64,000 nt of DNA, taken from Paracoccaceae bacterium. Its GTDB lineage: Bacteria; Pseudomonadota; Alphaproteobacteria; Rhodobacterales; Rhodobacteraceae. Positions 1 through 64,000 of this stretch are shown in pieces. Numbering within the stretch: position 1 is the first letter of the stretch; each line of letters starts with the position of its first letter. The position numbers were made by a program, and so were the translations under genes. A model generated the notes under the pieces. That model did not search any database. It was not told the DNA's origin and worked only from the letters and a program-made list of their open reading frames with translations. The stretch spans positions 62,001-126,000 of the forward strand of contig JANQPC010000065.1 in assembly GCA_028285485.1 (NCBI GenBank). Direction: 5' to 3'.

Positions 1-110
1 ATGCCGTCGCCCGAATGTGCCTCGGCCAGCACACCGCCCGACCCCATGGCCCAGGCCCGGCAGCGCGAGGTGCCCCAATCAACGGCGATCCACTCGAGCC
101 CGTCGATCAT
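1..110 (-). CDS. dgoK: 2-dehydro-3-deoxygalactonokinase, N-terminal fragment
   Basis: Partial gene running off the left edge; only about 36 codons are visible. The start ATG (complement of 108-110) overlaps the TGA of the upstream SDR gene as ATGA, so it is the next cistron of the galactoside operon. The visible N-terminus reads MIDGLEWIAVDWGTSRCRAW. The AVDWGTS segment followed by RAW is the ATP-binding start typical of DgoK sugar-acid kinases. The family phosphorylates 2-dehydro-3-deoxy-D-galactonate at O6, the step after galactonate dehydration. The call rests on the short N-terminus plus a context that predicts exactly this activity. Confidence 0.75.
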   Translation of the reverse strand, partial: MIDGLEWIAVDWGTSRCRAWAMGSGGVLAEAHSGDG

Positions 111-880
111 CCCGTCACCACAACGCCGCCATCGATCACAAGCGCCTGCCCGGTCATCGCCTTGCTGGCGGCGGAGGCCAGAAACAGGCAGCCGCCCACG
201 ATATCTTCGGGTTCCAGGGGATCGGCCAGGCACTGGCGGGCGAGATGCGCGGCCAGCCCCTCTTCGGTGACCCACATATCCTTCTGCTTCTGGGTAAGAA
301 CCCAGCCGGGCGCCAGCGCGTTGACGCGGATGCGATCCGGCCCGAATTCGCGCGCCAGCGAGCGGGTCATCCCGTTTATGCCGGAATTGGCCGCGGTATA
401 GGCAGGGTAGCCTGCATTGCCCATCATGTAGCTGATCGAGGAGAAGTTCACGATCGATCCGCCGCCTGCAGCCTGCATACCCGGGATCGCTGCCTGAGCC
501 GCAAAGAAATAGGCCTTCAGGTTGATCGCCTGGCTCCAATCCCAGAACGCCTCATCCACTTCGAGCGTCTGGTGCCGCTTGTCGTTGGCCGCGTTGTTGA
601 CGAGCGCGGTGATGGCCCCATGGGCTTCGCCCGCCTGCGCGATGCAGGATTGAAGCGCCGGGATATCGGTGATGTCGCAGGGCAAGAACAGCGGCGCGGT
701 GCCGTGCTTTTCCGCCATCTCCGCCACAAAATCGCTGGCATCAGAGCGCTGCACGAAGGCCACGCGCGCGCCCTGCGCCAGAAACCCGTCGGTCAGCGCC
801 GCGCCGATGCCCGAGCCACCGCCTGTGATAAAGACGGATGCGCCGTTGAGATCGGGGAAGGTGGGCAAATCGTTCGGCAT
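107..880 (-). CDS. SDR-family sugar dehydrogenase, probable D-galactose 1-dehydrogenase
   Basis: 257-residue short-chain dehydrogenase. The glycine-rich cofactor site TGGGSGIG lies at residues 19-26, NNAAND at 95-100, Asn120, Ser148 and Tyr161. It resembles rhizobial NAD-dependent galactose dehydrogenases in length and segments such as the NNAAND region and the C-terminal VIDGG. It would oxidise galactose released by the upstream alpha-galactosidase to galactono-lactone/galactonate in the cytoplasm. Oddity: the YxxxK motif reads YTAAN, so the catalytic Lys is Asn165. The gene lies 2 nt after the dehydratase stop and overlaps dgoK by 4 nt. Substrate is inferred from context; an arabinose or fucose dehydrogenase is possible. 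Confidence 0.8.
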   Translation of the reverse strand: MPNDLPTFPDLNGASVFITGGGSGIGAALTDGFLAQGARVAFVQRSDASDFVAEMAEKHGTAPLFLPCDITDIPALQSCIAQAGEAHGAITALVNNAANDKRHQTLEVDEAFWDWSQAINLKAYFFAAQAAIPGMQAAGGGSIVNFSSISYMMGNAGYPAYTAANSGINGMTRSLAREFGPDRIRVNALAPGWVLTQKQKDMWVTEEGLAAHLARQCLADPLEPEDIVGGCLFLASAASKAMTGQALVIDGGVVVTG

Positions 881-882
881 GG

Positions 883-2589
883 TCAGTGGCTCTCCCGCCA
901 GGGAATGCGCGGATCCGCCCCGCGCAGGAAATCGAGATCGGCGCCTTCATGGGCCTGCATCACGTGGTCGACATAAAGCTTCGCATAGCCGCGTGCGTAT
1001 TGCGGGGCGTCTGGCGCCCAGGCGGCCCGGCGGCGTGCAAGCTCTTCATCGCCGACCAGAAGATCGAGCGTGCCCTCGGCGGCGGAGACGCGAATGCGAT
1101 CCCCGGTTTGAACAAGCGCGAGCGGACCGCCCGCCTGGGCCTCGGGCGAGACATGCAGGATCACCGTGCCATAGGCGGTGCCAGACATCCGCGCATCGGA
1201 AACCCGCACCATATCGCGCACGCCTTCCTTCACCAGGCGCGCCGGGATCGGCATATTGCCCACTTCCGGCATGCCGGGATAGCCCTTCGGCCCGCAGCCC
1301 TTCAGAACGAGGATCGTTTCCGCCGTGACCGGCAGATCATCGCGATCGATATTCGCTTTCAGATCCTCGATATTCTCAAACACATGCGCGGGGCCTTCAT
1401 GCTCCAGCAGCGCATCGGTGGCCGCCGAAGGCTTCACGATCGCCCCGTTGGGCGCAAGGTTGCCGCGCAGCACCCGCAGGCCCGCGGCCGGTTTCACCGG
1501 CGCATCGAAGGCGTGGATCACATCGCGGTTGCAACACTCCGCGCCGTCGCCATAGGCCGAGATATCGCCGCCCAGCACGGTCTTCGCGGCCCGAAGCTGG
1601 CCTGCGAGCTCGCGCAGCACAACCGGCATGCCGCCCGCGTAGCAGAAATCCTCCATAAGGTACTTGCCCGATGGCATGCAGTTGACGAGCAGCGGGATTT
1701 CCCCGCCGATCTCGAAATCCTTGAGCGTCAGATCCACGCCTACCCGCCCGGCGAGGGCCAGAAGATGCACCACCGCGTTCGTCGATCCGCCCACAGCGGC
1801 ATTGGCGAGGATCGCGTTCTCAAAAGCCGTCTTGGTGAGGATATCGGAGGGCTTGAGATCCTCCTCCACCATCTCGACAATTCGCTTGCCCGTCAGATGC
1901 GCGAGCGCCATGCGCCGGGCATCCACGGCCGGGAGGGCGGCATTGGTCGGAAGAGCAAGCCCCATCGCCTCCACGAGCGAGGCCATCGTCGAAGCGGTGC
2001 CCATCGTCATGCACACGCCTGCGGAACGCGACATGCCAGCTTCCGCTGCCATGAAATCCTTCAACGTCATCTCGCCCGCGCGCACGGCTTCGGAAAACTT
2101 CCACACATCGGTGCCCGAACCGATATCTCCGCCCCGGTACTTGCCATTCAGCATCGGGCCGGAGGAAACGACGATCGCGGGCAGATTCACGGAGGCCGCG
2201 CCCATAAGCTGCGCAGGTGTTGTCTTGTCACACCCGCCCAGAAGCACCACGCCGTCCAGCCCGTAGGCGCGGATCGATTCTTCCACATCCATCGCCATGA
2301 GGTTGCGAAAGAGCATCGCGGTGGGCTTCATCTGGGTTTCGCCAAGCGACATCACGGGGAATTCCACCGGGAAGCCCCCGGCCTCCCACACCCCGCGCTT
2401 CACGCCCTCGGCGAGCGTGCGCAGCCCGTGATTGCAGGGCGTCAGTTCTGACCACGAGTTGCAGATCCCGATCACCGGGCGCCCATCGAAGGCGTGATCG
2501 GGGAAGCCCTGGTTCTTCATCCATGAGCGATGGATGAAGCCATCCTTATCGAGCTTGCCGTACCAGTGGGAGGATCTTCGTTTTGCCAT
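883..2589 (-). CDS. IlvD/Edd-family sugar-acid dehydratase (arabonate/galactonate type)
   Basis: 568-residue iron-sulfur dehydratase. Cysteines in the expected cluster-ligand contexts are Cys52 (TPCNHG), Cys120 (GGCDKTTPAQLM) and Cys193 (GVCMTMGTAST). The CDKTTPAQ form and N-terminal RSxHWYG segment resemble sugar-acid dehydratases such as L-arabonate and D-xylonate dehydratase rather than biosynthetic IlvD. Some characterised rhizobial relatives also accept D-galactonate and D-fuconate (family knowledge). In this operon it most likely converts D-galactonate to 2-dehydro-3-deoxygalactonate. It directly abuts the GH4 gene (stop at 2590) and precedes the SDR by 2 nt. Exact substrate is inference. 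Confidence 0.85.
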   Translation of the reverse strand: MAKRRSSHWYGKLDKDGFIHRSWMKNQGFPDHAFDGRPVIGICNSWSELTPCNHGLRTLAEGVKRGVWEAGGFPVEFPVMSLGETQMKPTAMLFRNLMAMDVEESIRAYGLDGVVLLGGCDKTTPAQLMGAASVNLPAIVVSSGPMLNGKYRGGDIGSGTDVWKFSEAVRAGEMTLKDFMAAEAGMSRSAGVCMTMGTASTMASLVEAMGLALPTNAALPAVDARRMALAHLTGKRIVEMVEEDLKPSDILTKTAFENAILANAAVGGSTNAVVHLLALAGRVGVDLTLKDFEIGGEIPLLVNCMPSGKYLMEDFCYAGGMPVVLRELAGQLRAAKTVLGGDISAYGDGAECCNRDVIHAFDAPVKPAAGLRVLRGNLAPNGAIVKPSAATDALLEHEGPAHVFENIEDLKANIDRDDLPVTAETILVLKGCGPKGYPGMPEVGNMPIPARLVKEGVRDMVRVSDARMSGTAYGTVILHVSPEAQAGGPLALVQTGDRIRVSAAEGTLDLLVGDEELARRRAAWAPDAPQYARGYAKLYVDHVMQAHEGADLDFLRGADPRIPWRESH

Positions 2590-3930
2590 TCAAGCGGCCT
2601 TTCGCACGCGGGCCCAGGCCGGAACCCAATCGCCATGGGCAGCGAGGAGATCGCTCACAAGGCTGCGGATCTGGCGCAAATCAAGCTCCGCAGCGGTGTG
2701 CGGATCCATATAGGCCGCGTGATAGAGGTGCTCGACATTTTCCTCCAGAAGCGCCCGCACCGTCAGTTCCTGCACATTGATCTGGCTGCGCATCAGCGCC
2801 ACGAGCTGGGGCGGGATGTCATCCACCACCGTTGGCTGCAGCCCGTTCTGATCCACAAGGCAGGGCGTTTCGACCGCCGCGCCAAGGGGTAGCTGCGGCA
2901 CCTGCCCGCGATTGGGCAGGTTGCCATAGGCCACATAGGGCGTGTTGGTCGCGACCGCATTCATGACCTCGGCCGCAAATTCGTGGCTCTTTGTTACCTC
3001 GATGCGCTCCGCCGTGCGATAGGCGGCGGCCTGCGCGCCCCAATCGGCCATCTGCTCTTCACAGCGCATGGGGTATTCATCCAGCGGCACCCCGAAGGTT
3101 TCGATCAGATCGGCGCGCCCATCCTTGATGAACCAGGGCACGTATTCGGCCAGATGTTCGGAGCTTTCGGTGCAGAAATACCCCAGATGCTCCATCACCT
3201 CATAGCGCACCCGGTTCGGGCACCGCGCATGGTGGAGCGGCAGTTTGGGAAGGCGGCCCGCACGATAGCCCTCGCGGAGAAGGGGATAGAGATCGCGGCC
3301 CTGATGGGTGAGGTCAAGAAAGAACGCCACATGGTTCACGCCCGCCACCCGGTAGCGGATCTCGCGTTCGGGGATCGCAAGATCATGGGCGAACTCCTCC
3401 ACCGTATTCTGCACCGAATGGCAGAGCCCGACCTGGCTGAGATGCGGGAAGCGTTCGGCCAGGGCCCAGGTATTGATCGCCATCGGGTTGACGTATTGCA
3501 GCAGCGTCGCGCCCGGGCAGAGCTCTGCCATATCCGCGGCCACGGCCCAGAGATGCGGCACCGTGCGCAGGGCCCGCATGATGCCGCCCACGCCCAGCGT
3601 ATCGCCGATTGTCTGCCGCAGCCCGTATTGGCGCGGGATCTCGAAATCGATCACGGTTGCGGGCCGGTAACCGCCGATCTGAAACGCGGTTACCACGAAA
3701 TCGGCGCCGTCAAGCGCGCGGCGGCGATCTGTAGTGGCCTCCACCCGCGCCGGTGCGCCGGTGGCCTCAACAAGCTTGCGCGCGACCACCTCGCTTTCTT
3801 CGAGCCGCGCGGCATCGATATCCATCAGCGCGATGGTCGCGCCCCTGAGGCTCTCGAACTGAAGCGCATCGCCGACGATGTTCTTCATGAAGATGGTCGA
3901 GCCTGCGCCGATGAAGGCGATCTTCGTCAT
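2590..3930 (-). CDS. melA: Glycoside hydrolase family 4 alpha-galactosidase (MelA-like)
   Basis: 446 residues, usual for GH4. The N-terminus carries the NAD-binding motif IGAGSTIF (7-14). CHSV at 170-173 is the variant associated with alpha-galactosidases in GH4 (alpha-glucosidases have CHE, phospho-glycosidases CN-P). GVNH follows around residues 200-205. GH4 enzymes use NAD+ and a divalent metal to cleave glycosidic bonds by transient oxidation. No signal peptide, so it acts on imported melibiose/raffinose-type sugars in the cytoplasm. It sits between the transporter permeases and the sugar-acid enzymes, which fits release of galactose for oxidation. Confidence 0.88.
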   Translation of the reverse strand: MTKIAFIGAGSTIFMKNIVGDALQFESLRGATIALMDIDAARLEESEVVARKLVEATGAPARVEATTDRRRALDGADFVVTAFQIGGYRPATVIDFEIPRQYGLRQTIGDTLGVGGIMRALRTVPHLWAVAADMAELCPGATLLQYVNPMAINTWALAERFPHLSQVGLCHSVQNTVEEFAHDLAIPEREIRYRVAGVNHVAFFLDLTHQGRDLYPLLREGYRAGRLPKLPLHHARCPNRVRYEVMEHLGYFCTESSEHLAEYVPWFIKDGRADLIETFGVPLDEYPMRCEEQMADWGAQAAAYRTAERIEVTKSHEFAAEVMNAVATNTPYVAYGNLPNRGQVPQLPLGAAVETPCLVDQNGLQPTVVDDIPPQLVALMRSQINVQELTVRALLEENVEHLYHAAYMDPHTAAELDLRQIRSLVSDLLAAHGDWVPAWARVRKAA

Positions 3931-3952
3931 GCTGTCCGGTCTCCGAGGCGGG

Positions 3953-4801
3953 TTACTTGACGGCCCCGAGCGTGAGCCCAGCGATGAAGTGCCGTTGCAT
4001 CAGAAAAAACATCAGCACCGGCGGCAGGGCGGCCACGATCGAGCCCGCGCTCATAAGATGATACGCGGCGCGGTATTGCGCGTTGAAGCTGGTGATGCCC
4101 GCCGTTACGGGCTGGCTTTCCACCCCTTGCGTCAACACCACCGCCCAGAAGTAATCGTTCCAGATGAAGGTGAAGATCAGCACGGAAAGCGCGGCGATCG
4201 CGGGTTTCATGAGCGGCAGCACGACGTACCAGAAGATCCGCCATTCCGCGATCCCTTCGACCCGCGCGGCCTCGATCAGCTCATAGGGCAGCGCCCGGAT
4301 GAAGTTGCGCATGAAAAGGGTGCAGAACCCGGTCTGAAACGCGATGTGGAACAGCACAAGGCCCGGGATCGTATTGTAGAGCCCCATCGAAAGCGTGAGA
4401 TCGCGCACCGGCACCATCAGGATCTGGAAGGGCACGAAGTTGCCCGCCACGAACATGAAGAAGATCCACAGATTGCCGCGGAACTTGTAGATGCCCAGCG
4501 CAAAGCCCGTCATGCAGGAAAGCGCCACCGCGCCGATCACCGTGGGCACGGTGATGAAGACGGAGTTCAGAAGGTAGCGCGGCATATCGCTTTCAAAGAA
4601 CACGCGGCTGTAATTCGCGATCCCTTCGAAGGATGAGGGGATGCCCCAGTAGTTGCCGGTGGTGAAATCGGCATCGGGCCGGATCGAGAACACCGCCACC
4701 GCGATCAGCGGCAAGAGCCACATGATCAGCGCGATGGGCAGCAGCGTCTGATAGGTCAGCTGCCAGCTGCGGGAGGTTTTTTCGATAGGTGTTGGAAACA
4801 T
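3953..4801 (-). CDS. Sugar ABC transporter permease (MalG type)
   Basis: 282-residue inner-membrane permease with about six hydrophobic segments and the cytoplasmic EAA loop (ELIEAARVEG near the middle). The chosen start is the ATG at 4799-4801. The frame can be extended to 4834, but those extra codons are translated from a dispersed 32-bp repeat (4810-4841) and are unlikely to be protein. The complement of the repeat gives GGAGG eight bases before the ATG, a good ribosome-binding site. It is followed by the GH4 gene after 22 bp and pairs with the 4901-5848 permease. Confidence 0.88.
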   Translation of the reverse strand: MFPTPIEKTSRSWQLTYQTLLPIALIMWLLPLIAVAVFSIRPDADFTTGNYWGIPSSFEGIANYSRVFFESDMPRYLLNSVFITVPTVIGAVALSCMTGFALGIYKFRGNLWIFFMFVAGNFVPFQILMVPVRDLTLSMGLYNTIPGLVLFHIAFQTGFCTLFMRNFIRALPYELIEAARVEGIAEWRIFWYVVLPLMKPAIAALSVLIFTFIWNDYFWAVVLTQGVESQPVTAGITSFNAQYRAAYHLMSAGSIVAALPPVLMFFLMQRHFIAGLTLGAVK

Positions 4802-4805
4802 GTCA

Positions 4806-4880
4806 GATGCCTCCGGCGGGAGTATTTTCGCCAAGATGAAGCGAAGCGGGGGAATCTGCCTTCATCTTGGCAGAAATACT
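4806..4880 (-). repeat. Intergenic 32-bp repeat with inverted partial copy (long stem-loop)
   Basis: 4810-4841 holds the 32-bp element also found at 18674-18705 with one mismatch. 4860-4880 is an inverted partial copy: agtattt at 4821 and agaaatact at 4872 bracket gccaagatgaag and its complement. The two arms (about 21 nt, 19 matching) could form a long hairpin with an 18-nt loop in the mRNA between the two permease genes. The outer part supplies the GGAGG for the downstream permease. Possible roles are mRNA stabilisation or processing within the operon. Confidence 0.7.
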
Positions 4881-4900
4881 CACGGCGCAATCCCAGGCCA

Positions 4901-5848
4901 TCAGCGCGCCCCCCGCTCTTCGCGGTACATCGACCACAGGAAGTAGGCGATAAAGCACAGCATGATGAGGAAGAGCACGACCGCGATTGCCGCGCCGTAA
5001 CCCATGCGGAACCCGTATTCCGAAAGCGCCACTTCGAACATGTAGAAGGCCAGCACGCGCGACGATCCGAACGGCCCGCCCTGGGTCATGATCGAAATCA
5101 GGTCAAACGATCTGAGCGCGCCGATGATGGTGACGACGAAGGCGATGAAGGTTGCAGGCTTCAGTTGCGGGATCACCACGTACCACAGCATCTTCCAGCC
5201 CTTGGCGCCGTCAAGCCGCCCGGCTTCGATCTGTTCGGGATCCACCGCGTTCAGCCCGGTGAGATAGAGGATCATGCAATAGGCCGTTTGCGGCCAGAGG
5301 CCCGCGGCGATAATCCCGTAGGTGACATAGCGTTCATCGCCCAGCACGCTGATCGGGCCGAGGCCGAACCAGCCGATGATCGTGTTCAAAAGCCCGAAGG
5401 TGGGATCGTAGAACCAAGTGAAGACGAGGCCGACCACGACCTGGCTGATCACGAAGGGGAAGAAGAAGAGCGATTTGTAGATCCGGATGCCCGCAACCGT
5501 CTGGTTCAGAAAGAGCGCGATCAGAAGCCCGGCCGGGATCGCCAGAAGGTATAGCAGCAGCCAGAGGATGTTGTTCTTCAGCGATGTGTAGAAGGCGTCG
5601 CGATCCACGAATTCCCAGTAGAGATCTTCGTAGTTGCGCAGGCCCACAAACTCGGCTTCTCCAAGCCCGTCCCACGCGTAAAGCGAGATGTTGAAGCTCT
5701 GGAAAACAGGGAAGATGACGTAGAACAGGAAGAACAGAACGCCGGGGGCCAGGAACAGCCAGGGCGTGATGGCGATCTGGTTCCGATGGAACCACGAGCG
5801 CCCATCGCCGGGGCCGGTGCCGCTGACGGGCATTGCGGTGGTGGCCAT
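4901..5848 (-). CDS. Sugar ABC transporter permease (MalF type)
   Basis: 315 residues with six or more membrane segments, the first near residues 28-50. The EAA-type loop (EQIEAGRLDGAKGWKM) lies at roughly 215-230. This is the first permease of a CUT1-type carbohydrate importer. It follows the binding-protein gene after a 69-bp gap containing a strong hairpin. A purine-rich GGGGGGAG sits about 10 nt before the ATG at 5846-5848. It should pair with the 3953-4801 permease and the ATPase at 8134-9192. Confidence 0.9.
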   Translation of the reverse strand: MATTAMPVSGTGPGDGRSWFHRNQIAITPWLFLAPGVLFFLFYVIFPVFQSFNISLYAWDGLGEAEFVGLRNYEDLYWEFVDRDAFYTSLKNNILWLLLYLLAIPAGLLIALFLNQTVAGIRIYKSLFFFPFVISQVVVGLVFTWFYDPTFGLLNTIIGWFGLGPISVLGDERYVTYGIIAAGLWPQTAYCMILYLTGLNAVDPEQIEAGRLDGAKGWKMLWYVVIPQLKPATFIAFVVTIIGALRSFDLISIMTQGGPFGSSRVLAFYMFEVALSEYGFRMGYGAAIAVVLFLIMLCFIAYFLWSMYREERGAR

Positions 5849-5876
5849 GGCCGAAGCTCCCCCCTTCAGGCGTGGC

Positions 5877-5900
5877 GGCAGGGGCGCGAACGCCCCCGCC
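5877..5900 (-). other. Stem-loop between binding-protein and permease genes
   Basis: Ten-base arms (ggcaggggcg at 5877 and cgcccccgcc at 5891) with a four-base loop; on the transcript the loop is UUCG. All positions pair except one wobble. It lies 18 nt after the binding-protein stop. Hairpins at this place in sugar-transport operons commonly stabilise the upstream mRNA so that more binding protein than permease is made. Confidence 0.65.
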
Positions 5901-5917
5901 GGATCATGTCAGGCAGA

Positions 5918-7174
5918 TCACTGGTAGATCCGCTGCCGCGCGCGCTCTAGGCGGGCGAGGATGCGATCGAGGTTTTCGGGCTTCACCATGAATTCCTGGA
6001 AGCCTTCCATCGAAGCTTTCGCCATCTCCGCCGGTGCATCGCGATCCCAGAACTGGGCCACGCCGCCGGGCGAGTTTGACGACAGCATCGCAAAGCCCTC
6101 GTTGAGGAACTTGTCGTCATCGACCGAGGATTGCGCGTTGACCGGAAGCTGGCCCAGGTTCTGGCCATTGTTGATCTCGGTCTGCACATCGGCCGAAACC
6201 ACGAAGCGCAGGAACTCGCGCGCCGCTTCCTTATTCGCCGCGTTGGCGGGGATGTGGAACGTATCTGTCGGCGCATCTTCGGCCAGGGCGATCCCATCGG
6301 TGATCGCCGGGAACTGATAGAAATCGATCTGATCGTCGGTCAGCCCCGCATCGCGCAGGGGCGCAACGGCGAAGTTGCCCATCAGGTAATGCACCGCATC
6401 GCCGTTCACCATGAAGGGCAGGGCTTCCTGCCAGCTATAGGTCTGGTGATTGTCGATGAAGGCACCCATATCGACGAGCTCCTGCCAGTTGGCAAAGGTC
6501 TGCTTCACGCGGTCGTCTTCCCAGCTGACCTCGCCGTTGGCGAGCTGCATGTGAAAATCAAACCCGTTGGTGCGCATGTTGAGGTAATCGAACCAGCCGC
6601 CGGCAGTCCAAAGGAACTTGGTGCCGATGGTGAAGCACTTGCGGCCCGAATCGAGGATTGCCTGGCAGTTAGCCTTGAAGGCATCCCAGGTGTTGGGTTC
6701 TTCAAGCCCCAGCTCTTCGTAGATGTCTTTGCGGTAGTAGACGCCCCACTGGTAGTAGGTGTAGGGCACGCCCCACTGCTTGCCGTCGATCGTCATCGCG
6801 CCCTTTGTCGAGGCGAGGTTTTCGGCAATCTCCGGTTCCTGCCAGAGATCGGAGACATCTTCGAAAAGCTCCGCATCCACATAGGGCCGCATCCGGTTGG
6901 CGGCATACCAGGTGGCCACATCGGGCGGGTTTGCCGTCAGGAAGTTGCGGATCTGCGTTTTGTATTCTTCGCGATCAATTACTGTGGTCTCGATGTTGAG
7001 ATCGGGGTGCAGATCCTGGAAATCGGCGATCATCGCCTCCATCGTGGCCCGCGGCGCGGGGTTCGATGTGTCGAGGAAGATCTTGAGGTCGCCGGTAAGT
7101 TCGGCCGAAACCGGGCCGGCAAGCACGGCAGACGCCGCAAGCGCCGCGAGCGGCGCCTTAATGATGGAACGCAT
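5918..7174 (-). CDS. Sugar ABC transporter periplasmic binding protein
   Basis: 418 residues with a Sec signal peptide (positive start, hydrophobic stretch, VSA cleavage near residue 24). The mature part begins ELTGDLKIFLDTSNPAP, as in CUT1 family 1 solute-binding proteins. The ATG at 7172-7174 is chosen because AGGGAGG lies just upstream and the signal peptide begins there. An in-frame extension to 7915 would run through the divergent regulator and has no protein character. First gene of the galactoside operon; substrate is inferred from the downstream alpha-galactosidase. Confidence 0.9.
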   Translation of the reverse strand: MRSIIKAPLAALAASAVLAGPVSAELTGDLKIFLDTSNPAPRATMEAMIADFQDLHPDLNIETTVIDREEYKTQIRNFLTANPPDVATWYAANRMRPYVDAELFEDVSDLWQEPEIAENLASTKGAMTIDGKQWGVPYTYYQWGVYYRKDIYEELGLEEPNTWDAFKANCQAILDSGRKCFTIGTKFLWTAGGWFDYLNMRTNGFDFHMQLANGEVSWEDDRVKQTFANWQELVDMGAFIDNHQTYSWQEALPFMVNGDAVHYLMGNFAVAPLRDAGLTDDQIDFYQFPAITDGIALAEDAPTDTFHIPANAANKEAAREFLRFVVSADVQTEINNGQNLGQLPVNAQSSVDDDKFLNEGFAMLSSNSPGGVAQFWDRDAPAEMAKASMEGFQEFMVKPENLDRILARLERARQRIYQ

Positions 7175-7321
7175 GGTATCCTCCCTGGTGTTCCATTCCG
7201 GAGTGAGTTCCATTATTTGAAACTCAGTTTTGAATATTGAAATCATAACCGCACTGTGGCACGCCTTGTCAACAGCCGCGGGTGACAACGAGATCACAAT
7301 TCCTGCGGAAGGGAGGATCGG
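7175..7321. promoter_or_regulatory. Divergent control region between the binding-protein operon and the IclR gene
   Basis: 147-bp gap whose middle (7211-7248) is strikingly AT-rich. It holds three spaced TTGAA-type elements: TTTGAAAC at 7216-7223, TTTTGAAT at 7228-7235 and ATTGAAAT near 7236-7242. The first includes the small palindrome AAACTCAGTTT (7220-7230). A site here could let the adjacent IclR protein control both directions. No clear -35/-10 pair was assigned. Confidence 0.45.
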
Positions 7322-8133
7322 ATGGCCAAGGTGCAATCCGCAGATGGAACCGTTGGTAAGGCGCTGGATGTGCTTGACCAGGTTGCCGCCTTCGGGCGGC
7401 CGGTGCGGTTTTCCGAACTTCTCGCCAAGAGCCGCTTTCCCAAGGCCACGCTCTATCGTTTTCTGCAAACGCTCACGAATCAGGGGATGCTGGCCTACGA
7501 TCCCGAGCGGCAGACTTATGCGCCGGGCATCCGGCTGGTGCGTCTGGCCCATGCTGCCTGGCAGCAATCCTCGCTCGCCCCGGTGGCCCGCCCGCATATC
7601 GATGCGCTTTCGGCGCGAATTGGGGAAACGGTGCATCTTGCCCAGCTTGATCACGGGCAGGTGCTTTACGTTGACAAACGCAATGCCGCAGAACCGCTGG
7701 AGATGTTCAGCGATGCCGGGCGGATCGGCCCGGCCTATTGCACCGGCGTTGGCAAAGCGATGCTGGCTTATCTGGAACCCACGGCGCTGACCGATGCGCT
7801 GGGCATGCAATCCTTCCACCGGTTCACGGGCAAAACCCATGCCGATGCCGCATCGCTCCGGGCCGATCTGGCCACGATACGCGAGCGCGGCTTTGCCTTT
7901 GATGACGAAGAGCACGAGCCGGGCATCATCTGCGTGGCCGTGCCGGTGCTTGCCCGCTCGGGCCGGGTTATGGGCGCGCTATCCGTTACGACATCGACGG
8001 AACGCGAAACACTTGCGGGGCTCTCGGGCCTTGCGCCGGAGCTGAAGGCGGCCGCCCGCGCGATCGCTGAGGAGGCGGGAAGCTGGCGCTTCCCGGAGGA
8101 GACACCGATCAACACCAGAATGGGGGTGGCATA

Positions 8134-8134
<1 letters not shown>
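7322..8134 (+). CDS. IclR-family transcriptional regulator
   Basis: 270 residues. The N-terminal winged helix-turn-helix (about 8-65) includes [13 protein letters not shown] and [13 protein letters not shown]. The C-terminal IclR effector domain spans about 80-255, with [13 protein letters not shown] and [17 protein letters not shown] precedes the ATG. Divergent from the galactoside operon and translationally coupled (TAATG) to the transporter ATPase, so it probably controls uptake and catabolism of galactosides, with a sugar or sugar-acid effector. Whether it represses or activates cannot be read from sequence. Confidence 0.9.
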
Positions 8135-9192
<1,058 letters not shown>

Positions 9193-9232
9193 GCTTGGCG
9201 CCTGAATTTGCCGGGGCGCGGAATTCGGGCCG

Positions 9233-10234
9233 CTACCCCGCCAGCGCATTGGCCTGAGCGATCAGGTCAACCCCCATCTGGTGAAAGAGATCGCCGTAGT
9301 CGAGGCACACCCAGTTCTCGGCGATCTTGCCGCGCGGCCCGCTGAAATCGCAGCGGTAGAAATCCATCACCCGAAGCGTGAGCGCCTTGCCCGAAGCGGG
9401 CACGCCCAGGTAATCGCCCCGATGCGTCATCGTCATCGAGGGCCAGCCGGAGACGGCGGCATAATTGCCATCACCGAGGCGGCAGTAATGGTTGCCGCCC
9501 TTGCGATCAGGGAAGGCGGCGAGGAAAGCCGCGCGGTGATCGGCAACGAATCCTTCCCAACGGTAGTTCGATCCGATGCCGGCCGGCCCGTACCACAGCA
9601 TATCGTCATGCCAGCGGCCGTCATGGCCCGTCTGACCTTCGGAATGCGCATTGTCGGGATCGTAGACGTGAAGATCCCCGAGCATCGCCTGAACAAGATC
9701 AAGGCTTGCTGTGCCACTTCCTGTGGCGGGCAGAACACCGTCATGGGTTGCCGGGCCCGGGAAAAGCATCTCGGTGCCCAGCATCGGCGGTAGCGGCATG
9801 CGGCCCGCCTGCCGGGCAAGATCGGGCAGATCAATGATGATCTTCGCCTCCGCGATCCGGCCCTCCTCGATGCGGTAGAATTCGCCGGACCGCAGGAAAG
9901 CCAGGCGTCGAGAGGGCAGAAGGCCGAAGAGCGGGGCGTGAAACGTGCCAACATAGTGCGTGACCGATGCGGCCCAGAGGCCACCGGCGGTGCGACTGTT
10001 CTCGCCGCCGATGAAGATCTCATCGCGCCGCCGCACATGCCCGAGCGCCGCGCGCAAGGGGCGCAGAAAGCCCTCGATCACGGCGGCCCGGCCTGAGAGG
10101 CGGTTCACCGGATGGGCGATATCCCAAACCGAGTCGTCCGCGATCACCTGCGCCGCGAGAGCCTCGAACCCCGCCTCGTTTGCCGCGATCAGCGCGTTCA
10201 AGGAGCGATGAATTTCTCGTCGGTAATCAGACAT
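9233..10234 (-). CDS. Double SnoaL/NTF2-like domain protein (ester-cyclase-like)
   Basis: 333-residue soluble protein made of two SnoaL-like halves. The second half has the recognisable YRWEGFVADHRAAFLAAFPD stretch and a C-terminal GKIAENWVCLDYGDLFHQMG. Start taken at the ATG at 10232-10234, preceded by AGAGG; an upstream in-frame ATG (10273) lies in the operator region. It is divergent from the second sugar transporter and shares the LacI operators. A similar double-domain protein lies at 16037-17014, on the other side of the same transporter. Catalytic role unknown; SnoaL folds include cyclases, isomerases and hydrolases. Confidence 0.75.
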   Translation of the reverse strand: MSDYRREIHRSLNALIAANEAGFEALAAQVIADDSVWDIAHPVNRLSGRAAVIEGFLRPLRAALGHVRRRDEIFIGGENSRTAGGLWAASVTHYVGTFHAPLFGLLPSRRLAFLRSGEFYRIEEGRIAEAKIIIDLPDLARQAGRMPLPPMLGTEMLFPGPATHDGVLPATGSGTASLDLVQAMLGDLHVYDPDNAHSEGQTGHDGRWHDDMLWYGPAGIGSNYRWEGFVADHRAAFLAAFPDRKGGNHYCRLGDGNYAAVSGWPSMTMTHRGDYLGVPASGKALTLRVMDFYRCDFSGPRGKIAENWVCLDYGDLFHQMGVDLIAQANALAG

Positions 10235-10255
10235 TTGCCTCTGTATGCGCCACGA

Positions 10256-10275
10256 TTTTGAACACGAATGCAAAA
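10256..10275. promoter_or_regulatory. Second, weaker LacI-type operator
   Basis: TTTTG at the left and GCAAAA at the right surround a central CG at 10265-10266, with 6 of 9 symmetric positions matching. Its centre is 55 bp from that of the stronger site at 10311-10330, in the same divergent control region. This arrangement would allow a dimer pair or tetramer to bind both. Confidence 0.4.
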
Positions 10276-10310
10276 AAAGCTTGGCAAAACGGGCAGGCGC
10301 CGTCTAGCTT

Positions 10311-10330
10311 TTTTGCAAACGTGTGCAAAA
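10311..10330. promoter_or_regulatory. LacI-family operator
   Basis: ttttgcaaacgtgtgcaaaa is a 20-bp palindrome with a central CG and a single mismatched pair, the form typical of LacI/GalR-family operators. It lies 31 bp before the transporter ATPase start (10362) and in the divergent promoter region of the SnoaL-like gene. The LacI regulator at 14982-16004 in the same operon is the obvious candidate ligand. Confidence 0.75.
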
Positions 10331-10361
10331 AATGCCGCGACGCAAACAGGGGGAGGCCGAG

Positions 10362-11453
10362 ATGGCCGAAATCCAGCTGCGCAATGTCTCCAAACGCTGG
10401 GGCAATTTCGTGGGGGTCGACAGTTTCGACCTGACGATTGCCGATGAGGAGTTCCTTGTGCTTCTCGGCCCTTCTGGCTGCGGCAAGACCACCACGATGC
10501 GGATGATTGCGGGGCTTGAAGAGGCCACTGACGGTGAGATCGTGATCGACGGGCGCGTCGTCAACGATCTCGATCCCAAGGATCGCGATATCGCGATGGT
10601 GTTTCAGAGCTACGGGCTCTACCCCAACATGAACGTCTACGACAACATCCGCTTCCCGCTGAAGGTGCGCAAGGTGCCGGAGAGCGAGCATGACGAACGG
10701 GTGAAGCGCGCCGCGGCCATGGTGGAACTTGAGCCGTTCATGCATCGCAAACCGGCAGAGCTTTCGGGCGGCCAGCGCCAGCGCGTGGCTCTTGCCCGCG
10801 CCATTGTGCGCGAGCCCAACGTGTTTTTGATGGACGAACCGCTTTCGAACCTTGATGCCAAGCTTCGGGTCTCTACCCGCGCGCAGATCAAGAACCTCAG
10901 CCACGAACTGAAGGTCACCACGATCTACGTGACCCATGATCAGATCGAGGCGATGACACTTGCCGATCGCGTGGTGATCATGAAGCAGGGCGTTGTCCAG
11001 CAGGTGGGGACGCCGGTGGAGATTTACGACAATCCCGCCAACACTTTCGTGGCGGGATTTATCGGAAACCCGGCCATGAACCTGATGGATGGCACCCTTT
11101 CGGGCGGCAGCTTCACCGGAGAAAGCGTGGCGATCAGCGGGCTGTCCGGCCCTGATGGCTCCGTCACGCTAGGCTTTCGCGCCGAGGATGCGCGCGTGGT
11201 GGAAGCGGGCGGCGAGATCACCGCCACCGTCTACACGATGGAGCTCTTGGGCGACGCCACGATGATCACCGTGCGGGCAGGCGGCGCGCTCGTCAGCGTG
11301 AAGGCAAACAAGGAATACCGGGCGGAGATCGGCGATCGCGTTTCGATCTCTGTTCCGGCAGCGATCTGCCACCTCTTCGATCAGGAGACGGGGCAACGGA
11401 TCGGCGGGCATGCGCCCGGAAGTTCGGCCGCGGGGACGCTGGCGGCCGGTTGA
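10362..11453 (+). CDS. Sugar ABC transporter ATP-binding protein (second importer)
   Basis: 363 residues. Walker A GPSGCGKTTTMRM, Q-loop VFQSYGLYPNMNV, signature [15 protein letters not shown], Walker [15 protein letters not shown] and a C-terminal TOBE region. Start at the ATG at 10362, preceded by GGGGGAGG; upstream in-frame GTG and ATG codons (10323, 10332) lie in or beside the operator. First gene of a five-gene plus-strand operon ending with its LacI regulator. Confidence 0.92.
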   Translation: MAEIQLRNVSKRWGNFVGVDSFDLTIADEEFLVLLGPSGCGKTTTMRMIAGLEEATDGEIVIDGRVVNDLDPKDRDIAMVFQSYGLYPNMNVYDNIRFPLKVRKVPESEHDERVKRAAAMVELEPFMHRKPAELSGGQRQRVALARAIVREPNVFLMDEPLSNLDAKLRVSTRAQIKNLSHELKVTTIYVTHDQIEAMTLADRVVIMKQGVVQQVGTPVEIYDNPANTFVAGFIGNPAMNLMDGTLSGGSFTGESVAISGLSGPDGSVTLGFRAEDARVVEAGGEITATVYTMELLGDATMITVRAGGALVSVKANKEYRAEIGDRVSISVPAAICHLFDQETGQRIGGHAPGSSAAGTLAAG

Positions 11454-11504
11454 ACACGGGTGCGGCCTTGCAAGACGCACCTGCTTATCAGGGAGACCAC
11501 GAAA

Positions 11505-12722
11505 ATGATGAAGAAACTCTTGCTTGCAGGGGCGGCTTCGCTGGCGATGACCGGCGGCGCCTGGGCCTGCGCCTTTGAGAACACCGTTCCCGTCAGCTCG
11601 CTTTCGGCGGGCTTCGAGGCTTGGAAATCGGTCACCGAAGCCATGGCCGAATGCGGCAACTTCGAAGCCGAGCTCGATCAGGAATTCCGCACAAAGCAGC
11701 CCGCTGCCTTTGCCGCCAACCCCTCGCTTTACCAGATCGGCGGTGTTTCGAACGGAACCGTAACCCCGCTGATCAACGAAGGTACCATTCGCCCGCTCGA
11801 TGATCTTGTTGCGGCCTATGGGGAAAACCTCAGCCCCAATCAGCTGATCCGCGTGGATGGCCAGATCATGGCCGTTGCGATGATGGTGAACACCCAGCAC
11901 CTGATGTACCGCCAGGACATCTTCGATGAGCTGGGCCTTGCGGTTCCCACCACGTGGGACGAGGTGATCACCGTGGCCGAGGCGATCCAGGGCGCCGGTG
12001 TTGTGGATTACCCGCTGGGCGGCACGATGAAATCCGGCTGGAACCTCGCGCAGGATTTCAACAACATGTTCCTCGGTTTCGGCGGCCAGTTCGTGGGCGA
12101 CGATTCCATGCCCATGATCAATACCGAAGCCGGCATGAAGGCGCTCGACATGATGCAGCGCCTCACGGCCTTCATGGATCCCGAATATCTCGTTTCGGAT
12201 TCCACCTACGTGCAGCAGCAGTTCCAGCAGGGCAAGATCGCCATGGCGAACCTCTGGGCCTCGCGCGGCGGTGCGATGGATAACGAGGCTGAAAGCCAGG
12301 TTGTGGGCCTTGTGAATGCCGCGGCCGCGCCGCTGGCGATGGAAGGCGGGGCGCCGGCCACCACGCTTTGGTGGGACGGTATCGTGATCGCGAAGAACAT
12401 CACCGATGAAGAGGCCGAAGCCGCGTTCCGCGTGGCAATGGAAGGGCTCGATACCGAGATGGTGCAGGGCGCCAATGACGAGGCGATCTGGCTGATTTCC
12501 GGCTATGAACCGAACCGCCTGGCCGCTGGCGCGATCGCCACGGCAACGGCTTCACCGCCGCCCGCCTCTTACCCCTCAACAAGCCAGATGGGCCTGATGC
12601 ACACCGCGCTTGGCAATGAGCTTCCGGCGTTCTTCACCGGTGAACGCGGCGCAGAAGATACGCTTGCAGCCATAGAAGAGGCCTACATCACTGCCGCCAA
12701 AGAGGCGGGTATTCTGGAGTAA
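11505..12722 (+). CDS. Sugar ABC transporter periplasmic binding protein (second importer)
   Basis: 405 residues with a signal peptide (MMKKLLLAGAASLAMTGGAWA) and cleavage before Cys22. The cleavage site looks Sec/signal-peptidase-I-like, with the Cys probably structural, rather than a standard lipobox. Central segments WDEVITVAEAIQGAG and IAMANLWASRGGAMDN fit family 1 extracellular solute-binding proteins. GGGAGA lies about 10 nt upstream of the ATG at 11505. Followed by a strong hairpin before the permeases. Substrate not identifiable; a mono-, di- or polyol sugar is likely. Confidence 0.9.
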   Translation: MMKKLLLAGAASLAMTGGAWACAFENTVPVSSLSAGFEAWKSVTEAMAECGNFEAELDQEFRTKQPAAFAANPSLYQIGGVSNGTVTPLINEGTIRPLDDLVAAYGENLSPNQLIRVDGQIMAVAMMVNTQHLMYRQDIFDELGLAVPTTWDEVITVAEAIQGAGVVDYPLGGTMKSGWNLAQDFNNMFLGFGGQFVGDDSMPMINTEAGMKALDMMQRLTAFMDPEYLVSDSTYVQQQFQQGKIAMANLWASRGGAMDNEAESQVVGLVNAAAAPLAMEGGAPATTLWWDGIVIAKNITDEEAEAAFRVAMEGLDTEMVQGANDEAIWLISGYEPNRLAAGAIATATASPPPASYPSTSQMGLMHTALGNELPAFFTGERGAEDTLAAIEEAYITAAKEAGILE

Positions 12723-12730
12723 CCTCCCTG

Positions 12731-12760
12731 CCGGGGCGGGCTTTTCGCGGCCTGCCCCGG
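12731..12760 (+). other. Stem-loop between binding-protein and permease genes
   Basis: Arms ccggggcgggc (12731-12741) and gcctgccccgg (12750-12760) pair over 11 positions with one wobble and an 8-nt loop. It begins 8 nt after the binding-protein stop. Same position and design as the hairpin at 5877-5900 in the other sugar operon, so probably a differential-stability element rather than a full terminator, since the operon continues. Confidence 0.65.
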
Positions 12761-12815
12761 GCTTTCCCGCCAAGTATCTCCGGCCCGGCCGGGCCCTATT
12801 GACGGAGCGACGCCC

Positions 12816-13841
12816 ATGAAATTCCGCACCTTCGCGATGTTCGTCGGCCCGTCGATCTTTCTGATGATCCTCTTCATCGCCGCGCCGCTCGCAACCGTGT
12901 TCCTGCAAAGCTTCCAGATCACCCAGCCGGTGGTGGAAACCCAGCAGGTGGAAACCTGCACGCCCGGCTTTCTGGAACAAACCTGCGTGACGGAAACGAA
13001 AACCGTGCCGGTGCTTGATGAGTTCGGTAACCCGGTGACGACAACAGAGTGGGTGGGCTTCCTAAGCTACCAGCGGGTGCTGCAGCTTGATCGTGTGGGC
13101 GCCGCACTCGCCGCGGGCAGCTGGCAGCAGATCATGGCGATCGATTTCTGGAAGGCGCTGCGCTTTACGCTGACCTTCACGCTGCTCACCCTGCCGCTGA
13201 TCCTCGTGGTGGGCCTTGGCCTTGCCGTGGCCGTGAACAACGCCGCCAAGGCGATCCGCGGGCAGATCATCTTCGTGTCGCTGCTGCCTTTCATCATCAC
13301 GCCAGTGATCGGCTCGCTTTCGATCTACTGGCTTTTCGTGGGCGACGGGATTTTGACAGCGGGGCTCGAATGGTGGCTCGAACGCGATATCGCGATGTTC
13401 GCGCAAGCCTGGACGATCGAAGTTCTCATGCTTTTCTACCGCGTCTGGCACGTGGCGCCCTTTGCCTTCGTGATCTTCTACGCGGGCCTACAAACGGTAA
13501 ATCAGGATACGCTGGAATCCGCGATCATCGATGGCGCCAGCCGGTGGGACAGGCTGCGTTACGTGGTGATCCCGCATCTGATGCCGCTTATCATCTTCGT
13601 CTCGCTGATCCACCTCATGGATGCCTACCGGGTGTTCGAAGAGGTCGTGGGTTTCCGCAGCCAGGCGCATGTGATCTCGCTGCAGTGGCTGACCTACGAT
13701 TTCCTCGAACCCGATGATGCGGGCAACCGGGCGATCAGCCGGGCCTCGGCCTCGGCCATGTTGACGATGATCGGGATCGTGATCCTTCTGATCCCGCTCC
13801 TGCGCCGCACATGGCGCGATCACAAGGGGAGCTCGCACTGA
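12816..13841 (+). CDS. Sugar ABC transporter permease (MalF type) with periplasmic insert
   Basis: 341 residues. The first membrane helix (about 8-30) is followed by a soluble stretch of about 80 residues containing two cysteines (CTPGFLEQTC). The permease core then starts near residue 112, with the EAA-type loop SAIIDGASRWDRLRYV near 230-245. The insert makes it longer than a typical 290-residue permease. TGATG overlap with the next gene shows translational coupling. Confidence 0.88.
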   Translation: MKFRTFAMFVGPSIFLMILFIAAPLATVFLQSFQITQPVVETQQVETCTPGFLEQTCVTETKTVPVLDEFGNPVTTTEWVGFLSYQRVLQLDRVGAALAAGSWQQIMAIDFWKALRFTLTFTLLTLPLILVVGLGLAVAVNNAAKAIRGQIIFVSLLPFIITPVIGSLSIYWLFVGDGILTAGLEWWLERDIAMFAQAWTIEVLMLFYRVWHVAPFAFVIFYAGLQTVNQDTLESAIIDGASRWDRLRYVVIPHLMPLIIFVSLIHLMDAYRVFEEVVGFRSQAHVISLQWLTYDFLEPDDAGNRAISRASASAMLTMIGIVILLIPLLRRTWRDHKGSSH

Positions 13842-14998
13842 TGTCTACCCCCAAGGCCCTTCGCCAACCGTTTTCGCTGCGCCTGGGCTCGGCCGCATTT
13901 CTCATCTTCTGGTGCCTGATTGCGGCCTTCCCGATCTTCTGGATCGGGGTGATGAGCTTCAAGGTGCCCGTGGATGCCTTTGCGCCGAACCCGTTCGACG
14001 TGGTGTTCGGGCCGGAAACGCGGGCGCGCGGTAAGGGTCTCTCAATCCTCGATATCGTTCTGGGGCTCGTCGTTTTGTGGTTCGCCGCGCGGGTGGCGAT
14101 GCGCAACCTTTCCCCGCTGGTTGCCAAATACTCACCCTTCGGCGTGGTGGCGCTGGGCTGGATCGCCGCCTCGCTCGCCTTCGGCGTGGGCTTCGTGATC
14201 GTATTCTTCGGGATCCTGCCCCCGATCCTTGGCGTTCTGAACGGCATCGCCGGGCCCCTTGGCGCGCCGATCATCGGGCTGACAACGGAGCATTATCAGG
14301 CGGTCTGGTTCGAAAACGAGTTCTGGCGGAATTTCGTGAACTCTCTGATCGTGACCACCGGCGTTGTGACCGTTTCGCTGACGGTGGGAACTCTGGCGGG
14401 CTACGGCCTTGCGCGCTCGGGCTCGAATATCGCGTTCTGGATTCTGATCATCGCACTGATCTTTCGCGCGCTGCCGCATTCGGTTCTGGTGGCGGGTTAC
14501 CTGCCGGTGTTCGTGAACTCCGCCGAGATCCTGCGCCCGATCCTGGGCGAGGCGGCGCCCACGCTTTACGGCCAGCCTCTGGCGGTCATCGCGGTGCTCG
14601 TCTCCATCAACCAGCCCTTCACGATCTGGATGCTGCGTTCGTTCTTCCAGTCGATCCCGGTGGATCTGGATGAAAGCGCCCGCGTGGATGGCTGCACCCA
14701 TTTCCAGGCGTTCCGCTGGGTGATCATGCCGGTGATGTGGCCGGGGGTGATAACCACGGGTCTCTTCAGCTTCCTTCTGGCCTACAACGATTTTCTCGTC
14801 ACCTCGCTATTGCTCGATGCGCAGAACCAGACGATGGTTCCGGGCATCGTGGGCTACTTCAACCGGGAAACAACGACAACCGATCAGGTTGAGGCCGTGG
14901 CGGCCGCCGTTTCGATCACGGCACCGCTGTTCCTTCTGGTGATGGTGTTCCAGCGCCAGATCGTAAGCGGGTTGACCGCCGGTGCCGTCAAGGGCTGA
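13841..14998 (+). CDS. Sugar ABC transporter permease (MalG type) with extra membrane segments
   Basis: 385 residues against the usual 275-300. Between the first helix (about 15-38) and the permease core (from about residue 150) lie two extra hydrophobic segments (about 68-85 and 105-140). The EAA loop is DESARVDGCTHFQAFRWV. Start is the ATG at 13841, sharing one base with the previous TGA. The long form recalls AglG-type alpha-glucoside permeases, but substrate cannot be concluded. Its 3' end overlaps the LacI gene by 17 bp. Confidence 0.87.
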   Translation: MSTPKALRQPFSLRLGSAAFLIFWCLIAAFPIFWIGVMSFKVPVDAFAPNPFDVVFGPETRARGKGLSILDIVLGLVVLWFAARVAMRNLSPLVAKYSPFGVVALGWIAASLAFGVGFVIVFFGILPPILGVLNGIAGPLGAPIIGLTTEHYQAVWFENEFWRNFVNSLIVTTGVVTVSLTVGTLAGYGLARSGSNIAFWILIIALIFRALPHSVLVAGYLPVFVNSAEILRPILGEAAPTLYGQPLAVIAVLVSINQPFTIWMLRSFFQSIPVDLDESARVDGCTHFQAFRWVIMPVMWPGVITTGLFSFLLAYNDFLVTSLLLDAQNQTMVPGIVGYFNRETTTTDQVEAVAAAVSITAPLFLLVMVFQRQIVSGLTAGAVKG

Positions 14999-16004
14999 GC
15001 CGCGGCCGGCGGGCAAGGTCACCTCTCTGGAGGTGGCCGAGCGCGCGGGCGTGAGCCGCTCGGCGGTGAGCCGGGTATTCACCCCCGGCGCCAGCGTTTC
15101 GCGGAAAACGGCAGAGAAGGTGCGCCGCGCGGCGGATGAGCTGGGCTATCGCCCCAATGTTCTGGCCCGTTCTCTGATGACAGGGCGCAGCCGGATGATC
15201 GGGCTGCTCGTGGCTTATCTCGATAACCACTTCTACCCCATCGTGCTGGAACAGCTTTCGAACGCGCTCCAGGCGCGGGGCTATCACGTTCTGGTTTTCA
15301 TGGCCTCCCAGGCGGAGGGAGATCTCGACAGGGTGGCCGAAGAGATCCTCGATTACCAGGTGGACGGGATGATCCTCGCCAGCGTGGCGATGACATCGGA
15401 TATTGCCGCGCGCTGCCGCGCGTCTGGCGTGCCCGTGGTGCTGTTCAACCGCCGGCAGGGCGAGCCGGGGGAACTCGCGGTGGTGTCCGATAACTACGCG
15501 GGCGGGCGGCTGGTGGCCGAGCACCTGCTGGCGCTCGGGCGCAAGCGGATTGCGCATATCGCGGGGTGGGCAGGCGCCTCGACCCAGGCCGATCGCGAGG
15601 CGGGTTTCCTCGATGGCCTGCGCGCAGGCGGTGCGGCGCTTTTCGCGCGGGAGGTCGGGGATTTCCGGCCCGAACTTGCAAAGAAGGCCGCCCGGCGCAT
15701 GTTCGCAGGGCCGGAGCTGCCCGATGCCGTGTTCGTGGCAAATGATTACATGGCCTTTGTCGTGATGGATGTCTTGCGCGCTGAGCTTGGGTTGAGCGTG
15801 CCGGGCGATGTGGCCGTTGCCTCGTTTGACGATGTGCCAACCTCGGCCTGGCCGAGCTATGATCTTACATCGGTGCGCCAGGATGCGCGCGCGATGGTGG
15901 CCGCGACGACGGAGCTGATCGTGGCCCGCATCGAAGGGCGCGCAGCGGTGGCACCCGCAGCCCTGCCTGTGGAACTGATCGTGCGCAGCTCTACGGTGGG
16001 TTAG
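14982..16004 (+). CDS. LacI-family transcriptional regulator
   Basis: 340 residues beginning with GTG at 14982 inside the end of the permease gene. The LacI helix-turn-helix is SLEVAERAGVSRSAVSRVF (about 15-33) with hinge YRPNVLARSLMTGRSRMIG. The periplasmic-binding-protein-like sensor follows, with DGMILAS, FVANDYMAFVVMDVLR and VASFDDVPTSAWPSYDLTSVRQD. Last gene of the second sugar operon; it probably represses from the operators at 10311-10330 and 10256-10275 and is released by the transported sugar. Confidence 0.9.
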   Translation: MPSRAEPRPAGKVTSLEVAERAGVSRSAVSRVFTPGASVSRKTAEKVRRAADELGYRPNVLARSLMTGRSRMIGLLVAYLDNHFYPIVLEQLSNALQARGYHVLVFMASQAEGDLDRVAEEILDYQVDGMILASVAMTSDIAARCRASGVPVVLFNRRQGEPGELAVVSDNYAGGRLVAEHLLALGRKRIAHIAGWAGASTQADREAGFLDGLRAGGAALFAREVGDFRPELAKKAARRMFAGPELPDAVFVANDYMAFVVMDVLRAELGLSVPGDVAVASFDDVPTSAWPSYDLTSVRQDARAMVAATTELIVARIEGRAAVAPAALPVELIVRSSTVG

Positions 16005-16036
16005 CCGGTCTTACTCCGAGAATTCGAGGTAGTCGC

Positions 16037-17014
16037 CTACCCGGTCGCCAGAAGGATCTGTTTCCAGATCGCGGTTTCGTCGATCAGCGTCCATTCCCGG
16101 CGAAGGCCGCGCGGCCCGAACTCCGCATGGGTGATCCCCATAATGTAGACTTGGGCGTTGCTCGGCGCGCCGAAGCTGCCCCAGCCTTCATGGCGGCCCG
16201 AAAGGCTCCACCGCACCGCCGCGCGCGGCGGCATATGCGCGCTTTCCTGCCCGATCGCGTGCTCGATCCGGAATGCGGCCGAGGGGAAGGCGGCGCGGAG
16301 GCCCAGCCAATGGGCATCCGCCGCCGCATGGCCATGGGCATGCACATGCCCCGCATAGGCCAGCTCGCACGCGCGATCATACTCTGCGGGGATCACCGAG
16401 AACTCGGCCTCCATCATCCGGGCGAGCAGATCGGCCAGCTGCGCCCCCCACGGGCTGTCATTGCCGCGGCCCCTATAGGGGCCGGGGAGATCGATGGCCG
16501 GAGTGAACGGGCGCACGCAAGCCTCGGGCCCGCCCTCGCGCGCGATCAGCGCGCGCGTCCAGGCCACCACATCCCGCCCCATCTGCCGCACGATGGCGCC
16601 CTGGTCGCGCACCAGCCATTCATCGGCCACCGCGTTCCCCTCGCAGAAGCAATCGGCAAGAATGCGGTAGGCCAGGCGCCGGCCCGTAGGAGCGCCGTAA
16701 AGGCCGGGGCCAGTATGCGTGGCGGTGCAATAAAGACGGTGCGAGGAAAGAAAGCTTGTGGGCGAAACCTCCGCCCAGATCACATCCTCGCCCGGCAACG
16801 CGCGGTCCGGAAACTCCGCCAGCGTTGCCTGCGTTGCCGCGATGATCCCGGCATTGCCCTGCACAACCGAAGCGGGGGAGCGCACGATCATATCCGGCCC
16901 GTAGTAGCGGATAAGCCGGTCAATGCCGCGCTCTTCCCAGATCTCGCGCGTGATCCCAAGCACGAAATCCTCTTCCGAACCCCAGCGCGCCTCAAAGCCC
17001 GGGCGAAACGCCAT
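16037..17014 (-). CDS. Double SnoaL/NTF2-like domain protein, coupled to soeC-like gene
   Basis: 325 residues, two SnoaL-like halves, no signal peptide. Features include RLIRYYGPDMIVRSP near the start, RLAYRILADCFCEGNAVADEW in the first half (YRILADCFCEGN at its core) and a C-terminal REWTLIDETAIWKQILLATG. The ATG overlaps the TGA of the membrane-anchor gene (TGATG), so it is translated as the fourth gene of the molybdoenzyme operon, yet its closest visible relative here is the SnoaL-like protein at 9233-10234 beside the sugar transporter. Function unknown. Confidence 0.75.
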   Translation of the reverse strand: MAFRPGFEARWGSEEDFVLGITREIWEERGIDRLIRYYGPDMIVRSPASVVQGNAGIIAATQATLAEFPDRALPGEDVIWAEVSPTSFLSSHRLYCTATHTGPGLYGAPTGRRLAYRILADCFCEGNAVADEWLVRDQGAIVRQMGRDVVAWTRALIAREGGPEACVRPFTPAIDLPGPYRGRGNDSPWGAQLADLLARMMEAEFSVIPAEYDRACELAYAGHVHAHGHAAADAHWLGLRAAFPSAAFRIEHAIGQESAHMPPRAAVRWSLSGRHEGWGSFGAPSNAQVYIMGITHAEFGPRGLRREWTLIDETAIWKQILLATG

Positions 17015-17889
17015 CAGCGCTTGCCGTAATAGAGGCCCACGACATGTTCGGCTTCCGCAAAAAACAGCCAGCGCGAGATCAGCGTGCCCGAGATATGGCT
17101 CAGCACCGCGATCATGGCGAGCGTATGCGAAAACGGCAGAAGCGCGAGGATCGCCCAGGGCAGGATCGAGAAGAGCCCATAGGCGATGGCGCGCAGCTTC
17201 ACGGCATGTTTGCGCGCCACCACATGCACCATTTCTGTCAGCAGGTAATTCGTGCCTGTATGGGGCGGCTCAAATGCGCGCACGTCGCCGATATTGCCAA
17301 GGCCCGTGGCGCTTTCCATCGTGCCGCCCGCGGCCCGGAAGCGCCCATCGCCTTGAAGCCACGCCCAGATCTGCAGGCCCCCGAGCACGAGCAGAAGGCT
17401 TGCGGCGAGCTGCACCTCGCCCGCCAGAAGCGCGCCGCCGCCCAGGGCATGGCCGAGGAAGATCACCGGGGTGGACCAGTGATGCCAGCGCGGCACCGTT
17501 TTGAGCTGCGCATAGATCATCGAAGTTGCGGCCACAGTTGCAAGGGCTAGCCCGGCGCCAAGCCAGCCGAGAACGCCAAGGCGGGTGCCGAAGAACACAA
17601 GCCCCGCGCCATAGAGCGCCATGACCACAAGCGTGATCGCGGCCAGCCATGCCTCCCGGCTAAGCCAGCTTGAGCGCCATTGCGTGAACGCCTTTAGCGC
17701 GCGTTCGGGGTGGCCGAGATGAAAGGTAGAGGCGGCCAGCCCGCCCACCGCGAGCAGATAAGCGATCGCAAAGAACGCGAAGGCCGACCAGCCGGTCACA
17801 GCGGGGATGCCGAGGCCCAGAAAGATGAGAAGCCCGAAGCCAAGGCCCGAGAGCACGGTGAACAGAATGATCGACGGTGCGGGATGCAT
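17014..17889 (-). CDS. soeC: DmsC/SoeC-type membrane anchor subunit
   Basis: 291-residue polytopic membrane protein with about eight hydrophobic segments. FHLGHPERALKAFTQWRSSWLSREAW near residues 57-80 is diagnostic of the DmsC family (FHLGHPERA core). It anchors the molybdoenzyme and iron-sulfur subunits to the membrane and exchanges electrons with quinone. The ATG at 17887-17889 is chosen since it lies 1 nt after the soeB-like TAA and begins the first helix; a longer frame would overlap soeB. In family terms this is the quinone-reactive subunit of SoeABC or a DMSO-reductase-like complex. Confidence 0.8.
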   Translation of the reverse strand: MHPAPSIILFTVLSGLGFGLLIFLGLGIPAVTGWSAFAFFAIAYLLAVGGLAASTFHLGHPERALKAFTQWRSSWLSREAWLAAITLVVMALYGAGLVFFGTRLGVLGWLGAGLALATVAATSMIYAQLKTVPRWHHWSTPVIFLGHALGGGALLAGEVQLAASLLLVLGGLQIWAWLQGDGRFRAAGGTMESATGLGNIGDVRAFEPPHTGTNYLLTEMVHVVARKHAVKLRAIAYGLFSILPWAILALLPFSHTLAMIAVLSHISGTLISRWLFFAEAEHVVGLYYGKR

Positions 17890-17890
17890 C

Positions 17891-18634
17891 TTACCCAAGC
17901 CTCTCGAGCGTTTTGTCGAGCCAGCCAAGAAAGCCTTTCGGCTCTTCCCCGGTGATATCGAGAAGCGGGGCAAGCACGTCCGTGGGCGCATCCTTGGGCC
18001 GCGGGGGGAGATACTTGTTGACAGGCGCGGTGCCCTGTTCCGGCATCAGATCCATCCCGCCCCGCTCTGCCACCAGTTGCGACACCGCACTTTCGGGATC
18101 CGAGAGATCGCCGAAATGCCGCGCGCCTGTGGGGCAGGTGCGCACGCAGGCCGGTTCGCGATCTTCCTCGGGCAGGTTCTCGTTATAGATGCGATCCACG
18201 CAAAGCGTGCATTTCTTCATCACCTGCTCGGTCGGATCCATCTCGCGCGCGCCATAGGGGCAAGCCCAGGCGCAGAGGCCGCAGCCGATGCAATCGCCCT
18301 CATTGACCAGCACGATCCCGTCTTCCACCCGCTTGTAGCTTGCGCCTGTGGGGCAGACGGTCACGCAGGGCGCATCATCGCAATGAAGGCAGCTTTTGGG
18401 GAAGTGGACGAGTTGGGCCGCACCTTCTTCAGGCTTCACCTCGTAGGAATGCACGCGGTTGAGAAAGCTGCCCACCGGATTGGCCCCATAGGCATCCTCA
18501 TCGGCAAGCGGCACACCGTAATTCTCGGTATTCCAGCCTTTGCAGGCGGTCACGCAGGCATGGCAGCCCACGCAGATATCGAGATCGATCACGAGGCCGA
18601 GCTTTTTCTCGGTATGGCTGGGCAGGCTGGTCAT
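17891..18634 (-). CDS. soeB: Four-cluster ferredoxin subunit of SoeABC-type molybdoenzyme
   Basis: 247 residues. Four cysteine clusters are visible: CVGCHACVTAC near residue 20, CLHCDDAPCVTVCP, CIGCGLCAWACPYG, and CTLCVDRI with CVRTCPTGA. These are expected to bind four [4Fe-4S] centres that carry electrons from the catalytic subunit to the membrane anchor. No Tat signal, so the subunit is cytoplasmic. The ATG at 18632-18634 is preceded by GGAG; the frame extends to 18754 but that part is translated from a dispersed intergenic repeat. Middle gene of a three-subunit complex. Confidence 0.85.
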   Translation of the reverse strand: MTSLPSHTEKKLGLVIDLDICVGCHACVTACKGWNTENYGVPLADEDAYGANPVGSFLNRVHSYEVKPEEGAAQLVHFPKSCLHCDDAPCVTVCPTGASYKRVEDGIVLVNEGDCIGCGLCAWACPYGAREMDPTEQVMKKCTLCVDRIYNENLPEEDREPACVRTCPTGARHFGDLSDPESAVSQLVAERGGMDLMPEQGTAPVNKYLPPRPKDAPTDVLAPLLDITGEEPKGFLGWLDKTLERLG

Positions 18635-18673
18635 GTGCGGCTCCGGCAGCGCTTCGGGGCGGCGGGCGCGCCG

Positions 18674-18705
18674 CCTCCGGCGGGAGTATTTTGGCCAAGA
18701 TGAAG
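18674..18705 (-). repeat. Second copy of the 32-bp intergenic repeat
   Basis: Differs from 4810-4841 at one base only (ttttgg instead of ttttcg). It lies in the 97-bp gap between the catalytic-subunit gene and the ferredoxin-subunit gene. In both places it sits between genes of one minus-strand operon and has the same orientation relative to transcription. Translating it gives false N-terminal extensions (KILPPEA-like). Confidence 0.85.
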
Positions 18706-18731
18706 GGCTATCGGGGGAAGGCGCATGGGGC

Positions 18732-21539
18732 TCATTCGCCGACCTTTCGTGCAACCCGGGCGGGTGCGGGCGGCACAGGCGATGTGATCGGCGGGAAGGC
18801 CGGTTGCGCTTCGGACGGTGCCGGCGCCTTTTCGATCTTCACCTTCAGGTCGAACCACGCGGCCTGGCCGGTCACCGGATCGGAATTGGAGCGGCGGCGC
18901 CCGTCCTCCCCGGTGAGGGTCTCGGGGATCAGGTGGTTGAGGAGAAAGCCGGTTGTGGCCTCGGGCGCTTCTTTGCCGAGCGCCCAGGCGCCCTTGCGCT
19001 TGCCGATGGCATTCCAGGTCCAGACCGTGTTTTCGTTGAGCGCGGCCATATGCATGACCGGGACGACGATTGCGCCGTGGGCGGAGGTCAGGCGGGCCCA
19101 ATCCCCGTCTGCGAACCCGTGAGTTTCCCAGATCTTGGTGGGCACGTAGAGCGGGTTGCGCCCGTGGATCTGCCGCAGCCAGGCGTTTTGCGTGCCCCAG
19201 GAATGGTACATCGCCATCGGGCGCTGGGTGAGCGCATGCACGGGGTAATCCGGATCTGGCGCGCCCGCCGGGTACCAGAGCGGCAGCGGATCGAGCCGCG
19301 CGCGGATCTGGGCGCGCAGGTGATCGGGGGGCTGGTGCGCGCCCTTGCCCTCGGCCGCCAGCTGGAAGCGACGCAAGGGTTCGGAATAGAGCGAGAAGAT
19401 ATAGGGCGCCGGTGCATCGTAGAGCCCAAGCTCAACGGCCCACTCCTGATACCCCGCGTTCCAGGGTTTGTAGAATTCGGCCTCTTCGGGGATGTGGGCG
19501 ATCCAGAAGCTGCCATTTTCGATATAACGTTCGATCTGTTCTTCGTTCGGGGCGCCGCGGCCTTTGCCTGCGCCATCGCCGCGCCAGCCCGCCAGCGGGC
19601 CCACGCCCGGGCGCCGTTCGTGATGAATGATGTAATCGGCGTAGTCGGCATATTTGGCGCTGCCATCCTCGGCCACGAAGCCCGGCAGGCCCAGCCGGTG
19701 GCCGAGATCGCAGAGCACGGATTGGAACGCACGCACATCGCGATCAGGCTCGATCACGGGCCAGCGGATCGCATCGGCTGCCGCCTCAGCCTCGCAAATC
19801 GGGCGGTCGAGCAGCGAAATGCAATCGTGGCGCTCAAGATAGGTCGTGTCGGGCAGCACGAGATCGGCATAGGCCACCATCTCGGAGGCATAGGCATCGG
19901 AATAGATGATGCGGGGGATCACATATGCGCCGGTCTCATCGGTATCCGTCAGCATCTCCATCGTGCCGGCGGTGTTCATCGACGAATTCCACGCCATGTT
20001 CGCCATGTAGAGAAAGAGCGTGTCGATCCGGTAGGGATCGCCCGCATGGGCGTTGGCGATCACCATATGCATCAGCCCGTGGGCCGACATCGGGTTTTCC
20101 CACGTATAGGCCTTGTCGATGCGCTGGGGCGAGCCGTCTTCCTTCAGGCACAGATCTTCGGGGCCTTGCGGGTAGCCCAGATGCGGGCCGGCAAGCGGTT
20201 GACCGGGCGTGGCGCTGGCATGGGGTTTTGGGTGTGCAGTTGCGGGCTTGGGGTAGGGCGGTTTGAAGCGGAAGCCGCCGGGCACTTCCACCGAACCCAG
20301 GAGGATCTGCAGCAAGTGCAGGGCGCGGCAGGTCTGAAACCCGTTCGAATGGGCCGAGATGCCGCGCATGGCGTGAAAGCTCACCGGGCGGCCCACCATC
20401 TTGCTGTGCCGTTCGCCCCGGAAATCCGTCCATTCCCGATCGATCGTGATCTCTTCTTCGAAGGCCACATGGGCGAGTTCTGCGGCGATGGCACGAATGC
20501 GTTCGGCCGGAATGCCGCAGGTTTCTGCCACCGTTTCAGGCGCGTATTCATTTGAAAGGTAACGCTCCGCAATCAGGTGGAACACGGGCACATGGGTGAC
20601 GCCCGCATGGCGCCAGGTGCCCGAAAGATCGGCCACCACATCGGGCTTGTCATAGCAGCGCGGGCGCTTTTCGCGGCGATCCCAGACAAGATCGCGCCCG
20701 TCATCATCCTTTAGGATCAGCCCGAATTCATCGGAATCGGGATCCATGTTCACAAGGCAGGGCGCGTTGGTGTAGCGCGCCAGATAATCGAGATCGATCT
20801 TGCCGGCCTTCAGCAGGCAATGAACGAGGGAGAGGATGAAAAGCCCGTCGCTGCCCGGTGTGATGCCCACCCATTCATCGGCCACGGCGTTATAGCCGGT
20901 GCGAATGGGGTTCACGCCGATCACCTTGGCGCCGCGCTCCTTGAGGCGCCCGATCCCCATCTTGATCGGATTTGAATCGTGATCCTCGGCCACGCCGAAC
21001 AGCATGAAGAGCTTCGTGCGTTCCCAATCCGGCTGCCCGAATTCCCAGAACGCGCCGCCCATCGTGTAGATGCCGCCCGCGGCCATGTTCACCGAGCAGA
21101 AGCCGCCATGGGCGGCGTAGTTCGGCGTACCGAAGGCTTGCGCCCAATAGCCCGTGAAGGATTGCGACTGATCGCGCCCGGTGAAAAAGGCAAGCTTCTC
21201 CGGCGCGCTTTCGCGTAAGGGTTTCATCCAGGCCGTGGCGATCTCCAGCGCCTCATCCCACGAGATTTCCTCGAATTCGCCCGAGCCGCGGGGGCCGACC
21301 CGTTTGAGGGGCGCCCGTAGGCGCGAGGGCGCGTTGATCTGCATGATCCCCGCCGCGCCCTTGCCGCACAGCACGCCGCGGTTCACCGGATGATCGCGAT
21401 TGCCCTCGATATAGGCCACCTCGCCGTCCTTGAGATGCACGTTTATTCCGCAGCGGCAGGCACACATGTAGCATGTGGTCTGGCGGATCTCGTCGGAGAC
21501 TTTTGGGGATGTGTCGAGCAGGGGTGCGTCAGAAGCCAT
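18732..21539 (-). CDS. soeA: Molybdopterin oxidoreductase, probable cytoplasmic sulfite dehydrogenase catalytic subunit
   Basis: 935 residues. N-terminal [4Fe-4S] motif Cys23-x2-Cys26-x3-Cys30 with Cys58 (GVLCGKG). Cys148 in HGGFCSVN is the candidate molybdenum ligand. MGD-binding segments follow, and the molydopterin dinucleotide-binding domain is at the C-terminus (NENTVWTWNAIGKRKGAW). There is no twin-arginine signal, which separates it from periplasmic DMSO, polysulfide and thiosulfate reductases and fits SoeA, which oxidises sulfite to sulfate in the cytoplasm and passes electrons to quinone through SoeB and SoeC. A related reductase cannot be excluded from sequence alone. Confidence 0.72.
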   Translation of the reverse strand: MASDAPLLDTSPKVSDEIRQTTCYMCACRCGINVHLKDGEVAYIEGNRDHPVNRGVLCGKGAAGIMQINAPSRLRAPLKRVGPRGSGEFEEISWDEALEIATAWMKPLRESAPEKLAFFTGRDQSQSFTGYWAQAFGTPNYAAHGGFCSVNMAAGGIYTMGGAFWEFGQPDWERTKLFMLFGVAEDHDSNPIKMGIGRLKERGAKVIGVNPIRTGYNAVADEWVGITPGSDGLFILSLVHCLLKAGKIDLDYLARYTNAPCLVNMDPDSDEFGLILKDDDGRDLVWDRREKRPRCYDKPDVVADLSGTWRHAGVTHVPVFHLIAERYLSNEYAPETVAETCGIPAERIRAIAAELAHVAFEEEITIDREWTDFRGERHSKMVGRPVSFHAMRGISAHSNGFQTCRALHLLQILLGSVEVPGGFRFKPPYPKPATAHPKPHASATPGQPLAGPHLGYPQGPEDLCLKEDGSPQRIDKAYTWENPMSAHGLMHMVIANAHAGDPYRIDTLFLYMANMAWNSSMNTAGTMEMLTDTDETGAYVIPRIIYSDAYASEMVAYADLVLPDTTYLERHDCISLLDRPICEAEAAADAIRWPVIEPDRDVRAFQSVLCDLGHRLGLPGFVAEDGSAKYADYADYIIHHERRPGVGPLAGWRGDGAGKGRGAPNEEQIERYIENGSFWIAHIPEEAEFYKPWNAGYQEWAVELGLYDAPAPYIFSLYSEPLRRFQLAAEGKGAHQPPDHLRAQIRARLDPLPLWYPAGAPDPDYPVHALTQRPMAMYHSWGTQNAWLRQIHGRNPLYVPTKIWETHGFADGDWARLTSAHGAIVVPVMHMAALNENTVWTWNAIGKRKGAWALGKEAPEATTGFLLNHLIPETLTGEDGRRRSNSDPVTGQAAWFDLKVKIEKAPAPSEAQPAFPPITSPVPPAPARVARKVGE

Positions 21540-21643
21540 GGCGTGGGCTCCTTCCCTCCCACAGCCGCGAGGCTAAACCGGGAAGGGTTCGGGATTCCAA
21601 GGTTTTCTGTAAGTCCAGATGAAAGCCGTCGGTAGGGCCAGCG

Positions 21644-22582
21644 TCATGCCTCGGCGCCATCGCGATCGATAACATATACCTCGGGCGCGCGGGCCGCGAG
21701 GATACCGGCGAGAATCTCGTAAAGATCGTTGAACTCCTCGTGCCGGGCGGAGCTACGGCGCCAGATCATTCCGATCGTGCGAATGGGCTCCACCCCCGCG
21801 ATCGGAAGATCGACCAGCATCTTTTCGCGGGTCACTTCCGAGCGGATGTAAAGCGCCGGAAGCAGGGAAACCCCGAGCCCCATGCTGACCATCTGGCGCA
21901 ATGTGTCGAGGCTTGTGCCCTCGAAATCGGTGCTGATCTGCGCGTTGTACTCTGCGCTCAGGCTCGTCATCTGCTCATAAAGCCGATGGCCGGGCTCAAG
22001 CGTCAGAAGCATTTCGCCTGCAAGATCCGCGGGTTCAACGATCACTTGCCCGGCGAGGCGATGATCGCTTGGCACAACGAGGCGCAGGGGTTCGCGGAAG
22101 AGCGGTTCCACGATGAAACTGCTGTTCTCAACCGGCAAGGGGCAGAACAGAAGATCGATCTTGCCGTCTTCAAGCTGTTCGATCAGCGCATCCGGCAGGC
22201 CCTCGCGCATGTAAAAGCGCAGGCTTGCGTGGCTTTCATGCAGGTCGGGGATCATCACGGGCATCAGGTAGGATCCGAGTGACATCGCCACGCCCAGCCG
22301 GATCGTAAGGCTGAGCGGGCGCTGGCCGCGGCGGGCAAGATCGCGGATCTCTTCAACATCGCGCAACACGCGGCGGGCGCGGGCCACCACTTCGGCCCCG
22401 AGCGGGGTGATGATTACCCGGCTGCGCCCGCGTTCGACGAGTTGCACGCCCAGCCGCAATTCAAGCTCCTTAAGCTGCGCGCTGAGCGTTGGCTGGGTGA
22501 CATTGCTGGCCTCTGCCGCCCTGCGAAAATGCAGGTGATCGGCCACTGAAACGAGGTAGCGCATCTGTTGGAGCGTGGGCAT
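21644..22582 (-). CDS. LysR-family regulator of the OxyR type, redox cysteines absent
   Basis: 312 residues. Winged helix-turn-helix at 1-60 (FRRAAEASNVTQPTLSAQ core) and a type 2 periplasmic-binding effector domain. The whole-length pattern is OxyR-like, including LTLEPGH before the redox loop. However, the positions equivalent to OxyR Cys199 and Cys208 are Arg200 and Ser209, so it cannot form the OxyR disulfide. Divergent from the stress-protein/Mrp operon and 104 bp upstream of soeA. A four-part ATAG/CTAT site lies just upstream of its start. Confidence 0.88.
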   Translation of the reverse strand: MPTLQQMRYLVSVADHLHFRRAAEASNVTQPTLSAQLKELELRLGVQLVERGRSRVIITPLGAEVVARARRVLRDVEEIRDLARRGQRPLSLTIRLGVAMSLGSYLMPVMIPDLHESHASLRFYMREGLPDALIEQLEDGKIDLLFCPLPVENSSFIVEPLFREPLRLVVPSDHRLAGQVIVEPADLAGEMLLTLEPGHRLYEQMTSLSAEYNAQISTDFEGTSLDTLRQMVSMGLGVSLLPALYIRSEVTREKMLVDLPIAGVEPIRTIGMIWRRSSARHEEFNDLYEILAGILAARAPEVYVIDRDGAEA

Positions 22583-22607
22583 CGCAATTCCCGCAAGGTT
22601 AACCTTT

Positions 22608-22645
22608 GATAGGCAGTGACTATCGAAATATAGCGCACTTTCGAT
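22608..22645. promoter_or_regulatory. OxyR-like four-part operator
   Basis: GATAG at 22608-22612 and CTATC at 22620-22624 form a perfect inverted repeat with a 7-bp spacer (ATAG-N7-CTAT). After 6 bp comes ATAG at 22630-22633 and, 8 bp on, CGAT at 22642-22645. OxyR operators are ATAG-N7-CTAT-N7-ATAG-N7-CTAT, so this is a near match in the gap between an OxyR-type gene and a stress operon. It could serve both directions. Confidence 0.65.
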
Positions 22646-22695
22646 TTTACCAATCAGAAATGCACTCTTAAGTCGCTAACAAACGAGGGCCGATT

Positions 22696-23652
22696 GTGAA
22701 GCGCTTCAAGAACATTCTGATTGTCTGCGATGAAGATGGGGATGCGGAAGTTGCCGTCGAGCGGGGCCTGTGGCTTGCCAAGGCGAACGGCGCGCGCGCC
22801 ACGCTTCTGGATGTAATCAAGACAACGAAGGGCGGCCTTGGTGCAAGCTTTGCCTCGCTTTCGGAGACCCGCGCGGCCGAGATCGAAGGCCAGATCATCT
22901 CGCATTACACGGATCGCTTGAAATCACGCACCGGCGCCTTCGAAGCGACTGGTGTGCCCGTTGACGTTGAGGTTGTTCAGGGCATCGGCTTTATAGAGGT
23001 GATCCGCGCCGTCTTGCGCAACAGCCATGATCTGATCGTCAAAAACGCCGGGCCCGGCGCATCCTCGAACTGGCTCTTTGCCGGGGATGACATGCACATC
23101 CTGCGGAAGTGCCCGTGCCCTGTCTGGATGCTGAAAGATGGCCAGCCGCGGCGCACCGAACGCATTCTGGCCGCTATCGATCCCGATCCGCTGGACCCGA
23201 CGCGCGATGCGCTGAACCGCGTGACGATGGAGCTTGCCACATCGCTTGCAGAGCGTGACGAGGCGGAACTGCATGTGATCAATGCCTGGCGGCTGCAGGA
23301 GGAAACCACCCTGCGCAGCGGGCGCTTCGCAATGTCGGAAAGCGAAATCGCCACCATCCTTCAGGGCGAACAGGACGAGGCGCAGGCGCGGCTCGACGCG
23401 TTTCTTGAACGGTTCCCGGATGCTGCGAAGAAGCGCGAGGTGATCCTGCGCAAAGGTTTTGCGGGCGACGTAATCCCCGAATATGCCCGTGCGGCGGGGA
23501 TCGACACGGTGGTGATGGGCACGGTGGGCCGCGCGGGCATTCGCGGCCTTTTCATCGGCAACACGGCAGAAACGATCCTCGGCGCCGTGCATTGCTCTGT
23601 GATGACAATCAAGCCGCCCGGGTTTGAAACGCCCGTGGCCCTGGAAGACTGA
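22696..23652 (+). CDS. Tandem universal stress protein (UspE-like)
   Basis: 318 residues composed of two Usp domains (about 1-145 and 150-305). The first begins FKNILIVCDEDGDAEVAV. The second ends with the nucleotide-binding signature GTVGRAGIRGLFIGNTAETIL. GTG start at 22696 after GAGGG. First gene of a plus-strand unit continuing into an unknown protein and the Mrp antiporter. Usp proteins act in stress survival, often binding ATP; the exact role here is not known. Confidence 0.9.
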   Translation: MKRFKNILIVCDEDGDAEVAVERGLWLAKANGARATLLDVIKTTKGGLGASFASLSETRAAEIEGQIISHYTDRLKSRTGAFEATGVPVDVEVVQGIGFIEVIRAVLRNSHDLIVKNAGPGASSNWLFAGDDMHILRKCPCPVWMLKDGQPRRTERILAAIDPDPLDPTRDALNRVTMELATSLAERDEAELHVINAWRLQEETTLRSGRFAMSESEIATILQGEQDEAQARLDAFLERFPDAAKKREVILRKGFAGDVIPEYARAAGIDTVVMGTVGRAGIRGLFIGNTAETILGAVHCSVMTIKPPGFETPVALED

Positions 23653-23662
23653 GGGCTGGGCG

Positions 23663-24385
23663 ATGGGATTTCTGGAATTCTACGGAACCGAGAAGGCCGA
23701 GCGCTGCCTGGCCGAGTTTGTCTCCTGCGTGCGCAGAGGGGGCGCGCGGCGGCTCTCCATGGGCTCAAGCACGCTTGCGATGGAAGAACTTGGCACCCTT
23801 GAGGCCCGCATCGTTTCGGGCCGCGAAGAGGTGGAATTCATCCGGTCCGCCATCGCGGATCGCGGGGCGCTGTTGCAGCGCGCCTGTTCGGTCGCCGAGA
23901 CGGCCCTCAAGGAAGAAAACCCCTACGGGTTTCTCGATGAAGAGCTCAGCGGACTTGCCGACGCGCTTGCCGAAGCGATCCCCGCGCATAACAGCGATCT
24001 CGCTGGCCTGAGCCGCGCGGATGCATGGATGGATGATCTTGAGGCCGCCGCCGATGATCTGACGCGGCAGCTTGCCGCTGGCCCGGCATTCAGCGATACG
24101 GTGCGCACGGGGCTGGTGCGCATTCTCAGCGAGATCAGCGCGGCGCTTGATGCGATGACAGAGGCGGCGCGCGCGGCGCGCAGCTCGGCGGTCGTTCAGC
24201 GGCGCGCAGGGTCCCAATGGGCCGAACGCCTCATCGAGGATCCGATCCTCGCCGCCGTGGGCTCATCGGTAGAGGAAACCGATTCCCGCCCGCCATCTGC
24301 ACGGCTGCGCTGGATCAACGCGCGGCTGCGCACACGTTCACGGAATTCGGCGCCCGGAATGGGACCGGAGGACAAACTGCACTAG
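23663..24385 (+). CDS. Hypothetical helical protein between usp and mrp genes
   Basis: 240 residues, not recognised. It has no signal peptide or membrane segment, is rich in Ala, Glu and Leu, and its middle (about 45-190) looks alpha-helical (EELSGLADALAEAIP; LVRILSEISAALDAM). The basic C-terminus contains RLRWINARLRTRSR. It starts 10 nt after the usp stop with GAGGG upstream and ends 10 nt before mrpA, so it is co-transcribed with both. Confidence 0.7.
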   Translation: MGFLEFYGTEKAERCLAEFVSCVRRGGARRLSMGSSTLAMEELGTLEARIVSGREEVEFIRSAIADRGALLQRACSVAETALKEENPYGFLDEELSGLADALAEAIPAHNSDLAGLSRADAWMDDLEAAADDLTRQLAAGPAFSDTVRTGLVRILSEISAALDAMTEAARAARSSAVVQRRAGSQWAERLIEDPILAAVGSSVEETDSRPPSARLRWINARLRTRSRNSAPGMGPEDKLH

Positions 24386-24395
24386 GTCTGACGGG

Positions 24396-26678
24396 ATGGG
24401 CGCTAAGACGACGACTGACGGAGCCACCGGATCACGATGGCTCACCCTCGAAGGGTTGCTGCCCGTTGCGATCGCGGCCCTTATCTTTGCCTGGCTCGCG
24501 CAGGCGATCCCCGCCGTCGGTGCGGGCGAGGTTGTCCGCTATAGCTGGGATTGGGTGCCCTCACTCGGCATCGCGCTCTCGTTCCTGATCGATGGGCTGA
24601 GCCTGACCTTCGGGTTGCTGATCACCGGGATCGGCGCGCTCGTCTTCCTCTACGCCTCGAAATACATGCAAGGCCATGCGCATCTGGCGCGGTTCATGCT
24701 GTTCCTGGTGCTCTTCATGGCCTCGATGCTGGGGCTTGTGCTTGCCGATAACCTGCTGACACTCTTTGTGTTTTGGGAGCTGACGACGATCACCTCCTAC
24801 CTGCTTATCGGGTTCGATCATGCCACCGCCAAGGCCCGCCGCTCGGCGCTGCAGGCGCTGCTGCTCACCGGCACGGGCGGCTTGGCGCTGCTCGCAGGCT
24901 TCATCCTGATCGGTACGGTTACGGGGACCTTTGAGCTTAGCGAGATCCGTGCGCAGGGCGATGTGCTGCAGGAGCACGCGCTTTATTTGCCGATCCTGAT
25001 CCTGGTGCTGGCCGGAGCGTTCACAAAATCCGCCCAGTTCCCGTTCCATTTCTGGCTGCCTAACGCGATGGCGGCGCCCACGCCCGTTTCCGCTTATCTG
25101 CATTCGGCGACGATGGTGAAGGCGGGCGTCTACCTCATGGCGCGGATGCATCCCAACCTGGGCGGCACCGAAATCTGGCTCTGGACGCTGACGATCTTCG
25201 GCGCATTCACAGCCGTTTTCGCAAGCTTTATGGCGCTGAAGCAAACCGACCTGAAGCAATCGCTGGCCTATACCACGCTGATGGCTCTGGGCACGCTCAC
25301 GCTCTTTCTCGCCTCCGATATTGGCTACGCGATCACCGCGGCGATGACATTCCTGATCGTGCATTCGCTTTACAAGGCCACGCTCTTCCTCGTGGTCGGG
25401 GTTATCGATCATGAAACCGGCACCCGCGATGTCGATAGGCTTGGCGGTCTGGCCCGGGCGATGCCGGTCACTGCCTTCGCGGCGGCGATCGCGGCGCTGT
25501 CGATGTCTGGCATCCCGCCCTTCATCGGGTTCATCAGCAAAGAGATAAAATATGCCGCCGCACTTGGCGTGGAGTCAGAGCCGGTATTCGTGATCGGCGC
25601 AGTGCTTCTGGCCAATGCGCTCATGCTGGCAGTTGCCGCGGTTGTTGCCTTCTCGCCCTTCTGGCGGAACAAGCATCTGGCCGCGGAGCTGAGCCCCCAT
25701 GAAGGGCCATGGCAGATGCTGATGGGCCCGGTGATCCTGGCCACGCTGGGCGCGATCTTCGGGGTGTTCCCCAGCCTTTTGGCAGCCTCGCTGGTGAACC
25801 CCGGCGTTGCCGCGATCCTCGGGCCCGAGGCAGAGCCCGCGAAGCTCAAGCTCTGGGCCGGTGTGAACCTGCCGCTGATCCTCTCGATTGTCACGATTGC
25901 TTTGGGGATCGCGATCTACATCTACAGCCGTCCGATGCGCGCCGCCCTTCAGGCGATGGGCGAACGGTTGGTCAACTTCGACCGGGGGTGGGACAGGGTG
26001 CTGGACGGCCTGAAATGGCTTGCCGCCTGGCAGACCGATCTTATCCAATCGGGCGTTCTGCGCCGCTACCTTTTCATAACGTTCCTGACGCTGCTGATCG
26101 GCATTGGCGGCACGATCATAGCCAAGGATGCGCTTTCGGTTACGGTGGCCTGGCCCGATCTGCTGCTCAAGCACTGGGTGGTTGTGGCGCTTATCGTGGC
26201 CGGCGCGATGCTAACGCTGACAACCTCTTCGCGCATCGCCGCGATTGCCGGGCTTGGCGCCGTGGGGATCGGGGTGGCGCTGATCTTCATCATCTTCGGC
26301 GCGCCGGATGTGGCGATCACCCAGCTTCTGGTGGAAACGCTGGTGGTGGTCCTCTTCGGCGTGGCCGCGCTCAAACTCCCGCGGCTGGATGATTCGGGGC
26401 GCAAAACCCACCGGCCGCTCGATGCGCTGCTGGCGGTGGGCGTGGGCGCGATTGTGACGGTGGTCTTGCTCATGGTCACGGCCGGCCCGCTTGACCGGCG
26501 GCTGACCACCTATTTCGAAGAAACAAGCTGGCCCGAAGCCTTTGGGCGCAACATCGTCAACGTGATCCTCGTCGATTTCCGCGCGCTTGATACGTTTGGC
26601 GAAATCGCGGTGGTGGTGATCGCCGCTCTAGGCGCCTACGCCCTTCTCAAAGGCCGCAAGCAGGACGATCCCCGATGA
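24396..26678 (+). CDS. mrpA: Mrp-type Na+/H+ antiporter subunit A
   Basis: 760 residues, about 20 membrane segments. The N-terminal two thirds is a NuoL-like proton-translocating domain (FWELTTITSYLLIGFDHATAKARRS contains the typical FWELTT; KSAQFPFHFWLPNAMAAPTPVSAYLHSATMVKAG region follows). The C-terminal part carries the DUF4040/MrpB-like module (FGAPDVAITQLLVETLVVVLF core). Known role: the largest subunit of the hetero-oligomeric cation/proton antiporter used for Na+ and pH homeostasis. Overlaps mrpB by 4 nt. Confidence 0.93.
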   Translation: MGAKTTTDGATGSRWLTLEGLLPVAIAALIFAWLAQAIPAVGAGEVVRYSWDWVPSLGIALSFLIDGLSLTFGLLITGIGALVFLYASKYMQGHAHLARFMLFLVLFMASMLGLVLADNLLTLFVFWELTTITSYLLIGFDHATAKARRSALQALLLTGTGGLALLAGFILIGTVTGTFELSEIRAQGDVLQEHALYLPILILVLAGAFTKSAQFPFHFWLPNAMAAPTPVSAYLHSATMVKAGVYLMARMHPNLGGTEIWLWTLTIFGAFTAVFASFMALKQTDLKQSLAYTTLMALGTLTLFLASDIGYAITAAMTFLIVHSLYKATLFLVVGVIDHETGTRDVDRLGGLARAMPVTAFAAAIAALSMSGIPPFIGFISKEIKYAAALGVESEPVFVIGAVLLANALMLAVAAVVAFSPFWRNKHLAAELSPHEGPWQMLMGPVILATLGAIFGVFPSLLAASLVNPGVAAILGPEAEPAKLKLWAGVNLPLILSIVTIALGIAIYIYSRPMRAALQAMGERLVNFDRGWDRVLDGLKWLAAWQTDLIQSGVLRRYLFITFLTLLIGIGGTIIAKDALSVTVAWPDLLLKHWVVVALIVAGAMLTLTTSSRIAAIAGLGAVGIGVALIFIIFGAPDVAITQLLVETLVVVLFGVAALKLPRLDDSGRKTHRPLDALLAVGVGAIVTVVLLMVTAGPLDRRLTTYFEETSWPEAFGRNIVNVILVDFRALDTFGEIAVVVIAALGAYALLKGRKQDDPR

Positions 26679-27094
26679 ACTCGATCATTCTTCTGGCCGG
26701 AACCCGGCTTTTGGTGGCGCTGCTGCTGGTATTCTCCATCTACATGCTGCTGCGCGGGCACAACACACCCGGCGGGGGCTTTATCGGCGGGCTCATCGGC
26801 GCCACCGGGTTCGTTGTATACGCCATCGCCTGCGGCACCGAGACGGCGCGCAGCGCCTTGCGAGTGGCGCCTGAAAAGATCGCCATGGTGGGCCTTGGCA
26901 TTGCGCTCTTTGCGGGCGTCATGGCCGCGTTCTTCGGCGATGGCTTCTTCACCGGCCAGTGGCTTTTCATCGGCGAGACGGAGGATGACAAGGGCCTGCC
27001 GCTTTCTTCCGTGCTCGTGTTCGATGTGGGCGTGTACCTCGTGGTGCTGGGTTCGATCCTGACGATCTGCTTCGCGCTGGAGGAGGCCGTCTGA
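26675..27094 (+). CDS. mrpB: Mrp antiporter subunit B
   Basis: 139 residues with four hydrophobic segments. The family core GHNTPGGGFIGGLIGATGF is near residues 28-46. ATGA overlap with mrpA and one-base overlap (TGATG) with mrpC indicate a tightly coupled operon. Confidence 0.93.
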   Translation: MNSIILLAGTRLLVALLLVFSIYMLLRGHNTPGGGFIGGLIGATGFVVYAIACGTETARSALRVAPEKIAMVGLGIALFAGVMAAFFGDGFFTGQWLFIGETEDDKGLPLSSVLVFDVGVYLVVLGSILTICFALEEAV

Positions 27095-27456
27095 TGGAAG
27101 TGATGCTTTCGGTTCTGGTGGGCGTGCTCGTCACCGCCGCGGTCTATCTGATGCTGGCGCGAAATGTGCTGCGCTTCCTTCTGGGCCTGATCCTGATTTC
27201 CAACGCCGCGAACCTCACGATCTTCGCCGCCGGGCGGCTGAACACCAGCGCGCCGCCGCTGATCCCCGAAGGCGCCGAGGCGCCGGTGGGCTTTGTGGCA
27301 AACGCACTGCCGCAGGCGCTTGTGCTTACGGCCATCGTGATCGGCTTTGGCCTGTTCGCCTTCGCGCTCGTGCTGGTGTTCCGCGCCTATGAGGCGCTTG
27401 GAACCCTGAACAGCGATGAGATGCGCGTGGCCGAGCCGGTTGAGGATGAGCGATGA
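27094..27456 (+). CDS. mrpC: Mrp antiporter subunit C (NuoK-like)
   Basis: 120 residues with three membrane segments. The NuoK-type pattern is seen in LRFLLGLILISNAANLTIF and DPLPQAL-like ANALPQALVLTAIVIGFG. Located in conserved Mrp order between B and D, overlapping mrpD by 4 nt. Confidence 0.93.
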   Translation: MEVMLSVLVGVLVTAAVYLMLARNVLRFLLGLILISNAANLTIFAAGRLNTSAPPLIPEGAEAPVGFVANALPQALVLTAIVIGFGLFAFALVLVFRAYEALGTLNSDEMRVAEPVEDER

Positions 27457-28952
27457 CCTGGGTTCTCGCCCTTCCCCTGATCATCCCGTTTTTCACGGCG
27501 GTGATCGCCTACCTCGCGAAGGATAGCACTGCGGGGCGCTGGTGGTCGCTTCTGGGATCGATCCTCAGCCTCTTTGCAGCCTTCGTTCTGATGGTGATCG
27601 TTCTGCGCGAAGGCGTGGTGGCCGCGCAGATGGGCAGTTGGGCGGCGCCTTTCGGCATCACGCTTGTGGCCGATCTTCTGAGCGCGGTCATGGTGGTCAT
27701 CACGGCCATCACCGGGCTTGCCGTGGCGATCTACGCGCTCTCCGATATCGATGTTGCGAAGGAGAGGCTTGGCTATCACGCGCTGTTCCAGGTGCTGATC
27801 GCGGGGGTGCAGGGCGCGTTTCTCACAGGCGATCTCTTCAACCTCTACGTCTGGTTCGAAGTGATGCTGATCTCGTCCTTCGGCCTTCTCGTGCTGGGCG
27901 GCAGCCGCGCGCAGATCGATGGCGGCATCAAATACGTGGCGCTCAACCTCGTCTCCACCATCCTGTTCCTTTCGGGCGTGGGCCTGCTTTACGGGATGAC
28001 GGGCACGTTGAACCTCGCCGATCTCAGCCTCGCGGTGGACGAGGTGGAAAACACCGGCCTACTTACCGTAGTGGCGGTGATGTTCATGATCGCCTTTGGG
28101 GTGAAGGCGGCGCTCTTCCCGCTATTCTTCTGGCTTCCTGCCGCCTACCACACGCCCGCCTTCAGCGTGTCAGCCGTGTTTGCGGGGCTTCTTACCAAGG
28201 TGGGTGTCTACGCACTGATCCGGATGTTCACGCTGGTCTTTGATCACGACGTGGCCTTCACGCATGAGATCCTGCTCTGGATCGCGGCGCTGACGATGGT
28301 TACCGGCGTTCTGGGGGCCGCGGCGCAGCAGGATTTCCGCAAGATCCTGAGCTTCCACATCGTCAGCCAGATTGGCTACATGATCCTTGGCCTTGCGCTT
28401 TACACACCCCTCGCCATCGTGGGCGCGGTGTTCTACCTCGTTCACCACATCGTGGTGAAGGCGAACCTCTTCCTTGTGGCGGGGGTGGCAGAGCGGCTGA
28501 CGGGTTCAACGGATCTACGCGAGATCGGCGGGCTCTACAAATCCTCCCCGCTTCTGGGCACGCTCTTCCTGATCCCCGCCTTTTCCCTTGCCGGGTTCCC
28601 GCCGCTTTCCGGCTTCTGGGCGAAGTACCTTCTGGTGAAGGCCTCGCTTGATATCGAGGCATGGTTCATCGCCTTCGTCGCGCTCGCGGTCGGCCTTCTG
28701 ACGATCTATTCGATGACAAAGATCTGGGGCGAGGCGTTTTGGAAGCCGCATCCGGCGGGGGTGGAGCCCGAGCTGCGCCGGATGGATCGCGCAGCGGCCT
28801 TCCCGCTGCTGCTGCCCATCGCCCTTCTGGCCACGCTTACGATCATTATCGGGCTGAGCCCGGAGCCCTTCGTGCAATTCGCCGAACGCTCCGCCGAACA
28901 GCTTCTGAACCCCGAGGCCTATGTGCGGGCCGTGTTGGGAGGCGCGCCATGA
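27453..28952 (+). CDS. mrpD: Mrp antiporter subunit D (NuoN/NuoM-like)
   Basis: 499 residues, about 14 membrane helices. NuoM/N-type conserved segments: YVWFEVMLISSFGLLVLG with the key Glu, KAALFPLFFWLPAAYHTP, and FHIVSQIGYMILGLALYT. Proton-translocating antiporter-like subunit. ATGA overlap with mrpE. Confidence 0.93.
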   Translation: MTWVLALPLIIPFFTAVIAYLAKDSTAGRWWSLLGSILSLFAAFVLMVIVLREGVVAAQMGSWAAPFGITLVADLLSAVMVVITAITGLAVAIYALSDIDVAKERLGYHALFQVLIAGVQGAFLTGDLFNLYVWFEVMLISSFGLLVLGGSRAQIDGGIKYVALNLVSTILFLSGVGLLYGMTGTLNLADLSLAVDEVENTGLLTVVAVMFMIAFGVKAALFPLFFWLPAAYHTPAFSVSAVFAGLLTKVGVYALIRMFTLVFDHDVAFTHEILLWIAALTMVTGVLGAAAQQDFRKILSFHIVSQIGYMILGLALYTPLAIVGAVFYLVHHIVVKANLFLVAGVAERLTGSTDLREIGGLYKSSPLLGTLFLIPAFSLAGFPPLSGFWAKYLLVKASLDIEAWFIAFVALAVGLLTIYSMTKIWGEAFWKPHPAGVEPELRRMDRAAAFPLLLPIALLATLTIIIGLSPEPFVQFAERSAEQLLNPEAYVRAVLGGAP

Positions 28953-29425
28953 ATCTCTTTGCGCTGAACATCGTGTTGGCCGTGGTCTGGTGCTCCCTCT
29001 GGGCCGATTTCTCGGTGTTGCAACTCGTGGTGGGCTTCCATGTGGGTTTTGCCGCGCTTTGGATGGCGCAGCCGCTTTTCGATGAACCGAGCCCGTATTT
29101 CAAACGCGCTTTCCGCGTGGTGCGGCTGGTGGCGTTTTTCTTCTATGAGCTCGTGATCTCCAGCTTTCAGGTGGCATGGGATGTTGTCACCCCGCGGCAC
29201 CGCAGCACGCCGGCCATCATTCGCATGCCGCTTGATGTGAAATCGGATTTCGAGATCCTGCTGGTAACCAACCTGATCTCGCTCACGCCGGGCACGCTGA
29301 GCCTGGATGTTACGCCCGACCGCTCCTGCCTGATCGTGCATGCGATGTTTGCCGAGGATCCCGACCAGCTTGTGAAGGATCTAAAGAACGGGATGGAACG
29401 GATGGTGAAGGAGGTGTTCGAATGA
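28949..29425 (+). CDS. mrpE: Mrp antiporter subunit E
   Basis: 158 residues. Two or three N-terminal hydrophobic segments are followed by a soluble C-terminal part with the family core NLISLTPGTLSLDV near residues 108-121 and VHAMFAEDPDQ. The ATG at 28949 overlaps the mrpD stop; a longer in-frame reading into mrpD is not real. Overlaps mrpF by 4 nt. Confidence 0.92.
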   Translation: MNLFALNIVLAVVWCSLWADFSVLQLVVGFHVGFAALWMAQPLFDEPSPYFKRAFRVVRLVAFFFYELVISSFQVAWDVVTPRHRSTPAIIRMPLDVKSDFEILLVTNLISLTPGTLSLDVTPDRSCLIVHAMFAEDPDQLVKDLKNGMERMVKEVFE

Positions 29426-29724
29426 TGCCCAGCGAATTTCTCGCCTGGTCGGTCGACGCAGCATTTGTGATGGTGATGATCGCCATCGCGCTGGCCTTTT
29501 ACCGGATCGCCATGGGCCCGAGCCTGGCCGACCGCGTTGTCGCGCTCGATATGATGACCGTCTCGATTGTGGCGTTCTGCGGGCTGTTCGCGATCTCATC
29601 GGGGTTCGAAGCCTTCCTCGATGTGGCGATTGTGGTCGCGCTGATCGGGTTTCTGGCAACCGTGGCGCTGGCCCGGTTTGCCGAACGCGCGGTGCTGCGC
29701 GGCAAGGAAAGAGACGAGCTATGA
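29422..29724 (+). CDS. mrpF: Mrp antiporter subunit F
   Basis: 100 residues with three membrane helices and the typical YRIAMGPSLADRVVALDMM motif (21 residues, core GPSLADRVVALD) between the first two. Located in canonical order between mrpE and mrpG with 4-nt overlaps on both sides. Confidence 0.92.
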   Translation: MMPSEFLAWSVDAAFVMVMIAIALAFYRIAMGPSLADRVVALDMMTVSIVAFCGLFAISSGFEAFLDVAIVVALIGFLATVALARFAERAVLRGKERDEL

Positions 29725-30023
29725 TGGAAATCGGCGCGGGGATCCTGGTGCTGGTCGGCGGGGCGTTTGCGATCATCGCTTCGCTTGGGGTTATCCGGCT
29801 GCCGGATGTGCTGACCCGTATGCATGCCTCCACAAAAGCGGGCACGCTGGCCTCAACGCTGATCCTTGCCGCCGTAGCGATCCATTATGGCGAGCTGAGC
29901 GTGCTGGCCAAATGCGTGGCCGCAGTGCTCTTCCTCCTTCTGACGGCGCCGCTGGCCGCGCATATGATCGGGCGGGCGAGCCTTGATGCCGCGCAGCATC
30001 CACGCGGAGGCGGCGAGGGCTAG
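29721..30023 (+). CDS. mrpG: Mrp antiporter subunit G
   Basis: 100 residues with three membrane helices. The family core LGVIRLPDVLTRMHASTKAG is at about 24-43. Last gene of the operon; ends 6 bp before the convergent kpsM-like gene. With it the set A-G is complete. Confidence 0.92.
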   Translation: MMEIGAGILVLVGGAFAIIASLGVIRLPDVLTRMHASTKAGTLASTLILAAVAIHYGELSVLAKCVAAVLFLLLTAPLAAHMIGRASLDAAQHPRGGGEG

Positions 30024-30029
30024 CGCCGC

Positions 30030-30824
30030 TCAGGCCTGCCCCACATCCCACCGAAGCGCCCGGAAGATCAGGAAGCCCAGGCCCGCGGCGGCCAGCGCAA
30101 CCGCGTACACGAAGGGCGCCGAGACGAATCCTGCATCGTAGCTGGCATAGGTTGCGCGGCGCATCTCGCCGGTGACGTGGATCAGCGGGTTCCACCAGGC
30201 CAATGCCCGCAGTTCCGCCGGCAGGATCTCCATCAGAAAAAAGATGCCCGAGATCACGAAAAGCGGGCGCGTACAGATCTGCCAGATCCGTTCCCACACC
30301 GGGATAAACGCGATGAGCGCGGCATTGAGCGTGCCCATGCCGAAGGCCAGGGCCGCCGCCATCGCCAGCGCACCGGCCATCACATCGAACTGGTAGAGCG
30401 CGCCGGTATCGTAGAGCGCCTCAACCCCCGTGAGCACCAGCGCGAGCACGGCGATATGGGTTGTTGTGTTCAGCGCCCAGCGGGCGATCAAAGCATCGGC
30501 CAGCGTAACGGCGGGGTAAGCAAATAGGGGGCGGGAGAAGCGGATCGCCTGGCCGGTTTTGGAGATCACATCCTGCACCATCATATAGGGCAGGTAGCCC
30601 GTGGCGTAGAACAGAACGAAGCTGCGGCCCAGAAGAGGCGCATCGAAGGCCACAGAAAAGGCCAGCGAAAGGAGCGCGATCGCCGCCAGCGGCTCTGCCA
30701 CCGCCCACACGTATCCGCCGGGAGATCGCCCATAGATCGTCGCCATCTCCCGCAGCATCAGTGCGGTGATCGCGCGCAGGGCCTGAGCCGGCGCAGAGGG
30801 GCGGGAAAGAAACGAATTCTTCAT
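30030..30824 (-). CDS. Capsule-polysaccharide ABC export permease (KpsM-like)
   Basis: 264 residues with about six membrane helices, ABC-2 type. YGRSPGGYVWAVAEPL near the N-terminus and WWNPLIHVTGEMRRATYASYD near the C-terminus (core NPLIHVTGEMR) are typical of KpsM/Wzm exporters. The ATG at 30822-30824 is preferred; a GTG at 30842 gives six more residues. Divergent from the kpsE- and kpsT-like genes, with which it should form one exporter. Confidence 0.85.
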   Translation of the reverse strand: MKNSFLSRPSAPAQALRAITALMLREMATIYGRSPGGYVWAVAEPLAAIALLSLAFSVAFDAPLLGRSFVLFYATGYLPYMMVQDVISKTGQAIRFSRPLFAYPAVTLADALIARWALNTTTHIAVLALVLTGVEALYDTGALYQFDVMAGALAMAAALAFGMGTLNAALIAFIPVWERIWQICTRPLFVISGIFFLMEILPAELRALAWWNPLIHVTGEMRRATYASYDAGFVSAPFVYAVALAAAGLGFLIFRALRWDVGQA

Positions 30825-30894
30825 GGTCAATCGCCTAAGCACGGTAGGGCGAACAGAGTTAATTGATCGTTATCCGTGAGGAGGGTGCGCGGAG

Positions 30895-32199
30895 GTGAAA
30901 GGCCCAGCCCGGTTTGTCAGAGCGTCGCATGCGCCAGCCGTTTCCCCCGGTGGCGGAAAGGCGGTGTTCGTGCGATCCGGCGCGGTTGCGCCGCTGCGCC
31001 TCCAGGCGGTGGCGTCCGAGCCGGTTGCGGATGTTCTGCCCGCGCCCGTGGGCCCGCCCCGCCCGGGCCTGATCCGGATTGCCCCGCCGCAACCCGTGGG
31101 GCCCGACCGGCGCGCGCGGCCCTTTCTTTTCCTTAGCTTTCTGGCCGCCGTGCTGATCCCGCTTGCCGGGATCGCGATGTATCTCGCCTGGTATGCGACA
31201 CCGCAATTCGAGGCGGTTGCCGCCTTTTCCGTGCGGCAGGAAGACGCGCCGGGCGCCACTGCCACCACGGGCGGGTTCAACGGGCTCATGGCCACCGGCG
31301 CGCCCGATGCCGAGGTGCTCTACGATTTTCTCAGCAGCGGCGATTTGGTGGCAACGCTGGAGGAGGCGGTGAACCTGCGCGCCCGCTACGGGCGCGCCCG
31401 CCCGCAGGATCGGGTGTTCCGCCTGCCGCCGGATGCCACGATCGAGGATCTGGCGCGCTACTGGCGGCGGATGACCGTGCTCTCGCTCGATACCGGCACG
31501 GGGCTGATCGAAATGCGGGTGCGGGCCTTCACGGCGCCGGATGCCGAAGCGATCGCCGTTGCGGCCCTGGGGGCGGCGGACGTTCTGGTGAACCGCCTCT
31601 CGGACCTGGCCCATGAGGATAGCCTCACCCATGCGGCGGGCGAGGTTGCGGGCGCCGAACAGCGGCTTGAGGCGGCGCGCGCCGCGCTTCTGGCCTTTCG
31701 CGAAGCAACCCAGATCGTGGATCCGCAAGCCGATCTGAGCGGCCAGATGGGGCTGCTGGAAAGCCTGCAGGCGGAGCTTGCCGATGAGCTGATCCGCAGC
31801 GATCTGCTGGCCATGGGCGCCAGTACCGATGGCCCGCGCCTGGCCCAATCGCGGCGCCGCATCGCGGTGATTGAAAATCGTATCGCGGAAGAGCGGGCCA
31901 AACTGTCCGGCGGCACCCGGCCGGGCGGCTATGCGATGGCCTTTGATACCTATGAGCGGCTCAGCGCGGATGTGGCTTTCGCCGAGGAAACCTATACGGC
32001 GGCGCGGACCGCCGAGGTGACCGCGCGGGCCGAGGCCCGGCGCCAGAGCCGCTATCTGGCCGTGCATATCCGCCCGGGCCGCGCGGAACGGGCCACCGAG
32101 CCTGACGCGCTCAAGATCCTGGGGCTCGCGGCGCTGTTCCTCGTGCTGGCCTGGGGCCTTGCGGCGCTGGTGGTGGCCAGCCTGCGGGACCGGCGGTGA
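30895..32199 (+). CDS. Capsule-export inner-membrane/periplasmic protein (KpsE-like, Wzz/PCP family)
   Basis: 434 residues. A proline-rich cytoplasmic N-terminus precedes one membrane helix at about 80-105. A large periplasmic region follows with coiled-coil-like stretches (AEQRLEAARAALLAFREA around 255-275), and a second helix sits near the C-terminus (about 402-428). This layout is that of KpsE/CtrB/BexC polysaccharide co-polymerases linking the ABC exporter to the outer membrane. GTG start at 30895 preceded by GGAGGG. The stop overlaps the ATPase start (TGATG). Confidence 0.85.
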   Translation: MKGPARFVRASHAPAVSPGGGKAVFVRSGAVAPLRLQAVASEPVADVLPAPVGPPRPGLIRIAPPQPVGPDRRARPFLFLSFLAAVLIPLAGIAMYLAWYATPQFEAVAAFSVRQEDAPGATATTGGFNGLMATGAPDAEVLYDFLSSGDLVATLEEAVNLRARYGRARPQDRVFRLPPDATIEDLARYWRRMTVLSLDTGTGLIEMRVRAFTAPDAEAIAVAALGAADVLVNRLSDLAHEDSLTHAAGEVAGAEQRLEAARAALLAFREATQIVDPQADLSGQMGLLESLQAELADELIRSDLLAMGASTDGPRLAQSRRRIAVIENRIAEERAKLSGGTRPGGYAMAFDTYERLSADVAFAEETYTAARTAEVTARAEARRQSRYLAVHIRPGRAERATEPDALKILGLAALFLVLAWGLAALVVASLRDRR

Positions 32200-32873
32200 T
32201 GGCCATGGCCATCGTTTTGCGGGATCTCTGGAAATCCTTCCCCGGGCCGCGGGGCCCGGTCCACGTGGCCCGCGGGATGAGCTTGCGCTTTCCGGCGGGC
32301 CGCTCCGTTGGCCTTCTCGGCCGCAACGGCGCAGGAAAATCGAGCCTATTGCGCCTGATCGCTGGCACCATGCGCCCCGATCGCGGCACGGTGCTGCGCG
32401 ACGGCCGCGTCTCTTGGCCAGTGGGTTTTGCCGGCGGGTTCCATGGCGATCTGACGGGCGCGCAAAACGTGCGCTTCGTGGCGCGGATCTACGGGGCAGA
32501 TCCGCGCGCGCTCTGCGATTTCGTGGCGCGTTTCGCCGATCTCGGCCCGCAGTTCCACGCCCCCTTCCGGCGCTATTCCTCGGGCATGCGGGCGCGGCTT
32601 GGCTTCGGGCTTTCCATGGGCCTGCCTTTCGATACCTATCTTGTCGATGAGGTAACTGCCGTGGGCGATGCGGCCTTCCGCGCCCGCAGCGAGGCGATCC
32701 TGGCCGAGCGGCTCACCCGCGCTGGCGCAATCGTTGTTTCCCACGCTACGCCGCAGCTTGCGCGGCTCTGCCAAAGCGGCGTTGTGCTGGAGGGCGGGCA
32801 GGCCACCTGGCACGAGGCGATCGACGATGCGATCGCCCACCATGAAGAGGTCATGGGCCTCGCGCCCGCCTAG
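32199..32873 (+). CDS. Capsule-polysaccharide ABC export ATPase (KpsT-like)
   Basis: 224 residues, usual for KpsT. Walker A GRNGAGKSSLLRL (about 41-53), signature RYSSGMRARLGFGLSMG, Walker B YLVDEVTAVGDAAF, and switch-region histidine in VVSHAT. Starts at the ATG at 32199 sharing a base with the previous TGA. The stop shares CTAG with the convergent mcl1 stop. Powers export of a capsular or exopolysaccharide with the permease at 30030-30824. Confidence 0.88.
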   Translation: MAMAIVLRDLWKSFPGPRGPVHVARGMSLRFPAGRSVGLLGRNGAGKSSLLRLIAGTMRPDRGTVLRDGRVSWPVGFAGGFHGDLTGAQNVRFVARIYGADPRALCDFVARFADLGPQFHAPFRRYSSGMRARLGFGLSMGLPFDTYLVDEVTAVGDAAFRARSEAILAERLTRAGAIVVSHATPQLARLCQSGVVLEGGQATWHEAIDDAIAHHEEVMGLAPA

Positions 32874-33826
32874 CCCGCGATCATCTCCGCCTGCCGGACG
32901 ATCACCTCCGCCTGGCGGATCGAGGCAAGATCCACAAGCCGGCCCTTGTAAACGGCTGCGCCCGCGCCATCGCGCTTGGCCTGTTCCATCGCCTCAAGGA
33001 TCTCGCGCGCCTCGGCCACCTGCGCCTCGGAGGGCGTGAACACCTCGTTGGCCAGCGCCACCTGCTTGGGATGGATCGCCCATTTCCCAACCATGCCGAG
33101 GGTTGCCGAGCGCAGGGCCTGCGCGCGAAACCCCTCATCATCGGAAAAATCGCCGAAGGGCCCATCCACCGGCAGCACCCCATGGGTGCGGCAGGCGGCA
33201 ACGATGGCGGTTTGCGCCCAATGCCACGGATCCGCCCAGTATTTCTCGCCCTCGCGATGCATATAGTAGTTTTCCTGCGTGCCGCCGATCCCGGTGGTTT
33301 GCATCCCCATCGAGGCCGCGAAATCGGCAGCGCCGAGGCTCATCGCCTGCAAGCGGGGGCTGGCGGCAGCGATCTCTTCCACATGGGCGATCCCCGCTGC
33401 GGTTTCGATAATCACCTCCAGCGCGATGGGCTTTGACCGGCCCTTCGCGGATTCCACCGCAGTGACCAGCGCGTCGACCGTATAGATATCGGCGGCATTG
33501 CCTACCTTCGGGATCATGATCTGATCGATCCGGTCCGAGGCGTTTTCGAGAAGATCGATCACATCACGGTACCAATAGGGCGTGTCGAGCCCGTTGATGC
33601 GCACCGAAAGATGCTTGTTGCCCCAATCGATATCGCCGATGGCGGCGATGATGTTCTTGCGCGCTTCGGGCTTGTCATCCGGCGCAACGCTGTCTTCGAG
33701 ATCGAGGTTGATCACATCGGCCGCAGAGGCCGCCATCTTCTCAAAGATCGCGGGGCGCGATCCGGGGCCGAAGAGCTGGCAGCGGTTGGGCCGGGCCGGC
33801 GCGGCGGGCTGAACGCGGAATGACAT
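32870..33826 (-). CDS. mcl1: L-malyl-CoA/beta-methylmalyl-CoA lyase
   Basis: 318 residues, the exact length of Rhodobacter Mcl1, with near-identical stretches such as RPNRCQLFGPGSRP, NLDLEDSVAPDDK, EVIIETAAGIAHVEEIAA, LGAADFAASMGMQTTGIGGT and GMVGKWAIHPKQVALANEVF. HpcH/HpaI (CitE-like) TIM barrel needing Mg2+. Reversibly forms beta-methylmalyl-CoA from glyoxylate and propionyl-CoA and cleaves malyl-CoA, steps of the ethylmalonyl-CoA pathway for acetyl-CoA assimilation. ATG at 33824-33826 with GAGGTG upstream. Stop overlaps that of the convergent kpsT-like gene. Confidence 0.95.
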   Translation of the reverse strand: MSFRVQPAAPARPNRCQLFGPGSRPAIFEKMAASAADVINLDLEDSVAPDDKPEARKNIIAAIGDIDWGNKHLSVRINGLDTPYWYRDVIDLLENASDRIDQIMIPKVGNAADIYTVDALVTAVESAKGRSKPIALEVIIETAAGIAHVEEIAAASPRLQAMSLGAADFAASMGMQTTGIGGTQENYYMHREGEKYWADPWHWAQTAIVAACRTHGVLPVDGPFGDFSDDEGFRAQALRSATLGMVGKWAIHPKQVALANEVFTPSEAQVAEAREILEAMEQAKRDGAGAAVYKGRLVDLASIRQAEVIVRQAEMIAG

Positions 33827-33891
33827 GAGGCACACCTCGGTAATGATATTGCGTGAACTTGCGCCCGGGCAGTAGGATATTGCTCAGAATG

Positions 33892-33915
33892 CTGCAAGTG
33901 CATTCTGCAGGTGCA
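33892..33915 (+). repeat. Tandem direct repeat upstream of dgcN
   Basis: CTGCAAGTGCA (33892-33902) and CTGCAGGTGCA (33905-33915) are 11-bp direct repeats with one difference, 13 bp apart, in the 251-bp gap between mcl1 and dgcN. They could bind a regulator for either gene. No clear promoter was assigned in the gap. Confidence 0.35.
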
Positions 33916-34077
33916 GCGCAAGCGTTGCCCTCCGGGCCTGCCTGCCGCGCAGGCATTCTTGCGCAAACTGCCCGATTTTTCAGAGATTCTTGCGCCAACA
34001 CCGGAGCTCAGCGCAGGAATTCGCAGCGTTTTTCGCGCCCGTCGCGCCATTCTGCCCCAAAGCCTCGGGGGGTTACG

Positions 34078-35079
34078 ATGATCGACGCACCTTACGTTTT
34101 GTTTCTCGGCGATGCGCCAGATCAGCTGGCCGCGAAGGTGGCCCAGGGCATCCGTGATTGGCGGCCCGAAAGCGTGGTGGGCCAGGTCCGGCTGCCCGGA
34201 TGCAAGGCCGATGTTGGCGTGCCCGATGTAACGCTGGCCGAGGCGCGCGAGAAGGGCGCGAAGACGCTGGTGATCGGGGTGGCCAATCGCGGCGGCGTCA
34301 TCTCGGAAAGCTGGAAGGCAGAGCTGCACACCGCGCTCGAACAGGGCTTCGATCTGGCCAGCGGGCTCCACAACCTTCTGCGCGATGAGGCCGATCTCGT
34401 GCGCACCGCCGAGGCCCATGGACGCCGGCTTTTTGACGTGCGCGTGCCGAACGTGGAGTATCCGATCGGGAACGGGGCGCCTCGTTCCGGCAAGCGCTGC
34501 CTTGCGGTGGGCACCGATTGTTCGGTGGGCAAGATGTATACCGCGCTTGCGATGGAGCGTGAGATGCGCGCCCGCGGCATGGCGGCGACCTTCCGCGCCA
34601 CCGGGCAGACCGGCATCCTGATCACAGGCGATGGCGTGCCGCTGGATGCGGTGGTGGCCGATTTCATGGCCGGCGCGGTGGAATGGCTCTCGCCCGAAAA
34701 TGAACCCGATCACTGGGATCTGATCGAAGGCCAGGGCAGCCTTTTCCACCCCTCCTTTTCCGGGGTGACAATGGCGCTGATCCATGGCGGCCAGCCCGAT
34801 GCGCTGATCCTCAGCCACGAACCCACGCGCACGCATATGCGGGGCCTGCCGCATTTCGGGCTGCCCACGCTTGAGGCGGTGCGCGACCAGTCGCTTGCGC
34901 TTGCCAGGATCGTGAACCCCGCCGCGCAGGTAGTGGCCGTATCGGTCAATACCAAGGCGCTGGGGGAAGACGACGCGCTGCGCTGCCTTGAGGAGATCGA
35001 GGGGCGCATTGGGCTTCCCGCAGCAGATCCGTTCCGGCGGGGCGCGGGGCGGCTGGTGGATGCGCTGGCGGCAGTGTAG
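34078..35079 (+). CDS. dgcN: D-glutamate N-acetyltransferase DgcN (DUF1611 family)
   Basis: 333 residues. The N-terminal Rossmann-like part is followed by a P-loop at about 145-152 (GTDCSVGK) and later HEPTRTHMRGLPHFG. This matches the DUF1611 family, whose member DgcN acetylates D-glutamate in a marine-bacterial D-Glu utilisation pathway. The ATG at 34078 follows a G-rich run. The next gene is dgcA, as in the described pairs, and a D-amino-acid transaminase follows. Cytoplasmic. Confidence 0.85.
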   Translation: MIDAPYVLFLGDAPDQLAAKVAQGIRDWRPESVVGQVRLPGCKADVGVPDVTLAEAREKGAKTLVIGVANRGGVISESWKAELHTALEQGFDLASGLHNLLRDEADLVRTAEAHGRRLFDVRVPNVEYPIGNGAPRSGKRCLAVGTDCSVGKMYTALAMEREMRARGMAATFRATGQTGILITGDGVPLDAVVADFMAGAVEWLSPENEPDHWDLIEGQGSLFHPSFSGVTMALIHGGQPDALILSHEPTRTHMRGLPHFGLPTLEAVRDQSLALARIVNPAAQVVAVSVNTKALGEDDALRCLEEIEGRIGLPAADPFRRGAGRLVDALAAV

Positions 35080-35133
35080 GCGCGGGATCGGGCGCGCGAG
35101 CGGGAGCATCCAAAAAAGGAAGGTGAGGCATCA

Positions 35134-36099
35134 ATGGCGCTAAGCGTGAAGCGGGAGCGATTTCGCCTGGAAGAGGCCTTCACGATCTCACGCGGAACCA
35201 AGACCGCAGCCGAGGTGCTCACGGTTACTGCGGGCGAGGGCGGCCTGCGCGGATTGGGCGAATGCGTGCCCTACGCGCGTTATGGCGAGACGATGGAGAG
35301 CGTGGCGGCCGAGGTTGAAGCCTTGCCGGAGGGCCTGACGCGCGCGGCCTTGCAAGAACGCCTGCCTGCGGGTGCGGCGCGCAATGCCGTGGATTGCGCG
35401 CTTTGGGATCTGGAGGCCAAACGCGCCGGCGCCCGGGTATGGGAGATGGCCGGATGGCCCGCGCCCGGCCCCGAGATCACCGCCTTCACCCTTTCGCTCG
35501 ATACGCCCGAGAACATGCGCGCCGCGGCGGCGCGCCATGCCCATCGCCCGGTTCTGAAAATCAAGCTCGGCACGCCCGATGACATGGCGCGCCTCGAAGC
35601 CGTGCGCGCCGGGGCGCCGAAGGCCAAGATCGTGGTCGATGCCAATGAAGGGTGGAGCGCGGAGATCTATGCCGATCTCGCGCCGCATCTTGGCCGCCTG
35701 GGCGTGGCGCTTGTGGAACAGCCGCTCCCGGCGGGTGATGACGGGATGCTGGCAGAGATCGCGCGGCCCGTGCCCGTTTGCGCCGACGAAAGCTGCCATG
35801 ACAGGGCCACGCTTGATGCGCTGAGCGGCAAGTATGACATGGTGAATATCAAGCTCGATAAGGCAGGCGGGCTGACGGAAGCACTTGCGCTCAGGGCCGA
35901 GGCAGAGGCGCGGGGCTTCGGCATCATGGTGGGCTGCATGGTGGGCTCAAGCCTCGCGATGGCGCCCGCGGTATTGCTTGCCCAGGGGGCGCAGGTTGTG
36001 GATCTCGATGGCCCGCTGCTTCTGGCCGAGGATCGCGATGTGCCGCTCAGCTACGACAATGCGGGCGTGCATCCGCCGAAAGCGGGCCTTTGGGGCTGA
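35134..36099 (+). CDS. dgcA: N-acetyl-D-glutamate racemase DgcA (enolase superfamily)
   Basis: 321-residue muconate-lactonising/dipeptide-epimerase-like enzyme. The first general acid/base pair is KIK at Lys142/Lys144. Metal ligands are Asp169 (VVDANEGW), Glu195 (VEQPL) and Asp218 (CADES). The second catalytic Lys lies in NIKLDKAGG (240-243). In the DgcN-DgcA pathway it racemises N-acetyl-D-Glu to the L form. Starts 54 nt after dgcN with AAGGAAGGTGAG upstream. Its resemblance to L-Ala-D/L-Glu epimerases is expected for this subgroup. Confidence 0.85.
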   Translation: MALSVKRERFRLEEAFTISRGTKTAAEVLTVTAGEGGLRGLGECVPYARYGETMESVAAEVEALPEGLTRAALQERLPAGAARNAVDCALWDLEAKRAGARVWEMAGWPAPGPEITAFTLSLDTPENMRAAAARHAHRPVLKIKLGTPDDMARLEAVRAGAPKAKIVVDANEGWSAEIYADLAPHLGRLGVALVEQPLPAGDDGMLAEIARPVPVCADESCHDRATLDALSGKYDMVNIKLDKAGGLTEALALRAEAEARGFGIMVGCMVGSSLAMAPAVLLAQGAQVVDLDGPLLLAEDRDVPLSYDNAGVHPPKAGLWG

Positions 36100-36255
36100 C
36101 CGGGCAGTACGGGCGGTTCGATCCGGGCTTGACCCGAGCTGTCTTGCCCGAAGGTTCAAGCCCCTTGCGATGGTGGGCGATGGCCGGATATGCGACGCCA
36201 AGACCTTAATCCTGCTGTGCAACGCAGCGAGGCATCTGATGCGAGGGGAGAGCCC

Positions 36256-37110
36256 GTGAGCCGGATCGTTTACGTCAATGGAGAGTATCTGCCCGAAGAA
36301 GAGGCGAAGGTTTCTGTCTTCGATCGCGGGTTCCTGTTTGCCGATGGCGTCTATGAAGTGACCAGCGTGCTGGACGGCAAGTTGATCGATTTCGACGGCC
36401 ACGCGAAAAGGCTTGAGCGTTCGCTGGGTGAGCTGGAGATGGAAAGCCCGGTAACGGCAGAGGCGCTGCTTGAAATTCACCGTGAACTGGTGGCGCGGAA
36501 CGGGATCGACGAGGGCCTTGTCTACCTTCAGATCACGCGCGGCGCGGCAGATCGCGATTTCGCCTATCCCGAGGCCGCGGAGCCCACCATCGTGCTTTTC
36601 ACCCAGGCCAAGCCGGGGCTCGCCGATAGCGCGGCCTCCCGGAAGGGGATCAAGGTGATCTCGATCCCCGATATCCGTTGGGGGCGGCGCGATATCAAAA
36701 CGGTGCAACTGCTCTACCCCTCGATGGGCAAGATGGCGGCCAAGAAGGCGGGTGCCGACGACGCCTGGATGATCGAGGATGGGGAGGTGACGGAGGGCAC
36801 CTCGAACAACGCCTATATCGTGAAGGGCCGCACCATCGTGACCCGCCACCTCGGCACCGAGATCCTGCATGGGATCACACGCGCAGCTGTGCTGCGCTTC
36901 GCGCGCGAGGCGCAGATGGAGGTCGAGGAACGCGCTTTCACGATTGAAGAGGCGAAATCGGCGGATGAGGCATTTATCACCTCCGCCTCAAGCTTCGTGA
37001 TGCCGGTGGTGGAGATCGACGGGCAGTCGCTCGGCACCGGGGCGCCGGGGCCGGTGGCCACCCGGCTCCGCGAGATCTATCTCGACGAGATGCGGAAGGC
37101 GGCGGTTTAG
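36256..37110 (+). CDS. D-amino-acid transaminase
   Basis: 284 residues, the usual length for fold type IV D-amino-acid aminotransferases. The start is the GTG at 36256, preceded by GGGGAG; the upstream ATG at 36190 adds non-conserved residues. YVNGEYLPEEEAKVSVFDRG opens the fold; the PLP-binding Lys is Lys148 in RRDIKTVQLLYPSMGK; EGTSNNAYIV contacts the cofactor phosphate. It interconverts D-Glu with D-Ala or other D-amino acids and 2-oxo acids. Position after dgcN-dgcA suggests it feeds D-glutamate into that pathway. A branched-chain aminotransferase is less likely. Confidence 0.82.
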   Translation: MSRIVYVNGEYLPEEEAKVSVFDRGFLFADGVYEVTSVLDGKLIDFDGHAKRLERSLGELEMESPVTAEALLEIHRELVARNGIDEGLVYLQITRGAADRDFAYPEAAEPTIVLFTQAKPGLADSAASRKGIKVISIPDIRWGRRDIKTVQLLYPSMGKMAAKKAGADDAWMIEDGEVTEGTSNNAYIVKGRTIVTRHLGTEILHGITRAAVLRFAREAQMEVEERAFTIEEAKSADEAFITSASSFVMPVVEIDGQSLGTGAPGPVATRLREIYLDEMRKAAV

Positions 37111-37209
37111 AGCGTTATGCGAAAGAACTGCATCGCTTAACGCTGCCCGCAATCAAAGATTTCAACGCGTTTAGTGATGCCTGACGCCTAAGGTACCTCG
37201 TGAAACGCC

Positions 37210-38028
37210 TCAGACCATCTCCACGGTCACATTGGCGGGCGGGGCCGTTGCGCCTTCAAGCACCGCATAAACGGTGCCATCCACCAGAACTTCCACGCGA
37301 TCCGGCCCGGTCAACGTATTGAAGCTGATATCGGCATTCGAGACGGGCGCGAAGGTCGCCCCGTCGAACTGCAGGCGCAGGGTTTCGTTGGCGGTATCGA
37401 AATCGGTGATCCTCACCGGATCCTCCCCCAGCTCATCGAAAGCGCCGGTGAAGGCATCCACATTATCGCCGCCGGTGAACTGATCGCCATCGTCGCCGAT
37501 CAGCATATCCGCCCCGAAGCCGCCGGAAAGCTCATCGGGGGTATCGTCACCCGGATCGTCAACGGCATTGAGCGTATCGGCGCCTTCCTCGCCAAAGAGC
37601 CGGTTGGTGCCGAAGCGATCAAGGATGTCGTCGTTCGCAGGCCCGCCGCGGATCAGATCATCGCCCCCATCCTGGGGGATGCCGCCGAGATCGGCGCCGA
37701 TTGAGCGGTCATCGCCGCCTTCCAGAAAGATCTCATCATTCCCGGGGCCGCCAAGCACATCGTCCTGCCCGCCGCCGCCAAACACGCGGTCTTCCCCGGC
37801 GCCGGCATTTGCGGTGTCATCGCCGATCCCCAGAAAGATCTGATCGTCACCATCAAGCGCGTTGACGATATCGTTGCCCGCGCCGGCCTCGATCCGGTCT
37901 TCCCCGGCCGTGCCGGTGATGATGTCATCCCCCGCGTTCTCTGCAGAGTTATCGGACGTGCCGCCCCCGGCCAAAAGGCCCAAAACGGCGCCCGCCCCGA
38001 GGAGGAGAGAAAGCAATATGAGATCCAT
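37210..38028 (-). CDS. RTX-like calcium-binding repeat protein with N-terminal membrane segment
   Basis: 272 residues. An N-terminal hydrophobic segment (LILLSLLLGAGAVLGLLAGG) is followed by acidic glycine-rich nonapeptide-like repeats (GGxGxD variants such as GAGNDIV, GIGDDT, GGPGNDEIF) over about residues 30-190. A C-terminal domain ends in ITDFDTANETLRLQF and a beta-rich tail. Repeats of this type bind Ca2+ outside the cell. There is no adjacent type I secretion gene. Common in roseobacters; specific role unknown. Confidence 0.75.
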   Translation of the reverse strand: MDLILLSLLLGAGAVLGLLAGGGTSDNSAENAGDDIITGTAGEDRIEAGAGNDIVNALDGDDQIFLGIGDDTANAGAGEDRVFGGGGQDDVLGGPGNDEIFLEGGDDRSIGADLGGIPQDGGDDLIRGGPANDDILDRFGTNRLFGEEGADTLNAVDDPGDDTPDELSGGFGADMLIGDDGDQFTGGDNVDAFTGAFDELGEDPVRITDFDTANETLRLQFDGATFAPVSNADISFNTLTGPDRVEVLVDGTVYAVLEGATAPPANVTVEMV

Positions 38029-38119
38029 GGCCTGCCTGCCCGTCAGCCGTTGATCGACCGTTCGTGCGCAAGCTGCGGGGCCCCCGGCGCGCTGTCAACG
38101 CAGGCGCGTCAGGCTTTTG

Positions 38120-38386
38120 CTACCTGTTCCCGAAAAGCAAGTCTCTCAAAGAGTTGCGGCCGCCGATCACGGATTTCGCGAGCCCGCGCTTATCGGATTC
38201 CGAGCGGTTCGAATTGAGGATCGAATGCAGCGCGGCGATCTGGGCGCCGTCGAGATCATCGACGGTCACGCCAAGGTTCAGCCGCTCTACATCCCGCGCG
38301 ATGGATTGCGCGATCTGGGAGCGCTCTGCCATTCCCGGCGATGCCATGGCAATAAGCGCTGCGGCGGCAAGGATGCGGGCGGTCAC
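38120..38386 (-). CDS. Small secreted protein, tandem paralogue B
   Basis: 88 residues with a signal peptide (cleavage near MASPGMA) and a short helical mature part. The mature part resembles the protein encoded just upstream: both share N-L, a gap, D-x-L or A-L, Q-x-A-x-LH-x-IL and S-S or N-S. Starts with an ATGA overlap on the 38383-38643 gene. Function unknown. Confidence 0.65.
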   Translation of the reverse strand: MTARILAAAALIAMASPGMAERSQIAQSIARDVERLNLGVTVDDLDGAQIAALHSILNSNRSESDKRGLAKSVIGGRNSLRDLLFGNR

Positions 38387-38643
38387 GAGCCCTCCTCCGC
38401 CACCCGGCGTAGAACAGCCTTCAGCCGGCTGCGCGTATCGAAGTAGCTTTTTTCCGGGGAAGACAGGATCAGGTGCAGCTGCGCCGCCTGTGTGGTGGTG
38501 AGCGCCGCAGTATCGGTTTCCAGATTGAAGCGGGCCAGGCCCTTATCGATTTGCGACAAAAGCTGCGCCCCCGGCGCCGCGCCAGCGGGCAGCGCCGCAA
38601 GTATCGCAGCCGCAAGGGCGGCAAAGCGGAGTTTTCTATCCAT
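38383..38643 (-). CDS. Small secreted protein, tandem paralogue A
   Basis: 86 residues with a signal peptide (cleavage near GAAPGA) and a mature part containing FNLETDTAALTTTQAAQLHL and ILSS. Two-gene operon with its paralogue at 38120-38386. The stop and the next start share ATGA. Function unknown; no cysteines in the mature part. Confidence 0.65.
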   Translation of the reverse strand: MDRKLRFAALAAAILAALPAGAAPGAQLLSQIDKGLARFNLETDTAALTTTQAAQLHLILSSPEKSYFDTRSRLKAVLRRVAEEGS

Positions 38644-38697
38644 GCCCCCTTAGGTAGGGATCGAACCCTATTCCCGCAAATCACGAGATTTTGCGAT

Positions 38698-38997
38698 CTA
38701 GCCGTGCGCCTTGCTGGCCTCTTCGAAGGCGGCCTTCTGTTCGGCACTCGCCTCGGTTTGATACAGCTCCTTCCATTCAGGATAGGGCATGCCGTAGACA
38801 TGCTCGCGCGCTGCTTCTTTGGTGAGCGGTATGCCCCGCTCATCGGCGGCTTCCTGCACCCAGCGGCTCAGGCAGTTTCTGCAAAAGCCGGTGAGGTTCA
38901 TCATGTCGATATTCTGCACGTCCGTGCGTTCGCCAAGATGCGCAAGCAGCCGGCGAAAGGCGGCGGCCTCAAGCTCGGTCCGGGTTGTGTCTTCCAT
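38698..38997 (-). CDS. DUF1244 protein
   Basis: 99 residues matching the DUF1244 family, a small conserved proteobacterial protein of unknown function. Recognisable segments are AFRRLLAHLGERTDVQNIDMMNL (core HLGERTDVQNIDMMNL), GFCRNCLSRW with two cysteines and YGMPYPEWK. Helical, cytoplasmic. GGAGGGG lies before the ATG. Confidence 0.9.
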   Translation of the reverse strand: MEDTTRTELEAAAFRRLLAHLGERTDVQNIDMMNLTGFCRNCLSRWVQEAADERGIPLTKEAAREHVYGMPYPEWKELYQTEASAEQKAAFEEASKAHG

Positions 38998-39018
38998 TGT
39001 CCCCTCCTGTGTAACCTA

Positions 39019-39759
39019 TCAAAGATTGGCGTCGGCACGCGCCGCTTCAAGAAGCCCGGCCAGCCGTTCGGCCCAGGCGGCCTGCGTGGCCTCAGTTTCA
39101 ATCAGGTCGTGGCGAAGCTCGATCAGCGCGTTCGGGCGGCCCGGGATCAGCGCATGGCGATCCACCGCATCGCCGGGTAGATGCCCCGCATAGGGCTGGT
39201 TCTCGCCCACGCAGAGATCGGGCTCGGCATGCAGGCGATCCAGAAGCGGGCGCGACAGGCGCTCATCCTCGGCATGGAGGATCCCGATATGCCAGGGGCG
39301 GTTGGACCGGGCGTTCAGCCGCGGGGTGAAACTGTGCACCGCAACGATGATCGTATCGCTGCGTTTTGCGGCAAGATCGGCATAGGCGGCATGATAGGGG
39401 CGATAGTAGCCGTTCAGCCGATGGGCGCGCTCTGCTTCCGAGAGCCCGCGATTGCCCGGCACGATCGTGTGATCGTAGACCTGCATTATCAGCGTGGGAT
39501 CATCCTCGCCGCGATTGGGGTCGATCACCAGCCGCGAGAACCTGCCGAGAATGGCGCGGGCCCCCAGCCGCTCCGCCAGATGCCGGGTTACCCCGGCTGC
39601 GCCCACATCATAGGCGATGTGGCGCGCCATCTGATCGGCAGGCAAGCCAAGCGAGCCGCCGCCGATTTCAGGCGGCACGTGGTTTGAGGCATGATCGCAG
39701 GCGATCAGCCACGCGCCTTCGCGTGCGCCGCCCAGTATTTCATAGGCCGCACCGGTCAT
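39019..39759 (-). CDS. N-formylglutamate amidohydrolase family protein
   Basis: 246 residues with IACDHASNHVPPE near the N-terminus, HIAYDVGAAGV, DPNRGEDDPT, VAVHSFTP and RPWHIGIL, all typical of the HutG/FGase metal-dependent amidohydrolase family. I choose the ATG at 39757-39759; in-frame ATG 39825 and GTG 39849 lie upstream, but those 22-30 codons overlap the likely pyk promoter and have no family counterpart. The family releases formate from N-formyl-glutamate, but many members are uncharacterised. No hut genes are nearby. Confidence 0.82.
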   Translation of the reverse strand: MTGAAYEILGGAREGAWLIACDHASNHVPPEIGGGSLGLPADQMARHIAYDVGAAGVTRHLAERLGARAILGRFSRLVIDPNRGEDDPTLIMQVYDHTIVPGNRGLSEAERAHRLNGYYRPYHAAYADLAAKRSDTIIVAVHSFTPRLNARSNRPWHIGILHAEDERLSRPLLDRLHAEPDLCVGENQPYAGHLPGDAVDRHALIPGRPNALIELRHDLIETEATQAAWAERLAGLLEAARADANL

Positions 39760-39799
39760 TGCGTTGTCATCTGTCTGCGTCACAGCAGGGAAAGCGCCG

Positions 39800-39830
39800 T
39801 TGTCAATGTTAGCGTTATCAGCCATAACGC
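39800..39830 (+). promoter_or_regulatory. Probable pyk promoter with overlapping inverted repeat
   Basis: TTGTCA at 39800-39805 and CATAAC at 39823-39828 are 17 bp apart, giving a sigma-70-like promoter about 55 bp before the pyk ATG. GCGTTAT (39812-39818) and ATAACGC (39824-39830) form a perfect 7-bp inverted repeat across the -10 region, a possible operator. Confidence 0.5.
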
Positions 39831-39884
39831 CGAAGGCTGGCCTGCGCACGCAACGGTGCGGATAACTCCTGGGGATTACGTAGA

Positions 39885-41330
39885 ATGAGACGCCTCCGCA
39901 ACGTCAAGATCGTCGCAACGCTTGGGCCCTCGTCAAGCGATTACGAAACCATCCGCGCGCTCTTCGAAGCCGGCGCAGATGTATTTCGGCTGAACATGAG
40001 CCATGGCGCGCACGAAGATATCGCGGGCCGGCACACGATCATCCGCCAGATCGAGGAAGAGCTGGGCCGCCCGATCGCCATTCTGGCCGATCTTCAGGGC
40101 CCCAAGCTGCGCGTTGGCGCCTTCAAGAACGGCGCCGAAGAGCTTGAGATCGGCAAGCCCTTCCGGCTGGATCTTGATCCCGCGGAAGGCGACGGAACCC
40201 GCGTCTGCTTGCCCCATAAGGAGATTTTCGAGGCGCTGTCTCCCGGCTCCTCGCTTCTGGTCAATGACGGCAAGATCCGCCTGAAGGTTGAAGATTGCGG
40301 GGCCGATTTTGCCGATTGCATCGTCACGGTCGGTGGCACGATATCTGATCGGAAGGGCGTGAACGTGCCCGATGTTGTGCTGCCGCTTGCCGCGCTATCG
40401 GATAAGGATCGCAAGGATCTGGAATTTGTCTGCGAGTTGGGTGTGGATTGGCTGGCGCTTTCCTTCGTTCAGCGGCCCTCCGATGTGGAAGAGGCGCGCA
40501 CGCTGGCCAAGGGCCGCGCCGCGATCCTCTCAAAAATCGAAAAGCCTGCCGCGGTGACGGCCTTTGATGAAATCCTCGCGGTGTCAGACGGGATCATGGT
40601 GGCGCGCGGGGATCTGGGCGTTGAGCTTCCGGTGCAGAACGTGCCGCCGATTCAGAAGCGGCTGGTGCGCAAATCCCGCGCCGTGGCCAAGCCCGTGATC
40701 GTGGCCACCCAGATGCTGGAGAGCATGATCGAAAGCCCGATGCCTACGCGCGCCGAAGTGTCTGACGTGGCCGCTGCGATCTATGAGGGCGCCGATGCGG
40801 TGATGCTCTCGGCGGAAAGTGCTGCGGGCGATTACCCGGTGGAAGCGGTGCAAACGATGAATGCGGTGGCGATCGAGGTGGAAAGCGATCCCACCTATCG
40901 CGACGTCATCGATGCCAGCCGTGGCGGCAAACGCGAAACCACCGCCGATGCCATCGTTGTAGCCGCGCGCGAGATCGCCGAGACGACCGATATCAAGGTG
41001 ATCTGCTGCTACACCGAATCCGGCACCACCGCGCGCCTGGTTTCCCGCGAACGCCCGCGGGTGCCGATTATTGCGATGACGGCGCAGCGCGGCCCTGCGC
41101 GACGCCTGTGCCTGAGCTGGGGTGCCCATTGCGTGATGGCCGGCTCGCTTCAGCGCTTCAAACAGGCGGTGGTCAACGCCGCCCGCGCCGCCCGGGAAGA
41201 TGGGTTTGCGACAGAGGCCGATCAGCTTGTTGTCATCGCCGGTGTGCCCTTCAGCGTGGCAGGCTCCACAAACATCTTGCGGATCGCGCCGTGCGAGGAG
41301 CGATTGATTTTCGCAACCGATCCGGGCTAG
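39885..41330 (+). CDS. pyk: Pyruvate kinase
   Basis: 481 residues, standard length. KIVATLGPSSSDYETIR start, FRLNMSHGAHEDI, ADLQGPKLRVG, LSKIEKPAAV with the catalytic Lys, MVARGDLGVELP, and ATQMLESMIESPMPTRAEVSDVA (core ATQMLESM). Converts phosphoenolpyruvate and ADP to pyruvate and ATP. GGGGA precedes the ATG. Monocistronic or with the small membrane protein that follows. Confidence 0.97.
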   Translation: MRRLRNVKIVATLGPSSSDYETIRALFEAGADVFRLNMSHGAHEDIAGRHTIIRQIEEELGRPIAILADLQGPKLRVGAFKNGAEELEIGKPFRLDLDPAEGDGTRVCLPHKEIFEALSPGSSLLVNDGKIRLKVEDCGADFADCIVTVGGTISDRKGVNVPDVVLPLAALSDKDRKDLEFVCELGVDWLALSFVQRPSDVEEARTLAKGRAAILSKIEKPAAVTAFDEILAVSDGIMVARGDLGVELPVQNVPPIQKRLVRKSRAVAKPVIVATQMLESMIESPMPTRAEVSDVAAAIYEGADAVMLSAESAAGDYPVEAVQTMNAVAIEVESDPTYRDVIDASRGGKRETTADAIVVAAREIAETTDIKVICCYTESGTTARLVSRERPRVPIIAMTAQRGPARRLCLSWGAHCVMAGSLQRFKQAVVNAARAAREDGFATEADQLVVIAGVPFSVAGSTNILRIAPCEERLIFATDPG

Positions 41331-41361
41331 GCTTTTCTCTGCGGGGGCGTGGAGCACGGAT

Positions 41362-41595
41362 GTGATCGACCCCGATTTCCTTATCGTGCTGGGTGTGGTG
41401 GCGGCCCTCGCCGCAGGCGGGTTTACCGTATCGGCCTTCTCGTCCTCGAACATGACGTTCCGGCCCGTCTTCATCTGCGCAATTCTTGCGCTGGTGCTTG
41501 TGTTCCTTGCGCTCAGGCTCAACCCCGATGGGTATGAGATGGCTGAAATCCCACAGCTATTTCTGGCCACCGCCCGCGGCGTGCTGAGCTTCTGA
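41362..41595 (+). CDS. Small two-helix membrane protein downstream of pyk
   Basis: 77 residues with two hydrophobic segments (about 7-27 and 34-52) and a short amphipathic C-terminus. Begins with GTG at 41362, 31 nt after pyk, with GGAGCA upstream. No recognised domain. Confidence 0.6.
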
Positions 41596-41603
41596 CTTTT
41601 CCC

Positions 41604-41632
41604 TTGCCAGCGCCCCCGCGCGCCCATATACG
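41604..41632 (+). promoter_or_regulatory. Probable rpmI-rplT promoter
   Basis: TTGCCA at 41604-41609 and TATACG at 41627-41632 with a 17-bp spacer, about 75 bp before the rpmI ATG. The intervening leader could carry L20-dependent autoregulation as in other bacteria, but I could not identify a specific fold. Confidence 0.5.
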
Positions 41633-41707
41633 ACGCGCTCGCAAAGCGCGGCCGGCCGGTGTGGCATGCCGAGTCGCGCGATGACCGCCCGAGACGAGGA
41701 GACGGAA

Positions 41708-41908
41708 ATGCCCAAGATGAAAACGAAATCGAGCGCCAAGAAGCGCTTCAAGGTAACGGCAACCGGCAAGGTTGTCTCTGCCCAGGCCGGCAAGCGCCAC
41801 GGCATGATCAAGCGTTCCAACAAGTTCATCCGCAACGCGCGGGGCACCACAACGCTGAGCGAGCCCGACGCGAAAATCGTCAAGGGCTTCATGCCCTACG
41901 ACCGCTGA
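41708..41908 (+). CDS. rpmI: Ribosomal protein L35
   Basis: 66 residues starting [20 protein letters not shown], the canonical L35 start; basic with [13 protein letters not shown]. The ATG at 41708 follows GAGGAGACGG; an upstream ATG at 41666 adds non-family residues. Followed 12 nt later by rplT. infC, often upstream, is not present here. Confidence 0.97.
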
Positions 41909-41920
41909 GGAGGAACGGAT

Positions 41921-42283
41921 ATGTCGAGAGTTACCAGCGGTAAGGTCACCCACGCCCGGCACAAGAAGGTCATCAAGGCCGCCAAGGGCTATTACGGGCG
42001 CCGCAGCAATGCCTTCCGCACCGCCACCCAGGCGGTGGACAAGGCCAACCAATATGCAACCCGCGATCGCAAGCAGCGCAAGCGCAACTTCCGCGCGCTC
42101 TGGATTCAGCGGATCAACGCGGCCGTGCGCGCCCATGACGAGGCGCTCACCTATTCGCGTTTCATCAACGGGCTGACGCTCGCGGGGATCGAGGTAGACC
42201 GTAAGGTTCTCGCCGATCTCGCCGTGAACGAACCCGAGGCGTTTACGGCCATCGTCGATAAGGCGAAGGCCGCGCTCGCGTAA
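41921..42283 (+). CDS. rplT: Ribosomal protein L20
   Basis: 120 residues, [20 protein letters not shown] start and [27 protein letters not shown] and YSRFINGL, all typical of L20. GAGGAGGAA ahead of the ATG. Forms an operon with rpmI; a strong hairpin follows before pheS. Confidence 0.97.
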
Positions 42284-42330
42284 CACCCGGGTTAAAACCG
42301 GGGCCCCACTCAAAAGCGGGGGACAGTCAG

Positions 42331-42363
42331 GAAGCCGCGGACCTTGCGAGGTCTCGCGGCTTC
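42331..42363 (+). terminator. Hairpin terminator or attenuator between rplT and pheS
   Basis: gaagccgcg (42331) pairs with cgcggcttc (42355-42363), and the interior gacct/aggtc adds further pairs, giving a nearly complete stem. It is followed by TTGTGCTTT. It lies 47 nt after rplT and 57 nt before pheS, so it could end the rpmI-rplT message or attenuate into pheS. Confidence 0.65.
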
Positions 42364-42419
42364 TTGTGCTTTCAGGCCCTGCTTTGTAGCAGGGCGCAGA
42401 CGATACCAAGGGGGTCCAG

Positions 42420-43493
42420 ATGGACGATCTGAGGACGAAATACCTTGAGGCGATTGCCGGCGCCGGTGATGAGGCGGCGATCGAGGATTTGCGCGTGCAG
42501 GCGGTGGGCAAGAAGGGCGAGATCAGCCTGAAAATGCGCGAGCTTGGCAAGATGGCGCCTGAGGAACGGCAGGTGGCGGGCCCCGCGCTGAATGCGCTGA
42601 AAGATGAGATCAACGCCGCACTCGCCGCCAAGAAGGCCGCGCTCGCCGATGCTGCGCTTGATGCCCGGCTGAAGGACGAATGGCTTGACGTAACGCTGCC
42701 GTCGCGCACCCGCCCGGCGGGCAGCGTGCATCCCGTGAGCCAGGTGACCGAAGAGGTCACCGCGATCTTCGCCGATATGGGCTTTGCGGTGGCCGAGGGC
42801 CCGCAGATCGAAAGCGATTGGCACAATTTCGATGCGCTCAACATCCCCGATCATCACCCCGCGCGGGGCGAGATGGATACGTTTTACATGCACCGGGCCG
42901 AGGGCGATAACCGCCCGCCGCATGTGCTGCGCACCCATACCTCACCTGTGCAGATCCGCGCGATGGAGCTGCGCGGGGCGCCGCTGCGCGTGATCTGCCC
43001 GGGCCGGGTGTATCGTTCGGATTACGATCAGACCCATACGCCGATGTTCCACCAGATCGAGGGGCTGGCGATTGACCGCGATATCTCCATGGCCAACCTC
43101 AAATGGTGCCTGGAAGAATTCGCGGCGGCCTTCTTCGAGGTTGACAAGATCGAGGTGCGCTTCCGCGCCTCGCATTTCCCCTTCACCGAACCCTCGGCGG
43201 AGATCGATTTCCGCTGCTCCTGGGAAGGCGGGCAACTCAAGCTCGGCGAGGGTGATGATTGGCTGGAAGCCGGCGGCTCCGGCATGGTGCATCCCAAGGT
43301 GCTGGAGGCGGGCGGGATCGACCCGTCGCAGTGGCAGGGCTTCGCCTTCGGCCTCGGCATCGACCGGCTCGCAATGCTGAAATACGGCATCCCCGATCTG
43401 CGCGCCTTCTTCGAAAGCGATCTGCGCTGGCTCCGCCACTACGGCTTCCTGGGGCTCGACCAGCCTACGACGCATGGGGGGCTGTCGCGCTAG
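42420..43493 (+). CDS. pheS: Phenylalanyl-tRNA synthetase alpha subunit
   Basis: 357 residues. N-terminal coiled coil (about 1-90), then the class II catalytic core: [53 protein letters not shown] (motif 2), and [18 protein letters not shown] (motif 3). Attaches Phe to its tRNA as an alpha2-beta2 enzyme with PheT. The partner gene pheT is not adjacent: two other genes lie between. Confidence 0.97.
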
Positions 43494-43497
43494 CGCT

Positions 43498-44013
43498 ATG
43501 AAATCGGCCCCCTCTCTCCAGGCCATGGTGGCGCTTATGGATCGCCATCTGATGCCCGATGCGGATCATCTGATCCTCACGCCTGTGTGCCTGGCGGTGG
43601 AGGCTGACGTTGGCATCGCGAATATGGAGGCGGATGAGGCGCGCCAGATCATGGGCGAGATCGATGCGAAATCCTCCGCCCTGCTGGCGGTGCTGGCGAT
43701 CATCCTCGCCACCTCGGCCTTCATCTTTTCGCTCGATCAAAGCTGGCTGACGCTTGTGCTGATGTTCGGGCAGGTGGTGACCGTTTCGATCTCGATCCTG
43801 TTTCTGCTGCGTTGCCTGATCTATGAGCCTTCGCCCCGCCTGCGCCATGTGTTTGAGATGCGCGAGGTGGAAAGCGAGCATGCGCTGCAGATCGAGGCGA
43901 TCAAGCAGGTGCGCTACTTCAACCGGGTCATCATGCTGACCGTGATCACATGCGTGCTGTTTTTCGCGATGTCGATGCTTGTGGGCGTGAGCGCGATGGC
44001 GGGAGAAGGCTGA
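43498..44013 (+). CDS. Membrane protein with PycTM-like topology between pheS and pheT
   Basis: 171 residues, starting 4 nt after pheS. Two membrane helices at about 60-78 and 84-105, a charged helical linker (residues 110-140), and a third helix at about 143-165. The order (IDAKSSALLAVLAIIL, two helices, helical linker, C-terminal helix) recalls the PycTM effector domain of cyclic-nucleotide defence systems, but no cyclase is adjacent and the similarity is a topology-level impression. Treat as hypothetical. Confidence 0.65.
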   Translation: MKSAPSLQAMVALMDRHLMPDADHLILTPVCLAVEADVGIANMEADEARQIMGEIDAKSSALLAVLAIILATSAFIFSLDQSWLTLVLMFGQVVTVSISILFLLRCLIYEPSPRLRHVFEMREVESEHALQIEAIKQVRYFNRVIMLTVITCVLFFAMSMLVGVSAMAGEG

Positions 44014-44021
44014 TGGCGGCG

Positions 44022-44255
44022 CTATTTGCCCGGCGGGCGCAGAAACCCGGTGGCGCCATCCAGCGTGGCGCGCGCGAAGAGCTGGCAGAGCGCCGGGTTT
44101 TCCTCGCGGTCCTTGCCCGTGGCGCAGAGGCGGATGATGTCCGACAAGAAATGCGGCTGCGCGGCTGGCAGGCCGGGCGTGGCCACGGCGGGCAGGGCGA
44201 TGGCGCTGAGGCCCGCGGCAAGAACTGCGGCGCGGCCGGTGCGGGAACCAAACAT
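44022..44255 (-). CDS. Small secreted hypothetical protein antisense within the pheS-pheT interval
   Basis: About 77 residues from the ATG at 44253-44255. A signal peptide (AAVLAAGLSAIALPAVATP) is followed by a short mature part with two cysteines (LCATGKDREENPALCQLFARA). The frame extends to 44408 but that part lacks protein character. It is on the opposite strand to pheS and pheT, so it needs its own promoter. The signal peptide is the main argument that it is real. Confidence 0.5.
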   Translation of the reverse strand: MFGSRTGRAAVLAAGLSAIALPAVATPGLPAAQPHFLSDIIRLCATGKDREENPALCQLFARATLDGATGFLRPPGK

Positions 44256-44410
44256 GACAAACACCAAACTCGTAACTCGGCACATGCGATGCCACGGGCG
44301 GCGCGCTGCGGGCAACTTCGCCCGGCGCCCGCACCTGAATTGCGAACAAACGGCCCCCGCACCCGGCGATTGCTGCGGTGCGGGACACAATTGATCGGAG
44401 GCCAGCAACG

Positions 44411-46810
44411 ATGAAATTCACCCTCTCGTGGCTGAAAGACCATCTTGAAACAGAGGCCGATGTGGCCGAGATCGGCGAAACGCTCACCGATCTGGGCCTT
44501 GAAGTGGAAGGCATTTCCAACCCGGCAGAGCGGCTGGGCGCCTTCACCATCGGCAAGGTGATCTCTGCCGAAAAGCACCCCGATGCAGACAGGCTGAGCG
44601 TGTGCCAGGTGGCCACCGATCAGGGCGAGAAGCAGATCATCTGCGGCGCGCCCAACGCGCGGGCGGGCATCACGGTCGTCGTCGCCCATCCCGGCACGTA
44701 TATCCCGGGCATCGATACCACGATCCAGGTAGGCAAGATTCGCGGCGTGGAAAGCCACGGCATGATGTGCTCGGAACGCGAGATGGAGCTTTCCGACGAA
44801 CATGACGGGATCATCGAACTGCCCTCGGGCGAGGTGGGCGACCGCTTCGTTGATTGGCTCGCCGCGCATGATCCGGCGAAGGCCGACCCGGTCATCGAAA
44901 TCGCGATCACGCCCAACCGGCAGGATGCGTTGGGGGTTCATGGCATCGCGCGCGATCTGGCGGCGCGGGGGCTGGGGCGGCTGAAGCCGCTGGAAATTGC
45001 CCCGGTGCCTGGCAGTTTCGAGAGCCCGATTACCGTAACCATCGATGAAACTCTGAAGACCGGCGGCTGCCCCCACTTCACGGGCCGGGTCATCCGCGGC
45101 GTGAAGAACGGCCCCTCGCCGCAATGGCTTCAGGACCGGCTGAAGGCCATCGGGCTGCGCCCGATCTCGGCACTCGTCGATATCACGAACTTCGTCACCT
45201 ACGATCAGAACCGCCCGCTGCATGTGTTCGATGCCGATATCGTGCAGGGCAATCTGCGCGTGCATCCCGCCACAGGTGGCGAGACGATCCTCGCGCTCGA
45301 CGAGAAGGAATATACGTTCGCGCCAGGCATGATGGCGATCTCCGATGAAAACGGTGCCGAGAGCATCGCGGGCATCATGGGGGGCGCCCATTCGGGCTGC
45401 ACCGAGGATACTGTCACCGTGTTCCTCGAAAGCGCGTATTGGGATCCGGTGACGATCGCGCGCACGGGCCGGGCGCTGAAGATCAACTCCGATGCCCGCT
45501 ACCGGTTTGAGCGGGGCGTGGACCCGGCGCATACCCTGCCGGGGCTGGAGGCGGCCACCCGCATGATCCTCGATCTCTGCGGTGGCGAAGCATCGGAAGT
45601 GGTGCAGGATGGCGCGCCTGTGGATTTGAGCCGCGCCTACCGGCTGGATACCGATCACGTGCAATCGCTTGTGGGCATGACGATCCCGGCGGATGAGCAG
45701 CGCCGCACGCTTGAAAGCTTGGGCTTCACGCTCTCGGGCGATATGGCAAGCCCGCCCAGCTGGCGGCATGATGTTCTGGGCGCGGCCGATCTTGTTGAAG
45801 AGGTTGCCCGCATCGCCTCGCTCACAAAGCTTGAAGCCAAGCCGATGCCGCGCATGTCTACCGGCGTGTCGCGCCCCGTGTTAACGCCGCTCCAGCGGCG
45901 CGAGCAGATCGCGCGGCGCACGGCGGCGGGCCTGGGCTACAACGAATGCGTAACCTACAGCTTCATCGATGCCCGCTCTGCCGCGCTATTCTCGGGCGGC
46001 ACCGATGAGACGCGGCTGGAAAACCCGATCTCTTCGGAGATGAGCCATATGCGGCCCGCGGTTCTCCCGGGCCTTCTGCAGGCGGCGGCGAAGAACCAGG
46101 CGCGCGGATTCATGGATCTCGCGCTCTTCGAGGTTGGGCCCGCATTCCATGGCGGGGAGCCGCAAGAGCAGCATCTGCAGCTGTGCGGCCTGCTTGTGGG
46201 GCGGACGGGGCCGAAGGATGTGCATGGCGCGGCGCGGCCCGTGGATCTTTATGATGCCAAGGCCGATGCCGAGGCGATCCTTTCGGCAATCGGCGCACCG
46301 GCCAAGGCGCAGATCCTGCGCGGCGCCCGCGAATGGTGGCATCCGGGTCGCCATGGGATGATCTGCCTCGGGCCAAAGAAGGTGCTGGCCGTGTTTGGCG
46401 AGGTGCATCCCCGGGTGCTGGAGGCGATGGATGTGAAGGGCCCCGCTGTGGGCTTTACCATCTGGCCCGAGGAAATCCCCGCTGCACGGAACAGCCAATC
46501 CACCCGCCCCGCACTGCACCTCAATGATCTGCAGGCGGTGGAGCGCGATTATGCCTTCGTCGTCGATGCCGATGTGGAGGCGATCAACGTGGCCAACGCC
46601 GCCGCCGGGGCCGACAAGGTGCTGATCGAAACGGTGCGCGTGTTCGACGAATTCGTGGGCGGCGCGCTTGGGGGCGACAAGAAATCTCTCGCCATCACGG
46701 TGCGGATGCAGCCCACCGAGAAAACCCTCACCGAAGGGGATATCGAGGCCGTTTCGGCGAAAATCGTCGAAAAGGTCGGCAAGGCCACGGGCGGCGTGCT
46801 TCGCGGCTAG
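44411..46810 (+). CDS. pheT: Phenylalanyl-tRNA synthetase beta subunit
   Basis: 799 residues. Starts MKFTLSWLKDHLETEADVAE. The tRNA-binding OB domain (about 40-150; CGAPNARAG), B3/B4 editing domain, B5 domain and C-terminal anticodon-binding ferredoxin-like domain (LTEGDIEAVSAKIVEKVGKA, core TEGDIEAVSAKI) are all present. GGAGG lies 9 nt before the ATG at 44411. Partner of PheS. Confidence 0.96.
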   Translation: MKFTLSWLKDHLETEADVAEIGETLTDLGLEVEGISNPAERLGAFTIGKVISAEKHPDADRLSVCQVATDQGEKQIICGAPNARAGITVVVAHPGTYIPGIDTTIQVGKIRGVESHGMMCSEREMELSDEHDGIIELPSGEVGDRFVDWLAAHDPAKADPVIEIAITPNRQDALGVHGIARDLAARGLGRLKPLEIAPVPGSFESPITVTIDETLKTGGCPHFTGRVIRGVKNGPSPQWLQDRLKAIGLRPISALVDITNFVTYDQNRPLHVFDADIVQGNLRVHPATGGETILALDEKEYTFAPGMMAISDENGAESIAGIMGGAHSGCTEDTVTVFLESAYWDPVTIARTGRALKINSDARYRFERGVDPAHTLPGLEAATRMILDLCGGEASEVVQDGAPVDLSRAYRLDTDHVQSLVGMTIPADEQRRTLESLGFTLSGDMASPPSWRHDVLGAADLVEEVARIASLTKLEAKPMPRMSTGVSRPVLTPLQRREQIARRTAAGLGYNECVTYSFIDARSAALFSGGTDETRLENPISSEMSHMRPAVLPGLLQAAAKNQARGFMDLALFEVGPAFHGGEPQEQHLQLCGLLVGRTGPKDVHGAARPVDLYDAKADAEAILSAIGAPAKAQILRGAREWWHPGRHGMICLGPKKVLAVFGEVHPRVLEAMDVKGPAVGFTIWPEEIPAARNSQSTRPALHLNDLQAVERDYAFVVDADVEAINVANAAAGADKVLIETVRVFDEFVGGALGGDKKSLAITVRMQPTEKTLTEGDIEAVSAKIVEKVGKATGGVLRG

Positions 46811-46828
46811 GCCCTTGATCCGAATCGG

Positions 46829-46854
46829 GCAAGGCGGTACGCGGGCCGCCTTGC
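46829..46854 (+). terminator. Hairpin after pheT
   Basis: GCAAGGCGG (46829-46837) and CCGCCTTGC (46846-46854) are perfect 9-bp arms with an 8-nt loop, 18 nt after the pheT stop. No T-run follows, so it may be a Rho-assisted end or an mRNA 3' stabiliser. Confidence 0.45.
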
Positions 46855-46922
46855 AATCCCGGAGCGGACAGATGCGTGTCCTGAAAAACCCATGGTCGCG
46901 GCGGCCTAAGCCGCACTAGATT

Positions 46923-46945
46923 GCCCGCGGAGCGGTTCCGCGGGC
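46923..46945 (+). terminator. Second hairpin after pheT
   Basis: GCCCGCGGA and TCCGCGGGC are perfect 9-bp arms with a 5-nt loop, followed by GCCTGTTTG. Its presence argues against starting the next gene at the TTG at 46921. Confidence 0.5.
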
Positions 46946-46971
46946 GCCTGTTTGCCCCGTGGATTGATTCG

Positions 46972-47952
46972 ATGACACCCGAAGACATCTCCCTTTTCCG
47001 GCAGGTCTTGCCGGAGACGATGCCGTTCTACCACTACACCGATCGCCATAGCGCGTGGCTTCTGGCGCAAGCGATGCCCGGCGATGCGCCCGTGCGCGCC
47101 TTGCGGCAAAGCCCCATGGCGCGGTTTCTCGATCGCCCGCTGGTGCGTCCGGTCGTGGCAGGGTGTGGCGGCACGCTGCGCCAGCGCGATATGGTTGCCG
47201 TGGCCCATGCCGGCCGGGCGATGCGGATGGACGGGCTTTCCACCGGCGCGATGGCGGCGCTGGAAACCGCCTATGCGGGTGTCTGGCGTGACCATGAGCT
47301 GAGCTTTGCAAGCTGGGGAACCGGGCGCGACTGGGCGTGGAAGCAGATCAGCCGCGCAGGCGGAAACCTCGTGGTTCAGCTTGGCTTCCCGTCAGAGCAC
47401 GCGGCCATTCTTGGCCGGCATTTTAAGGCGCCTGTTCGGAAAACCTTCGAGGTTCCAAGCCATCCGATCCGGGAACAGGGGCGCCCGACCCTTGCCTGGG
47501 TGCGGCTCGATATCGATCTCGCAACGGGCGTGGCCCTGATCGAGGAAGTGCAAAGCGACTGGCTTCGCGAAGTGCGGTGGCAGGCCGAATACCTGCGGGC
47601 GCGGGATCCGCAATCGCGGCACCTGAAAACCCTGGAAGGCTACGAAGCCGGGCTTCGGGCGGCCTATGCCAAGGGCTGGGCCGAGGTTGCCTTGCTGGCA
47701 ACGCTTTCGGTGTTGGTCGATGAGTTTGGCCTGCGCGATATCTGGATGCATCAGCCGGGGCCCGGCGCGATGCTGAAGCATATCCGGGGCGTGCATCCGC
47801 CGCGGTCGCTTTACAGCGATCTGCCGAAATCCTTCGGGTTCCGGCCGACACAGGATGCGCCGGCCTTCCTGGAACGCCCGCGCCGCAAGGCGCTCAAGGC
47901 GTTGCGCGCGAAGGGCGGGCCAGTTTTCTGGCGGCTCGATCTTCGGAGTTGA
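46972..47952 (+). CDS. Conserved-looking hypothetical protein
   Basis: 326 residues, cytoplasmic, not recognised. Starts at the ATG at 46972; the hairpin at 46923-46945 precedes it. Features: FYHYTDRHSAWLLAQA near the N-terminus, SWGTGRDWAWKQISRAGG, VRLDIDLATGVALIEEVQSDW (core ALIEEVQSDWLREV) and DIWMHQPGPGAMLKHIRG. The HYTD start with a later EEVQSDW is reminiscent of ADP-ribosyltransferase- or toxin-like folds only superficially. Followed by ytoQ. Confidence 0.75.
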   Translation: MTPEDISLFRQVLPETMPFYHYTDRHSAWLLAQAMPGDAPVRALRQSPMARFLDRPLVRPVVAGCGGTLRQRDMVAVAHAGRAMRMDGLSTGAMAALETAYAGVWRDHELSFASWGTGRDWAWKQISRAGGNLVVQLGFPSEHAAILGRHFKAPVRKTFEVPSHPIREQGRPTLAWVRLDIDLATGVALIEEVQSDWLREVRWQAEYLRARDPQSRHLKTLEGYEAGLRAAYAKGWAEVALLATLSVLVDEFGLRDIWMHQPGPGAMLKHIRGVHPPRSLYSDLPKSFGFRPTQDAPAFLERPRRKALKALRAKGGPVFWRLDLRS

Positions 47953-48012
47953 ACCTGTATCTTCCGCGGCCGCGTGCTAGGTCGCGGAAGACCTCACGAT
48001 AAGGAGCCCGAT

Positions 48013-50537
<2,525 letters not shown>

Positions 50538-50728
50538 AATCCGGCCCTCGTGGCCCGTTTCTTGGTAAATGGGCACCGCACCTGTTGCCAAAATGCTGCC
50601 AAATCGCGTTTCAAAGCGAAAAACGATCCCCAACTTACCCCAAGATTGTCGGCCCCCAACCCCATTGTCGCCCGATTTCCTGCCCATACCGGCCCCGCTG
50701 GAGGGTAACGGGTAAAGAAGGTTGATGA

Positions 50729-51634
50729 ATGGACCGTTTGACCGAGATGGAAGCCTTCGCAACGGTCGTGGACCAGGGGGGGTTCACGGATGCTGCCAAG
50801 AAGATGGGGATTTCGAAGTCCGCCGTTTCCAAACATGTGTCCTCGCTGGAGGCGCGTCTGGGGGCGCGGCTTCTCAATCGTACAACGCGCCGTGTGAGCC
50901 CCACCGAGATCGGGCTGGCCTATTATGACCGCGCGCGCCGCGTTCTGAACGATGCGGGCGAGGCCGATGCGCTTGTCACGTCGATGCAATCGGCGCCGTC
51001 GGGCCTGTTGCGGATTTCGGTGGCCACGGATTTTGGGGTGAATCACCTTTCGCCGGTTTTGGGGGATTTCCTGCAGGAATTCCCCGAGATCACGGTGAAC
51101 ATGGTGCTCAACAACCGCTATGTGGAGCTAATTTCCGAAGGGTTCGACATGGCGATCCGGATTGGCGAGCTGGAAGACAGCACGCTGCGGGCGCGCAAGC
51201 TGTGCGAAACCACAAAGCGGATGATCGCGAGCCCGGCCTATTTTGAGCAATATGGCCGGCCCGCGAAGATCGATGATCTGAACGAACACAAGCTATTGCA
51301 CTATTCCAACCAGTCCTCCGGCAATGTCTGGAAGCTGACCGCCCCCTCGGGCGAGAAGCGCCAGGTGCGCACGACGGGCTGGCTTACGGTGAACGATGGC
51401 CAGTCGCTGCTGAACGCCGCGATTTCGGGCCTTGGCATCGCCTATCTGCCGAGCTTCCTCTATGCCGAGGCGCTGGAAGCGGGCCAGGTGGAAGTAGCGA
51501 TCCCGGATTTGCCGGTTGAAACGCAGGGCGTTTACGCGGTGTACCCGCCGGGCCGGTTTACCCAGCCCAAGGTGCGCGCGTTCATCGATTTCCTGGTGCA
51601 TGCGTTCGCCGAAAAGGGGCCGGACGCCTGGTAA
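50729..51634 (+). CDS. LysR-family transcriptional regulator
   Basis: 301 residues. The N-terminal winged HTH (MEAFATVVDQGGFTDAAKKM; SKSAVSKHVSSLEARLGARLL) is of the CrgA/AaeR-like subgroup. Effector domain with GLLRISVATDFGVNHLSPVL. Target unknown; no divergent gene. The 191-bp gap after fadH contains TGCCAAA at two places (about 50586 and 50598), 12 bp apart. Confidence 0.9.
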   Translation: MDRLTEMEAFATVVDQGGFTDAAKKMGISKSAVSKHVSSLEARLGARLLNRTTRRVSPTEIGLAYYDRARRVLNDAGEADALVTSMQSAPSGLLRISVATDFGVNHLSPVLGDFLQEFPEITVNMVLNNRYVELISEGFDMAIRIGELEDSTLRARKLCETTKRMIASPAYFEQYGRPAKIDDLNEHKLLHYSNQSSGNVWKLTAPSGEKRQVRTTGWLTVNDGQSLLNAAISGLGIAYLPSFLYAEALEAGQVEVAIPDLPVETQGVYAVYPPGRFTQPKVRAFIDFLVHAFAEKGPDAW

Positions 51635-51665
51635 TACGTGAAAACGACGGTCGGGACAGTCGTTG

Positions 51666-51691
51666 AAAAGGGTGCCTCCGGGCGCCCTTTT
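51666..51691. terminator. Bidirectional terminator between convergent genes
   Basis: AAAAGGGTGCC (51666-51676) pairs with GGCGCCCTTTT (51681-51691) with one wobble and a 4-nt loop. The flanking A and T runs make it work from either strand, serving the LysR gene (+) and the OmpA-family gene (-). Confidence 0.8.
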
Positions 51692-51706
51692 CGCATTTGG
51701 CGCGTG

Positions 51707-52633
51707 TTATTCCGAGATGGTCTTGATCACTTCCACCCGCCGGTTCGCCGCCCGCCCCTCCTCTGTCTGGTTCGAGGCGCGGGGCACGAGGTAGCCCACG
51801 CCCTCGGCCCGAAGCCGCCCGGGCGCGATACCATGGGCCGCGATCAGCCGCTGGCGCACGGCCTCTGCCCGGCGCCGTGACAGCGCGATATTCTGATCAA
51901 GCGCCCCTTCGGCATCGGTATGGCCTACGAGCACAACCTCCGCGGCCGGGTTTGCCGTGAGATAAACGGCAAGCTCTTCAAGCGAGGGGAAAGGGCCGGT
52001 ATCCAGCTCGGACGAGCCGGTTTGAAACACCAGATCGCCCAGAAGCGCGCCGCCGGTCACCTCCAGCGCCTGTTCGATGGATTGATCGGGCGCGGGCTCT
52101 GCCAGCGGCAGTGCGAAACTCGGCCGCGCGGGGGCCCCCCGTTCGGCGGCGGATTGGCCGATCCGCGTGACATGCAGAAACCCGTCTGTGGCCCCGCGGC
52201 TGGCCACGATAGCGATCTGTTCGATCTGCGCCTCGGCCACCAGGTAGTAGTAGTTGCCGAGATCCACATGCATGTCGGGCTCCGGCAGGAGATCCAGCGC
52301 GAAGCGGAAATCGAAGCCGCCACAGGCGGTGTCGGCGCATTCGAAAAGCACCGCGTAGCCCGCCTCAACCAGCGCGCCGCGCAGCGGTTCGATCAGCTGC
52401 AGGGGCGTCAGGCTGGTTTCCGGCAAAACATAGGCTTCGCGCCGCACGATACCTTCGGCCAGAATCTCTTCCAACCGCCCCTCCCGCCATGGGGAAACGG
52501 GCAGGCGGTAGCTTGTGCCATCCGCCTCATCCGCCGCCGTCAGCCGCGCGGCATCGGGAAGATCGAACGGCGTGGCCCCCCCTGCGGCCGGGGCCATCAG
52601 CACGAAGAGCGCAAGCGCGCGCGCCGCTTTCAT
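51707..52633 (-). CDS. OmpA-family outer-membrane/peptidoglycan-binding protein
   Basis: 308 residues with a signal peptide (LALFVLMAPAAGGA). The central region is unrecognised. The C-terminal OmpA-like domain (about 205-305) contains LVGHTDAEGALDQNIALSRRRAEAV (core GHTDAEG...SRRRAEAV), IAPGRLRAEGVGY and NRRVEV, which bind peptidoglycan. Overlaps the stop of the upstream gene by 4 nt. Confidence 0.88.
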   Translation of the reverse strand: MKAARALALFVLMAPAAGGATPFDLPDAARLTAADEADGTSYRLPVSPWREGRLEEILAEGIVRREAYVLPETSLTPLQLIEPLRGALVEAGYAVLFECADTACGGFDFRFALDLLPEPDMHVDLGNYYYLVAEAQIEQIAIVASRGATDGFLHVTRIGQSAAERGAPARPSFALPLAEPAPDQSIEQALEVTGGALLGDLVFQTGSSELDTGPFPSLEELAVYLTANPAAEVVLVGHTDAEGALDQNIALSRRRAEAVRQRLIAAHGIAPGRLRAEGVGYLVPRASNQTEEGRAANRRVEVIKTISE

Positions 52634-53205
52634 CGCGCCTGGGCGTGATATTCGGGATTGGGGCGCATGCCGGTGGCGGAGGCCACGCGATTTGACATCG
52701 CAAAGAAGCCCGCGACCGAGGCGATATCCCAGATATCCCGATCCGAAAAGCCGACGTCCCGCAACGCCTGCCTGTCAGGCTCTTCCATCGCGTGGCTGGC
52801 GGTGGCCAGTTTTTCGGTAAAGAGCAGCATCGCGCGCTGGCGCTCGCTCAGCTCCGCCACCCGCCAGTTCATCACCATCGCCTCACCCAGCGCCGGGTCG
52901 CCCGACAGGGCACGCACCGCCGCGCCATGGGCCACCTGGCAGTAATGGCAGCGATTGATCGATGAGGTGACAACCGCGATCATTTCGCGTTCCAGCTTGG
53001 TAAGCCCGCTCTCCCCCAGCATCAGATCGTTGTAGAGCGCGGTGAAGGCATCGAGCTTGGCGATATCGAAGGCATAGGCGCGCAACACGTTCGGGATCAG
53101 GCCCAGCTTCTCGGCGCACAAATCGAAATAGCGCTGCGTTTCCTCGGGCAGCGGATCGGCCATGGGCAGATCGAGGGCGGTGGGTTGCGGATCCTCTGCG
53201 CGCAC
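52630..53205 (-). CDS. Peroxidase-related enzyme (alkylhydroperoxidase/CMD family)
   Basis: 191 residues. AhpD/carboxymuconolactone-decarboxylase fold with redox pair in SSINRCHYCQVAHGAAV (CxxC plus H). The GTG start at 53205 is chosen because the family begins near ALDLP and AAGGGG precedes it; an ATG at 53163 is an alternative. Probable peroxide or carbonyl detoxification. Four nt after the GNAT gene and overlapping the OmpA-family gene. Confidence 0.85.
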   Translation of the reverse strand: MRAEDPQPTALDLPMADPLPEETQRYFDLCAEKLGLIPNVLRAYAFDIAKLDAFTALYNDLMLGESGLTKLEREMIAVVTSSINRCHYCQVAHGAAVRALSGDPALGEAMVMNWRVAELSERQRAMLLFTEKLATASHAMEEPDRQALRDVGFSDRDIWDIASVAGFFAMSNRVASATGMRPNPEYHAQAR

Positions 53206-53209
53206 GGGG

Positions 53210-53953
53210 CTACCCCTTCTTGATACGGTAGTGATACCGCCCGGCGATCTCCATTCCAAGCGATTGGTAAAGCTGCCGCGCCCCGGCATTGCCGTGGGTC
53301 ACCGCCAGGGCCAGATGCCGCGCGTCCTGCGCCGCGGCCCAGCTGGCAAGCGCCTGCATCATGATACGCCCGGCTCCTTTGCGGCGCAGCGCGGCACGGG
53401 TTTCCAGCGCGTGAACCATGGCGATATCTTCGAACATCGCCGCAAAGCCAACGCCCGCCGGACGATCGGCCACCCGGCCCAGCACCATCACCTTGGGCGC
53501 CGAGGCCCGCGCCATCACCGCAAGCCGTGCGGGCCCGATCCCGCCCTCCGCCCAGATCTCTTCCATGATCGCAAGCGGCGCCTCCATCAGGAAGGCGGAA
53601 ACGGGCGGGGGCGGGTGTGCCAGCCGGGCCACCGACGCGGCGTAAAGCAGAACCGGATCGATCCGATCATAGCCCCGAAGCGCCAGCGCCGTGTCGATCC
53701 CGCCATCGCCCTGCCGGATCCAGAAGAGCGGCCTTTGCCCCAACGCGCGCATCGCCGCTTCCGCTGCCGCGATATCGCCCGCGCCGAACGCGCCTTCTAC
53801 CGAGGCAGCAGAGACCCGTTTGCCCCCGCCCTGCCCATCGCGGATCGCCCAGGGACCCAGCCGGGTGATCGCCGCCGCGGGCCAGGTGGCCTCCATCGCC
53901 GCGTAAAGCCGCGCGGGCGAAAGGTCGATCATCCGCCCCAGGTCATCCACCAT
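53210..53953 (-). CDS. GNAT-family N-acetyltransferase
   Basis: 247 residues from ATG 53951-53953 (ATG 53930-53932 is an equally possible start and matches MIDLSPARLYAAMEATWP-like family starts). The C-terminal GNAT domain has RAALRRKGAGRIMMQALASWA (acetyl-CoA loop RKGAGR) and GNAGARQLYQSLGMEIAGRYHY. Substrate unknown. The 5' end overlaps the CinA-like gene by 11 nt. Confidence 0.82.
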   Translation of the reverse strand: MVDDLGRMIDLSPARLYAAMEATWPAAAITRLGPWAIRDGQGGGKRVSAASVEGAFGAGDIAAAEAAMRALGQRPLFWIRQGDGGIDTALALRGYDRIDPVLLYAASVARLAHPPPPVSAFLMEAPLAIMEEIWAEGGIGPARLAVMARASAPKVMVLGRVADRPAGVGFAAMFEDIAMVHALETRAALRRKGAGRIMMQALASWAAAQDARHLALAVTHGNAGARQLYQSLGMEIAGRYHYRIKKG

Positions 53954-54674
53954 CGTCGGAGAAAAGCGCGGCAAGCTCGGCGGTGGCTGCCGCAACCGCG
54001 CGGGCCTCCGTGCCACGCACCACGATATTCGCCCCATAGGTGCCATTCTGAATGAACGGGTAGGAGCCGAAAGAAAGATCGGGATTTGCCGCCGCGAGTG
54101 CTGCCAGCGGCCCCGCGATATCGCCTTCGCCGCGATTGATGCGGATCGTCTCGCTCAGAAGCGGCGCGCCACCCGTGAGCTTTGGCAGAACGCTGGCCAC
54201 CATCGTCTCGAAGATCGCGGGCACACCGGCCATGACATGCACATTGCCAATCGTGAAGCCCGGTGCGGCGGAGATCGGGTTTTCGATCAGGTCCGCCCCG
54301 TCCGGGATACGCGCCATACGAAGGCGCGCCGCGTTCAGCTCGGTACCCTGGCGCTCATAGTGCACTTCGAGCAGGGCGCGGGCATCGTCGCGGATATCGA
54401 TCGGGGCCCCAAGGGCGCGGGCCACGCAATCAGCGGTGATATCGTCATGCGTGGGCCCGATGCCGCCGGAGGTGAAGACGTGATCGAAGCCCGTGCTCAG
54501 CGCCTGCACGGCGGCTTCGATGGCGGGCGCGTCATCTGCCACCATCCGCACCTCCCGCAGGTCGATCCCCCGCGCGGTGAGCGCCTGCGCCAGATGGTGC
54601 ATGTTGGCATCGCGGGTGCGGCCGGAAAGGATCTCATCCCCGATCACCAGCATTGCCGCCGTTGGGTTGGCCAT
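53943..54674 (-). CDS. CinA-like competence/damage-inducible protein (molybdopterin-binding domain)
   Basis: 243 residues. MoaB/MogA-like fold with VIGDEILSGRTRDAN at the start, FTSGGIGPTHDDITADCVA and PGFTIGNVHVMAGVPAIFETM. Only the N-terminal CinA domain is present; the C-terminal deamidase domain of full CinA is missing, which is common in this class. ATG at 54672-54674. Divergent from sfsA. Confidence 0.88.
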   Translation of the reverse strand: MANPTAAMLVIGDEILSGRTRDANMHHLAQALTARGIDLREVRMVADDAPAIEAAVQALSTGFDHVFTSGGIGPTHDDITADCVARALGAPIDIRDDARALLEVHYERQGTELNAARLRMARIPDGADLIENPISAAPGFTIGNVHVMAGVPAIFETMVASVLPKLTGGAPLLSETIRINRGEGDIAGPLAALAAANPDLSFGSYPFIQNGTYGANIVVRGTEARAVAAATAELAALFSDDGG

Positions 54675-54720
54675 CGCGCGCTCCTTGCTCCGCCCTGACG
54701 CGCGGTATAGGTCGCCGCCC

Positions 54721-55431
54721 ATGCGCTTTCCAACCCCCCTCGTGCCCGGCCGACTGATCCGCCGGTACAACCGGTTCCTCAGCGATGTTGCGCTGGAAAG
54801 CGGGGAAACCGTGGTAGCACACTGCCCGAACCCCGGCAGCATGCTGGGGCTCAAGGATCCCGGCCTGCGCGTGTGGCTGGAGCCGAATGACGACCCCAAG
54901 CGCAAGCTGAACTACGGCTGGCGGTTGGCGGAGCTTGGGGGCGGCCACTGGTCTGGCATCGATACCGCCGTTCCGAACCGGGTGGTGCGCGAGGCGCTCG
55001 AAGCCCGCGCTGTGCCAGAACTTGCGGCCTATGGCACGGTGCGCCCCGAAGTGAAGTTCGGTGAGAAGAGCCGCGTGGATTTTCTGTTGCGTGAGAGTGG
55101 GTTGCCGGATGCCTATGTGGAGGTGAAGAACGTGCATCTGCGCCGCGCGGGCGATCTGGCAGAGTTCCCCGATAGCGTAACCGCCCGTGGCGCCAAGCAT
55201 CTGCGCGAGCTTGCCAAAATGGTGGCCGCAGGCCACAGGGCGGTGATGTTCTACCTCATCCAGCGCACGGATTGCGCGCGCTTTGCGCTGGCCGACGATA
55301 TCGATCCGGCCTATGCCGCCGCTTATGAGGCCGCGGCGGTGGCCGGCGTTGAGATGATTGCCTATGGCACCCGCATCTCGCCCGAAGGCGTTTGGCTTGG
55401 CCCGGCGATTGCGGTGGAAAAACGCCTGTGA
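54721..55431 (+). CDS. sfsA: DNA/RNA nuclease SfsA family protein
   Basis: 236 residues. RLIRRYNRFLSDV, VAHCPNPGSMLGLKDPG, RVDFLL and YVEVKNVHLRR (with the nuclease-type E-x-K pattern), and DSVTARGAKHLREL are all SfsA hallmarks. The ATG at 54721 matches the family start; a longer reading from 54493 lies over the divergent gene. Confidence 0.94.
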   Translation: MRFPTPLVPGRLIRRYNRFLSDVALESGETVVAHCPNPGSMLGLKDPGLRVWLEPNDDPKRKLNYGWRLAELGGGHWSGIDTAVPNRVVREALEARAVPELAAYGTVRPEVKFGEKSRVDFLLRESGLPDAYVEVKNVHLRRAGDLAEFPDSVTARGAKHLRELAKMVAAGHRAVMFYLIQRTDCARFALADDIDPAYAAAYEAAAVAGVEMIAYGTRISPEGVWLGPAIAVEKRL

Positions 55432-55485
55432 TCGCAGGTGACTGGCAGAATGCCCGCACGTGGCTTATCTAAGGCGCGAGACGCG

Positions 55486-56313
55486 ATGGAGCTTCCGGTG
55501 GACGATAGGCACCAGGGCCGGCTGACGAAAGACGGCATACGGATACATGACCCAAGCGATTTTGCCGGCATGCGCACAGCCGGCGATCTGGCCGCGCGCA
55601 TCCTCGACGCGATCGCGGTTGAGGTGTTTCCGGGGCAAACCACGGCGGCGATCGACGATGTGATCACGCGCATGGTAGAGGAGGCGGGCGCCACCTCGGC
55701 CACCATCGGCTACAAGGGCTATCAGCACGCCAGCTGTATTTCGGTGAACCACGTTGTCTGCCACGGCATTCCCGGCGCGAAGGTACTCAAAGACGGCGAT
55801 ATCCTGAACATCGACGTAACGGTGATCGTGGATGGCTGGTTCGGCGATTCAAGCCGGATGTATGTGGCCGGAAAGCTGAGCCGGAAGGCCGAGCGGCTGA
55901 TCCAGATAACCCATGATGCCCTTTTCAAGGGGATCGAGGCCGTGCGGCCCGGAAACACCTTTGGCGATATCGGCGTGGCGATTCAGAGCTACGTGGAAGG
56001 CAACCGGATGTCGGTTGTGCGCGATTTCTGCGGGCATGGGCTGGGGCGCGTGTTCCACGCACCGCCAAATGTTTTGCATTACGGGCGGGCGGGAACCGGC
56101 GCGATCCTCGAAGAGGGCATGTTCTTTACCATCGAGCCGATGGTGAATCTCGGGCGCCCCGAAACAAAGGTCCTTGCCGATGACTGGACGGCTGTGACGC
56201 GCGACAAGTCGCTCTCCGCCCAGTTCGAGCATTCGGTGGGGGTCACGGCTGACGGCTGTGAGATCTTCACGCTTTCGCCGGGCGGGCGCTTTCACCCCAC
56301 CTGGGGCGGCTAG
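55486..56313 (+). CDS. map: Methionine aminopeptidase, type I
   Basis: 275 residues from the ATG at 55486 (in-frame ATG at 55450 possible). Metal ligands appear in LNIDVTVIVDGWFGDSSRM (two Asp), CGHGLGRVFHAPP (His), EEGMFFTIEPMVNLG (Glu) and QFEHSVGVT (Glu), as in MetAP-I. Removes N-terminal Met from new proteins. The stop shares CTAG with a convergent small gene. Confidence 0.95.
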   Translation: MELPVDDRHQGRLTKDGIRIHDPSDFAGMRTAGDLAARILDAIAVEVFPGQTTAAIDDVITRMVEEAGATSATIGYKGYQHASCISVNHVVCHGIPGAKVLKDGDILNIDVTVIVDGWFGDSSRMYVAGKLSRKAERLIQITHDALFKGIEAVRPGNTFGDIGVAIQSYVEGNRMSVVRDFCGHGLGRVFHAPPNVLHYGRAGTGAILEEGMFFTIEPMVNLGRPETKVLADDWTAVTRDKSLSAQFEHSVGVTADGCEIFTLSPGGRFHPTWGG

Positions 56314-56501
56314 CGCAGAAAGCCCGGCAGTTGCGGGGCGGGATCATCCTCCCCCCGCGCCCGGCGCCATTCGATCAGAATCTCCGGAACCCCGCCGCGG
56401 GCCGCCCCGATATCGCCCATCAGCGCCCAGCTTGTGCGGGGCGGCTTGCGTTCTGCGTCCCGTGCCGGAAGGGCCAGGGCATCTGCGGTCTGGGTTGCCA
56501 T
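56310..56501 (-). CDS. Small hypothetical protein downstream of rsmD
   Basis: 63 residues, charged, no membrane segment: begins MATQTADALALPA and contains SWALMGDIGAARGGVPEILI. It is 40 nt after rsmD on the same strand with AGGA 9 nt before the ATG, and the stop codon overlaps that of map (CTAG). Not recognised; supported by spacing, start signal and coding-like composition. Confidence 0.55.
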   Translation of the reverse strand: MATQTADALALPARDAERKPPRTSWALMGDIGAARGGVPEILIEWRRARGEDDPAPQLPGFLR

Positions 56502-56541
56502 GGGTGAATCCTAACGCGCCCGAAGGCCCCTCGCCAGCCTT

Positions 56542-57102
56542 TCAGGCATGGCGCAGGAAGGTGAGCCAGGATTGGCCGGAATTGCGTGTGCCAAGGGCGG
56601 AAAAATGCGGGGGCGCCGCCTGGGTGCCCGATTCCTCCCAGATCACCAGCGCGCCCGGCGCCAACCACCCGCCCTCACGCGCCACCGTCAGCGCGCGCGT
56701 GCCGAGGTTCAGCCCGTAGGGCGGATCCAGGAAGACCAGATCGAACTTCTCCAGCGTCCAGGGCGCAAGCTTCGTGGCATCGTGGCGGACGATCCGGGCG
56801 CGGGGCCCTGCGTCGAGCGTGGCGATGTTCTGCGCGATCAGTTCCTGGGGCCCGCGCGCGTTTTCCACAAAGTACGCCTCCGCCGCGCCGCGCGACAGCG
56901 CCTCAAGCCCCAGCGCCCCGGTGCCCGCGAAAAGATCCAGCACCCGCGCGCCCTCCAGCGGGTGCTGCACCGCGCCGTGGGTGAGGATGTTGAAGAGGCT
57001 TTCGCGCAGCTTGTCAGACGTGGGGCGCAACTGGCTGACCGTATCGCCCTTGGCGATTGCGGCCAGCTTCCGGCCCCGCCATTCGCCGCCGATGATCCTC
57101 AT
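56542..57102 (-). CDS. rsmD: 16S rRNA (guanine(966)-N2)-methyltransferase
   Basis: 186 residues. MRIIGGEWRGRKLA start, LRPTSDKLRESLFNIL, VLDLFAGTGALGLEALSRGA (SAM-binding motif I) and LVFLDPPYGLN (catalytic DPPY) are diagnostic. Start overlaps the stop of the flavoprotein gene (ATGA). Confidence 0.96.
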   Translation of the reverse strand: MRIIGGEWRGRKLAAIAKGDTVSQLRPTSDKLRESLFNILTHGAVQHPLEGARVLDLFAGTGALGLEALSRGAAEAYFVENARGPQELIAQNIATLDAGPRARIVRHDATKLAPWTLEKFDLVFLDPPYGLNLGTRALTVAREGGWLAPGALVIWEESGTQAAPPHFSALGTRNSGQSWLTFLRHA

Positions 57103-58310
57103 GCCGCCGCCAACGCTTTGAGATCCTGGCCCGGATCGGCCACCGTGCCCGGCGCGGGGGATTTCCCGGCCTCAAGCAGCCGCTTGCCGATCATGTAGGC
57201 GCGGGGGTCATTCATCGCGTCTACCGCCAGAAGCTTCGCCCCGCGATAATACCAGTGGCTCACGCTGCCGGGCCGCCCGCCATCGCGGACGATCACGTCA
57301 GTGAAGCCGGTGTTCAGCCCGGCGATCTGCAGCTTGATATCGAACTGGTCAGACCAGAACCAGGGCACCGGATCGTAGGTATTCTTCGCGCCGAGAATGT
57401 TTTCGGCCACGCATTCGGCCTGATCGATGGCGTTTTGCACGCTTTCAAGCCGGATGCGCGCGCCCCGCCATGGGAAAGAGGCGCAATCGCCCGCCGCCCA
57501 GATCGCCGGATCTGACGTTTGGCCGAAGGCATCCACGGCGATCCCGTTTTCAAGCGCGAGGCCCGCGGCCTCGGCCAGCGCGGTGGCCGGGCGAATGCCG
57601 ATGCCCACGATCACCAGATCGGCCTCAATGGTCGTTCCGTCCGCAAGTTCCGCGCCCGTTACCGTGCGTTCGCCCAGAAGGCGGATCACGCCGCATCCTT
57701 CGCGCAAATCCACGCCGCCCGCGCGATGCGCCTGCCGGAAATAGGCGGAGGTTTCGGGGGCCGCGACGCGCTGCAGGATGCGCTGGGCCTGTTCGACGAG
57801 CGTGACGGTGAGCCCCTTCTGTGCGGCCACGGCGGCGGCTTCGAGCCCGATATACCCGCCGCCCACGATCAAAACCCGTGCGCCCGCCGCCATAGCTGGC
57901 GCCATCGCATCGATATCGGCCAGTGTGCGCACCACATGCACGCCCTGAAGGTCGCCACCGATGGCCGCGGGCAGGCGCAAGGGGGTTGAGCCGGTGGTGA
58001 GGCAAAGGTGATCATAGGGCAGCGTTTCGCCGCCAAGTGCCACGGTTTTCGCCGCGGGATCGATCGCTTCGACCCGCGCGCCGGTGTACAGCGCAATCTC
58101 CTGCTCGGCGTAAAAGCTCTCGGGGCGCAGGAAGAGCCGCTCCTTCCCCAACTCGCCCAGAAGATACTTCTTTGAAAGCGGCGGGCGCTGGTAGGGCGGC
58201 GCCGGTTCTTCGCCGATCAGCGTGATCGGGCCGCCATAGCCCAGCGCACGCAGCTTGGCTGTCAGCGCGGCCCCGGCCTGCCCGCCTCCGATCACCACGA
58301 TCCCGGCCAT
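57099..58310 (-). CDS. Ferredoxin-reductase-type FAD-dependent oxidoreductase
   Basis: 403 residues from the ATG at 58308-58310. FAD site VVIGGGQAGAALTAKLR, NAD site VLIVGGGYIGLEAAAVA, second FAD motif IWAAGDCASFP, and a C-terminal reductase domain. Length and motifs fit the putidaredoxin/rubredoxin reductase family, which passes electrons from NADH to a ferredoxin. No ferredoxin or P450 gene is adjacent, so its partner is unknown. Confidence 0.88.
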   Translation of the reverse strand: MAGIVVIGGGQAGAALTAKLRALGYGGPITLIGEEPAPPYQRPPLSKKYLLGELGKERLFLRPESFYAEQEIALYTGARVEAIDPAAKTVALGGETLPYDHLCLTTGSTPLRLPAAIGGDLQGVHVVRTLADIDAMAPAMAAGARVLIVGGGYIGLEAAAVAAQKGLTVTLVEQAQRILQRVAAPETSAYFRQAHRAGGVDLREGCGVIRLLGERTVTGAELADGTTIEADLVIVGIGIRPATALAEAAGLALENGIAVDAFGQTSDPAIWAAGDCASFPWRGARIRLESVQNAIDQAECVAENILGAKNTYDPVPWFWSDQFDIKLQIAGLNTGFTDVIVRDGGRPGSVSHWYYRGAKLLAVDAMNDPRAYMIGKRLLEAGKSPAPGTVADPGQDLKALAAA

Positions 58311-58394
58311 TCCATCCCTTTCCGCTGGCCCCCGGTTTTGGGTGACCCTATATGCAGGCCGGAACCGATGGCAATCTTGCAAAAGGAGCGGGGC

Positions 58395-58883
58395 ATGGGT
58401 GTAAGCGAAGGGGATAGGCTGCCGGCGGCCGATCTGGTGCGGATTGGCGATGCGGGGCCCGAAACGGTGGCGCTGGGCGATCTTATGGCAGGCCGCAAAG
58501 TGGTGATCTTCGCGGTGCCGGGCGCCTTCACGCCCACCTGCCATTCCGCGCATGTGCCAAGCTTCATCCGCACGAAAGACGATTTCATGGCCAAGGGCGT
58601 GGAGGAAATCGTCTGCATCGCCGTGAATGACCCCTTCGTGATGAAAGCCTGGGGTGAGGCGACGGGTGCGGCGGAGGCAGGCATTACCATGCTGTCAGAC
58701 CCGGCTTCGGCTTTCACAACCGCGATCGGGATGAACTTCGATGCCCCGCCCGTGGGCCTTCTCGCCCGCTCCTCGCGCTACGCGATGGTGGTTGAGGATG
58801 GCGTCGTGAAAACGCTCCACAGGGAAGAAAGCCCCGGCACCTGCGAGGTGAGCGGCGGCGAGGCGCTTCTGGCCACGCTTTAG
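58395..58883 (+). CDS. Peroxiredoxin (Prx5/AhpC-TSA family)
   Basis: 162 residues. Peroxidatic Cys49 in PGAFTPTCHSAHVPSF, the Prx5 signature, and later FTTAIGMNFDAPP. Reduces peroxides using glutathione/glutaredoxin or thioredoxin. AAGGAG before the ATG at 58395; divergent from the flavoprotein gene. Confidence 0.93.
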   Translation: MGVSEGDRLPAADLVRIGDAGPETVALGDLMAGRKVVIFAVPGAFTPTCHSAHVPSFIRTKDDFMAKGVEEIVCIAVNDPFVMKAWGEATGAAEAGITMLSDPASAFTTAIGMNFDAPPVGLLARSSRYAMVVEDGVVKTLHREESPGTCEVSGGEALLATL

Positions 58884-58940
58884 GGTTGGGCGCGGCGGCG
58901 CGTCTGAAACCGGCGCCCGCGGTTTTGCAGCCCAGCCCTA
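58881..58940. other. Imperfect long-range hairpin between convergent genes
   Basis: TAGGGTTGGGC (58881-58891, including the peroxiredoxin stop) can pair with GCCCAGCCCTA (58930-58940, including the phhB stop) with one wobble, enclosing a GC-rich loop of 38 nt. It may act as a shared transcript end. Confidence 0.3.
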
Positions 58941-59231
58941 GGCTGCCGCATCCATCGCCTGCGCGAGCTTCACGTCAAGCGCCGTCAACCCGCCTGCATC
59001 ATGGGTGGTGAGCAGCACCTCCACCGTGCGGTAGACATTCGACCATTCGGGATGGTGATCTATCTTCTCTGCGATGATGGCGATCTGTGTCATCCACCCG
59101 AAGGCGGCAGTGAAGTTCTTGAATTGAAAGGTCTTGGTAAGCGCGTCGCGTTCCGGCTCATGCGCCCATCCGGTGGCCAGTAGCGGCGCGAGTTCCGCCG
59201 CGCGTTCGGTATCCGTCAGTTTGTCAGCCAT
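58938..59231 (-). CDS. phhB: 4a-hydroxytetrahydrobiopterin (pterin-4a-carbinolamine) dehydratase
   Basis: 97 residues with the family motif EKIDHHPEWSNVYRTVEVLL (two His of the active site) and THDAGGLT. Recycles the pterin cofactor of aromatic hydroxylases or acts as a side-reaction enzyme. The start shares TAATG with the upstream GNAT gene. No phenylalanine hydroxylase gene is in the window. Confidence 0.94.
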   Translation of the reverse strand: MADKLTDTERAAELAPLLATGWAHEPERDALTKTFQFKNFTAAFGWMTQIAIIAEKIDHHPEWSNVYRTVEVLLTTHDAGGLTALDVKLAQAMDAAA

Positions 59232-60412
59232 TATTCCTCCGCAGTCACTTTCTTGAACGGGCCGTAGGATGTGAGCACTTCGATCTCTTCGCTCACCGCA
59301 TCCCGTTCGGCGATGAGATACTGTTCGATTGCTTCGGCAAAGCCCTGATCAGCGACCCAGTGCAAGGAATGGGTGGTCACCGGCAGGTAGCCTCGTGCCA
59401 GTTTATGCGCCCCTTGCGCGCCGGCTTCGACGCAGGCCATGCCCTGGGCAATCGCAAAATCGATGGCCTGGTAATAGCACGCCTCGAAATGCAGGCAGGG
59501 GTGATCCTCGATCGCGCCCCAGTAGCGGCCAAAAAGCGTTTCGCGCCCGATGAAGTTCAGCGCCCCGGCAATCGGGCGCCCGCCCCGATAGGCGAGGATA
59601 AGAAGCATGTCGTCGCGCAAGCTTTCCTGCGCGCAATCGAAGAAAGCGCGGGTCAAATAGGGCGTGCCCCACTTGCGCGCCCCGGTGTCCTGGTAGAAGT
59701 GCCAGAACGCCTCCCAATGCGCGGCCTCGATCGCATCGCCCGTCAATTGCACGATCTCGCCGCCGAAGCTTTGCGCCGTGGCCCGCTCTTTCCGGATATT
59801 CTTGCGCTTGCGGGAAGAAAGCGAGGTGAGGAACGCCTCGAAATCATCATAGGCGCGGTTCTCCCAGTGAAACTGCTGTGTGGTGCGGTGGAGAAGCCCC
59901 ATCTCGCGCCCCGCAGCGGCCTCCGCTTCCGTGCAGAAGGTGATGTGAAGTGAGGAGAGCCGGTTTTCAGCGGCCACATGCACCGCCCCTTGCACCAGCG
60001 CGGCCTGCGCGGTGGCCTCGTGCCCGGGCTTTGCAAGCAGGCGGCGGCCCGTGGCAGGCGTGAAGGGCACCGCGATCTGCAGCTTGGGATAGTAGCGCCC
60101 GCCCGCCCGCTCATAGGCATGGGCCCAGTTGTGATCGAAGATGTATTCGCCCTGGCTGTGGCCCTTTGCGTAAAGCGGCGTAACCCCGATCACTTCGCCG
60201 CCCTGCCGGGCCACAAGGTAGCGCGGCTGCCAGCCCGTTCCGGTGCCCACAGACCGGCTGTCTTCCAGCGCCTTCAGAAAGCGGTGGGTGGTGAAGGGAT
60301 CATTCGGGCGCCCGCCATCCGCGGCTTCCGGGCAGGCGCAGGCATCCCACACGGCTGGGTCGATCTCGGCCAGGCTGCCGAGCGTTTCGATTTCGATCTG
60401 GGAGTGCGTCAT
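59231..60412 (-). CDS. FemAB/GNAT-like acyltransferase (COG3146 type)
   Basis: 393 residues from the ATG at 60410-60412. Recognisable family segments: DPFTTHRFLKALEDS, YIFDHNWAHAYERAGG, SSRKRKNIRKERATAQ, and FEACYYQAIDFAIAQGMACVEAGAQGAHKLARGY (core CVEAGAQGAHKLARGY). Double acyltransferase fold as in FemAB/GNAT proteins, substrate unknown. Coupled to phhB. Confidence 0.85.
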   Translation of the reverse strand: MTHSQIEIETLGSLAEIDPAVWDACACPEAADGGRPNDPFTTHRFLKALEDSRSVGTGTGWQPRYLVARQGGEVIGVTPLYAKGHSQGEYIFDHNWAHAYERAGGRYYPKLQIAVPFTPATGRRLLAKPGHEATAQAALVQGAVHVAAENRLSSLHITFCTEAEAAAGREMGLLHRTTQQFHWENRAYDDFEAFLTSLSSRKRKNIRKERATAQSFGGEIVQLTGDAIEAAHWEAFWHFYQDTGARKWGTPYLTRAFFDCAQESLRDDMLLILAYRGGRPIAGALNFIGRETLFGRYWGAIEDHPCLHFEACYYQAIDFAIAQGMACVEAGAQGAHKLARGYLPVTTHSLHWVADQGFAEAIEQYLIAERDAVSEEIEVLTSYGPFKKVTAEE

Positions 60413-60462
60413 CACCGCGTCGCTGGTTGATGCCGGGATAGGTGGGGTGGCGCGCGGCGCCG

Positions 60463-61224
60463 TCAAGCGGGGGTATACCCTTCAAAGGTGATCTGGTCGG
60501 CCACGGTGCGGGCGGCGCGCTCATCCTCTGCGCTGCGCACCGTCCAGCACAGGATCGGCACGCCCCGCGCTTTCAACGCGCCCACAGACGGGTTCGAGAG
60601 CGCGCGCCAGTCATGGCTGACGAAACTTGCCCCGACGCCCTCGAAATCGGAAAGCCCGGCAAGCGCGGCGCGGCGCTCGGGCGAAACGTTGGGCCAGAAA
60701 TCCTCGGAAAACGCGCCCGACGTGAGGCCCCGGGGGATATCCGGCGCCAGGCGGGCCATCTCGGCCACCGAATGCGGGTTGAATGACATCACCGCCGCCG
60801 GCCCGCCATAGCCCTCAAGCGCGCGGGCCGTGGCAGCCTCCAGCGGGCCGATGGCGGGGCCGAGCCTTCGATCCTGATCCTTGATCTCGATAAGAATTGG
60901 GACGCGCCCGGCGATCTCGGCCAGGCAATCGGCAAGCGTTGGGATCGGATCGGAGCCGCCCAGAAGCACCATTCCGCGCAACTCCGCCGTTTCCACATCG
61001 CGTACGCGCCGCGGATCGGCCGCGAGCCGCGCCAGCGTTTCGTCATGAAACACCATCGCGTCTCCGCTGCCCGAAAGCTGAAGATCAACCTCGATGCCGT
61101 ACCCTCCGCGGATGGCGGCCCGGATCGCGGAAAGCGAGTTTTCCGGGCAACTGCCCGTGCCGTCGTGGAGCGCGCGGTGGGCGATGGGGGCGCCAAGAAA
61201 CGCCTGCGGCAGTGGCGGCGTCAT
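60463..61224 (-). CDS. Glycerophosphodiester phosphodiesterase
   Basis: 253 residues. AHRALHDGTGSCPENSLSAIR (catalytic HR and PENS), GYGIEVDLQLSGSGDAMVFHDE (ExD and HD metal ligands) and a GDPD C-terminus TVRSAEDERAARTVADQI. No signal peptide, so cytoplasmic UgpQ-like: splits glycerophosphodiesters into glycerol-3-phosphate and an alcohol. Overlaps the RidA gene (ATGA). Confidence 0.92.
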   Translation of the reverse strand: MTPPLPQAFLGAPIAHRALHDGTGSCPENSLSAIRAAIRGGYGIEVDLQLSGSGDAMVFHDETLARLAADPRRVRDVETAELRGMVLLGGSDPIPTLADCLAEIAGRVPILIEIKDQDRRLGPAIGPLEAATARALEGYGGPAAVMSFNPHSVAEMARLAPDIPRGLTSGAFSEDFWPNVSPERRAALAGLSDFEGVGASFVSHDWRALSNPSVGALKARGVPILCWTVRSAEDERAARTVADQITFEGYTPA

Positions 61225-61679
61225 GCGAGCTCAAAAACCCCTTCAACTTCAACCGCCACGCCAAAGGGCAGGGACGCCGCGCTAACCGCCGAACGCGCGT
61301 GGCGCCCGGGCTCGCCCATTGCGGCCACGAGGAAATCCGAGGCCCCGTTGATCACTTTCGCCTGATCGGTGAAATCGGCGGTGGAGTTCACGAAGCCCAC
61401 GATCTTCACGAGCCGTTTGATGCGGTTCAGATCGCCGCCCGCGGCCGCCCGCGCCTGGGAAAGAAGGGAGATTGCGCAGATCTTGGCGGCCTCCGCGCCG
61501 TCTTCCACCCCCATCGTCTCCCCAAGCTTGCCGGTGATCGGGCCATCTGGGCCAATCGGGATCTGGCCCGAGACGTGCAGAAGCGCGCCCACCTGCACAA
61601 AGGGCACGTAATTGGCCAAGGGTGCGCTGGCCTCGGGCAGCGAAACACCCATCTCCGCAAGGTTGGCCTCGATTGTCAT
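61221..61679 (-). CDS. RidA-family (YjgF) protein
   Basis: 152 residues from the ATG at 61677-61679. LHVSGQIPIGPDGPI, LKRLVKIVGFVNS-type segment RIKRLVKIVGFVNSTADF and GRHARSAVSAASLPFGVAVEVE fit the longer RidA subgroup. Family members hydrolyse reactive enamine/imine intermediates. First gene of a four-gene minus-strand operon with GDPD, GNAT and phhB. Confidence 0.9.
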   Translation of the reverse strand: MTIEANLAEMGVSLPEASAPLANYVPFVQVGALLHVSGQIPIGPDGPITGKLGETMGVEDGAEAAKICAISLLSQARAAAGGDLNRIKRLVKIVGFVNSTADFTDQAKVINGASDFLVAAMGEPGRHARSAVSAASLPFGVAVEVEGVFELA

Positions 61680-61883
61680 GATGCGCTCCCTCTGTTCCGT
61701 TAAAGCCACGCTAACGGGTGCAATGCGGGCCCGAAAGAGCGATTTGTCGCCGATTGCCTTAGGAATGCGCAGCATTTGTTCCGCTTAGGTCACAATGTCC
61801 GCCCTTACCTTGTTTGGTGATAGGATTTCATGCCCCCGTCGCTATGTGTTACGCATCTTGAGAAAGCCCCCGATTAGGCCCCC

Positions 61884-62624
61884 ATGACGCCAAGACTTGC
61901 TATTCCGGTTCTCCTGGCAGCCGCCACGCTGCTTTCGGCCTGCGCAACGCCGGACACGCCGACCGAAGTGTTCGATCCCTATGAGCAGACCAACCGGCAG
62001 ATCCACCAGTTCAATGTCGGGCTCGACCGGGCGCTGGTGCGCCCCACGTCGAACGCCTATGGCACGGTGATTCCGCAGCCGGTGCGCCGCAGCGTTTCGA
62101 ATTTTGCAAACAACCTCGATACCCCGCGCTTCGTGGTGAACGATATCCTTCAGGGCAATGTGCTCGATGCAGGGCACAACACCATGCGGTTCCTCGTGAA
62201 CTCAACGCTGGGGCTTGCCGGGCTTTTCGATCCGGCCACATCTTTCGGGCTGGAGACACGGCGCACGGGGTTTGGCGAAACGCTCTTTGTTTGGGGCAAC
62301 GAAGAGGGCGCCTATGTTGAGTTGCCCGTGTTCGGCCCCTCGAACCAGCGCGATGCGGTGGGAACGGTTGTTGATCTGGTTTCCAATCCGATCAGTTCGA
62401 TCTTCTCCAGCGGCGAGCAGTGGATACCGCCCACCGCAAATGTGGCGGATCGGCTGGGCGCGCGCTACGAGTTTGCCGATACCGTGGACGGGCTGCTTTA
62501 CGAAAGCGCGGATAGCTACACCGCGGCGCGCAGCCTCTATCTTCAGAACCGCCGGTTTGAGCTAACCGGCGGGGTGGACGACGAATTTGCATTCGATCCA
62601 TTCGAGGGTTTCGACGATGAGTAA
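61884..62624 (+). CDS. mlaA: MlaA-family outer-membrane lipoprotein
   Basis: 246 residues. Lipoprotein signal with lipobox LLSAC (Cys20). VFDPYEQTNRQIHQFNVGLD, VSNFANNLDTPRFVVNDILQG (core FANNLDTP), FGETLFVWGNEEGAYVELPVFGPSN (core WGNEEGAYVELP) are MlaA hallmarks. Removes mislocalised phospholipids from the outer membrane. Overlaps mlaC by 8 nt. Confidence 0.95.
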   Translation: MTPRLAIPVLLAAATLLSACATPDTPTEVFDPYEQTNRQIHQFNVGLDRALVRPTSNAYGTVIPQPVRRSVSNFANNLDTPRFVVNDILQGNVLDAGHNTMRFLVNSTLGLAGLFDPATSFGLETRRTGFGETLFVWGNEEGAYVELPVFGPSNQRDAVGTVVDLVSNPISSIFSSGEQWIPPTANVADRLGARYEFADTVDGLLYESADSYTAARSLYLQNRRFELTGGVDDEFAFDPFEGFDDE

Positions 62625-63219
62625 GATCGACAGACGCAGCGTTTTGGCGGGCCTCGCCGCGCTTGGCAGCCTTGGGGTTGCCGCGCCGGGCCAGGCAGCG
62701 GTTTCCACGGCGGAAGCCACGGCGCTTGTGAACCAGGTCGTCGCCGAGATTAACGGGGCGATCAATTCGGGCCGGTCCGAAGGCGCGATCCTCTCGCAGT
62801 TCGAGACAATCTTTCAACGCTACGCGGCGGTCGAAATCATCTCGCAGGGCATTCTGGGCCCCGAATGGCGCGCCGCCAGCAGCCAGCAGAAGCGCGGTTT
62901 CGCGCAGGCGTTGCGGGTGTATCTGGCGCGTAAATACGGCCGCCGGTTCAAGGAATTCGCAGGCGGGCGCATCGAGGTGCAGCAATCCCGCCAGAGCCGC
63001 CGCGGATACGAGGTGACCTCGCGCGCGGTGTTGCCAGGGCAGGCGCCCTTCAGCGTGATGTTCCGCGTGGCCGAGATTGGCGGGCAGCCGAAGTTCTACG
63101 ATATCGTCATCGAGGGCATCAGCCTTGGGAAGGTGGAACGTGAGGAGATCGGCGTGATGCTCGATCGCCGCCGCGGGAACCTCAATCAACTGATCGCGGA
63201 TCTGCCCAAGGCCGCCTGA
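62617..63219 (+). CDS. mlaC: MlaC-family phospholipid-binding periplasmic protein
   Basis: 200 residues. The N-terminus has an RR motif (KIDRRSVLAGLAAL) and a hydrophobic stretch ending APGQAA, suggesting Tat export. The mature part fits the Ttg2D/MlaC family (RGFAQALRVYLARKYGRRF; FSVMFRVAE; YDIVIEGISL). Carries phospholipids between the MlaA complex and the inner-membrane Mla transporter. mlaD, E and F are not in the window. Confidence 0.9.
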   Translation: MSKIDRRSVLAGLAALGSLGVAAPGQAAVSTAEATALVNQVVAEINGAINSGRSEGAILSQFETIFQRYAAVEIISQGILGPEWRAASSQQKRGFAQALRVYLARKYGRRFKEFAGGRIEVQQSRQSRRGYEVTSRAVLPGQAPFSVMFRVAEIGGQPKFYDIVIEGISLGKVEREEIGVMLDRRRGNLNQLIADLPKAA

Positions 63220-63232
63220 CCCCGCTTCGGTG

Positions 63233-63256
63233 TCGGGCGCTGGCGTCAGCGCCCGA
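63233..63256. terminator. Hairpin between convergent mlaC and PBP genes
   Basis: TCGGGCGCTG (63233-63242) and CAGCGCCCGA (63247-63256) are perfect 10-bp arms with the loop GCGT. It overlaps the last codons of the PBP gene. Lacks a T-run, so terminator function is likely but unproven. Confidence 0.5.
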
Positions 63257-64000
63257 AGATCGCATCCAGCACATCGATGATGAGCTGCTCGGTCGCGGAA
63301 GTGCCGCTTGGCCGTGTGCGGCGCTGGGTGCCTTGCGCCACCCGCGGTGGTTCGGGGGCCGCCATCGGCAGGCTGCGCGGCGGCAGGCCCTCATGCACCC
63401 GCGCCATCGTTTCATGCCAGATCTCGGCGGGAAGGCCGCTGCCCGAAACCCCGGTGAGCGGCGTGTTATCATCATAGCCCATCCAGACGCCGGCCACATA
63501 ATCGGCTGAAAATCCGAGAAACCAGGCATCGCGTGCGGCTTGGGTCGTGCCCGTTTTCCCTGCCACCTGGCGTTCGGGCAGTGCCGCGCGGCGCCCGGTG
63601 CCCTCGGCGACGACTTTGTGCATCATGTAAACAAGCTGGCGCGCGGCCTCTTCGCTGATCACGCGCGCGCCCATCCCGCCTTCCTGCCCAATCAGCGCCT
63701 CCTGATCCCCTTTGATCCGCAACTGGTTCAGCCCGTAGGGGGTGACCGAGAAGCCGCCGTTCAGGATCCCGGCATAGGCGCCCGTCATCTCCAGCAGCGT
63801 TGATTCCGAAACGCCAAGCGCGAGCGATGGGCCATCGGCAAGATCCGAGGTGATGCCAAATCCTTCGGCCACCGATTTCACGTTTTCCCGCCCCACGGTT
63901 TCGGAAACCCGCACTGCGGGGATGTTGAGCGATTGCTGAAGCGCGTAGGTCATGGTGACCGGGCCCGCAAACTCGTTGGTGTAATTCCGGGGGGTCCAGG
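63246..64000 (-). CDS. Class A penicillin-binding protein (PBP1A-like), C-terminal part
   Basis: Open at the right edge; about 251 C-terminal residues are visible. The transpeptidase domain continues from TPRNYTNEFAGPVTMTYAL (63954-64000 extends the frame upstream of the first internal Met) through SLNIPAVRVSETVG and the KTGTTQAARDAWFLGFS motif (KTG box, core KTGTTQ). The Ser active-site motif lies beyond the window. Joins and cross-links peptidoglycan in the inner membrane/periplasm. Ends in an unstructured, Pro- and Arg-rich region followed by IIDVLDAIFGR. Confidence 0.92.
   Translation of the reverse strand, partial: WTPRNYTNEFAGPVTMTYALQQSLNIPAVRVSETVGRENVKSVAEGFGITSDLADGPSLALGVSESTLLEMTGAYAGILNGGFSVTPYGLNQLRIKGDQEALIGQEGGMGARVISEEAARQLVYMMHKVVAEGTGRRAALPERQVAGKTGTTQAARDAWFLGFSADYVAGVWMGYDDNTPLTGVSGSGLPAEIWHETMARVHEGLPPRSLPMAAPEPPRVAQGTQRRTRPSGTSATEQLIIDVLDAIFGR

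Follow-up and report, generated by a model that had tools for sequence, protein, structure and literature searches.

A conserved pair of LacI-type operators predicted to frame the promoter of an ABC transporter operon in a Paracoccaceae bacterium

Operators of LacI-family regulators are, as a rule, even palindromes with a central CG; in local regulons more than one site lies before about 20% of the regulated operons, with intersite peaks at 13, 22 and 32 bp (Ravcheev et al., 2014, PMC4052901). In the gal system of Escherichia coli, the GalR operators OE and OI lie at −60.5 and +53.5, and the upstream GalR works by contact inhibition (PMC4693257). A published LacI code pairs Arg at AA-20 with G at NT-6, names the helix residue AA-15 as a specificity determinant and, in three main patterns, ties this residue to NT-5/NT-4 and partly to NT-2 (Camas et al., 2010, PMC2978694). 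The DHPS genes of Ruegeria pomeroyi, which include a LacI-family regulator, are arranged as hpsR-hpsKLM-hpsNOP (PMC4334477).

Here we analysed a locus in a stretch of 64,000 nt from a Paracoccaceae bacterium (the window; Table 1). It shares with the regulons described by Ravcheev et al. (2014, PMC4052901) a central-CG even palindrome, a site near the start codon, a regulator beside a transport operon and multiple sites; unlike the intersite peaks given there, the spacing here is 54–56 bp, with promoter-like sequence between the sites. With E. coli gal it has in common a LacI-family repressor and one operator 5' and one 3' of the promoter, but in gal the operators lie at a distance of 113 bp, looping is assisted by HU and there are two promoters (PMC4693257), whereas a single promoter is predicted here. 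The locus is best regarded as a well-conserved case of ordinary LacI-family repression, a known kind of system, in which a pair of operators frames a predicted promoter.

Table 1. Features of the locus (positions are those of the window)
Feature	Position	Strand	Evidence
Two-domain SnoaL-like gene, divergent from the ABC operon	9233–10234	−	Pfam PF07366/PF12680
Distal (weak) operator TTTTGAACACGAATGCAAAA	10256–10275	.	7/10 dyad positions paired (read from sequence)
5-nt gap from distal operator to −35 box, continues the A-tract	10276–10280	+	Sequence
Predicted −35 box TTGGCA	10281–10286	+	Conserved CTTGCCA/CTTGGCA between or beside operators
Predicted −10 box TAGCTT, 18-nt spacer, abuts proximal operator	10305–10310	+	Alignment of relatives
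Proximal (strong) operator TTTTGCAAACGTGTGCAAAA	10311–10330	.	9/10 dyad positions paired
Likely ribosome-binding site GGGGGAGG of the ABC-ATPase gene	10349–10356	+	Sequence
ABC transporter ATPase, UgpC/MalK type, first operon gene	10362–11453	+	NCBIfam NF008653, 456.8 bits, cut-off 432 (ORF from 10323)
Family-1 extracellular solute-binding protein	11505–12722	+	Pfam PF01547, 3.6e-21 (ORF from 11460)
ABC permease 1	12816–13841	+	Pfam PF00528
ABC permease 2	13841–14998	+	Pfam PF00528
LacI-family regulator, recognition helix VSRSAVSRV (R-type), last operon gene	14982–16004	+	Pfam PF00356, 8.3e-13; PF13377, 2.2e-27
Second SnoaL-like gene, convergent with the LacI gene	16037–17014	−	Pfam PF07366

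The last gene of the operon overlaps the preceding permease gene, and its product combines a LacI helix-turn-helix with a periplasmic-binding-protein-like sensor domain, which places it in the LacI/GalR family. The regulator is probably autoregulated, because its gene ends the operon. Its recognition helix reads VSRSAVSRV; many relatives have VSQSAVSRV (Q-type). The divergent SnoaL gene starts with ATG at 10234, and a longer ORF begins with TTG. The best PDB sequence match of the solute-binding protein stood at 1.7e-14; we dropped the idea of reading a transport substrate from its PDB relatives, since the matches were of that quality at best and went to varied sugar binders. At 7322–9192 the window also encodes a regulator of the IclR type and another ABC ATPase of the UgpC type; they converge with the SnoaL gene, and relatives of both occupy the same place in locus L019.

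LacI relatives were found in 48 named loci. At E ≤ 1e-70 they occur in 126 of 295 family genomes, including that of the window, and SnoaL relatives at 1e-30 in 117 of 295. The order SnoaL, ABC ATPase, binding protein, two permeases and LacI recurs partly or wholly in relatives, and a relative of the second SnoaL-like gene adjoins the LacI gene in many related loci. Five loci (L054, L020, L026, L029 and L030) carry a one-domain SnoaL gene, an HpsN-like dehydrogenase gene, a two-domain SnoaL gene and an SDR gene before LacI, and SnoaL and cupin genes after it. Among the matches listed in searches of the open-access literature, nothing concerned this SnoaL/ABC/LacI gene cluster.

A sequence-only reading of the window had claimed two LacI-type operators, 55 bp apart, between a SnoaL-like gene and a sugar operon that ends with a LacI gene. 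The coordinates, the dyads and the spacing, which is the same between centres as between starts, were confirmed, and the genes around the pair were found as described. The strong site is an even palindrome with a central CG and G at half-site position 6, all features of LacI-type operators; extended to 10309–10332, it has arms of 12 nt that are 92% complementary. The two sites form a direct repeat 80% identical over 25 nt and an inverted repeat 86% complementary over 22 nt. Of the 16 positions conserved among relatives, the weak site holds 15; for six places 54–56 bp from the strong site, the probability of this by chance is about 5e-8 under simple base composition. A 22-base pattern made from the strong site matched the window once with up to 3 mismatches, against 0 expected. 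The window contains nine even 20-bp dyads in which 9 or more of the 10 positions pair, compared with 0–6 in ten mononucleotide shuffles. Because equally good dyads are thus present elsewhere in the window, it is conservation that provides the evidence.

We collected 89 regions 5' of related ABC-ATPase starts, 87 of them distinct (2 duplicates), with 20 of the 89 taken from named loci. The SnoaL upstream regions came from 30 loci plus 77 more from the matches listed, about one match per genome; 40 of these 107 were excluded as the ABC start was absent from the stretch read. A length filter removed L131, L133 and L190, two with a pair 55 bp apart and one with just one site. A further five regions were chosen individually: L092, L095, L301 and L302, because a site was already known there in a genome with an R-type LacI, and L303, around an R-type LacI. 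A site was accepted with up to 4 mismatches over 16 fixed positions.

The motif might have been absent beside orthologous LacI operons; instead, at least one site was present in 74 of the 87 distinct regions (69 of 82 when the five chosen ones are set aside). Two sites 54–56 bp apart were found in 36 regions, 34 of them from separate family genomes, whereas 38 had a single site or no partner at that distance and 13 had none. The spacing was 54 bp in 13 pairs, 55 bp in 18 and 56 bp in 5; the remaining spacings of at least 15 bp accounted for 9 site pairs altogether in the 89 regions, and 20 rounds of mononucleotide shuffling of the regions gave 0 pairs. At 5 mismatches there were 38 pairs at 54–56 bp and 16 at other spacings. 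The 20-mer of the strong operator recurs letter for letter as the proximal site of 7 other family genomes, and TTTTGCANNCGNNTGCAAAA has exact matches in 58 of 295 family genomes (reversed control, 0). The 13 regions without a site at the threshold comprised 10 distant loci of Rhodospirillales/Acetobacteraceae type, 2 in which the ABC gene lies inside an operon, and the region of genome G152. The distal partner is missing in eight R-type relatives (G256, G140, G180, G133, G123, G105, G230 and G098), so the weak site of the window may matter little.

An origin as chance A/T-rich palindromes, or a role as an RNA hairpin in the leader, draws on the nine comparable dyads in the window and on the position of the proximal site, which would be partly transcribed. 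With letters conserved and place fixed throughout the 36 paired regions, however, such an explanation can hardly hold, and the distal site cannot act as RNA of the ABC transcript because it lies 5' of the predicted promoter. We rejected a chance palindrome on conservation, though dyad symmetry alone exceeds the shuffles by little.

Two other elements were seen during these searches. The 10 Rhodospirillales/Acetobacteraceae-type loci (L035–L037, L039, L041–L043, L046, L047 and L056) carry TTGCATACGTAGTC followed by a TGTCAA-type element 5' of the ABC gene; one half-site is kept and the other changed, and their LacI is of the Q-type (VSQSAVSR). A second operator class with an ACCGGT core (TTTTGCAACCGGTTGCAAAA) has exact matches in 15 of 295 family genomes, and in 4 of 6 loci read it adjoins another LacI gene, 33–35% identical to that of the window. 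These loci are L097, L099, L102, L104, L107 and L112, together with L004 and L005 on contig C24 of the own genome; in L004, too, the site lies beside another LacI gene.

The sequence between the paired operators of relatives reads CTTGCCAA...GTCTAGCCT or similar and resembles a promoter, TTGCCA-18-TAnnnT, one per pair. Among the 74 regions with a site, 59 could be scored and 15 could not; in a scan allowing 16–19 nt, the spacer was 18 nt in 58 of the 59. In 31 of the 32 scored pairs the distal operator stood 5 nt from the −35 box, and in the other pair 4 nt; the gap between the −10 box and the proximal operator was −1, 0 or +1, the source of most of the variation between 54 and 56 bp. Regions with one operator agree: in 22 with only the proximal site the gap to the −10 box was 0 in 17 and at most 2 nt in the rest, and in 5 with only the distal site the gap to the −35 box was 5 nt. 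The A-tract is also present in regions without a distal operator. These counts use box definitions seeded from the same alignments, because the promoter was recognised only from aligned relatives; a generic sigma-70 scan did not list the boxes between the operators. Assuming a transcription start 7 nt past the −10 box, the proximal operator would cover about −6 to +14.

With the gap to the −35 box and the 18-nt spacer fixed, operator spacing appears tied to the promoter, and since one such sequence lies between the sites, 55 bp would be the length of a promoter. This tends to speak against helical phasing as the cause of the spacing. The helix repeats every 10.5 bp, so that 54–56 bp correspond to 5.1–5.3 turns, not a whole number. 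Selection for a small repression loop, in which the promoter is trapped between sites bridged by two dimers or a tetramer, would account for the narrow range of distances just given, and 55 bp between lac operators is reportedly amenable to looping by E. coli LacI (PMC7804116). Yet in the 32 scored pairs the spacing goes with the promoter, and the regions with one site, 22 proximal-only and 5 distal-only, have that site at almost the same distance from the promoter; we therefore consider this explanation unlikely.

Joint control of the two transcription units, which the sequence-only reading had allowed, would mean one operator per gene, the distal one repressing a divergent SnoaL promoter and the proximal one the ABC promoter. 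The distal site lies just 21 bp from the SnoaL start codon, and in many genomes the operators of the pair are mirror images. But nothing promoter-like was found on the SnoaL side in the 32 aligned pair regions, the distal site stands alone before ABC genes that have no SnoaL match in the flank read (L092 and L095), and the SnoaL gene is still divergent where the distal site is absent (L058–L063). This arrangement is possible but doubtful. On the SnoaL side of 9 closely related proximal-only R-type regions we observed conserved columns, for which no interpretation was reached.

We regard it as highly probable that a LacI-family repressor, chiefly the product of the gene at 14982–16004, uses the two sites as operators, and that these frame a single promoter and serve to repress a catabolic regulon in the ordinary way. 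That promoter, of the sigma-70 type (TTGGCA-18-TAGCTT, 10281–10310), would drive the operon from the ABC ATPase gene through the binding protein and permease genes to lacI. Repressor at the proximal site would cover the transcription start and block RNA polymerase; at the distal site, just 5' of the −35 box, it would strengthen the block, either by hindering polymerase there or by pairing up with the dimer bound downstream. Release of the repressor would be brought about by the imported compound or one of its products. Most simply, the pair is an ordinary on/off switch for an uptake pathway. Binding, promoter activity, the sign of regulation, induction, autoregulation, the effector and any effect on the divergent SnoaL gene are what we infer here from sequence.

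To relate regulator and operator, we compared the recognition helix with the half-site facing the ABC gene; for single sites this half was used even where the site is 5' of the promoter. LacI genes came from chosen genomes (30 loci, 60 N-terminal stretches and 17 full genes), and helix type was set per genome, the R-type being taken where both types exist. With the 13 regions lacking a site left out of the half-site counts, and a further 7 with unassigned helix type left out of the Fisher tests, the half-site GCACAC was present in 16 of 19 regions with helix VSR, the type of the window, and in 1 of 48 with VSQ. Position 3 of this half is C in 16, A in 3 and T in none of the 19 R-type regions (C 11 and A 3 of 14 without the five added ones). 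In the 48 Q-type regions it is T in 38, A in 8, and C and G in one each. For C at position 3, R against Q, Fisher's test gave about 1e-11, a value for regions that are related by descent and not independent.

On a LacI tree of 81 rows the R/Q residue needs 4 changes, of which strongly supported branches force only 1, and an independent-pairs test on this tree was underpowered, with significance out of reach; the correspondence rests on about four lineages. The ABC-facing half is without T in every R group of the tree: the large group with the window LacI has C, or A in G123 and G184, and the smaller groups have A in G126, C in the G055 group and C in G058. One exception is G081, with an A/C operator before the ABC gene, yet a Q-type protein as the sole LacI found at 1e-70.

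Gln commonly contacts A, and Arg contacts G, here read on the other strand. In pairing Arg at AA-20 with G at NT-6, the window system conforms to the LacI code as published (Camas et al., 2010, PMC2978694), and AA-15 appears as a determinant in both; here, however, AA-15 (Q/R) goes with NT-3 (T/C), whereas the patterns given there mainly concern positions 5 and 4. If the correspondence holds, position 3 would add to that code. The claim that the sites are LacI-type operators for the linked LacI is well supported by conservation in relatives and by this correspondence between helix and half-site, and the LacI encoded at 14982–16004 is most likely the regulator of the pair.

The sequence-only reading had also proposed a search of the genome for the motif. 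An 18-base pattern with up to 3 mismatches matched 8 places in the 3.79-Mb own genome (reversed control, 0). Beyond the window, sites lie at three other places of the same pathway: on contig C111 before an HpsN-like gene, on C15 before the SDR-LacI2 genes, with SnoaL2 and cupin genes downstream, and on C94 between two SnoaL genes. Among the remaining matches, two on C24 have the ACCGGT core and one on C101 looks like chance. A 20-base search added a site on C73, where no pathway gene was recognised within the 3.2 kb read. The sequence-only reading had missed these further sites and a second LacI paralogue, a Q-type (VSQ) protein encoded on C15 and 59% identical to that of the window. What the motif predicts is therefore a regulon under two repressors.

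The C15 protein, rather than the linked R-type LacI, could be the main reader of the window sites. It belongs to the same genome, Q-type proteins accompany the same motif elsewhere, and the weak site has one R-type half (ACAC) and one Q-type half (CATTC). The strong site, however, is A/C, like those of all nine genomes with two paralogues, and the operator before the HpsN-like gene has T and no C in eight of the nine. We hold this possibility to be very unlikely, and keep the linked LacI as the chief regulator.

As the dehydrogenase of the regulon resembles HpsN, we considered the DHPS pathway. With the Ruegeria pomeroyi cluster the system shares a LacI-family regulator beside a histidinol-dehydrogenase-like enzyme and a transporter; the transporter there is of the TRAP type (hpsKLM), whereas here it is an ABC transporter (PMC4334477). 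SnoaL, cupin and SDR genes are found in the related clusters here, and hpsKLM TRAP, hpsO and hpsP genes were not seen beside the regulator in the window and related loci, where it is accompanied by the ABC transporter and SnoaL genes. The word HpsR was absent from the matches listed in the literature search. The C111 enzyme (L003, 80–1411) is closer to HpsN (3.5e-117) than to HisD (1e-74). HpsN, the DHPS 3-dehydrogenase, has the signature G-R-Y-A/S-H with the sulfonate-binding His126, and histidinol dehydrogenase HisD has G-S-A-P-L (PMC11382572). Alignment to 8wwe and 8v35 showed GKFPM instead in the C111 enzyme, and the same letters occur in it and its orthologues in 18 of 18 matches and in 41 of 41 matches from overlapping loci. 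Proteins about 50% identical to it in L329 and L330 have GRYSH, as in true HpsN. We therefore rejected the enzyme as HpsN, where GRY[AS]H is replaced, did not assign it to HisD, and rejected the DHPS pathway, since the defining HpsN motif is absent from the dehydrogenase of the regulon.

In many loci the GKFPM dehydrogenase subfamily accompanies the SnoaL and LacI genes of the cluster, and contigs C76 and C63 of the own genome encode two more dehydrogenase relatives at 50% identity. Contig C111 stops shortly after the HpsN-like gene, and the start of C15 falls within a SnoaL gene, which would fit adjacent contigs in the L054 order. Several SDR-LacI2 and SnoaL operators have a central GG or CC instead of CG (L332, 2383–2402; L344, 1498–1517; L336, 4799–4818; L333, 1897–1916; L339, 2501–2520; L340, 2614–2633).

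Nine genomes, the own genome among them, hold both LacI types. Their ABC operators are A/C in all nine. The operators of the HpsN-like gene have T and no C in eight (G133 at 3 mismatches), the exception being G098 with A/C. An SDR-LacI2 operator was found in six; in each of them one half has T and the other C, and it is the T half that faces SDR. At 3 mismatches none was found in G105, G230 and G133. The SnoaL site was mixed in three of the four examined (G000, G180 and G105; not G140).

One reading of this pattern is that R-type and Q-type paralogues split one regulon by a single helix residue, with hybrid operators read by both or by a heterodimer. The R operators would be the A/C sites at ABC genes and the Q operators the T/T or T/A sites at the HpsN-like gene, while the hybrids (the SDR-LacI2 and SnoaL promoters, perhaps also the weak site of the window) would wire the two repressors into one switch. 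G081, for which a Q-type LacI is the only one found, agrees with this at SDR (T/A) and disagrees at ABC (A/C). Common descent could account for much of the pattern, and we regard the split as a speculative and rather improbable reading next to ordinary repression chiefly by the linked LacI.

As judged by these comparisons, a duplicated repressor may be insulated from its copy by one residue. The locus may offer a natural experiment on such insulation, with a single Gln/Arg exchange in the recognition helix set against a single base pair in each half-site. The analysis assigns a predicted binding motif and regulon to a gene cluster whose LacI and SnoaL relatives are common in the family of the bacterium.
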